This document shows positions 1 to 32,971 of a stretch of 32,971 nt of DNA, piece by piece. The stretch is taken from assembly GCA_001799565.1 (NCBI GenBank), contig MGTS01000011.1, positions 1 through 32,971 of the forward strand, given 5' to 3'. Under the pieces are notes generated by a model. It worked only from the letters and a program-made list of their open reading frames with translations, had not been told where the DNA came from and made no database searches. Position numbers and translations under genes: made by a program. Position 1 is the first letter of the stretch; the number at the start of each line of letters is the position of its first letter. This DNA comes from Elusimicrobia bacterium GWA2_51_34 (GTDB lineage Bacteria; Elusimicrobiota; Elusimicrobia; Elusimicrobiales; UBA9959).

Positions 1-111
1 CATTCAGAAATGGAGGCTTAGCAAAAGAATTACGACGGAGTAACGACGATACATTTCACCATCATGTTTGAATTAGAAAATGCTGCAGGAGCTTATTTGC
101 CACTGCACATT

Positions 112-1299
112 TTATTTTGGAAGGAGAATCGTAAATATACTGCCGTTTCCGAGGACGCTTTCCACAGAGAGTTTCCCTCCGTGCGCCTCTATGATGCGGC
201 GCACAATGGCAAGCCCGACTCCCAATCCATTTACCGTGCGGGTAAGGTGGTCGGCAACCTGATATAGACCGTCAAAGATAAGACTTTGTTCCTCGGTTGA
301 GATCCCTTCCCCCGTATCGGTAAAAACAAAGGAGATTTGTTCCAGTTCGTATCTGGCCAGGATGCTTATGGAACCGCCCCTGCGGTTGAAATTGATGGCA
401 TTGAGCAGCAACCGGGAGAATGCTGCTTTCATAAGTTCCGCGTCGGCAGGCAGTGGACGCCTTTCACCTTTCAAACTAAGATCAACACTCAGCCCCCGCT
501 TCTCCCAAAGCGGCCGATAGTCGGCAAGAAGCCGCTCCAGCATAGGCCAGAGGTCTACAACCGTTTTGGTGATTTGAAAGTCTTCTTCCTGGGTTTTGGA
601 GAAAAGCAACAGGTCCTCAACAGTGGCCTGCATCCGGTCCAGAGCGCTATCCAGTTTCGCGTAGAGAGGCAGCCCCGAAGGCGATATTTCACCCTTAACA
701 GCTTCCGCAGACATGCGGGCGATGGTAACCGGGGTCCGCAGTTCATGACTCACACGTCCGATGAGGCCGGATTTGAGTTGTTCTAGTTTTTGAAGCACCG
801 CGTAATCTTCGGCGAGCTTATGGGAAATAAGCTTCTGGCGCTCCAGTTCGCGCCTGAGCCGACGCATCCCCAGCAGCTTACTTACTACGGTTTGAAGCTG
901 CGCAATAGAGAATGGTTTAAGGAGATAGTCGGCAGCGCCGGTTTTAAGCGTAGAGATAGCCGTTTCTAAAGAGGGCTGACCGGTCATGATAAGAATATCG
1001 GTCTGGGGCCAACGGTTGCGCGCCTCCTTTGCCAAATTCACGCCCGCGCGCGGGTCGCTCATCTGCATGTCGGTTATAATGATGTCAAAAGCGTTACGGG
1101 ACAGCAGGGTTAACGCTTCTTCAGGGCCGGATGCGGTCTCTACGGCTACAACCGTATCCGAAAGAGCCCGAAGGCATAGCGCGCGCATCTGCGCCTCATC
1201 GTCCACAACAAGAATCCTGGCGGATTTGGAAATTTCAACGCCACTTTTGCCCGCATCGGCCCCCAGCTTGTCTTTCAAAGTGATAGATTCCTGATTCAT
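112..1299 (-). CDS. Response-regulator/histidine-kinase hybrid (REC-HisKA-HATPase)
   Basis: A 395-residue cytosolic signalling protein with no signal peptide or membrane segment. An N-terminal receiver domain (about 27-143) shows the acidic pair D33/D34, phospho-acceptor D77, T106 and K128. A coiled-coil stretch (about 145-178) leads to a HisKA dimerisation/phosphotransfer domain with SHELRTP at 184-190, so H185 is the phosphorylated histidine. The HATPase domain has the N-box Asn at about N300, DTGEGIS at 328-334 and GLGVGLAIV at 358-366. This order (REC before kinase) usually means the kinase is tuned by phosphorylation of its own receiver from another kinase. The larger hybrid kinase lies 57 nt upstream on the same strand and is an obvious candidate donor. 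No DNA-binding output domain is encoded nearby. Family assignment is firm; the stimulus is unknown. Confidence 0.93.
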   Translation of the reverse strand: MNQESITLKDKLGADAGKSGVEISKSARILVVDDEAQMRALCLRALSDTVVAVETASGPEEALTLLSRNAFDIIITDMQMSDPRAGVNLAKEARNRWPQTDILIMTGQPSLETAISTLKTGAADYLLKPFSIAQLQTVVSKLLGMRRLRRELERQKLISHKLAEDYAVLQKLEQLKSGLIGRVSHELRTPVTIARMSAEAVKGEISPSGLPLYAKLDSALDRMQATVEDLLLFSKTQEEDFQITKTVVDLWPMLERLLADYRPLWEKRGLSVDLSLKGERRPLPADAELMKAAFSRLLLNAINFNRRGGSISILARYELEQISFVFTDTGEGISTEEQSLIFDGLYQVADHLTRTVNGLGVGLAIVRRIIEAHGGKLSVESVLGNGSIFTILLPK

Positions 1300-1355
1300 T
1301 ACGGTTCCCCATTCAGGACTTCCTTAACTTTCCGGAGGATAGCTCCTGTTTTAAA

Positions 1356-3860
1356 TTACGCCTTCGCTTTATCGGCAGGGCCGTCTAGTACTTCGCGCAG
1401 TTTATGGGATAGCTCCCCCACCGTGAACGGCTTATATATAAATGCCAGCCCCGGCTCCAGCACGCCGTGTTTTGCCATAGCATCATCCGTATAGCCGGAC
1501 ATGAATAGGGTCCTGCGTATTAACTTTCTCCTCCCCAATTCCGCGGATAGTTCCCGACCGCTTATCCCAGGCATGACCACATCCGTCATCAGCAGATCCA
1601 CAATTTTGCCATGGCGCTCAATAACCTCCAAGGCCTCTTTTCCATTAGCGGCTGAAATAACTGTATAGCCGCTCATACGCAGTAGCCGTTCGCCAAGACG
1701 GCGCAAGCTTTCCTCATCTTCTACAAAAAGAACAGTTTCGCTACCCAGAAGAAGACTGTCTTTGTCTTTGTCTTTGTCTTTGTCTTTGCCTTTGTCTTTG
1801 TCTTTGCCTTTGCCTTTGTCAATAACAGTCGCGTCGTAATAAGGGATATATATATGAAAAGTTGTACCACGATCCGGAGCGCTTTCAACCTCAATCTCAC
1901 CTCCGCTCTGCTTAACTATTCCGAAAACCGTTGAGAGACCCAAGCCCGTACCCTTTCCTTTTTCTTTTGTGGTAAAGAACGGTTCAAATATATGCTCTTT
2001 GGTCTTATCAGTCATACCGCAGCCGGTGTCATAAATGCTTAAACACACCAAAGGACCTGGAGTAAAGGCCGGTTGCCTCAATAAAAAGTCCTCATTGGCA
2101 TCAATAAGCACAGTTTCTAAAATTAGCATTCCGCCTTTCTGCATAGCATCGCGCGCATTAACCGCGAGATTGACAAGCACTTGTTCTATCTGCCCTATGT
2201 CTACTTGTACCGGGCATGACACCGTTGAGAGTTTGGTTTCAAGTTTAATGTCCTCACCAATTAGACGCTTCAACATCTTCTCTATACGACGCACAACCGA
2301 ATTAAGGTCCACTACCTCTGTCTTTAAAACCTGTTTACGGCTAAAGGCTAAAAGCTGCCTCGTAAGCCCTGCGGCCCGCTCTGCAGCGGTCAGTATCTCT
2401 TTGACATCTTCCCTTTTAGTGTCATCTTCAGATAATTCCTTCATCAAAAAACCACCGTAGCCAATAATGGCAGTGAGGAGATTGTTAAAATCGTGTGCTA
2501 CGCCTCCGGCAAGCCGACCCACTAACTCCATTTTCTGGGACTGTTTAAACTGTTCCTCAAGCTTTAATTTATCATCCGCAGCTTGCTTTCGCTCAGTAAT
2601 ATCGACACAAGTTCCGATCCATTCCCGTACGCTCCCATCAGGGTGAAAGGCGGGAAAACCGCGAACTAAATGATTTCGATAAACCCCGTCATACCTGCGC
2701 ATGCGGTATTCTATCTCATAAGCTTTTTTTGCGGCAACAGAATCATTCCATGAATGCACAACGCGCTCAAGGTCTTCCGGATGAATGGCTTTCGCCCAAC
2801 CTATGCCTTTGGCCTCCTCATAAGACTGACCAGTAAATTTTCTGAGCGATGGCACATCCTCTTCGACTTCTCCTGCAGCATTTGTAACCCATCCGATCTG
2901 GCCTGTCAGCTCAATATACGACCGGTAACGTGCCTCGCTCTTCTGCAGCGCTACTTCCGCCTGCTTACGCTCAGTGATGTCCTCTGAGATGCCCAAAAGG
3001 TACTTCGTAATTCCATCATTGCCCCTGACACAAACCTTTCGGGTATGAAGCAGCCGGGTCTCCTTCCCGGCAGTCAGGATAGGTTCTTCCGGAATATCCA
3101 AAAGGCCGACTTTCCCGTCAAGCACTTCGCGATCCTTGGCCATGAAGTATGCAGCCTGTTCGGGTGGAAAAAAATCCAGGTCGCTCTTGCCCAGCAAGTC
3201 CTTGCGGTTATATCCCGTTAATTCCTCTCCTGCACGGTTAAACACTACGAACCGCAGGTCTTTCGCCTCCTTGAGAAAGATCATGAGTGGGACATTTTCC
3301 ACTACCATATCAAGAATGGTTTTAGACTCCGTCAGTTCCTCCCGCGTCCGCGTAAGATCGGTGTTATCCCGGATATTACACTGAATCACCTTGTGATCAT
3401 CCACCACATAAGTATTACTGACAAACTCCACAAAGAGTTTCCGGCCATCGGAGGCCACAAGGGGAAGCCCCTCATAACGGACATACCCGGTGTTGTGAAG
3501 TTCCTTGAATTTTTCCTTATTTGCAAAAATATCCTTAAAAGCCCCGATCTCCCAAAGTTTTTTGCCGGTTAACTGTTCAAGAGAAAAACCAAGCAGATTG
3601 ATAATAAATGGGTTCGCGTCCACAATACTGCCGGCTTCAGCCTCAAGGATGAGAATTCCATCCTGTGCCGCCTCAAACAGCCGCCGATAGCGCAACTCTG
3701 AGTCGCGCAAAGCAGCGTGCGTGCACTTCCTGTCGGGATCTGGACGTGAAGTATTAATAATCTCTTCCCGAATTACAGCGGACTCTACTGTGATTTCCGG
3801 GGGAGCAATTATCTCAGAAGCCTTAGCGTGCTGTATTTTGTTTTCCTCCCCTTCTGTCAT
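1356..3860 (-). CDS. Multi-PAS hybrid sensor histidine kinase with C-terminal receiver
   Basis: About 834 residues, cytosolic. I chose the ATG at 3858-3860, preceded by GGAA six nt upstream; a TTG seven codons further up is the alternative. Three PAS modules occupy about 54-165, 180-300 and 310-425, each of the last two ending in the PAC-type DITERKQA motif. HisKA contains VAHDFNN with H456. The HATPase shows NLAVNARDAM near 564-573, YDTGCGM near 610-616 and GKGTGLGLST near 635-644. A ten-unit Lys-Asp/Lys-Gly linker (about 682-701) separates the kinase from a receiver domain with D715, phospho-acceptor D760 and K810. The PAS folds suggest sensing of an intracellular ligand, redox state or light, but no cofactor residues could be assigned. 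It sits directly upstream of the REC-kinase, so the two may form a phosphorelay. Confidence 0.93.
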   Translation of the reverse strand: MTEGEENKIQHAKASEIIAPPEITVESAVIREEIINTSRPDPDRKCTHAALRDSELRYRRLFEAAQDGILILEAEAGSIVDANPFIINLLGFSLEQLTGKKLWEIGAFKDIFANKEKFKELHNTGYVRYEGLPLVASDGRKLFVEFVSNTYVVDDHKVIQCNIRDNTDLTRTREELTESKTILDMVVENVPLMIFLKEAKDLRFVVFNRAGEELTGYNRKDLLGKSDLDFFPPEQAAYFMAKDREVLDGKVGLLDIPEEPILTAGKETRLLHTRKVCVRGNDGITKYLLGISEDITERKQAEVALQKSEARYRSYIELTGQIGWVTNAAGEVEEDVPSLRKFTGQSYEEAKGIGWAKAIHPEDLERVVHSWNDSVAAKKAYEIEYRMRRYDGVYRNHLVRGFPAFHPDGSVREWIGTCVDITERKQAADDKLKLEEQFKQSQKMELVGRLAGGVAHDFNNLLTAIIGYGGFLMKELSEDDTKREDVKEILTAAERAAGLTRQLLAFSRKQVLKTEVVDLNSVVRRIEKMLKRLIGEDIKLETKLSTVSCPVQVDIGQIEQVLVNLAVNARDAMQKGGMLILETVLIDANEDFLLRQPAFTPGPLVCLSIYDTGCGMTDKTKEHIFEPFFTTKEKGKGTGLGLSTVFGIVKQSGGEIEVESAPDRGTTFHIYIPYYDATVIDKGKGKDKDKGKDKDKDKDKDSLLLGSETVLFVEDEESLRRLGERLLRMSGYTVISAANGKEALEVIERHGKIVDLLMTDVVMPGISGRELSAELGRRKLIRRTLFMSGYTDDAMAKHGVLEPGLAFIYKPFTVGELSHKLREVLDGPADKAKA
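1761..1820 (-). repeat. Hexanucleotide microsatellite, 10 units, coding
   Basis: Ten perfect-register hexamers (TTTGTC or TTTGCC on the + strand) inside the hybrid kinase. Each encodes Lys-Asp or Lys-Gly, giving a highly charged flexible linker between the ATPase and receiver domains. The 6-bp unit cannot shift the frame, so slippage would change only the linker length. Confidence 0.95.
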
Positions 3861-3883
3861 AATTATTTCCAATACTTGCAAAG

Positions 3884-3889
3884 ACTATA
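3884..3889 (-). promoter_or_regulatory. Possible -10 box of the hybrid kinase gene
   Basis: On the minus strand this reads TATAGT (5 of 6 matches to TATAAT). A start of transcription about seven nt downstream would leave a leader of roughly 17 nt containing the GGAA that precedes the chosen ATG. No convincing -35 box was seen at 16-18 bp. Confidence 0.35.
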
Positions 3890-4103
3890 ATTATCAGACA
3901 CTTAGAAAATCATGCATAATAATTTCAAGCCTGCGGCGGATGAGCGGTTAGATTACCGTTATTCATGCTTTTCCCTCAACCCTCTAATCCACTTTATCAT
4001 TCCACGCCTTGGCCGCCAATACGTAATATTACTAGTAATTATCAGTAAAACCCCACACACTGCAACCGAAAGCGCTATTCTTCTTCCCCCTGATCCGTCA
4101 GGA

Positions 4104-4139
4104 GAATAAAAAAGCACGACTCTCGTCGTGCTGATGCCT
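4104..4139. repeat. 36-bp repeat, copy 1 (intact hairpin)
   Basis: Matches 5168-5203 at 31 of 36 positions without gaps. This copy carries the perfect 8-bp hairpin and T-run of a terminator, whereas copy 2 has lost several base pairs. Both copies lie downstream of minus-strand genes. Confidence 0.8.
4105..4132 (-). terminator. Rho-independent terminator of the glycosylase-lipocalin unit
   Basis: Perfect 8-bp stem AGCACGAC / GTCGTGCT with a 4-nt loop. In the minus-strand direction it is followed by a T-rich run (TTTTTATTC). It lies about 145 nt beyond the lipocalin stop codon. A 36-bp block containing it recurs at 5168-5203. Confidence 0.8.
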
Positions 4140-4275
4140 TCTGATAAGCCCTGATTTAACCCCTAAACTGCCTTACTAGCTGCCAGACTGCTCTACCCCG
4201 CAGGATTTAACAGATGCCGGTTAATGTTTTTTCAGCTCTTATCGTACCAGGCAAACCAGAGGATTTATCCGTAAG

Positions 4276-4803
4276 TCATTTAATCTGTGGCAAGATTCCT
4301 GGGAAAATAAGTTTTTCAGTATCGAAGCCTAGTTCCCTGGCCCGGATTACAAGGTGCCGTATTATCTGCGGTGGAAGTTCGGGTGCGCGGGCCAGGATCC
4401 ATAGGTATGACCTGGAAGGCCCGGCTACCATCGCGTAGCTATAATTCTCGCGGTCCAACTCAATTATATTATATCCGCCGTAAAAAGGCCGGAAGAAGGA
4501 CACTTTCAGCTGCCCTACAGCCCTGTCCCCGGTAAAATAAGCCCGCCCCTCTGCCTCTTTCCATTTGTCGGAGGAGGTCTTGTAACCCCGGTTTACAACT
4601 TTCACGCCTCCGTCTTGACGCAGTGAGTATTCAGCCGTTACGCTTACCAACCCGCGTTCGAAGGAGTGGTCCAGCCTGGCTATCTCATGCCAGGTGCCCA
4701 GATACCGCTGCACTTCAAAGCCGCTTACCGGCGCCATGCCTTTCGGGACCGTCGCGCACCCGGCGGACAAAACCGCGAACAAAGCGCAAAGATACTTTTT
4801 CAT
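4276..4803 (-). CDS. blc: Blc-like outer-membrane lipocalin lipoprotein
   Basis: 175 residues from the ATG at 4801-4803, preceded by GGGGGG that overlaps the end of the upstream gene. The N-terminus is a lipoprotein signal: MKK, hydrophobic stretch, then SAG-C with Cys16 as the lipidated residue. The mature part has the bacterial lipocalin signature YLGTWHEIARLDHSFERGL near 34-52 (the usual GTWYEIAR has Tyr where this has His) and the second block AMVAGPSRSYLWILAR. Lipocalins of this type bind lysophospholipids or fatty acids at the inner face of the outer membrane and respond to envelope stress. Only 2 nt separate it from the upstream gene's stop, so the two are probably translationally coupled. 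An intrinsic terminator follows about 145 nt downstream. Confidence 0.92.
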   Translation of the reverse strand: MKKYLCALFAVLSAGCATVPKGMAPVSGFEVQRYLGTWHEIARLDHSFERGLVSVTAEYSLRQDGGVKVVNRGYKTSSDKWKEAEGRAYFTGDRAVGQLKVSFFRPFYGGYNIIELDRENYSYAMVAGPSRSYLWILARAPELPPQIIRHLVIRARELGFDTEKLIFPGILPQIK

Positions 4804-4805
4804 AA

Positions 4806-5144
4806 TCACCCCCCGTGCACCGCGCATTCGCATTTCTTGGCCGCCAGCAGTTTCAGCTGTTTTCGCGGGGTATCGATATATACATCCTGCACGGCCCTGC
4901 CTGTAGCCAGCCGCCGGTCAAGCGGGCTTTTATGACAATAGCCCCTGTGCTCCATTTCTGAGACCTGTTCCGCGTGCCGGGAATAGAGGGCTTTTAAACG
5001 ACCGCTCCAGCGCAGCGTTTCGGGATGTTTGGAATAACCTTTTTTCCCCCGGGTCAGGACTACCCAGATACAATGCAGTTCCCGGTGCTCGCCAAGCAAA
5101 TGGTTCCGGCACAACCGTTCCGGCGCTATATCCCAGATCCTCAT
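4806..5144 (-). CDS. Pyrimidine-dimer DNA glycosylase / endonuclease V-like protein
   Basis: 112 residues from the ATG at 5142-5144, which has GGGG seven nt upstream; an in-frame start seven codons earlier lacks that support. The N-terminal block MRIWDIAPERLCRNHLLGEH followed by REL aligns with T4 endonuclease V (DenV): His15, Glu19, Arg21 and Glu22 line up with DenV His16, Glu20, Arg22 and catalytic Glu23. The catalytic N-terminal Thr2 of DenV has no counterpart; the chain begins Met-Arg-Ile. GYSKHPETLRW and HKSPL are further blocks I recall from this bacterial family. DenV excises cyclobutane pyrimidine dimers and cuts the backbone; whether this protein does the same is uncertain. It forms a two-gene unit with the lipocalin. 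Confidence 0.75.
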   Translation of the reverse strand: MRIWDIAPERLCRNHLLGEHRELHCIWVVLTRGKKGYSKHPETLRWSGRLKALYSRHAEQVSEMEHRGYCHKSPLDRRLATGRAVQDVYIDTPRKQLKLLAAKKCECAVHGG

Positions 5145-5167
5145 TGATTTTCCCCGATTTTTCAAAA

Positions 5168-5203
5168 GAATAAAAAAACACGACTCTCATTGTACCGATG
5201 CCT
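5168..5203. repeat. 36-bp repeat, copy 2 (degraded hairpin)
   Basis: Ungapped 31/36 match to 4104-4139. Four of the five changes fall in the hairpin arms, leaving a stem that on the minus strand relies on G-U pairs and has one mismatch, followed by TTTTTTTATTC. It lies 45 nt past the FecR gene stop and could still act as a weak terminator before the glycosylase gene. Confidence 0.75.
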
Positions 5204-5247
5204 GCAGAACAACTGCCCGCCTTATCCGGCCCGAACCACGAAAAGAA

Positions 5248-6612
5248 CTAGTTATAGGATTCCACTATCGCCTGGGGAGGAACCGGGACGGGGTTGGCCG
5301 TAAGCTGGGTTGTGCCGCTGTTCATCCCGTCGGAGTAATTCACGTCTACGGTAGCGTTGGCCGCCGCGACGCTGCCGGCATTATTAAAGGTGACCAAAGA
5401 GTTGTTAAAGGCTTGATTTTCTATATTGGACAGGTCGCTGGAAAGCGTTATGGCTGCGTTCCCGGTCAAATCGCTAAAATCACCCGGTAATATGCTTGTA
5501 GAGAAGTTGGTCTCTCCGTTGCCCAGCGCCAGGATGGACGCCCCGCCGCCGTACTGCCTGGCGGCGAAATCCACCTGCATGGCGAAGTCCACCGTGTATT
5601 CCCCGCCGGCGCTGCCGGCAAGGGCGCACAGGCCCGTACCGTTGTAGCTGACCAGGCCGGTCTCTATGCTGCGCACATGGTCCCAGGTAGAGATCCCGTC
5701 GGGCATAGTAACCAGACTGATCGGGATCTCGTTCGAAATTATTCCCAGGGCCGCCTGCATAGAAGTTCCTTCCAGCGACTGAGTAATGCCGCCCACCCCG
5801 GAAGCGTCGGCCAGGGTGCTGCCGGCCGCGGCCGTGTTCTGCCCGGCCTCTTCGCCCACCGAAGGGCCTGAATCAGAGGTGTCCCCGCCGGAGCCCTCTC
5901 TGGAACCAGGACCTTCCCCGGCCGGCTGCCCGGGTCCGTCGTCCGTACCCTGCGGGGAATCCGCGGACATGCCGGCTGTGAGTTGGGAAGCCTGCTGGGA
6001 CATGTCAGAAACCGAGAACGTCTCCTGGCCGGGAATCAATGTCACGCCGTACCCGGGCTGGTCTATAAGGACGTAAGTGTTGCCATTATTCACTGTTATC
6101 GCGCCGGCGGCCTCGTTAGCGTTATTGTTGGCGCCGGGGCCCAACAGGATTATGGTTGAGCCTCGCGCGTCAGTACTGCCGGCGGCCATCGTGCCGCGTA
6201 TGCCTATAGTGCCTACCGAAAGCCTGACCTTCATGTTCGCGGGATCTTTCCTGGCCACCTTGCCGGTGACGAAGCGGAAAACGCCCTTGGTCATTTTGAC
6301 GGAAACCTTGCCGGAATCGTTAGAGGGATCGTAGACGAATTCGTCCAGCACCACGTCGCTGTTGACTCCGACCGTGAAGACGGTCTCATCCAACAGCAAT
6401 ATCTGCATTTTACCCTTGCCGTCCGTAACCAGGCGGTCATTCAGGAACAGCGGGTCCCTGCTCTTTATAATGCGGGATTCGGAGGCGCCGTAGGCGGTGG
6501 CTTTTATCATGCCGCTTACGCCGCCGGCGACTCCTATGCGCTGCGGAGCGGCCAAGGCGGACTCGGCGGCCGGCATTGCTGTTACAAGGAAAATAAACAG
6601 TATCTTTCTCAT
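5248..6612 (-). CDS. Exported FecR-domain protein with C-terminal barrel-like domain
   Basis: 454 residues from the ATG at 6610-6612, which has GAGG five nt upstream; the frame opens ten codons earlier without support. An ordinary signal peptide (1-21, ending ALA) has no lipobox Cys, so the product is a soluble exported or secreted protein. The FecR domain spans about 45-200 (NDRLVTDGKGKMQILLLDET; SVGTIGIRGTMAAG). A Gly/Ser/Pro/Asp-rich linker (about 205-275) leads to a C-terminal part (about 318-454) with alternating short strands such as GEYTVDFAMQVDFAARQYGG, resembling the small barrel of TbpB-like proteins. It begins 11 nt after the stop of the SLAM-like barrel gene, so the two are co-transcribed. 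The FecR domain is firm. The idea that it is the cargo of the upstream protein is inference. Confidence 0.85.
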   Translation of the reverse strand: MRKILFIFLVTAMPAAESALAAPQRIGVAGGVSGMIKATAYGASESRIIKSRDPLFLNDRLVTDGKGKMQILLLDETVFTVGVNSDVVLDEFVYDPSNDSGKVSVKMTKGVFRFVTGKVARKDPANMKVRLSVGTIGIRGTMAAGSTDARGSTIILLGPGANNNANEAAGAITVNNGNTYVLIDQPGYGVTLIPGQETFSVSDMSQQASQLTAGMSADSPQGTDDGPGQPAGEGPGSREGSGGDTSDSGPSVGEEAGQNTAAAGSTLADASGVGGITQSLEGTSMQAALGIISNEIPISLVTMPDGISTWDHVRSIETGLVSYNGTGLCALAGSAGGEYTVDFAMQVDFAARQYGGGASILALGNGETNFSTSILPGDFSDLTGNAAITLSSDLSNIENQAFNNSLVTFNNAGSVAAANATVDVNYSDGMNSGTTQLTANPVPVPPQAIVESYN

Positions 6613-6623
6613 TGTAGCCTCGG

Positions 6624-8495
6624 TTACAGCCCCAGCTGCCACCTATAATTCAGGAGCAGCGCCGCCTTGTTGTTGGCGTAGGTGTAATTAGTGATATTGG
6701 AACTAGAGCGGAAGTGCTCCAGCGTGAGAGTGAGCGCCAGGTCTTTAATACCGGACAGTTTGCGATGCATGGAAGACAGGGGAAGGCCTCCCACCACGCC
6801 GCCGCGGAAAGTAGTGTCCCGTCTTTTTTTGGAGGAGATCACGGAATCCTCCGCGCGGTAGATGTCGCGGCCGATGTAAGCGGAAGAGAGTAGGAATATC
6901 CCCTTACCCAGCAGCCACGAGTGCCGCAGGCCGAAAGCCATTTCGTTGTATGAATTGTAATCCTTTTGGGCCTGTTTCGCCGAAAAATTCATGTCCGCGT
7001 TTAGTTTCATGACCGTGGTCAGCACGCGCCCGGCACTCGCCGAGAAACCGTAGAAGCCGCCCCGGCGCTCCGGGTTAGAGGCGATGTCAGAGACGGAAAG
7101 GTGGTCCTGGTAGATGTACTTGGCTTCCAGCGAGTAATCGGTAACCTTGCTCAACTTTCGTTCAAGGCGCAGGCCGACGCCGGTATTCACAAGGAATTTC
7201 TCCCGCGCAAGCAGGATTCTGTCGTAGATAAGCGTCGGTTTAAGTTCTGCGCGGCCGGCCCTGTAGGTCCCACCCAGCTTGAAGGACAAAGCCTGCAGGC
7301 TGATTTCAGTAACTTTGTCCTGGTCCGCTCGATAATAGGACACGGCGCCAAAAACATCATGCTTTTTCTGAGCGCTCACGATGCGCCGTATTTCCGCGCT
7401 GCCGAGGAAAAGGAAGGAGGTGTCATCCCTCTTGCGGGACGAGCCGGTCAGATCCAACGGAGTATCCAGGAACAGCCGCTTCTCCGAGGCTGGGGAGGCG
7501 TTCCGGTTGGAGTCATACTCCGCTCCGGCGCTTAACCCGCCGGAGACGGATGTCAGGTTCTGCTTTTTCTTTATCTCTTTAAGAAAATGCGCAGCCTCAT
7601 TTCTTAGCGCGACAGGGGCCTTTGATCTCCTGACGTACTGCAGCTCGCGCCGCGCTTCCGGCAGATTATCCAGGCGGTAGAGCACTAAGCCGTAGAACAA
7701 GCGGATGTCATACAACCCGGGGTTCACCATCAGCATCCTTTCAAGAGTGCCGGCCGCGCCCTTCAGGTCGCCTTTACGCACCTGCGTCCTGGCGTAGGCA
7801 TAATTCAGGTCCGGGTCATCGGGGTTTTCGAGCATTTGCCCGAAGGTTACTTCCATAGCCGGGTCGAATTTAGCCTTGGCGAGCGGCTTAACAGGTTCGG
7901 CCTGTAGGGCCGGAGTCGGCGGCTGGACCGGAGTTGCAGGAATTTCTTCAGCCGGTTTCTGGTGGGCAGGTGTTTTGGCGCCTGGTTTATAAAAAAACCA
8001 TTCGTTTGAAGAGTGGGTGAAGATCTCACGGCAGAAGCCGGGACTTTGTGCGGCAATGGTCTTTCCGGACACAACCTGTCCGGTTTTTACGTCGATAAAG
8101 CGGACACTTAATGTATACGTACCGCCGGTCTCGATAACGCTGCCAACTACGATATTTTTCACTGCCAGGATCTTACCCAGAGTTCTGGCTTCATCCTGGT
8201 CCAAAGCGCCGCTCGGTCTAATTATTTTGCGCTTCAGGACGCGTTTAAGAGTTTCGCGGTCTACTACGGTAAAGTCGCCGGTTTCTGCCAGACGGTTTCT
8301 TAAAATTTCGGCGGCGCTTTCACCTAAGTCCCCGGTTTTACCGTCTGTTATGAAGTCCAGTACCGCAATTTTAGGCCGGGACCCGGCGGCAGTGGCTGGT
8401 TCGCCGCTCTTTTTTTCGTAAGTCTGTGCGAAAAGCGGGGAGAAGGATGCCAGGAGGAAAAGTACCGCTGCTGTTTTCTTCAATGATGAGTCCAC
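6624..8495 (-). CDS. CsgG-like/TPR/outer-membrane barrel protein, SLAM-like
   Basis: 623 residues with GTG as the likely start (a TTG four codons in is the alternative; neither has a strong Shine-Dalgarno). Order of parts: signal peptide about 1-24; a CsgG/FlgO-like alpha/beta domain about 40-150 (PKIAVLDFITDGKTGDLGES and VVGSVIETGGTYTLSVRFID); a Pro/Ala-rich linker about 170-205; tetratricopeptide-like helices about 212-310; then about 300 residues of alternating beta strands to the C-terminus. The barrel opens with GAEYDSNRNASP, the type of motif found where the barrel of surface lipoprotein assembly modifiers (SLAM) begins. SLAM proteins combine periplasmic TPRs with a barrel and move TbpB-like cargo outward; the extra CsgG-like domain is not part of the classical family. 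The likely cargo gene follows at once. Confidence 0.8.
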   Translation of the reverse strand: MDSSLKKTAAVLFLLASFSPLFAQTYEKKSGEPATAAGSRPKIAVLDFITDGKTGDLGESAAEILRNRLAETGDFTVVDRETLKRVLKRKIIRPSGALDQDEARTLGKILAVKNIVVGSVIETGGTYTLSVRFIDVKTGQVVSGKTIAAQSPGFCREIFTHSSNEWFFYKPGAKTPAHQKPAEEIPATPVQPPTPALQAEPVKPLAKAKFDPAMEVTFGQMLENPDDPDLNYAYARTQVRKGDLKGAAGTLERMLMVNPGLYDIRLFYGLVLYRLDNLPEARRELQYVRRSKAPVALRNEAAHFLKEIKKKQNLTSVSGGLSAGAEYDSNRNASPASEKRLFLDTPLDLTGSSRKRDDTSFLFLGSAEIRRIVSAQKKHDVFGAVSYYRADQDKVTEISLQALSFKLGGTYRAGRAELKPTLIYDRILLAREKFLVNTGVGLRLERKLSKVTDYSLEAKYIYQDHLSVSDIASNPERRGGFYGFSASAGRVLTTVMKLNADMNFSAKQAQKDYNSYNEMAFGLRHSWLLGKGIFLLSSAYIGRDIYRAEDSVISSKKRRDTTFRGGVVGGLPLSSMHRKLSGIKDLALTLTLEHFRSSSNITNYTYANNKAALLLNYRWQLGL

Positions 8496-8551
8496 AATTA
8501 ATCAGAGTTTACTAAATTAGTTGCATACGTGCTCATCGCACGGAGCGAAGA

Positions 8552-9550
8552 CTAAAAAACCAGTGTGACCAACTTATAGCACACGGCAGAAATAAGAGCG
8601 GCGGCCGGTATAGTGAGTATCCAGGCCCATACTATCTGTCCGGCTATCCCCCACTTAACCGCGCTGATGCGTTTGAGCGAACCTATGCCCACAATGGCTC
8701 CGGTTATGGTGTGAGTGGTGCTTACCGGCACGCCCATGGCTGAGGCGCCGAACAGCATCAGGGAGGCCCCCAACTCCGCGCAGAACCCGTCCATAGGGCG
8801 CAGCTTGTAGAGTTTGTTGCCCATCGTCTTTACTATCCGCCAGCCGCCGGACATCGTTCCCAGCGCTATGGCGCCGTGGCAGGAGAGCACGATCCAAAGC
8901 GGGATATGGAATTCCTTCCCCAGATAACCGGCACTGAATAACAGGCCGGTTATTATGCCCATCGTCTTCTGCGCGTCGTTGCCGCCGTGCCCCAGGCTGT
9001 AAGCAGCAGCGGATAGTAGCTGGCCTTTACGGAAGATATGGTCAACCTTTGCCGGTGTGGCGCGCGCAAACAGGTTATATACTACCACGCCCAGTATCAG
9101 TCCCAGCAGCATCCCGACCAACGGTGAAATGATTATGAATGCCACGGTTTTCATGATGCCCTTCATAACAAGCGCGCCCGGTCCGGCTTTGACGAGTGCC
9201 GAACCGATAAGCCCCCCCACCAGAGCGTGCGAAGAACTTGACGGGATACCGAAATACCAGGTTATAAGATTCCAGGAACACGCACCCATAAGCGTGCCGA
9301 AAATAACGCAGCTATCCACCTGCGTGATATCAACGATGCCTTTACCGATAGTACCGGCTACATGGAGGCCGAAAAAAGCGAAGGCGATAAAGTTGAAAAA
9401 CGCCGCCCAGATGACCGCGTATCTCGGGGACAATACGCGGGTGGCCACTATGGTGGCGATGGAGTTGGCAGCGTCATGAAAGCCGTTCAGGAAGTCAAAG
9501 AACAGCGCCAGAACCACCAGGAAGATTATGGCTATAAGCGTGCTATCCAT
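8552..9550 (-). CDS. pit: PiT-family inorganic phosphate transporter
   Basis: 332 residues, nearly all membrane segments. Both PiT signature copies are present: GFHDAANSIAT at 23-33 and LGHGGNDAQKTMG at 186-198. The inverted-repeat ion-site motifs GIPSSSSHALVGG (101-113) and GVPVSTTHTITGA (273-285) are also intact. Members import phosphate, often as a metal-phosphate complex, using the proton or sodium gradient. The start codon at 9548-9550 lies inside the last codons of the DUF47 gene (8-nt overlap), a classical coupling for this pair. Length is normal for the short bacterial/archaeal form without a large central loop. Confidence 0.95.
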   Translation of the reverse strand: MDSTLIAIIFLVVLALFFDFLNGFHDAANSIATIVATRVLSPRYAVIWAAFFNFIAFAFFGLHVAGTIGKGIVDITQVDSCVIFGTLMGACSWNLITWYFGIPSSSSHALVGGLIGSALVKAGPGALVMKGIMKTVAFIIISPLVGMLLGLILGVVVYNLFARATPAKVDHIFRKGQLLSAAAYSLGHGGNDAQKTMGIITGLLFSAGYLGKEFHIPLWIVLSCHGAIALGTMSGGWRIVKTMGNKLYKLRPMDGFCAELGASLMLFGASAMGVPVSTTHTITGAIVGIGSLKRISAVKWGIAGQIVWAWILTIPAAALISAVCYKLVTLVF

Positions 9551-10169
9551 TTTTCACCAGTATGGACTCGATAACTTTTGCCACGTGCTCGCAATTGTCC
9601 AGAGCGCCTTCCGCTGTCTCGTATATTTCCTTCCATTTTATTACCATAATAGGATCTTTTTCGGTTTCAAAGAGATGGCCAATGGCATTTTCCCTTACCG
9701 AATCCCCAAGGTTCTCAAGCCTGTTGACCTCTATACAGTAGTCCAGCACCCTGCGCTGGCGCTTGGTGTCGGGCATATGCTTCACGGCGTTGGCGAGGGC
9801 GGCGGCGGCCTGGTCGATCAGGTCAATGAACTGGGCGAAATGCTCATCGCTGGGATTTAGTTTGTAGAGATGCATGCGGCCGGCCATTGCATTGAGCAGG
9901 TCCAACACGTCGTCAAGATTGTTGGCGAGGCTGTAAATATCCTCCCGGTCTATAGGGGTTATAAATGTCCGGTTGAGCATGTCGGTGATCTCGTGAGCGA
10001 GTGTGTCTCCCTCATGCTCCAGGCTGTGTATTTTCTTTATTTCTGCTTCGTCCAACACACCATCCTTGACTGCGTCTTTAAAAAACCCGGCGGCCTTCAT
10101 AAGATTCTCGGCCTGCAGGTTGAGGTAATCGAAAAATTTCAATTCTTTGGGTATAAAATTAATAGGCAT
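9543..10169 (-). CDS. DUF47/PhoU-like phosphate transport regulator
   Basis: 208 residues, all helical, with an ideal ribosome-binding site (AAGGAG five nt before ATG). The PhoU-like acidic metal-binding helices appear as KKIHSLEHEGDTLAHEITDM near 44-63 and DREDIYSLANNLDDVLD near 74-90, with a related EVNRLENLGDSVRENA block in the second half. DUF47 proteins accompany PiT transporters and are thought to control phosphate uptake through bound metal and cytosolic contacts. Its stop overlaps the start of the transporter gene by 8 nt, so both are made from one message in a fixed order. Confidence 0.93.
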   Translation of the reverse strand: MPINFIPKELKFFDYLNLQAENLMKAAGFFKDAVKDGVLDEAEIKKIHSLEHEGDTLAHEITDMLNRTFITPIDREDIYSLANNLDDVLDLLNAMAGRMHLYKLNPSDEHFAQFIDLIDQAAAALANAVKHMPDTKRQRRVLDYCIEVNRLENLGDSVRENAIGHLFETEKDPIMVIKWKEIYETAEGALDNCEHVAKVIESILVKNG

Positions 10170-10361
10170 ATTTTCTCCTTTTCGTACAACCTTACAGATA
10201 GCATAGCTGAAGCGTGTGAAGGCCCGTTAAAACCAGTGTGAAATACATGTAAACACTCTTTTCCACCTCCCCCACGACTTACGCGGTAGCTACTCGGGGT
10301 GGCTACGGACCACCTGTGCGGCGGGTGCGGCACCCTATATGGCCTATGGCGTTTTTACTGA

Positions 10362-11714
10362 TTACTTCTGCATTTCCAGAGTATCTATAACACTGCCCTC
10401 TTTATTATAGACGGTCATTTTCAGGTTTTTATCCCTTATTTCAAAATAAGCGAAATGATAGACCGGCAGGAATTTATCCGACCAATCGGCGTTATTGCGC
10501 TGGAAATAAAGCGGGCTGCCGCCGCCGGCAAGGGTGAGATAAACTATACCGCTGCTGTCGTCGGCAAGGCCTTCCTTCATCGGCTTGGTCCTTTCATAAT
10601 CGTGGTCGTGGCCCTGCAAAACCAGGTCCACTTTATATTTGAGAAAAAGCGGTTCTAGCGCGGCGCGTTCCGGCTCAAGCAGGGTATGCGCCCCGGTGGA
10701 ATAGAGCGGCTCGTGCAGGATGATAAATTTCCAGGTTTTTTTTGTTTTTGACAGAAAATAATCCAGCCACTTATACTGTTTAGAGCCGGGTTCAAGGCTC
10801 GGGGCGAATCTGGCGCCGTAGAATTTATTTGTGTCAAGCACGAAGAAACGGGCGTTGCCGTCGTCAAAAAAATAATAATGCGGCGGCAGGCCGGTAAGCG
10901 GCACGCTGTGGAAAGGCTGATAATTGGCCTTTATAAAGCCCTTCCCGCTTTCTTTTTTCAAATCCCGGCCGTAGTCGTGGTTGCCCAAAGCCAGGAAAAA
11001 CGGCACGCGTGAAAGCATTTTGGCGTAAGGCGTGAAATATTGCCCATCGGCGTAGGAGTCCAGCCCGGTTTCCAGTATGTCGCCGGTATGCACCACAAAA
11101 TCCGGAGTGAACTTATCCATCTGGGCCGCCACCTCTAGCTGTTCCTCGGAGCCGGAGCCAGAATCGCCGAAAGCAAGGAAATCAAGATAAGGCTTATCCT
11201 CGCCGCGAAAAGTGCGGAATGTCCCCTCAAAGGCCTTATACACCCCGCCCGAAACTTCAGTGGCGGGCTTTTGACCCGGAGAAAGATCAGGGGTCTGTGC
11301 GGCTGGCATAGTCCCCCCCGGCTCCAAAGCGGGTGATGAGGTAGCCCCACCACCCGCTTGCCCGGCTTCGTCGGGCCCTTCCGGTCCCGAAATGGGTGGT
11401 GGGGTTACCGCGGTGTTTATATCCACAGGGAGATAAATACGGTAACAGTGCGTGGTGTCTTCAAGCAGGCCAAAAAGCGTTGTTTTCTGTTCAGCGGCGA
11501 ACGGGGCCGTGGTCATAAACCTTTCGCAGTCAGGCCAGGCGCCATAAGTAATCCAGGCGGACGTGGACGTATCAAGGCGGAAACGGATAGTGACCATTTC
11601 GGAAGACATATTCTCAAGGTAAGGCCCTCGCGCTAAGACCGCGCCGTGAAGAAAGGCTGAGGGCTTAAAGCTTAAGGCCAACAGGAGAAACGCTGCCATT
11701 GATATTTTCCGCAT
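10362..11714 (-). CDS. Exported metallophosphoesterase (purple acid phosphatase-like)
   Basis: 450 residues with a signal peptide (about 1-24). An N-terminal fibronectin-III-like domain (about 27-100, opening with RGPYLENMSSEMVTIRF) is followed by a Pro/Gly-rich spacer (about 104-155). The two-metal phosphoesterase domain (about 175-445) has motifs GDSG (D184), GDIL (D212), GNHD (N245, H246), H334 and QGHDHDYER (H369, H371), so all expected metal ligands are present. Such enzymes hydrolyse phosphomonoesters or nucleotides in the periplasm or outside. The gene begins 2 nt after the adenine deaminase stop, which suggests a link to nucleotide or purine salvage. The spacer is unusually long and low in complexity. 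Confidence 0.9.
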   Translation of the reverse strand: MRKISMAAFLLLALSFKPSAFLHGAVLARGPYLENMSSEMVTIRFRLDTSTSAWITYGAWPDCERFMTTAPFAAEQKTTLFGLLEDTTHCYRIYLPVDINTAVTPPPISGPEGPDEAGQAGGGATSSPALEPGGTMPAAQTPDLSPGQKPATEVSGGVYKAFEGTFRTFRGEDKPYLDFLAFGDSGSGSEEQLEVAAQMDKFTPDFVVHTGDILETGLDSYADGQYFTPYAKMLSRVPFFLALGNHDYGRDLKKESGKGFIKANYQPFHSVPLTGLPPHYYFFDDGNARFFVLDTNKFYGARFAPSLEPGSKQYKWLDYFLSKTKKTWKFIILHEPLYSTGAHTLLEPERAALEPLFLKYKVDLVLQGHDHDYERTKPMKEGLADDSSGIVYLTLAGGGSPLYFQRNNADWSDKFLPVYHFAYFEIRDKNLKMTVYNKEGSVIDTLEMQK

Positions 11715-11716
11715 TC

Positions 11717-13456
11717 TTAACCTTTATTCACGAAAAGCGGCACTACCTTGAATTTGACGGCGTCAATTATGCCACGGTCGGTTATTCTTATTTCAGGTAT
11801 AGGCGGAAGTGTCAGAAACGACATAGCCATAAAAGGATCGCGCAGGGACGAGCCGAGCATGCGGGCTATCTCATTAAGCTGGTGCTGCTTTTCCCGCACA
11901 AAATCCGCGCTGCGGTCGGACATCAGTCCGGCCACCGGCAAAGGCAGCGCCTCCAGCACCTGGCCGTTTAAAGCCGCCACTATGCCGCCCTGCATTTTAA
12001 CCACCTGCACGGCAGCGGTGTACATATCGCCGTCATGTGTGCCTATAACCACTATATTGTGGGAGTCGTGCGCCACCGACGAGGCTATTGCGCCTTTTTT
12101 AAGCCCGAAGCCTTTCACCAGGCCGAGGGCGATGCGGCCGGAAGCCATATGGCGCTCTATCACTGCGATTTTAAGAATATCTTTTTCGGTATCGGAAGAC
12201 ACGTATCCGCCGGCCTGTTTTACCGGCTCAAGGCTCATCCGGGTAACTATCTGGTCGGGGATCACATTGATCACCCGCGCCAGGCGCCCCTGAACCTTCA
12301 GGGCGAAGTCCTCGTGCTCAATCCATTTTACGTTGACCGTGCCGCGGGTCTTGCCTTTATACTCGCTGATAACCCCGGGCTCTATTACGCCGTTCCTGGC
12401 AACAAGGCGGCCCCGCTTGAACACCCTGGAAATTTTCATTTTTTTCATATCCTCAAAAACCACCATGTCAGCCGCGTAACCGGGGGCGATGGCTCCAAGG
12501 TTTTTAAGGCCGAAATATTCGGCAGTGTTTATGGTGGCCATCTGTATGGCGCGTATAGGTTCAACACCCAGGCGTATGGCCGTGCGCACCAGGTAATCCA
12601 CGTGGCCTTCGCGCATGATATCGTCAAGGTGCCGGTCGTCGGTCACAAAAATAAATTTCCTTGAGTTTTCCGAGTTCACCAGCGGCAGGAGGCCTTTAAG
12701 GTTTTTCGCCGCGGTGCCTTCGCGTATCATAATATACATGCCGGCGCGCAGTTTTTCGCGCGCTTCGGCCACATTGGTGCATTCGTGGTCGGAGCGGATG
12801 CCGGCGGACACATAAGAGTAAAGCGCTTTCCCATGGAGCATGGGAGCGTGGCCGTCTATAACCTTGTTGCCGGCGATAGCGATTTTTCGCAGCACCTCTT
12901 CATCGCGGTAAATAACGCCGGGGTAGTTCATCATTTCTCCGATGCCGAGAACACGCTCGTCGTTCAAAAGCAGGCCCAGGTCGTGGGCGGAGAGTTCGGC
13001 GCCGGCGGTTTCAAGGTGCGTGGCCGGAACGCAGGAGGGCAGCATAACGTAGACGCTCAAACCGCTGTTGAGGCTTGAGGCCAGCATGTACTTTATGCCT
13101 TCAAGCCCCAGCACATTGGCTATTTCATGCGGATCTATAACTGCGGCGGTGGTGCCGTGAGGCAGAACTACGCTTGCGAATTCGGGGATCTTTACCATAG
13201 AGCTTTCAATATGCACATGGCCGTCTATAAAACCCGGCGCGAGATAGGCGCCTTTCAGGTCTATAACCTGTTTCGCCGGATAATCGCCAAAGCCAACCAC
13301 TCGGTCTTTATGCACAGCCACGGCGGTTTTATGGATATCGCCGGAAAAAGTGTTTATCACGCGGGCATTTTTCAGCAGCAGGTCCACTTTCTTGCCCCCG
13401 CCCGAAATTTCTATAGTGTCTTTGATCTGTGTAAGGACGCTTTCCGTGTCTGTCAT
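11717..13456 (-). CDS. ade: Adenine deaminase
   Basis: 579 residues, the usual length for the bacterial Ade family of the amidohydrolase superfamily. It converts adenine to hypoxanthine and ammonia in purine salvage. Metal-binding and catalytic motifs are in place: GHVHIES (H80, H82, E84), IDPHE (108-111), GIGEMMNYPG (E174), DGHAP (H203), SDHE (H224) and VTDDRH (D273). The C-terminal part carries the family's YSLEP-like block (here MSLEPVKQAGGY). GGAGG-like sequence GGAGG lies eight nt before the ATG. The metallophosphoesterase gene follows 2 nt after the stop. Confidence 0.96.
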   Translation of the reverse strand: MTDTESVLTQIKDTIEISGGGKKVDLLLKNARVINTFSGDIHKTAVAVHKDRVVGFGDYPAKQVIDLKGAYLAPGFIDGHVHIESSMVKIPEFASVVLPHGTTAAVIDPHEIANVLGLEGIKYMLASSLNSGLSVYVMLPSCVPATHLETAGAELSAHDLGLLLNDERVLGIGEMMNYPGVIYRDEEVLRKIAIAGNKVIDGHAPMLHGKALYSYVSAGIRSDHECTNVAEAREKLRAGMYIMIREGTAAKNLKGLLPLVNSENSRKFIFVTDDRHLDDIMREGHVDYLVRTAIRLGVEPIRAIQMATINTAEYFGLKNLGAIAPGYAADMVVFEDMKKMKISRVFKRGRLVARNGVIEPGVISEYKGKTRGTVNVKWIEHEDFALKVQGRLARVINVIPDQIVTRMSLEPVKQAGGYVSSDTEKDILKIAVIERHMASGRIALGLVKGFGLKKGAIASSVAHDSHNIVVIGTHDGDMYTAAVQVVKMQGGIVAALNGQVLEALPLPVAGLMSDRSADFVREKQHQLNEIARMLGSSLRDPFMAMSFLTLPPIPEIRITDRGIIDAVKFKVVPLFVNKG

Positions 13457-13529
13457 GGTATTATCCTCCGCGCAATACTGTGCAGGCGCCGTATCAGGGC
13501 CTATGGCTTACAGACGGCCGCTTTTTTCA

Positions 13530-13558
13530 ATTTTACTTTTTACAGCCCGGTAAAACAA
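13530..13558 (-). promoter_or_regulatory. Candidate promoter of the ade operon
   Basis: Minus strand: -35 TTGTTT (13558-13553), 17-bp spacer, -10 TAAAAT (13535-13530). It would give a leader of about 67 nt that contains the GGAGG of ade. The same -35 word, TTGTTT, recurs in the carboxypeptidase promoter. Confidence 0.5.
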
Positions 13559-13605
13559 TTGATTAAAAAAATTTGCGGCAAAAATTGTTGTCGGACAGCA
13601 TTTTA

Positions 13606-13611
13606 TATAAT
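13606..13611 (+). promoter_or_regulatory. Consensus -10 box, leaderless start of the TSUP gene
   Basis: A perfect TATAAT ends 6 nt before the ATG at 13618. A transcript would normally start about at the A of that ATG. There is no Shine-Dalgarno; TTGTTG at 13585-13590 is a possible -35 at a short 15-bp spacing. Confidence 0.6.
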
Positions 13612-13617
13612 AACGCC

Positions 13618-14391
13618 ATGCATATTACCGCTTCCTTTGACAGCCTGGCACTTTTAGCTATACTGGTATTTTTGGCCGGTTTTATTGATTCCATGGCCGG
13701 AGGCGGCGGCTTGATAACCCTGCCGGCCTATCTGCACTACGGCCTGCGCCCCGATCTGCTGCTTGGCACAAATAAGCTCTCCTCCTCAATGGGCACCCTG
13801 GTTGCGGCCGTCAAGTTTTTAAAAGGCTCCGGCTTTGGAAAGTCTTTTCTTTTTATCCTTATATTTCTCTCCGCAGCCGGTTCCGCGCTGGGCGCGCGCG
13901 CCATAACTCTGGCCCCGCCCGAAGCTATTAAATATCTTCTGATAGTAACGCTGCCGCCTGTGGCGGTTTTTTTGGCCGCCAGACATAATTTCGGACTTTC
14001 AGATTCAAGTTCCAGCCTCGGAGAAAACAGGCTGCTCGCGCGCGCGGGCGCGATAGCTTTTTTTGTAAGTTTTTACGACGGTATGCTTGGCCCCGGCACC
14101 GGGACTTTTCTAGCGGTAGCCTTCGCGCGTTTTTGCCGCTACGACCTGCTAAGCGCCACGGGCTTGAGCAAATTTATAAACCTCACCTCAAACATGGCCG
14201 CTCTTGTCACTTTTCTGGCGCTCGGCAAGGTGGACATACGCCTTGGGCTTGCCATGGGCCTGGCGGGCATGGCCGGCAACTACGCAGGCTCGCATTTAGC
14301 GTTAAAAAAAGGCGCGGGGGTTATACGCCCCGCTCTTTTGCTGATTTCCGGAGCGCTGCTCGCCAAAATTATATGGGATATGGTCAGGTAA
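13618..14391 (+). CDS. TSUP-family (TauE/SafE) membrane transporter
   Basis: 257 residues from the ATG at 13618; an upstream in-frame start would run through the -10 box and is unlikely. About eight membrane segments in two related halves. Each half carries the family signature: GFIDSMAGGGGLITLPA at 21-37 and FYDGMLGPGTGTFLAVAF in the second half. TSUP proteins export or import small organosulfur or organic anions such as sulfite, sulfoacetate or taurine products; the substrate cannot be read from sequence. Transcription probably begins at the start codon. It ends against a heptamer inverted-repeat spacer and a bidirectional terminator shared with pgeF. Confidence 0.88.
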   Translation: MHITASFDSLALLAILVFLAGFIDSMAGGGGLITLPAYLHYGLRPDLLLGTNKLSSSMGTLVAAVKFLKGSGFGKSFLFILIFLSAAGSALGARAITLAPPEAIKYLLIVTLPPVAVFLAARHNFGLSDSSSSLGENRLLARAGAIAFFVSFYDGMLGPGTGTFLAVAFARFCRYDLLSATGLSKFINLTSNMAALVTFLALGKVDIRLGLAMGLAGMAGNYAGSHLALKKGAGVIRPALLLISGALLAKIIWDMVR

Positions 14392-14396
14392 CAACC

Positions 14397-14519
14397 GTCA
14401 CAAGCCACAGGTCACAAGTCACATGCAAGAAGAGGAGGGGAACATGGTGTTTTACCCTTTATTGGACGAAGCAAAGCAGTATCTCTTCGCCGTTACTTGT
14501 GGCCTGTGACTTGTGCTCC
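14397..14519. repeat. Heptamer inverted-repeat spacer A (word GTCACAA)
   Basis: Left arm 14397-14424 is four exact 7-mers: GTCACAA, GCCACAG, GTCACAA, GTCACAT. Right arm 14492-14519 is four 7-mers in the opposite sense: GTTACTT, GTGGCCT, GTGACTT, GTGCTCC. The arms pair over 26 positions with five mismatches. The 67-bp centre is purine-rich and has no gene. The spacer lies between convergent genes, 5 nt after the TSUP stop. The same word occurs inside the gene at 21057. Confidence 0.85.
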
Positions 14520-14524
14520 TGTGT

Positions 14525-15349
14525 CTAAAAAGGCGCCGCTGGCGCCTTTTTTATCATTGCCATTAGCCCGAATCTGCCTGCGGCTTTTCCGTCCCTACGC
14601 CAGGAATAGAAAAGTTCTTTCTCGGAAAAAGTGCACATGTGCATAAACTCGTATCTTTCAACTCCAAGAACCGCCAGCTGATGTTTTAAAAGGCCGCGCA
14701 GGCTGAAATGGTGGCGACCGTCGCGCAGCGTTATAAATTTCAGGCCGTCTTCGCCGGGATAAAAGGCCCGGAACTTTTCAAGGAAATCTTCGCCCACAGG
14801 ATAGTGGCCTGACGATATCATGGGGGAAACACCCGCAGTAACATCTTCAGGAACCGTCCCGAAACGCAGGCGCATTACATTCAGCACTGAGCTGTAAATA
14901 TTCAGCAGCGCCCCCCGCCAGCCGCTGTGCGCTACGGCCAGCGCCTGGCGCTGCCGGTCATAAAATACGGTCAGGGCGCAGTCGGCTGAAAGGGCGAGCA
15001 GCGGCACGCCAACGGCCGCCGTTACCAGCGCGTCAACATTGTCCAACGGGGGACCGCCGCCCTCTTCTATCACGGAAACATTCGCCGTATGGCGCTGGCG
15101 CATGGAGGAAAGCTTTCCCGGATCGGCGCCTAACGCCGCGCAGAACAGGCTGAGGTTTTTTGCTACGGTCTCGCTGCAGTCTCCATTGCCGGCGCCAAGG
15201 TTCAGGCCGGCAAAACACCCTGCGCTTACCCCCCCAGCCCGTGTGGATACGGCGGCTTCCACACCCCGCCGTTCTCTTACGCCGGGCTGCCAGGCGGGAA
15301 AAGCATCAAATCTCAGAAGTTTAAGGCCGTTTTTTTCTTCAATGCGCAT
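14525..15349 (-). CDS. pgeF: Peptidoglycan editing factor PgeF / multicopper-oxidase-fold (YfiH) protein
   Basis: 274 residues, typical for the YfiH/LACC1 family (PF02578). The zinc-site residues are conserved: H87 in MRQRHTANV, C124 in SADCALTVFYD and H141 in AVAHSGWRG. STRAGGVS (35-42) and AGLNLG (47-52) are the usual N-terminal blocks. Family members have been reported as purine nucleoside phosphorylases/adenosine deaminases, and in Escherichia coli as a factor that removes mis-incorporated L-Ser from muropeptide precursors. The start is only 19 bp from the divergent GNAT start and lacks a Shine-Dalgarno; a TATAAT lies 8 nt upstream. The last codons lie within a GC-rich hairpin that serves as a terminator. 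Confidence 0.9.
   Translation of the reverse strand: MRIEEKNGLKLLRFDAFPAWQPGVRERRGVEAAVSTRAGGVSAGCFAGLNLGAGNGDCSETVAKNLSLFCAALGADPGKLSSMRQRHTANVSVIEEGGGPPLDNVDALVTAAVGVPLLALSADCALTVFYDRQRQALAVAHSGWRGALLNIYSSVLNVMRLRFGTVPEDVTAGVSPMISSGHYPVGEDFLEKFRAFYPGEDGLKFITLRDGRHHFSLRGLLKHQLAVLGVERYEFMHMCTFSEKELFYSWRRDGKAAGRFGLMAMIKKAPAAPF
14527..14552. terminator. Bidirectional terminator overlapping the pgeF 3' end
   Basis: Stem GGCGCC (14532-14537) / GGCGCC (14541-14546) with a 3-nt loop, flanked by A-runs and T-runs on both sides, so it can end transcription from both the TSUP gene and pgeF. It encodes the last residues of PgeF (AAPF and stop). Confidence 0.85.
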
Positions 15350-15356
15350 AAATTGA

Positions 15357-15363
15357 TATTATA
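15357..15363. promoter_or_regulatory. Overlapping divergent -10 boxes in a 19-bp intergenic region
   Basis: On the + strand TATTAT (15357-15362) ends 6 nt before the GNAT ATG. On the - strand TATAAT (15363-15358) ends 8 nt before the pgeF ATG. The two boxes share almost all their base pairs. Neither gene has room for a Shine-Dalgarno, so both messages should be leaderless. Confidence 0.6.
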
Positions 15364-15368
15364 AACGT

Positions 15369-15809
15369 ATGATTCCTCCCCTCACATTCAGGTTTATAAA
15401 GAAGGCGTCTGCCGTAACCCTTCGGGAAATTATAACACTTTACCGCGCCCAGGGCTGGTGGGGCCGCCGCGACAAACCGGGGCTGCTGCCGCGCTTAATA
15501 AAAGGCAGCCATTGTTTTGTGGTAGCCGAAAGGGAAGGCCGCGTAATAGGCATAGGCCGCGCCATAAGCGACGGCGTAGGAGACGCCTACATACAGGATG
15601 TGACGGTGCTTAAGTCCGAACGGGGAACCGGCGCCGGCTCGGAGATAGTAAAAGCTATAGCCAGGCGCCTTAAAACGGACGGCATAAAATGGATAGGCCT
15701 GATAGCGCAGGATAACTCTTCGCCCTTTTACGCCCGCCTTGGCTTCAAACTTATGAAACGGGCCCGCCCCATGCTTTCAAAAGGAAGTATAGGGCTCGTG
15801 ACAGAATAA
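15369..15809 (+). CDS. GNAT-family N-acetyltransferase
   Basis: 146 residues with the GNAT fold. The acetyl-CoA pyrophosphate loop is RGTGAG at 85-90, following the strand DAYIQDVTVLKSE, and the C-terminal NSSPFYARLGF (116-126) is the usual motif B. The substrate, a small molecule or protein amine, is not evident. It starts 19 bp from pgeF in the opposite direction. The last residues, GLVTE, and the stop codon lie inside the left 32-bp terminal repeat of the element at 15791-16059, so the native C-terminus may have been replaced when that element inserted. Confidence 0.85.
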   Translation: MIPPLTFRFIKKASAVTLREIITLYRAQGWWGRRDKPGLLPRLIKGSHCFVVAEREGRVIGIGRAISDGVGDAYIQDVTVLKSERGTGAGSEIVKAIARRLKTDGIKWIGLIAQDNSSPFYARLGFKLMKRARPMLSKGSIGLVTE

Positions 15810-16059
15810 TATGAACATTTGGCTGATTCGATTTTGGAGCGAACCGAAGCGGCATGAAGCGACGCGTACTACACGTACGTTAGCGGAACGCCGCAAAGGT
15901 GTAGCCCAAAAGCGGACAGCCCCCCGGGGGAGGCCCATCTTTGAGCCGGCTGCCGCGTTGCTCATCGGTCACATAGGCACCGCTATGCTCCCTCTTCGCG
16001 CCTTGCATCCGGCTCAAATATGGACCTCCAAATGTCCATATTATTCTGTCACGAACCCT
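15791..16059. mobile_element. MITE-like element with 32-bp terminal inverted repeats
   Basis: Left end 15791-15822 and right end 16028-16059 are inverted repeats matching at 30 of 32 positions, and the match stops sharply at both ends. The trinucleotide TAT flanks both ends (15788-15790 and 16060-16062), as a short target duplication would. Inside is a second inverted pair, 15932-15949 with 16009-16026 (16 of 18), and a small CATAG/CTATG hairpin at 15972-15987. There is no open frame of note. Size and structure fit a non-autonomous transposon relic; no transposase is encoded in the window. Confidence 0.7.
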
Positions 16060-16060
16060 T

Positions 16061-16975
16061 ATGTTTAATCGTCTTAAAGCGGAAGACTACGGCGCTCTGA
16101 AGGGTTTTTTTGAAGGACACCGTTATCCGCTTTGCGAATACTCCCTGGCTTCCATCATAGCCTGGAACCGCTGCCTGTACGAGGTTTCCTGGAAAATTGA
16201 CGGCGGCCTGCTGCTGATGGCGGAAACCGACCTTGAACCGCCGGCTTCCAAACGCCTGCTGATGCCCCTGCCGCGCCCCTGGCGCGAAATCTCCCCGGGG
16301 GAACTGGCTGAAATAGCGCGGCGCAACCGGCATGGGCATTATTACTATGTTCCGGAAAGTTACCTTGCACCGCGCCGGACGGAAATTGAAGCCCTTTTCA
16401 CCGTTACCGGACAGCCGGGCTACATGGACTATCTCTACAACCAGCGCGATATGGCGGAGCTTGCCGGACACAAGTATTCAAAAAAACGTAATCTCATAGC
16501 ACAGTTCAACAAGCGGACGGCGGCCGCGCGGCCGGTGAAAGTAGAATCAATAACCGCTAAGAATAGCGGCCTTTGCCTTAATCTTCTTGACCGCTGGACG
16601 AGCGACATTGAAACCGGTAAACACCTGGACATGCTTAACTGCGAGCGCAAAGCAATAATCAACTCGCTAAGCCGATTTGAACCGCTTGAAATGGAAGGCG
16701 TGCTGGTATTTATAGACGGAGTGATCTCCGGCTTCGCTTTCGGTTCTCGTCTTTCAAACGACACTTTCGTGCTTAATTTTGAAAAAGCCCTGGACAATGT
16801 AAAGGGACTATACCAGTTCCTGGATAATGAGCTGGCAAAGCGCCTGCCCCCGCATTACAGTATTATAAATAAGGAAAGCGATCTGGAAAAACCGGGGCTT
16901 GCCAAAGCCAAGGAATCCTACTATCCCGCCGGCAAAGTAAAGTCGTATACGCTGACGCTAAAGCAGATGCCATAA
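16061..16975 (+). CDS. DUF2156 (GNAT-fold, MprF C-terminal-like) protein
   Basis: 304 residues, cytosolic, made of two GNAT-like halves as in DUF2156/PF09924, the domain that transfers lysine to phosphatidylglycerol in MprF. Matching blocks are DYLYNQRDMAELAGHKYSKK with RNLI next (123-146), FAFGSRL (226-232 region) and the C-terminal NKESDLEKPGLAKAKESYYP (267-286). Stand-alone members are of unknown substrate and may use aminoacyl-tRNA or acyl-CoA. The ATG follows immediately after the right terminal repeat of the 269-bp element, without a clear Shine-Dalgarno, so expression may rely on sequences in the element (TATTAT at 16039-16044). The last codons, Met-Pro-stop, run into a heptamer array. 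Confidence 0.83.
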   Translation: MFNRLKAEDYGALKGFFEGHRYPLCEYSLASIIAWNRCLYEVSWKIDGGLLLMAETDLEPPASKRLLMPLPRPWREISPGELAEIARRNRHGHYYYVPESYLAPRRTEIEALFTVTGQPGYMDYLYNQRDMAELAGHKYSKKRNLIAQFNKRTAAARPVKVESITAKNSGLCLNLLDRWTSDIETGKHLDMLNCERKAIINSLSRFEPLEMEGVLVFIDGVISGFAFGSRLSNDTFVLNFEKALDNVKGLYQFLDNELAKRLPPHYSIINKESDLEKPGLAKAKESYYPAGKVKSYTLTLKQMP

Positions 16976-17024
16976 GCCATAGGCCGTAATACCGAAGCCA
17001 TAAGCTTTCGGCCTTAGGCCATAA
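16969..17024. repeat. Heptamer array B (word GCCATAA), eight units
   Basis: Eight contiguous 7-mers in unbroken register: GCCATAA, GCCATAG, GCCGTAA, TACCGAA, GCCATAA, GCTTTCG, GCCTTAG, GCCATAA. The first unit contains the TAA stop of the DUF2156 gene. CCGAA/TTCGG near the middle can pair as a local hairpin. The same word dominates array D at 18624-18722. Confidence 0.85.
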
Positions 17025-17026
17025 AA

Positions 17027-17056
17027 GGAAAAACCCGGAACCTTCCGGGTTTTTTT
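17027..17056. terminator. Bidirectional rho-independent terminator
   Basis: Stem AAACCCGGAA (17031-17040) / TTCCGGGTTT (17043-17052), 2-nt loop, T-run after it and A-run before it. It lies between the convergent DUF2156 and carboxypeptidase genes and can serve both. Confidence 0.9.
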
Positions 17057-17059
17057 ACT

Positions 17060-17087
17060 GGCCACTGTTCACTACCCACTGACCACT
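17060..17087. repeat. Heptamer array C (word ACCACT), four units
   Basis: Four 7-mers GGCCACT, GTTCACT, ACCCACT, GACCACT, ending exactly at the first base pair of the carboxypeptidase stop codon (minus strand). On the minus strand they read AGTGGTC, AGTGGGT, AGTGAAC, AGTGGCC, the same word as arrays E and H. Confidence 0.8.
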
Positions 17088-18508
17088 TATTTTATCGTCT
17101 TATACGGGTTATCCGTTACGCTCAACAGATAAACCGCGGCTTTAACATTGTTGGTGACAGCTTTAGTGATAGCCGCCGCGCCCGGGTAGAAACCGCTGCC
17201 TTCCAGCTCTATGGTGAAGGCGAATATTTTACCAGCGGCATAGGCCCAGTCGCAGCTGTCGCCGCTGGCGACATACATATCGCTGGACTTCTCAGGGTGG
17301 TAGCCGGTCAGGCGTCCCATCTCGGTGGCGATATTAATAAAGGTCTGCTTATCCTTCGGGTCCGCCACATCTTCCTCGGTACCGCCCCAGGGATAAAGCA
17401 CCGTGCCGGCGTACGAATGATAGCTTATGTGGGTTTTCAGGTTTTTGCGGGCTTCCATGAAATTCTTAACGGCCTGGCTTTCCGGTTCGGAAAAAGCTTT
17501 GGCGCCGCAATAGGTGTCGGACCAGGTTGAGTGTGACGCGCCGGCCTCGCACCACCAGGAATCGTAGTTGCGGTTCAGGTCAACGCCTATGGACTTGTCG
17601 GCGTTCACGCGCATGTTCTTTCTCTGCCACTGATATCGCCCGGTCTTTATATCATATTCCACGCCGTCAGGGTTCAGCATGGGTATGACATAAATATCCA
17701 GCGAATTTATATATTTCTTCACATCCGCGTCGCCCTTATGGTCAAACAGCCAGGCCGCGAAAAGGAGCGGCACCTCGTTTGAAAGGTGCTCGCGCGCGTG
17801 GTGGTTGCCTATATAAACCGCGCCCGGCTTTGAACTGGCCTCCTCGCCTTTCGCGTTTGAGTTTATTCTCAGACACCATATATCCCTGCCTTCAATAGTC
17901 TTGCCGATGGAGAACAGTGAAGCGATATCTGAATTATTGGCGGCAAGAGTTTCAAGCAACTCTACGGTTTCATTATAATTGTGATAAACGCTGTCGGCCG
18001 CGGGAAAATCCTTGCCGAACTGCTGCACATACTGCGCCATGGTTATTTTGCTTTCCACCACAAAACCTTTTTCGGACAGCGCGTCCAGAGTTCTTTTAGA
18101 AGCAAAACCGGAAACCTTGCCGCTTTTTATTTCAACAATGTCCATGCCGGCTTCAAGCAGCTTGGTCCTTTCATGGTTATCGGAGGCAAAAACTGTTATC
18201 CAGTACCTTTCCGCGGCCTTGCCTGCGGATTGCGTTGTTTTGTCCGGCATAGGCACAGGCGGCGCAACTATACCTTCAACGGGATAAGCTGCCAGTTCGC
18301 CAAGCAACTGGTTAAAGGTGACACTGTCCGCCTTAGGCGGACGCTGGCCTATGGCGCTGTCAGCGGCTGTGACACTGGCCTGCCGCTGGCCTATGGCGCT
18401 GTCAGCGGCTGTGACTGTTTCATTAAATTGTTTAGGTTCTCCGGCCTTGAGAGTGTGAACACTAAGACCTGACAAGATGAGGGCAATAGCAAGCTTCTTC
18501 ATGTTCAT
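17087..18508 (-). CDS. Exported M14-family zinc carboxypeptidase
   Basis: 473 residues with a signal peptide (about 1-22), GGAGG seven nt before the ATG. The propeptide-like region (about 60-170) precedes the peptidase domain. Zinc and catalytic residues fit carboxypeptidase A/T: HHARE at 236-240 (H237 and E240 bind zinc), LNRNYD with R313 for the substrate C-terminus, HSYAG with H364 as the third zinc ligand, and FTIELEG with catalytic E434. It should remove C-terminal residues from peptides outside the inner membrane. Just after the signal peptide, residues 32-56 contain a direct repeat of VTAADSAIGQR encoded by an exact 31-bp duplication (period 42 bp). Confidence 0.93.
   Translation of the reverse strand: MNMKKLAIALILSGLSVHTLKAGEPKQFNETVTAADSAIGQRQASVTAADSAIGQRPPKADSVTFNQLLGELAAYPVEGIVAPPVPMPDKTTQSAGKAAERYWITVFASDNHERTKLLEAGMDIVEIKSGKVSGFASKRTLDALSEKGFVVESKITMAQYVQQFGKDFPAADSVYHNYNETVELLETLAANNSDIASLFSIGKTIEGRDIWCLRINSNAKGEEASSKPGAVYIGNHHAREHLSNEVPLLFAAWLFDHKGDADVKKYINSLDIYVIPMLNPDGVEYDIKTGRYQWQRKNMRVNADKSIGVDLNRNYDSWWCEAGASHSTWSDTYCGAKAFSEPESQAVKNFMEARKNLKTHISYHSYAGTVLYPWGGTEEDVADPKDKQTFINIATEMGRLTGYHPEKSSDMYVASGDSCDWAYAAGKIFAFTIELEGSGFYPGAAAITKAVTNNVKAAVYLLSVTDNPYKTIK
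18343..18415 (-). repeat. Tandem 42-bp-period duplication in the carboxypeptidase gene
   Basis: Bases 18343-18373 and 18385-18415 are identical over 31 bp and spaced by 42 bp (14 codons), so the frame is kept. The repeated peptide is VTAADSAIGQR, just after the signal peptide. The block includes GCCATAGGCC (minus strand), which resembles the array B/D word. Confidence 0.9.
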
Positions 18509-18548
18509 GTAAGCGCCTCCACGTTTGAATAAAACCAGCTGCCTTTAG

Positions 18549-18577
18549 AGTATAAAAATAAATCCAAGAGTAAACAA
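18549..18577 (-). promoter_or_regulatory. Candidate promoter of the carboxypeptidase gene
   Basis: Minus strand: -35 TTGTTT (18577-18572), 17-bp spacer, -10 TATACT (18554-18549). The leader would be about 34 nt and contains GGAGG. Together with the ade promoter it shows the pattern TTGTTT-N17-TAtAcT. Confidence 0.55.
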
Positions 18578-18623
18578 GGCCCAAAGCCCCTTGTTTACAT
18601 AGGCCCAAAGGCCTATGCAAGGT

Positions 18624-18722
18624 GCCATAAGCCCTACGCCGTAGGCCATAGGCAAAACAAGGCTGCCATAAGCTTTAAGACGCATCAAAAAAACTTATGG
18701 CTTATGGCATATGGCTTATGGC
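18624..18722. repeat. Heptamer inverted-repeat spacer D (word GCCATAA)
   Basis: Left arm 18624-18651: GCCATAA, GCCCTAC, GCCGTAG, GCCATAG, then another GCCATAA at 18665-18671. Right arm 18695-18722 in the opposite sense: TTATGGC, TTATGGC, ATATGGC, TTATGGC. The last unit contains the stop codon of the gene at 18716-19339 (minus strand ...CCATAA), the same arrangement as array B. The arms can form a long hairpin. Confidence 0.85.
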
Positions 18723-19339
18723 AAAGATATTAACCCTTTCAGGCCCAGAAATAAATACCATAGCGCCGCCAGAAACAGAGTCATGCGGCCGATTCGCTTA
18801 AGCCGGGAGCCCAGAAAGGGTGTAGGCGTCAGCGCCGGAAGCAGGAAAAGGGAGGTGGATGTGAAAAAGCCCCCGAAATAAGCCAGACCTTTCAACGCAT
18901 CGGCAAGCCCCATAAGGCGCAAAAGACCGGCGGCAAAAGGCGGGCAGATATTTATACCGGTCAGAAAACCAAGCAAAAACGGTATTCTCTTTTCAGCCCA
19001 GGCGGCCGGGAGTGAGGCTAGGCATGGCGCATGTTTTTTGAGGCGCCCTGAGAAAAGGAAATAAAACATGAAAAGCGCCGTAACCACCATGCCGGCGGCA
19101 AGTGCCCTCTGCGGCAGATACGGGCCCGAAGCCTTTCCGAGTGAGACGGCAACCAGAGCGAACAACGTGTAAGCAATAAACCGCCCGGCCAGAAATTCAA
19201 TAAAAATAAGAAAATTAATCTTCCAACTTAGACCGCCGCCCGCAAGCAGATACGGCGCCAGCACAGGCAGACAGGAAGCCAGACAATAAGCCCCGGTGGA
19301 AAGGCCAAGAAGAAAACCTTCGGAAAATAATGCAGCCAT
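18716..19339 (-). CDS. DsbD/SafE-like (DsbD_2, TauE/SafE) membrane protein
   Basis: 207 residues, about six membrane segments, no signal peptide cleavage site. Cys19 and Cys23 in GAYCLASCLPVLAPY and Cys132 in TGINICPPFAAG match the positions of redox cysteines in CcdA/DsbD-type thiol transporters and SafE-type members of PF13386. Such proteins carry electrons or sit beside copper/cytochrome assembly genes. Its neighbours are a zinc-ribbon mini-protein and a NapH/CcoG-like ferredoxin membrane protein, which fits a redox role. The stop codon is inside a heptamer array, and no Shine-Dalgarno is visible before the ATG at 19337-19339. Confidence 0.8.
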   Translation of the reverse strand: MAALFSEGFLLGLSTGAYCLASCLPVLAPYLLAGGGLSWKINFLIFIEFLAGRFIAYTLFALVAVSLGKASGPYLPQRALAAGMVVTALFMFYFLFSGRLKKHAPCLASLPAAWAEKRIPFLLGFLTGINICPPFAAGLLRLMGLADALKGLAYFGGFFTSTSLFLLPALTPTPFLGSRLKRIGRMTLFLAALWYLFLGLKGLISLP

Positions 19340-19351
19340 GTGGGGATAAGT

Positions 19352-19447
19352 AGTGGTCAGTGGCCGGTGGTCAGTGAAGAAAAGAGTAGGAAGCTCAGAA
19401 GTTTTATTATTTTTTCACCGACCACTCACCACTGCCCACTAACCACT
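19352..19447. repeat. Heptamer inverted-repeat spacer E (word AGTGGTC)
   Basis: Left arm 19352-19379: AGTGGTC, AGTGGCC, GGTGGTC, AGTGAAG. Right arm 19420-19447: GACCACT, CACCACT, GCCCACT, AACCACT. About 22 of 27 positions pair. The centre is A/T-rich. The right arm ends 4 nt from the zinc-ribbon gene stop codon. Confidence 0.85.
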
Positions 19448-19451
19448 GTAG

Positions 19452-19646
19452 TTATACATTCACCGCTCTGTTGCACTGCTTGCACCAGCCGGCGGACTTG
19501 AGCGTTGTGGTTTTGCGGTTAAGCGACACCGGATTTTTGCATCCGGGACATTTAACCTCCATGCCGGAGAGGTCAAGTTTCACGTAATCCTTATCAAATA
19601 TTTCCTTGTTGGTATACCGTGGTTCAAGCCATTTCCCGTCTTTCAT
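19452..19646 (-). CDS. Zinc-ribbon mini-protein, function unknown
   Basis: 64 residues with an ideal ribosome-binding site (AAGGAG six nt before ATG). Two Cys pairs, CPGC (33-36) and CKQC (55-58), are spaced as in a treble-clef or zinc-ribbon fold and should bind one zinc (or iron). The N-terminal half is charged with no known motif. It lies between the DsbD-like and the NapH-like genes on the same strand, so it may serve the same redox or metal pathway. I do not recognise the family. Confidence 0.8.
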   Translation of the reverse strand: MKDGKWLEPRYTNKEIFDKDYVKLDLSGMEVKCPGCKNPVSLNRKTTTLKSAGWCKQCNRAVNV

Positions 19647-19674
19647 AAGTTACTCCTTGTTAACTCCGAAACTA

Positions 19675-19762
19675 TAGTGGAGAGTGTAGAGTATGGAGTG
19701 TAGTGTGCAAAAGGAATTTCCTCATCAACTCCCGACTCCAGACTCTCGACTCTACACTATCT
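19675..19762. repeat. Heptamer inverted-repeat spacer F (word ACTCTAG-like)
   Basis: Left arm 19675-19702: TAGTGGA, GAGTGTA, GAGTATG, GAGTGTA. Right arm 19728-19762: ACTCCCG, ACTCCAG, ACTCTCG, ACTCTAC, ACTATCT. The last unit contains the TAG stop of the NapH-like gene (minus strand AGATAGT). The arms face each other around a 25-bp centre. Confidence 0.85.
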
Positions 19763-20884
19763 AATTAACTTGACAATATCCCCCATCGCCGCCGGGGCCC
19801 AAAGCGAGGCGAAGGTGGCTCCAAGCGTCAGCGCGGAAAAAACCAGAAAACTTTCAGGGTTCAGCAATTTGCCGAAACCTTCCGTAATATAGGGCATCCT
19901 GAAACCCAGAACAGAATAGTTAATCCCCCCGGCGGCGCAGGCTTTCAGACATTCCCCGCACAGATTGCAGTACGACGAAATTTCCGCTTTTGAACCCGGC
20001 TCAGATTCTATGGCGTACATCGGACAGGCCTCAACGCAGGCCTGACACCCCGTGCATTTCAGGGCGTTAACGCTTATTCTGAAAGGATTAAGTTTCCCCC
20101 AGAAAGCCTGCCAGGCCCCAAACGGGCAGAGGAAAGAACAGAAAGTCCTTTTTTTTGTCAGAAGCGGCCCCAGAAATAAAACCGCCAGAGCCAGTACCAT
20201 CAATCCATACTGTATATTGCGGATTAAGGCATAGTCCGTGTCAAGAAAACTCCCGGTCATCTTGAACGGGCAAAGCCAAAGGCAATAGACCGGCAGCATA
20301 TTGGCGAAAGAGACCAAAAGCAGAAAGATAAGGAGCGCCGCCGGGAAATCCCGCAGTTTGAAGCCCCATTTTTCGGTTTTCAAAAGCGCCTTCTTAGGAA
20401 GAGCCGAAAGCCCGTCGTCTATGCCCCCGTAAAAACAAGCCCAGGAACACCAGGCCCTTCCTATAATTAGCGTGGCGAACAGCCAGACGAAAACCAGGCT
20501 TAAAGGGCCCCACACTGCCCAGCCGCCGCTCATCAGCGCCAGATACTGAAGATAAAGGTAATTCAGGAAAGAGGGCGCTATGGCTATGTGGCAGTAAGGA
20601 GTGTCCTTAAAACAGGAGGAATCAAAAACTTTTGAAAAAAGATTGAATTTAAAATGCACCAGGAAAGCCAGGGCGGAGACTGAAAAAAATATACGCCTGA
20701 AAAATGACACCCTGCCGGTGTAAAAAGAGGCGAAAGCCACTCCGCCCGCGAACACGGCCCAGGCCAGGGCATAAAAAAAACTTATTTCCCGCGAGACTAT
20801 ACGGCTGGAAAATACCGCAACCGGCGCAAAAACCAGCGCCGCAAAAACCAGCGCGGGAAATAATCTTTTATAAGCCGAAAGCAT
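19757..20884 (-). CDS. NapH/CcoG-like polyferredoxin membrane protein
   Basis: 375 residues, about six membrane segments plus a ferredoxin domain. The NapH/NosR/CcoG hallmarks are three CxxxC pairs at or near membrane edges, CSWAC (146-150), CLWLCP (201-206) and CSFLCP (249-254), followed by two [4Fe-4S] motifs, CTGCQACVEACPM (277-289) and CNLCGECLKACAAG (306-319). Family members pass electrons from the quinone pool or cytosolic ferredoxin to periplasmic or metal acceptors; CcoG reduces Cu(II). The acceptor here is unknown. The ATG is preceded by TATATT seven nt upstream and no Shine-Dalgarno, so the message is probably leaderless. It ends in heptamer array F. Confidence 0.88.
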   Translation of the reverse strand: MLSAYKRLFPALVFAALVFAPVAVFSSRIVSREISFFYALAWAVFAGGVAFASFYTGRVSFFRRIFFSVSALAFLVHFKFNLFSKVFDSSCFKDTPYCHIAIAPSFLNYLYLQYLALMSGGWAVWGPLSLVFVWLFATLIIGRAWCSWACFYGGIDDGLSALPKKALLKTEKWGFKLRDFPAALLIFLLLVSFANMLPVYCLWLCPFKMTGSFLDTDYALIRNIQYGLMVLALAVLFLGPLLTKKRTFCSFLCPFGAWQAFWGKLNPFRISVNALKCTGCQACVEACPMYAIESEPGSKAEISSYCNLCGECLKACAAGGINYSVLGFRMPYITEGFGKLLNPESFLVFSALTLGATFASLWAPAAMGDIVKLIR

Positions 20885-20891
20885 GTAATAT

Positions 20892-20897
20892 AATATA
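20892..20897 (-). promoter_or_regulatory. -10-like box, leaderless start of the NapH-like gene
   Basis: Minus strand TATATT (4 of 6 consensus) ends 7 nt before the ATG at 20884; TATTAT two bases on is an alternative register. The region between box and ATG is AT-only apart from one C and has no Shine-Dalgarno. Confidence 0.45.
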
Positions 20898-20932
20898 AAA
20901 AAAGTAACTATCCGGGTTGGCTAAACAAGGCT

Positions 20933-21054
20933 CAACGGTTCAGCGGTTCAATGATACAGAATTAACGGTTCACGGTTTAAGATTGTTTTTTTTATAATCT
21001 TCTTGTTTTCTCTGATTTATAACCGTTGAACCGCTGAACCGTGAACCTGGAACC
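20933..21054. repeat. Octamer/heptamer inverted-repeat spacer G (word CAACGGTT)
   Basis: Left arm units CAACGGTT, CAGCGGTT (20933-20948) and ACGGTTC-type units at 20964-20977. Right arm AACCGTTG, AACCGCTG, AACCGTG, AACCTGG (21021-21050). Seventeen bases at 20935-20951 pair perfectly with 21026-21042. Unlike most others this spacer lies between two divergent start codons and runs to within a few bases of the 21057 ATG. Confidence 0.85.
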
Positions 21055-21056
21055 AT

Positions 21057-23216
21057 ATGCTCCTGTTTTTCATTTTCGGTTTTTTCGCCCTTCTCTCGCA
21101 GACGCTGCTGCTGCGGGAAATATCTTTTCTTTTTACGGCGCACGAACTTTCCATAGCCTGCTCCCTGGCTTTCTGGCTTTTCTGGACAGGAGCCGGCATT
21201 ACGGCTGCTAAAAAACACAGCCGGCTTGAAGCCTTGGCCGGGAACGAAAGCGCGCTTGGCCCGGCTTTCGTGGTTTTTGCTCTTGCCATGCCGGCTTGCA
21301 TGCTGGCCGCAAGGCAGGCAGCGCGCCTGGCGCAAACCGGACTTATGCCGGGCTTTCTGGAAATGATAGCCGGAACATTCCTGCTCACCATGCCGGCGGC
21401 ATTCGCCGGAGGCCTTGCCACGGCCGCCGGCCTGCGCAACCGGGGCGTTTATTTTTACGCGGCGGAAGCGGCGGGCGGAGCGTTGGCCGGAATTTGCGCC
21501 CTGCTATATCTGCGCTATTTCCCGGGTTTCGGCGCGCTTAAACTGACAGTGGTCAGTGGCGCGATACTTGCCGCGGCGGCGCTAATAAGTCACAAGTCTC
21601 AAGTCACAAGTCACAAGCCAGAGGTCACAGACAGCAAGTTTGTAAAACCGCTTAGAATATTGCCATTCGGCGCCATAATCGCGTTGTTTGCCTTTTTTTA
21701 TTTTAGCGACGCGCGAAGCATATTTCTTAAAGGCGGAGCGCGCCCGGCGGAAGTATTTAATTCAACCGGCTCGCGCCTTACCGCCGCCTACGGCGTGTCC
21801 GGCGGCACGGACCTCACCGAAAACGGAGCGTTGCTTGCCGCCTTGCCCGATGAAAGCGGAACCTATGAGACTTTTGCCCTGCCGCTGCTCGCGCGCGCTA
21901 AACCGCAAAAAATTCTTATAGCCGGCGAAAAAGCTTTTTTCGCGGCGTCTGAGCTGCTTAAGTATAAGCCCGCCTTTCTTGAAGTTGCAGAACCCGACCA
22001 CTTCCGGGCGCGATATTTACTTAACAAACTGACCTTAAAGTCCGACTCCGTTAAACTAATAAACGAGGACGCCCGGCAGCTGATTGCCTCTTCCACCGGT
22101 GGTTACAGTGCCATAATGCTGGCCTCCGGCGGCCCTGTAAACGCAGCGGCTAACCGCCTTTATACGCTGGAATTTTTTCGCCTTGCCGCGGAAAAGCTGA
22201 AGCCGGACGGTCTGCTTGTTTTTGAACTGCCTTTTTCAGAAAATTATATTTCACCGGAGCAGGGTTATCTTGCCGCCTGTCTGATAAATACCGCGCGTCT
22301 TGCTTTTGAAAATATCGCGTTGATACCCGCCTCCCGGCTGATAGTAATAGCTTCCCGGCGCCCGGTTAAATTGGACCCCGCGGTCATGGCCGGCGCTTAC
22401 AGTAAAAGAAAGCTGGCGAACCGCAACGCCGTGCCAAGCGCATTCCCGTTTTTGCTGGACCCAAACCGCGTCCGGTGGGCGCAGACCGGACTTGATAAAA
22501 TAAAAAACCCGCAGGTGAACTCCGACCTTGACCCTGTTTCATACTTTTACTTCTGGCGGCTGTGGCTTTCAATGGTGGCTTCCCCCTCCATGCTTTTGGG
22601 CCTCGCGCTGACGGCGCTTATTTTTATTGTTTCGTTCGCGCGCCTTTTCGGCTCCACGTCCGCGTGGCGGGAACCGGCAGGGGCGTCTTCTTTGCTTATC
22701 GGGTTCTGGGGTATGGCTTTTGAGGCGGGTGTGATCCTGGTTTTTCAGACGCTGACCGGCCAGCTTGCCTGGAAGCTTGGGGCGCTGTTCTCAGCTTTCC
22801 TCGCAGGAGCGGCTTTAGGGGTTTACCCCGCACTTTGGCCCTTTGGAAAAAAGTGCGGAGCGGGATTGCTGCTGGCAGAATTTATGGCGCTGGGGCTTTC
22901 AGTTTTAGCGGCGGCGGTCCTGAAAAATTCTTTTGCTTACAGCTTGAACACGGTCTTTATTTGTTCTATTTTGGGATTGGCGGTGGCGGGCACGATTTCC
23001 GGCGCGTATTTCTCCTGCGCGTCAACCCTAAACCCGCAGAAAGGGCCCGGAGTTTACGCGCGGGACCTGGCGGGCGCGGCGCTTGGAGCATTTGCAGCAT
23101 CAGCCTTCGTCGTCCCTCTCTGGGGCCTGGAATCCGCCTTCCTCCTGTCAGCCGCCGCGGCGCTCCTGTCGCTGATGATAGACGGAAGATATTATTTAAA
23201 GAGTTTAAAATCTTGA
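21057..23216 (+). CDS. Spermidine-synthase-like polytopic membrane protein
   Basis: 719 residues: an N-terminal membrane part (about 1-218, six to seven segments), a Rossmann-type domain (about 240-430) resembling spermidine synthase/methyltransferases, and a C-terminal membrane part (about 495-715). This is the layout of fused transporter/spermidine synthase proteins. The nucleotide loop is altered: after KILIAGE, where GGGxG is expected, the sequence reads KAFFA. LEVAEPD and INEDARQL match the following acidic positions. Polyamine synthesis is therefore doubtful. Residues 178-194 (SHKSQVTSHKPEVTDSK), between membrane segments, are encoded by an array of 7-mers identical in word to spacer A. 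GGA five to six nt before the ATG is a weak ribosome-binding site. Confidence 0.75.
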   Translation: MLLFFIFGFFALLSQTLLLREISFLFTAHELSIACSLAFWLFWTGAGITAAKKHSRLEALAGNESALGPAFVVFALAMPACMLAARQAARLAQTGLMPGFLEMIAGTFLLTMPAAFAGGLATAAGLRNRGVYFYAAEAAGGALAGICALLYLRYFPGFGALKLTVVSGAILAAAALISHKSQVTSHKPEVTDSKFVKPLRILPFGAIIALFAFFYFSDARSIFLKGGARPAEVFNSTGSRLTAAYGVSGGTDLTENGALLAALPDESGTYETFALPLLARAKPQKILIAGEKAFFAASELLKYKPAFLEVAEPDHFRARYLLNKLTLKSDSVKLINEDARQLIASSTGGYSAIMLASGGPVNAAANRLYTLEFFRLAAEKLKPDGLLVFELPFSENYISPEQGYLAACLINTARLAFENIALIPASRLIVIASRRPVKLDPAVMAGAYSKRKLANRNAVPSAFPFLLDPNRVRWAQTGLDKIKNPQVNSDLDPVSYFYFWRLWLSMVASPSMLLGLALTALIFIVSFARLFGSTSAWREPAGASSLLIGFWGMAFEAGVILVFQTLTGQLAWKLGALFSAFLAGAALGVYPALWPFGKKCGAGLLLAEFMALGLSVLAAAVLKNSFAYSLNTVFICSILGLAVAGTISGAYFSCASTLNPQKGPGVYARDLAGAALGAFAASAFVVPLWGLESAFLLSAAAALLSLMIDGRYYLKSLKS
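21587..21628 (+). repeat. In-frame heptamer array inside a coding sequence
   Basis: Six contiguous 7-mers: AAGTCAC, AAGTCTC, AAGTCAC, AAGTCAC, AAGCCAG, AGGTCAC. Total length 42 bp (14 codons), so the reading frame is kept. The word is the same as spacer A at 14397-14519. It encodes a hydrophilic loop between predicted membrane segments. Confidence 0.9.
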
Positions 23217-23365
23217 TTGTCCCCTGACAGGGAATCGGCAGATTTTCTAGGCGCTCCGGGACCGGGTTTATGGGGAAGACCACGGCCTTCTTCGCTATAA
23301 AATCCGATCTTGGAGCGTGCGGGAAACCCGCTGGCTCCCTGTCGGGGAATACCACGTGCAAATAA
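23217..23365. repeat. Structured spacer between convergent genes
   Basis: Inverted arms TCCCCTGACAGGGA (23220-23233) and TCCCTGTCGGGGA (23336-23348) pair except for one missing base. Inside are GCTCC/GGAGC and a GCGGG-AAA-CCCGC hairpin. No T-run follows any stem, and the word structure of the other spacers is absent. No gene is seen. Confidence 0.55.
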
Positions 23366-24847
23366 TTATTTCTCTTTCTCGGAGAAGGCTTCTACTGTAA
23401 AAGTGTAGAGTTCCGTTTTGGGGTCTTTCCAGCAATCTCTTGGGAGACCGGCTTTCTGGGAGCATAACTCGCTTAAGAACGCCTCTTTTTGCGGGATCTG
23501 TTCCCAAACCTGGGGGAGGAACAGACCGGAACTGCCTGCGCGGCGGACCACCACCCCGTGGCGGACCGGAGTTATATTTTTAGCGGAAACTATCCGCTCT
23601 AAGCGCGAAAGCGCGGAAATCTCTATTTTTATAACCGGCAATTCCTCTTTTGTAAGCGGCACAAAGCGGTGGTCGCTGAACGCGGCCGATACCGCGGCAT
23701 ACTTAACGGCGTCAAGCAGCGGCATTTGCGGCTCAACCGTGCCTATGCAGCCGCGCAGCGCGCCGTTTTTTGTAAGCGTTACAAAAACGGCCGCGGGAAG
23801 ATTCAGGGCGTAATCCGTTTTTTCAAGTTCCGCCTGCGGCTTTGAACCCGCCAGAACCTCGGCGATAACCGCCCTTGCCGTTTTAAGCAGCAGATCTTTT
23901 CGGCCGGCGTCAAATTTTATTTTATACGGTTCCGCTTTTGCTTTTGCGACAAAAACTCCTGAAAGATAGCCCACCACCCTGCTCTTTTCCGCAATTCCGG
24001 GGGCCTCGTCATATGAATCGCCGTACTTAAGTTTTACAAATTCCCCCGCTCCAAGCTGTTTTGCGGCTTCAAGCCCGGCTGTAATGGCGGAAGAACCGCA
24101 GGCGCAGGTTTCAAGGCCCGGCGTGCCTTTTGACATCAGAATTTTATCGGACAGACGAAAATATTCCGCCGACATGGTTTGCAAAACCAGCGCCAGGGTC
24201 CGATCAACTGCATGCGCCGTTTCATGTTCAGGATAGTGCGACATATCGGAAGAGATAACAAGCAGCGCTTTACGGCCTTTAAGTTTTAAAGCCAGAGTTC
24301 TTCCGATCTTGAGCAAATCTTCAAGATTCTCCGTGTTCATTACGGCCGCCACAAGCTTAAACGGTTTTTTCAGCCTGCGCTGGAGAAAGGGCAGCTGCAC
24401 TTCCACGGCGTGCTCGTTTTGGTGAGCGGCCGGGTCGTCGGTAAAAAGCGGGTCCGCCGCCATAAGTTCGCGTGAAAGCTTCTCATCCACAGGCACGCGC
24501 CCGAGCGGCGTTTCGTAAAAACCGGAGGCAAGCAGGGCCGCGCCTTTAACCTGTTTTGTATGGGCCGCGCTTAAAATTACCACCAGATCATAACTGCCGG
24601 CTATGGCCTTATAGGCGTAGGCGGCCACGCGGCCCGAGTAGTCATAGCCGGCGTGCGGCGCCAAAATTGCCACAACTTTCAGATCCGTCCCTGAAGCCGG
24701 AGCGGCGGCCAGAGCCTTATCAACAAATGCTGTCAGCTCAGCCTTGTCCGCCGGGTAAAATTTCCCCGCGAACGCCGCCTCCCTGGCCCGTGCATTGCCG
24801 GCGGAGAATGAAACGGCAAGGATAAAAAACCAGATTTTATTTTTCAT
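23366..24847 (-). CDS. amrB: Exported Memo-AMMECR1 fusion (AmmeMemoRadiSam proteins B and A)
   Basis: 493 residues from the ATG at 24845-24847, which has a strong GGGGATGGA in front; a GTG nine codons earlier lies in a repeat array. A signal peptide (about 1-21, ending ARA) precedes a Memo domain (about 23-300). Residues matching the metal ligands of human MEMO1 are H65 (PHAGY), H96 (SAAHTK) and C250 (ETCACGS). H146 (NEHAVEVQLPF) and SSDMSHY (199-205) are also kept. The AMMECR1 domain (about 315-490) holds the invariant GALRGCIGT (363-371 region) and DHRFVPLT. The separate A and B proteins are fused here. Function of the system is not established; MEMO1 binds iron or copper. The signal peptide places the protein outside the cytoplasm, which is unusual. 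Confidence 0.93.
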   Translation of the reverse strand: MKNKIWFFILAVSFSAGNARAREAAFAGKFYPADKAELTAFVDKALAAAPASGTDLKVVAILAPHAGYDYSGRVAAYAYKAIAGSYDLVVILSAAHTKQVKGAALLASGFYETPLGRVPVDEKLSRELMAADPLFTDDPAAHQNEHAVEVQLPFLQRRLKKPFKLVAAVMNTENLEDLLKIGRTLALKLKGRKALLVISSDMSHYPEHETAHAVDRTLALVLQTMSAEYFRLSDKILMSKGTPGLETCACGSSAITAGLEAAKQLGAGEFVKLKYGDSYDEAPGIAEKSRVVGYLSGVFVAKAKAEPYKIKFDAGRKDLLLKTARAVIAEVLAGSKPQAELEKTDYALNLPAAVFVTLTKNGALRGCIGTVEPQMPLLDAVKYAAVSAAFSDHRFVPLTKEELPVIKIEISALSRLERIVSAKNITPVRHGVVVRRAGSSGLFLPQVWEQIPQKEAFLSELCSQKAGLPRDCWKDPKTELYTFTVEAFSEKEK

Positions 24848-24869
24848 TCCATCCCCTTTCCACAGACTC

Positions 24870-24897
24870 GCCACTCCTCACTCGCCACTAACCACTG
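24870..24897. repeat. Heptamer array H (word GCCACTC), four units
   Basis: GCCACTC, CTCACTC, GCCACTA, ACCACTG in unbroken register within the 54-nt gap between the radical SAM stop and the Memo ATG. Single orientation, no facing arm. It lies upstream of the Memo ribosome-binding site and shares its word with arrays C and E. Confidence 0.8.
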
Positions 24898-24901
24898 GCT
24901 G

Positions 24902-26131
24902 CTACCATATCCCCGGTATTTTTGTGCCGTCGTAGGGGCAGCGGCCTCCGTTTGAAGACAGCAGGTTTTCAAGCACGGCATAACCGTAACGCCGCACCAG
25001 CGCCCGGCCGCACTTCGGACAGTAAGTGTTTTCCCCCTCCGAACCTGGCACATTTCCGATATAAACATATTTCATGCCCGCTTTAAGGGCCTCGGCGCGC
25101 GCGCGGGTAAGCGTTTCAACCGGCGTGGGCGGCAGATTATCAAGCTGGTAATTAGGCATGAAGCGGGAAAAAAAAAGCGGGGTATCGGCGCCGAGGTTTG
25201 TTTTTATCCAGGCGATCATATCAGCCATGCTTTTACCATCGTCGTTAAGGCCCGGTACCGCCAGATTCACCACTTCAAAGAGGACTCCGCTTTTTTTTAA
25301 AGTCAGGAGCGTTTCTTTTACCGGTTCAAGACGCCCGCCCGCGTAATCCCGGTAGAACTCAGGGCTGAAGCCTTTCAGATCAATTTTAACCACATCCATA
25401 TATTTCAGCAGTTTAAGCAACGGCCCGCGGTTTATATAGCCGGCGCTTACCATCACGTTTTTAAGCCCGGCGCGCCTGGCCAGGGCGGCCGTGTCATACA
25501 TATATTCATAAAAAATAACGGGTTCGGAATAAGTGTAAGCTATGGCCTTAGAATGGGTGGCAAGCGCGCAGGCCACGATATCCGAGGGGGAAAAAGCCGA
25601 AACTTCTTTTTGCTTCAATTCCCCATAAACCCGGCCGGAGGCGTCCGCCTTCATCGCGAGCGCCGCCGGCACCACCGCGCGGCGCGCCGCTTCCTCAGGC
25701 CAGATCTGTGATATTTCCCAATTCTGGCAGGCCTTGCATTTCAGATTGCAGCCGGGCGTGGCCAGCGAATAAACAAGGGAACCGGGGTAGAGGTGGTAGA
25801 CTGGTTTTTTTTCTATCGGATCAAGGTGGACGGAAACAGGCTTTGAATAAACAAGAGTTTTTATCCGGCCGCCGTAATTGGAGCGCACCCGGCAGCGGCC
25901 GCGCGCGCCTTCCGGAAGAAAACAATTATAAGGGCAAAGATGACACTGGACGCCGTTGCAGACCGGGGACGCGAACCAACCGTCGCGCACGCCGGGATTA
26001 TTTACGGGACAAAGCGCCCCGAATGTGCCGGGCGGCGGATGAACGGAGATAAGGCCGCAAAAAACAAGCGCCAGGCAGGCGGTTAACGCCGCCAGTCCCA
26101 GCGCCAGTTTTTGTTTAACCTTACCTCTCAT
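24902..26131 (-). CDS. amrS: AmmeMemoRadiSam-system radical SAM enzyme with N-terminal membrane anchor
   Basis: 409 residues. The radical SAM cluster motif is CNLKCKACQNW (C128, C132, C135), preceded by the family's cysteine-rich block CNGVQCHLCPYNC (58-70) with C80 after it. Other blocks are YTYSEPVIFYEYMYD (199-213), VVKIDLKGF (247-255) and FSRFMPNYQLDNLPPT (321-336). A C-terminal metal-ribbon has CPKC (371-374) and CPYDG (398-402); the last position is Asp where a Cys would complete the site. Residues 8-30 form a hydrophobic segment, so the enzyme may be membrane-anchored or exported. It starts inside the stop of the LOG gene (ATGA) and precedes the Memo-AMMECR1 gene. Confidence 0.93.
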   Translation of the reverse strand: MRGKVKQKLALGLAALTACLALVFCGLISVHPPPGTFGALCPVNNPGVRDGWFASPVCNGVQCHLCPYNCFLPEGARGRCRVRSNYGGRIKTLVYSKPVSVHLDPIEKKPVYHLYPGSLVYSLATPGCNLKCKACQNWEISQIWPEEAARRAVVPAALAMKADASGRVYGELKQKEVSAFSPSDIVACALATHSKAIAYTYSEPVIFYEYMYDTAALARRAGLKNVMVSAGYINRGPLLKLLKYMDVVKIDLKGFSPEFYRDYAGGRLEPVKETLLTLKKSGVLFEVVNLAVPGLNDDGKSMADMIAWIKTNLGADTPLFFSRFMPNYQLDNLPPTPVETLTRARAEALKAGMKYVYIGNVPGSEGENTYCPKCGRALVRRYGYAVLENLLSSNGGRCPYDGTKIPGIW

Positions 26132-27027
26132 CTATCGATCGTCAAACTGACTTTGGATTGCGGAACCGCGCAAACAACAGGGCCAAGCGGATGTTTTTTA
26201 TAAAATCCTTTTATTATATCCCAGGCCTCGCGTCCGGTCTCGGCGTAGTGAAAGAGTTTCATATCCTCTTTGGCGATATAGCCCCACTTTGCCATGTTCG
26301 CGAAATTAATAACATCATCCCAATATTCGCGCCCCATCAGAATTATGGGCAAACGGCGTTTTTTACCGGTTTGAACCAGCGTAAGCACTTCAAAAAGCTC
26401 ATCCATGGTGCCGAATCCTCCCGGGAAGGCCACAAGAGCTTTAGCCCGCATGACAAAATGCATTTTTCTTACGGCGAAATAGTGGAAGCGGAAACAGAAT
26501 TCGGGAGACACGTAGGGGTTGGGGGCCTGTTCGCTGGGGAGCGTGATATTCAAGCCGATGGTTTTTGCGCCCGCTTCATAAGCCCCCCGGTTGGCGGCCT
26601 CCATAATTCCGGGGCCGCCGCCGGTTACAACAAACAGTTTTCTTCCGGCCAGAGTATTTTCTGAAACTATCCTGCCAAAGTTTCTGGCTTCGTCGTAATA
26701 TTTAGCCGAATTAATAAGCAACCTTACCGAGGCCAGCCTCTTTTTGAGTCCGGCGTCCCTGGGTTTACGTTTTGCCAGTTTTTGAAGCTCAAGTATCCGG
26801 TCCCGCAATTCCGGCTTGTCGCCGGTGCGGGCACTGCCGAAAACCACAACGGTATCGGTGACATTATGGTCCGCAAGATACAGTTCAGGTTTTAGAAGTT
26901 CAAGCTGGAGACGCACTGGCCGCAGTTCATCCCTGCTTAAAAAATCCGCGTCAGCGTATGCCCTTCGGTAAGCGTGTGAACGTTTAAGTTTGAAAGCCCG
27001 TTCTATGAGTTGTTTTTTTGTCGGCAC
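26128..27027 (-). CDS. LOG-family (TIGR00730) phosphoribohydrolase-like protein
   Basis: 299 residues with a GTG start and AAGGAG upstream. The Rossmann-type LOG fold is clear: VVVFGSAR (60-67), VVTGGGPGIMEAANRGA (133-149) and the catalytic signature PGGFGTMDE (202-210). Members cleave nucleoside 5'-monophosphates to base and ribose 5-phosphate; in plants and some bacteria this yields active cytokinins, in others it is nucleotide housekeeping. An N-terminal extension of about 55 residues is longer than in the smallest LOG proteins. The stop overlaps the radical SAM start by 4 nt, so it is the first gene of that operon. Confidence 0.92.
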   Translation of the reverse strand: MPTKKQLIERAFKLKRSHAYRRAYADADFLSRDELRPVRLQLELLKPELYLADHNVTDTVVVFGSARTGDKPELRDRILELQKLAKRKPRDAGLKKRLASVRLLINSAKYYDEARNFGRIVSENTLAGRKLFVVTGGGPGIMEAANRGAYEAGAKTIGLNITLPSEQAPNPYVSPEFCFRFHYFAVRKMHFVMRAKALVAFPGGFGTMDELFEVLTLVQTGKKRRLPIILMGREYWDDVINFANMAKWGYIAKEDMKLFHYAETGREAWDIIKGFYKKHPLGPVVCAVPQSKVSLTIDR

Positions 27028-27050
27028 TTTAAGTCTCCTTGTTAGAGGGC

Positions 27051-27108
27051 GGCTAGTAGGCCAGTAAGCTAGTAGGCTTTAGGCATACCCGCCTACAAGC
27101 CTACCAGC
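27051..27108. repeat. Octamer inverted-repeat spacer I (word GGCTAGTA)
   Basis: Left arm 27051-27082: GGCTAGTA, GGCCAGTA, AGCTAGTA, GGCTTTAG. Right arm 27091-27108: GCCTACAA, GCCTACCA, GC. The arms pair 9 of 10 over GCTAGTAGGC / GCCTACAAGC. It ends 4 nt from the dxs stop and starts 23 nt before the LOG GTG. Confidence 0.8.
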
Positions 27109-27112
27109 AAAA

Positions 27113-28990
27113 TTATTCTTTCCCGGCGCCAAGCCGGGAAAGCCAACTTGTAACGGCGGCCGCTATCCCATTGGCGTCAAGGCCAAGCTCGGCGTAAAGC
27201 TCATCCGGCTTCCCCTGCTCAACGTAATTATCAGGTATACCAAGGCGCAGGATCCGCGCCTGCAAGCCGGCGGCGTTTACGGCCTCAAGCACGGCTGAGC
27301 CGAAGCCGCCCGCAAGTGAATTATCCTCAACCGTTACAAGGCGGCCGCCGAAGCCGCAGGCCTCGGTTAAAAGCTCAAGGTCAAGCGGTTTTATAAAACG
27401 CATATCGGCAACGCCCGCGTTTATACCACGGGCTTTAAGCAGACGCGCGGCCTCAAGCGCCGGATGAACGCGGTTCCCGACGGCAAGAATATTAATATCG
27501 CCGCCCTTTGAAAGCCAGCGTCCTTTGCCGAGAGGATAGTTTTTAAACTCGGCGTCCATCTCTACTCCAAAACCTCTTCCCCGCGGATAGCGGATAACCA
27601 CCGGCATATTATAGGAGAACGCGCTTGAGAGCATATGCTGCAGTTCATTTTCATCTGCGGGAGCCATTACGACGATATCGGGCAGCATCCGGAAAAGAGA
27701 CAGGTCAAAAACACCGTGGTGCGTAGGCCCGTCTTCGCCCACAAGCCCCGCCCGGTCAAGGGCCACCACCACGGGCAGTTTCTGCAGGCAGATATCGTGC
27801 ATTATCTGGTCAAAGGCCCGCTGTATAAAAGACGAGTAAATAGCCGCCACGGGCCGAAGGCCGTCGGCAGCCAGCCCAGCCGCGAAAGTAAGGGCGTGCT
27901 CCTCGGCTATCCCCACATCGTAATACCGCCCCGGAAAAGTGTCGCGGAATTTATCAAGCCCCGTCCCCTCGGGCATGGCAGCCGTAATGGCGCAGATTTT
28001 AGGATTTTTTTCGGCCAGACGTACCATAGCCTGACCGAAGACCTTTGTAAAAGAGGGCGCGGTTGCGGCCGCTTTTTTTGTTTCACCTGTTTCAATATTA
28101 AAAACAGGAGCGCCGTGAAACTCGGTAGGTTCCTCTTCCGCGGGCTCATAGCCTTTGCCTTTTTTTGTTACCACATGCAACAGCACCGGGCCTTTCATAT
28201 TCTTTACATAGCCCAGCACCTCAATAAGCTCCGGGATATCGTGCCCGTCTACCGGTCCGAAATAAGTAAAACCCATTTCCTCAAATATCATGCCGGGGAA
28301 AAGCAAAACCCTGGTGCGCTTTGCCACCTTCAGTATGCTCTTCCCCCAGAATTGGAAGCGGTTAAGAAAAACCTCCGCCTTTCGCTCCGCATTCTGCACC
28401 GTGCCGTTGGTAAGAAGCCGGGTGAGTATCCGGCCGAGGCGTCCCACGCGCCGCGAAATAAACATCTGGTTGTCGTTTAACACGGCAAGCAGATCGGTGC
28501 CGGACTGGCCGATATTCTGCAACGCCTCCCAGGCCATGCCGCCGGTCATGCAGCCGTCCGAAACCACAGCCACGATCTTGTGAAGCGAACCCGAAAGGTC
28601 CCTTGACGCCGCCATGCCGGCAGCGGCGGAAAGGGCCGTTGAGGCATGCCCCGCCCCAAAGGCGTCATGCACAGACTCATGACGCTTTAAAAAACCGGAA
28701 AGCCCGTTTTTCCGGCGTACAGTCTTAAAACCTTCCAGGCGGCCGGTGAGCAGCTTGTGAGCGTAGGCCTGATGCCCCGTGTCAAAAACTATTTTATCCG
28801 CGGGTGAATTGTAAACATAATGAAGGGCCGTTATCAGGTCCGCGGCGCCAAGGCTTGAGGCCAGGTGTCCGCCGGTTTCACTGATGGAGGCTATTATGGT
28901 TTCCCGTATTTCAGCGGCCACCGCGCACAACGCCTCCGGCGAAAGCTTTTTAAGGTCCTGCGGGCCTCTGATATTGGGAAGGTGTTTCAT
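27113..28990 (-). CDS. dxs: 1-deoxy-D-xylulose-5-phosphate synthase
   Basis: 625 residues, normal length. It condenses pyruvate and glyceraldehyde 3-phosphate, the first step of the MEP isoprenoid pathway, using thiamine diphosphate and magnesium. Active-site features: H42 (GGHLASSLG), H73 (TGHQAY), the ThDP/Mg motif D145-G146 ... N174 (SDGCMTGG ... NDNQM), catalytic E364 (AEEHALTFAAG) and DRAGLVGEDGPTHHG (412-426). The usual GDG is SDG here. It follows ispA on the same strand after a repeat spacer. No convincing Shine-Dalgarno precedes the ATG at 28988-28990. Confidence 0.97.
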   Translation of the reverse strand: MKHLPNIRGPQDLKKLSPEALCAVAAEIRETIIASISETGGHLASSLGAADLITALHYVYNSPADKIVFDTGHQAYAHKLLTGRLEGFKTVRRKNGLSGFLKRHESVHDAFGAGHASTALSAAAGMAASRDLSGSLHKIVAVVSDGCMTGGMAWEALQNIGQSGTDLLAVLNDNQMFISRRVGRLGRILTRLLTNGTVQNAERKAEVFLNRFQFWGKSILKVAKRTRVLLFPGMIFEEMGFTYFGPVDGHDIPELIEVLGYVKNMKGPVLLHVVTKKGKGYEPAEEEPTEFHGAPVFNIETGETKKAAATAPSFTKVFGQAMVRLAEKNPKICAITAAMPEGTGLDKFRDTFPGRYYDVGIAEEHALTFAAGLAADGLRPVAAIYSSFIQRAFDQIMHDICLQKLPVVVALDRAGLVGEDGPTHHGVFDLSLFRMLPDIVVMAPADENELQHMLSSAFSYNMPVVIRYPRGRGFGVEMDAEFKNYPLGKGRWLSKGGDINILAVGNRVHPALEAARLLKARGINAGVADMRFIKPLDLELLTEACGFGGRLVTVEDNSLAGGFGSAVLEAVNAAGLQARILRLGIPDNYVEQGKPDELYAELGLDANGIAAAVTSWLSRLGAGKE

Positions 28991-29015
28991 AAGTCACACA
29001 TGACTGCTCAGGTTG

Positions 29016-29087
29016 TTTAGGCTGTAGGCTGAAGGCTGTTAGTCGTATATGCTTCTTGCCTAGTAGTCTAACTGCCTACAGCCTATC
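29016..29087. repeat. Heptamer inverted-repeat spacer J (word TGTAGGC)
   Basis: Left arm 29016-29043: TTTAGGC, TGTAGGC, TGAAGGC, TGTTAGT. Right arm 29074-29087: GCCTACA, GCCTATC. Twelve bases at 29018-29029 pair perfectly with 29074-29085. The word is related to spacer I about 2 kb away. Located between the ispA stop and the dxs start. Confidence 0.85.
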
Positions 29088-29101
29088 CACCTTGGCAGTT
29101 A

Positions 29102-30031
29102 CTACTTTTCACGCCTGTAAACGAACTCCGCGATGTCTGAAAGTATTCTTATCTTCTCCGGAGGGCCGGAAAGGCGGCGCAGTTCTCTTTTTGCCCCGGC
29201 TATTAAAGACGCCGCTTTTTCCCGGGCGCCTTTAAGCCCGAAAAGGGAAACATAAGTGAGTTTTTTGTTTTTCAGGTCACTGCCGTTTTTACCCAGTTTT
29301 TTTATGTCACCGGTAATATCCAGAATGTCGTCGGCGATCTGAAAACAGAGCCCGGCTTTAAACGCAAAAGCCGACAGCGCCTTAAAATCGCCCCGGGGAG
29401 CTCCCGCGAGCGCAGCCCCCATTTCCACCGACGCCATAAGCAGGTCAGCCGTTTTATGAAAATGTATATATTCCAGCAATTTTTCGGCCCGGCCGAGGGC
29501 GCCGGCCGTAATTTTACCGGCAGGTTTAAGACCTTGCGCGCACAGGTCCGCGGCCTGGCCTGAAACCATTCCGCACGCTCCCGCGTGGCGGGCGAGTATG
29601 GCCGCGGCTTCAAGAATATTTTCCTTTTTAACGTCCCGCGCGTACGCCGCCGAGGTTAAAATAAAAAAGGCGTCGGTAAGCAGCGCGTCTCCGGCAAGTA
29701 TAGCCATCGCCTCGCCGTAAACCTTGTGGTTGGACGGCCGGCCGCGGCGCAGGTCGTCATCGTCCATGGCCGGAAGGTCGTCGTGGATAAGCGAGTATGT
29801 ATGCACCATTTCAAGCGCGCAGGCCGCGGGAAGCACGGCGCTGAATCTGCCGCCGTAAAGCTCGTAAACCGCCCCTAAAAGCGCGGGGCGGAGCCGTTTC
29901 CCCCCCGCGGAAAGAGAATAAAGCATGGCGTCTTTTAATTTCGGGCTGGCTGTTTTAAGCCCGTTGATAAAGCCCGGGAAAGCGCCGTCCACAGCCGCCG
30001 CTTTTCGCGCCAGATATTCGTTGATATCCAT
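29102..30031 (-). CDS. ispA: Farnesyl/geranylgeranyl diphosphate synthase (polyprenyl synthetase)
   Basis: 309 residues, type II bacterial prenyltransferase. GGKRLRP at 43-49 binds isopentenyl diphosphate; the first Asp-rich motif is [16 protein letters not shown] starting at 84 with the two-residue insertion typical of bacterial farnesyl diphosphate synthases; the second is DDILD at 234-238. It extends allylic diphosphates with IPP. Placement just upstream of dxs, a frequent pairing, supports an isoprenoid unit. The ATG has TATAAT seven nt upstream and no Shine-Dalgarno, so it is probably translated from a leaderless message. Confidence 0.95.
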
Positions 30032-30038
30032 TAGTTAA

Positions 30039-30044
30039 ATTATA
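30039..30044 (-). promoter_or_regulatory. Consensus -10 box, leaderless start of ispA
   Basis: Minus strand TATAAT, perfect, ending 7 nt before the ATG at 30031. The -35 region lies in the decamer repeat and has no good match. No Shine-Dalgarno is present. Confidence 0.6.
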
Positions 30045-30051
30045 CAAAATA

Positions 30052-30183
30052 GCGACAGAAGGCTACTGAAAGCTACGGAACGCAACTGAAAGGAAGAGAA
30101 AAGAGATGAAACAGAAGAGGGCTGCTGTTACAGAGTCCTCTTACTTTCGGTGACTTTCCGTGGCCTTCTTTTTCGTTCCGTTG
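30052..30183. repeat. Decamer inverted-repeat spacer K
   Basis: Left arm from 30052: GCGACAGAAG, GCTACTGAAA, GCTACGGAAC, GCAACTGAAA, GGAAGAGAAA, AGAGATGAAA. Right arm 30144-30183: CTTTCGGTGA, CTTTCCGTGG, CCTTCTTTTT, CGTTCCGTTG. Period is 10, not 7. The arms are imperfectly complementary and face each other. Between the PorV/PorQ-like stop and ispA. Confidence 0.8.
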
Positions 30184-30201
30184 CTATCGTTAAGTGATAG
30201 T

Positions 30202-31278
30202 CTACCAAATGAACTGCACACCTATACGGCTGGTGGCGCCAAGACCGCCATAGTCCATGTATGAATAGTCCACCCGCGCGCCATGTATAAAGCTATCCTT
30301 GTCGGAAAAGCGGTCAAAATTCATACCGAACCCCCCGCTAAAGCTGGAGTCTGTGTCCCGCTTGCTCTTATAGCCAAGACGCAGTTGAAATATTTTGAGG
30401 ATGTCCACTTCAAGGCCGGTGGCGCCTGAGGCGGCGCTGTCTGAATATTTCACGATATCCGATGCAAGCGTAAAAACCATGATGTCGTTTATGGAATGAA
30501 AATCCTTGGCAAGACCAAAGCGCAGTTCGCCCGGCAAAGCGTGACTTTCCTGAACAAATTTTTGTTTCCCCCCAAGGTTCAGGGCCGAGGCCCCAAGGTG
30601 GAAATGGTGCGGCAGAACCAGAAGGGCGCCTAAATCATAAGCGCAGGTTTTGGAGCTGTCGTGGTCCAGAGTTTCACTTATTTGCCGCACACTCGCGCCA
30701 AGCGAAAACCTGTACACTTTAGGCCGGTAATCTTTTACGGGTTCCACCCTGGTCCAGTTGGGTGTTATAAGCATAGGGTCAAGCATGCCCGTATCTTTCC
30801 TAAAATGAGGCCACGACTGGGAATAGGATAATATCCAAAGCTGGTGGGAAGTGGAGGTCTTTCCTATGGGCATGTCGTTGTCGTCGTAAGCGTCTATCTT
30901 GCCGCTTGAAAGGGAGGAAAAACCAAGCCCGATAGTGCCGTAAGGCGAGCGGTAAGCGGCCGAGACATACTCCTGTGTAATGCCTGCAAGATACTGATTA
31001 TGGGAACCGGACACGGCATTGTAACTGAGCAGTCCCAGACCAGCTGGATTATAAAGTATAGAATCGGGCCCCACCATGGCAGTGTAAGCCTCCCCAAGGC
31101 TGACAGGGATTGCGGCGACAGGTATTTTGAGAAAATTAGCCGCAGTAGTTCCGGCTGCCTGTCCGGCCGAAACGCGGAGAATAAAACATGGCAGAACTCC
31201 GCAAAAAACAACGCCCCGCAGCATTCGGTTTATATATGCAGTTTTACCCATAAAAACACCGGCAGATGGAATTTTCAT
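30202..31278 (-). CDS. PorV/PorQ-family outer-membrane protein
   Basis: 358 residues. A signal peptide lies within about 1-43 (hydrophobic RGVVFCGVLPCFILRVSAG). The opening of the mature part, FLKIPVAAIPVSLGEAYTAM followed by SILYNPAGLGLL, is the hallmark of the PorV/PorQ family, a FadL-like 14-strand barrel. The rest is alternating strands ending in RIGVQFIW, with an aromatic last residue as expected for an outer-membrane barrel. In Bacteroidetes PorV belongs to type IX secretion; in other phyla these proteins are abundant with unknown role. I saw no T9SS C-terminal signal in neighbouring exported proteins. A good promoter lies just upstream; the ATG at 31251 is an alternative start, and neither has a strong Shine-Dalgarno. 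Confidence 0.85.
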   Translation of the reverse strand: MKIPSAGVFMGKTAYINRMLRGVVFCGVLPCFILRVSAGQAAGTTAANFLKIPVAAIPVSLGEAYTAMVGPDSILYNPAGLGLLSYNAVSGSHNQYLAGITQEYVSAAYRSPYGTIGLGFSSLSSGKIDAYDDNDMPIGKTSTSHQLWILSYSQSWPHFRKDTGMLDPMLITPNWTRVEPVKDYRPKVYRFSLGASVRQISETLDHDSSKTCAYDLGALLVLPHHFHLGASALNLGGKQKFVQESHALPGELRFGLAKDFHSINDIMVFTLASDIVKYSDSAASGATGLEVDILKIFQLRLGYKSKRDTDSSFSGGFGMNFDRFSDKDSFIHGARVDYSYMDYGGLGATSRIGVQFIW

Positions 31279-31292
31279 CCGCCGCCGTTAAT

Positions 31293-31320
31293 AGTATACG
31301 CTGCCGTTTCCCCTTCTCAA
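31293..31320 (-). promoter_or_regulatory. Sigma-70-type promoter of the PorV/PorQ-like gene
   Basis: Minus strand: -35 TTGAGA (31320-31315), 16-bp spacer, -10 TATACT (31298-31293). Transcription from about 31286 would leave an 8-nt leader to the first ATG or 35 nt to the second. Confidence 0.6.
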
Positions 31321-31350
31321 TGTCTAAATTGTTACACTTCCTGCCCAGTG

Positions 31351-31386
31351 AAAAGGGCATCCGCCTAAGGCGGACGCCCTTTTTTA
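31351..31386. terminator. Strong rho-independent terminator after the C11 peptidase gene
   Basis: Long stem AAAAGGGC-A-TCCGCCT / AGGCGGA-C-GCCCTTTT with one internal mismatch and a single-base centre, flanked by A- and T-runs. It lies about 80 nt past the C11 peptidase stop (minus strand) and before the PorV/PorQ promoter, separating the two units. No gene is seen in 31279-31465. Confidence 0.88.
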
Positions 31387-31465
31387 AACTTCACTTAGTG
31401 CCGCAACGAGCGCTATGCGCAACAAAGCGGCCTGGGCCGATGGCCAGCAGACGGCCAAACCCGGA

Positions 31466-32731
31466 TTATTTTATCCACTTTATGAAGTCAGCCCATTTAG
31501 AATCCTTAGCCCACAGCAAAGAGTCGTAAGCCGCGGTATAAGAACTGGGAATGTAGATAGCCAGACCGAAAGAATTGGCGTACCTGGCGCCGGTGGCCCG
31601 GTTGTGGAGTATCAGGTCCGTCGCAAGGAAATCCATCAATTCTTTGCCTTTGGCGGCCACCGAGGCGTTGGTTGTGGCATCAGTGACAAGTTTTACGAAA
31701 TGATAGAGATCCTTATTGGTGGAGTAATAGAAAGCCTGGGCTTTGGTCCGGGCGTTCTTCACGTTGACCAGATCATTGGCGGCCATTACTTCGGCGGTCC
31801 AGTTGTCCAGAAGCCGGGTAAGCTTGCCGAAAGACGCGGTCTTTACGGCGGACTGCGTCGCGCCCTGGTTAATGGCCTGATAATGATCTGTGTAGGAGTC
31901 AACCATTACTCTGGAAAGTTCCGCGCCTGTCATTGCGGGTTTGACGGACAGGGGGCTGAGCCAGGTGTTGTAGGTATAGCCGTCACCGGGTTCCGTCTCT
32001 TCAGAGGCAACGATATAATCGACATATTCTTTTGCCTCATAGCCCACTTCCGCCATCTGCATAAGGCAGGCGTCCATCGCGAGGATGTCTATTTTGCCGA
32101 TCTGGGCCATGGCCTGTCCCAACTGCGGGGTGGTTATGTGATTACCCGTCTCGTCATCGTAGGAAATACCCTTCTGGAATTCAAAATTAAAATCCTTGTT
32201 CCACCCGGCGCCGTGGTTCCACACCACAAGCGCGTAATGGCGGGCCGGATAATTGTTCATGGCCCACTTGGTAAATTCCACCATGTGCTTCCAGTCGCCC
32301 ATGTCGGCCTTAGCGATTTCCATCGCCACGGGCGAGGTTATTTTAAAGGTATCGTTATCTTTCAGCATCAGGTAGCGCCGAGAGCCCTTCCAGTCTCCGT
32401 CGTCAGCGGAGTAGCCGCTTATGCGGCCAAGCTCTGCCACGATATTGACATTGTCTCCGGAGCCCGTCATTTCCATCTCGTTAAGATCCTTAAGACCGAA
32501 TGACTCAAGGTTGTTTTTGGCGTTGACATAGACCATTACGGTCCATTCTTTCTCCGCCTTCGGGGTAGTTTGGGGAAGCGGGATTATTTCCGCGCCCGGG
32601 TTTACAGCTTGAAGCCGGCTGACCATTTTTGTAACACTGCCGGTCTGGTCAAACGTTACGCCGCCGTCAAAGGCGCAGGCGGATGAAACCAGGCTGAGAC
32701 AGGCTAAAACTCCCAATAACCGATTACGCAT
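31466..32731 (-). CDS. Exported clostripain-family (C11) cysteine peptidase
   Basis: 421 residues with a signal peptide (1-20, ACA at the end) and GGGAGG six nt before the ATG. The C11 catalytic dyad is H173 in VVWNHGAGW and C222 in LAMDACLMQMAEVGYE; the family opening KEWTVMVYVNAKNNLES is at 61-77. YIVASEETEPGDGY is the block after the nucleophile. Members cut after Arg or Lys and often self-activate. The protein ends soon after the catalytic domain, without a sorting domain. Such peptidases are abundant in gut and subsurface lineages like Elusimicrobiota. It has its own promoter and terminator. Confidence 0.93.
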   Translation of the reverse strand: MRNRLLGVLACLSLVSSACAFDGGVTFDQTGSVTKMVSRLQAVNPGAEIIPLPQTTPKAEKEWTVMVYVNAKNNLESFGLKDLNEMEMTGSGDNVNIVAELGRISGYSADDGDWKGSRRYLMLKDNDTFKITSPVAMEIAKADMGDWKHMVEFTKWAMNNYPARHYALVVWNHGAGWNKDFNFEFQKGISYDDETGNHITTPQLGQAMAQIGKIDILAMDACLMQMAEVGYEAKEYVDYIVASEETEPGDGYTYNTWLSPLSVKPAMTGAELSRVMVDSYTDHYQAINQGATQSAVKTASFGKLTRLLDNWTAEVMAANDLVNVKNARTKAQAFYYSTNKDLYHFVKLVTDATTNASVAAKGKELMDFLATDLILHNRATGARYANSFGLAIYIPSSYTAAYDSLLWAKDSKWADFIKWIK

Positions 32732-32771
32732 TATAAGCCTCCCTGATGTTGGTTATTTCAAACACAAGGCA

Positions 32772-32801
32772 ATATTATTAAATGGCCGGTGCGAAAGTCA
32801 A
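32772..32801 (-). promoter_or_regulatory. Candidate promoter of the C11 peptidase gene
   Basis: Minus strand: -35 TTGACT (32801-32796), 18-bp spacer, -10 TAATAT (32777-32772). Leader of about 34 nt containing GGGAGG. The remaining sequence to the window end (32802-32971) shows no gene; a 17-bp palindrome, TTCACCCAATGGGTGAA, is at 32941-32957. Confidence 0.45.
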
Positions 32802-32971
32802 TGGCGTATTTTTAGGACGAAAAAGAAGAACACGGCCCCCGGAAAACGCCGTCTCCTCCGCATTTCGGTATGGTATTTTGGGGCCCACCTCCACGGACCC
32901 TAATCCTCCGCTAACTATACTTTTGTATTGGGAAGCAGATTTCACCCAATGGGTGAAGCTACGCTTTACTC

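Follow-up and report, generated by a model that had tools for sequence, protein, structure and literature searches.

Dispersed heptanucleotide repeats have been described with the word TAACTGA in Beggiatoaceae, Cyanobacteria, and Bacteroidetes (PMC4679880) and with the word GGGAATC in Xanthomonas and Nostoc (PMC4692102). The LSSRs of Mrazek 2007, as cited in these papers, are of the same kind. In such systems, one word occupies many, mostly intergenic loci, and the few copies in ORFs lie in the stop-free orientation. The coding copies are mostly near protein ends and come without orthologue proof of insertion. The genome of Geobacter metallireducens features paired tandem-repeat sites and, in addition, an element of four GGGACCG heptamers (PMC2700814). 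The repeats there are short—class 3 being heptamers—and the two members of a pair lie on opposite strands with a variable distance between them; the GGGACCG element occurs between and within genes. The words are few, have 8 to 24 pairs each, and are read there as protein-binding sites. Rickettsia palindromic elements (RPEs) are dispersed and tolerated in frame in conserved protein genes (PMC10969869, PMC2229807); they are palindromes of 105 to 150 bp with a family consensus. Borg ORFs carry tandem repeats of perfect units with a length divisible by three (PMC9879509), which create new hydrophilic protein stretches.

The sequence considered here is a heptamer array with the word GTCACAR in a window of 32,971 nt—the whole stretch of DNA that was analyzed—from an Elusimicrobia MAG (G000). 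It combines features of the Beggiatoaceae/Xanthomonas, Geobacter, Rickettsia, and Borg systems and is an exact fit to none. It resembles the dispersed heptanucleotides in its loci and orientation but differs in three respects: insertion is shown by orthologues, conserved genes carry the copies in internal loops and linkers, and many words occur side by side. With Geobacter, it has in common the short paired repeats on opposite strands and the occurrence between and within genes. However, two features found here, an arm order that is the same for all words and in-frame effects on proteins, are not described in the available part of the Geobacter report. In-frame insertion in conserved genes is shared with the RPEs, but the insert is a 42-bp single-arm tandem array of heptamers. 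As in Borgs, tandem repeats create a new hydrophilic stretch, but the unit has 7 nt, the array departs from the consensus at three positions, and it lies on a bacterial chromosome.

The host gene (21057–23216, forward strand) is an ORF with orthologues in relatives and encodes a membrane protein of 719 residues. The spermidine-synthase-like domain of this protein, residues 275 to 388, is degenerate. The score against PF01564 is 22.5 bits, below the cut-off of 22.9 for a spermidine synthase, and the NCBIfam models score far under their cut-offs. The array lies in frame inside this ORF at 21589–21630 on the forward strand and consists of six units in the order GTCACAA, GTCTCAA, GTCACAA, GTCACAA, GCCAGAG, and GTCACAG. 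An earlier note on this DNA had reported the six GTCACAA-type units at 21587–21628; the array itself stands, and its phase is shifted by two bases. It matches (GTCACAR)6 at 39 of 42 bases, where no more than 25 are reached by any of 300 dinucleotide shuffles of the gene, and its period-7 identity is 28 of 35 as compared with a shuffle maximum of 23. Origin of the array by chance is excluded; like the known dispersed heptanucleotides (STRR/LSSR), it shows tandem 7-nt units above chance. The word is indeed shared with spacer A, as had been claimed: a GTCACAA-type array at 14397–14424 (forward strand) is the first arm of an inverted pair, and a TTGTGAC-type array at about 14497–14524 (reverse strand) is the second. 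For the coding array, no inverted partner beyond background is found within approximately 280 nt in the host gene.

The array translates into the hydrophilic stretch ISHKSQVTSHKPEVTDS, residues 177 to 193. As judged by hydropathy, it sits between two hydrophobic segments, namely residues 157 to 179 (21525–21593, forward strand) and residues 195 to 219 (21639–21713, forward strand), in line with the previously proposed hydrophilic loop between membrane segments. An AlphaFold model from a six-row alignment has a mean pLDDT of 50, at which the loop is not interpretable.

The orthologue search gave matches in 27 of 61 genomes, and 23 sequences were aligned. At one and the same site, the insert comprises 17 residues in G000 and 32 and 11 residues in its congeners G001 and G002, respectively. 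The same word is visible in the DNA of G001 at the loop, and about three decayed units are left in G002, as read by eye. The insert is absent from all 20 aligned orthologues of other genera, one of which (L021) features an unrelated longer segment near the loop site. Since the congeners have the tract and these 20 orthologues lack it, the loop tract is, judged from the alignment, a genus-level insertion. The check proposed in the earlier note thereby comes out in favour of an insertion, and a conserved loop encoded by unrelated codons is not found among the 20 aligned other-genus orthologues. For the host locus, no allele lacking the tract was found at high DNA identity. It is exceedingly improbable that the tract is a conserved functional loop, a product of chance, or an assembly artefact. 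No point in support of these readings was found, and against them stand the excess of the array over every shuffle, the missing loop in other genera, and the heptamers at the same site in the independent MAG G001 (corresponding to UBA9634).

The length differences among the three species are 45 and 18 nt, multiples of 3 and not of 7. The earlier statement that the 42-bp length preserves the frame is, hence, correct as to the frame and needs refinement as to the cause: it is the total length that counts, not triplets of units. The host gene is open and maintained under purifying selection while tolerating the insert, because dN/dS is about 0.2 in all three within-genus comparisons (a value of about 0.23 is also given). 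A 7-nt unit is not a multiple of three, and a change by one unit breaks the frame, which would suit a phase-variation switch turning the gene off and on. Such a switch is nevertheless highly unlikely: the units are imperfect, the frame is open in all three species despite the length differences, and tracts also occur in housekeeping genes, for example, queE and an addB-like gene.

The GTCACAA strand is free of stop codons and encodes the cyclic heptapeptide VTSHKSQ in all three frames. Its complement TTGTGAC has TGA in all three frames, which restricts an internal coding copy to a single sense arm. Hence, copies of at least three units deep in ORFs are all sense, and deep antisense copies have only 14 nt—a bias that is a consequence of the genetic code and not independent evidence. 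Retention in genes is explained by the same property, since one strand is open in every frame and always yields the same peptide.

In G000, the word also stands in frame in queE, in the addB-like nuclease gene (two loops), and in a PUFA-synthase-like gene, and it is found at the 3′ ends, that is, the C termini, of lgt, tadA-like, and tmk genes; the names PUFA synthase and tmk come from sequence read by eye. These in-frame sites are mostly linkers, loops, or C termini. The queE insert is present in all three congeneric genomes and absent from six rows of other genera. Loop 1 of the addB-like gene is occupied in G000, G001, and G015 (genus g3) and empty in G004 (genus g3), where a similar stretch lies a little further on. 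Loop 2 is of the GTCACAA type in G001, G002, and G010; the stretch that G000 and G004 carry there is a different one and resembles GAGTCTG. In relatives, the word lies between or after Pfam domains of MetH, rhomboid, NifH-like fusion, TsaD-like, and polyketide-synthase-type proteins. With the word in frame in so many genes, relatives included, permissive sites have been invaded recurrently. The earlier idea that arrays move into coding DNA or arise within it, thus, gains several further genes as examples, and both routes remain covered by it.

Triple units with up to two mismatches have 190 placements in G000, 263 in G001, and 43 in G002 and also occur in genera g3, g4, g6, and g9, and the control with the reversed word gives 0 to 4 per strand. 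Of 295 genomes of the phylum, 11 have exact triple units; they all belong to this family and are spread over six genera, and among the genomes searched outside the family, none has one. As the earlier note had it, the word is not bound to a single locus. A sample of 816 kb, or 31% of the G000 genome, contains 64 arrays with two or more units. Of these, 43 lie outside or at the edge of ORFs, with ORFs covering about 90% of the sampled sequence, so the pattern is that of a dispersed heptanucleotide (STRR/LSSR), one word at many, mostly intergenic loci. A literature search on GTCACAA as a repeated heptamer gave nothing related. Only one pair of GTCACAA regions has flanking sequence in common, and a shared core of GTCACAA elements was dropped as a candidate for this reason. 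For other words, clusters were seen, which may in part be due to degenerate units that escaped masking.

Local birth of the tract, in which a GTCACAA-like sequence present in the loop by chance was the seed for polymerase slippage, independently of other arrays, would agree with the lack of common flanks and with the insert length differing among congeners. Heptamers are also a preferred slippage unit in bacteria, according to the literature summarised in PMC4679880. We consider it unlikely, however, as independent random seeds would yield many unrelated words in genes and hardly one word at dozens of loci in the 816-kb sample, in six genera, and at several coding sites. The 42-bp tract is, instead, probably a coding copy of the lineage-specific dispersed GTCACAR word, a judgement that extends to the following scheme of origin as a whole. 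In the ancestor of the genus, a short stretch of the word would have entered the loop that connects two membrane segments, or would have been seeded there. Units may afterwards have been gained and lost by slippage—lowered here because the array is imperfect—and by small indels, with selection keeping only frame-preserving lengths. The insert would be tolerated because of the stop-free GTCACAA strand and its hydrophilic VTSHKSQ in every frame, and the coding copy would correspond to only one arm, in sense orientation, of the inverted pair known from the spacers. The word would likely have spread by template-switch copying from other arrays, since GTCACAA loci share almost no flanks and no transposase linked to the arrays was found. 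Most likely, the insert is without a function of its own and does no more than lengthen the extramembrane loop.

In the spacers, arrays with a period of 7 or 8 are overrepresented. Of 195 arrays, 83 have their own word in inverted orientation within 200 bp, with about 2 expected for another word. The G000 sample contains 71 inverted pairs of heptamer or octamer arrays, for example, at window positions 18626–18723, 20929–21040, and 29016–29084, and the median spacer between the inverted arms is about 62 nt. The arm order is consistent in 14 of 14 word classes with at least two pairs. The purine-rich arm comes first in 31 word classes versus 3, and the arm order in the G002 sample is 17 pairs versus 1; generic inverted repeats of 12-mers, taken from one contig, are free of this purine-first bias. 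When syntenic spacers are compared, one species often has a pair that another species lacks. A role of the pairs as convergent terminators is not favoured, with 2 of 60 placed pairs in convergent gaps as compared with 56 of 392 gaps overall.

The pairing and its median spacer, together with the 4 to 8 Y1 transposase genes in G000, G001, G002, and G007, bring to mind REP/REPIN-type elements mobilised by a RAYT (Y1) transposase. A repeat of this kind would be expected to border a RAYT gene, but the borders of the 17 Y1 loci that were read are other short inverted sites and not heptamer arrays. Moreover, the few arrays near Y1 genes lie about 100 to 1300 nt off, and low-array genomes such as G034 are equally rich in Y1 genes, which makes mobilisation of this kind very improbable. 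The RAYT-like genes (e.g. L182, L184, L188, and L193) have their own short inverted sites at the borders, such as AAAAGGTAGCAGGTACCTTTTT.

A more tentative reading, plausible rather than probable, concerns the spacer results, which reach beyond the coding array and rest on samples. The coding array may be an isolated arm from a class of elements not described before, in which heptamer or octamer arrays form inverted pairs, mostly some 20 to 160 bp apart, with many words and the purine-rich arm always first. At orthologous spacers, such a pair would be there or missing as a whole, the word could differ with the hairpin kept, and single stop-free arms would have spread into genes. What the orthologues show is that conserved bacterial genes can take up and keep tandem repeats with a non-triplet unit, and that working proteins can be lengthened in this way. 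This makes it predictable which short repeats are able to colonise proteins, and in what orientation. The results also draw attention to the candidate class of spacer elements with its spread and its arm order.

Several single elements of the spacers and genes can be described in addition. An inverted pair of octamers of the GGTTCAAC type, about 150 bp in size, lies at window positions 20904–21054, just before the start codon of the host gene. This site is empty in G001 and G002; the G002 row of the DNA alignment (A1) represents the region upstream of the gene and is used only for this empty site. At some syntenic spacers, for example, at C15:6226–6446, C5:13641–13791, and C21:86137–86245 of G000, both species feature a hairpin whose repeat arms consist of different words. 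A small palindrome like AAGGAACTCCTT is located between the arms of several ACCCTCT-type elements, for example, at C15:8401–8479 of G000, and it is found with other words, too. Finally, a hexamer array (TGTCTT) at window positions 1757–1820 stands in frame in a sensor-kinase ORF (1356–3881), where it forms a KGKDKD-rich linker.
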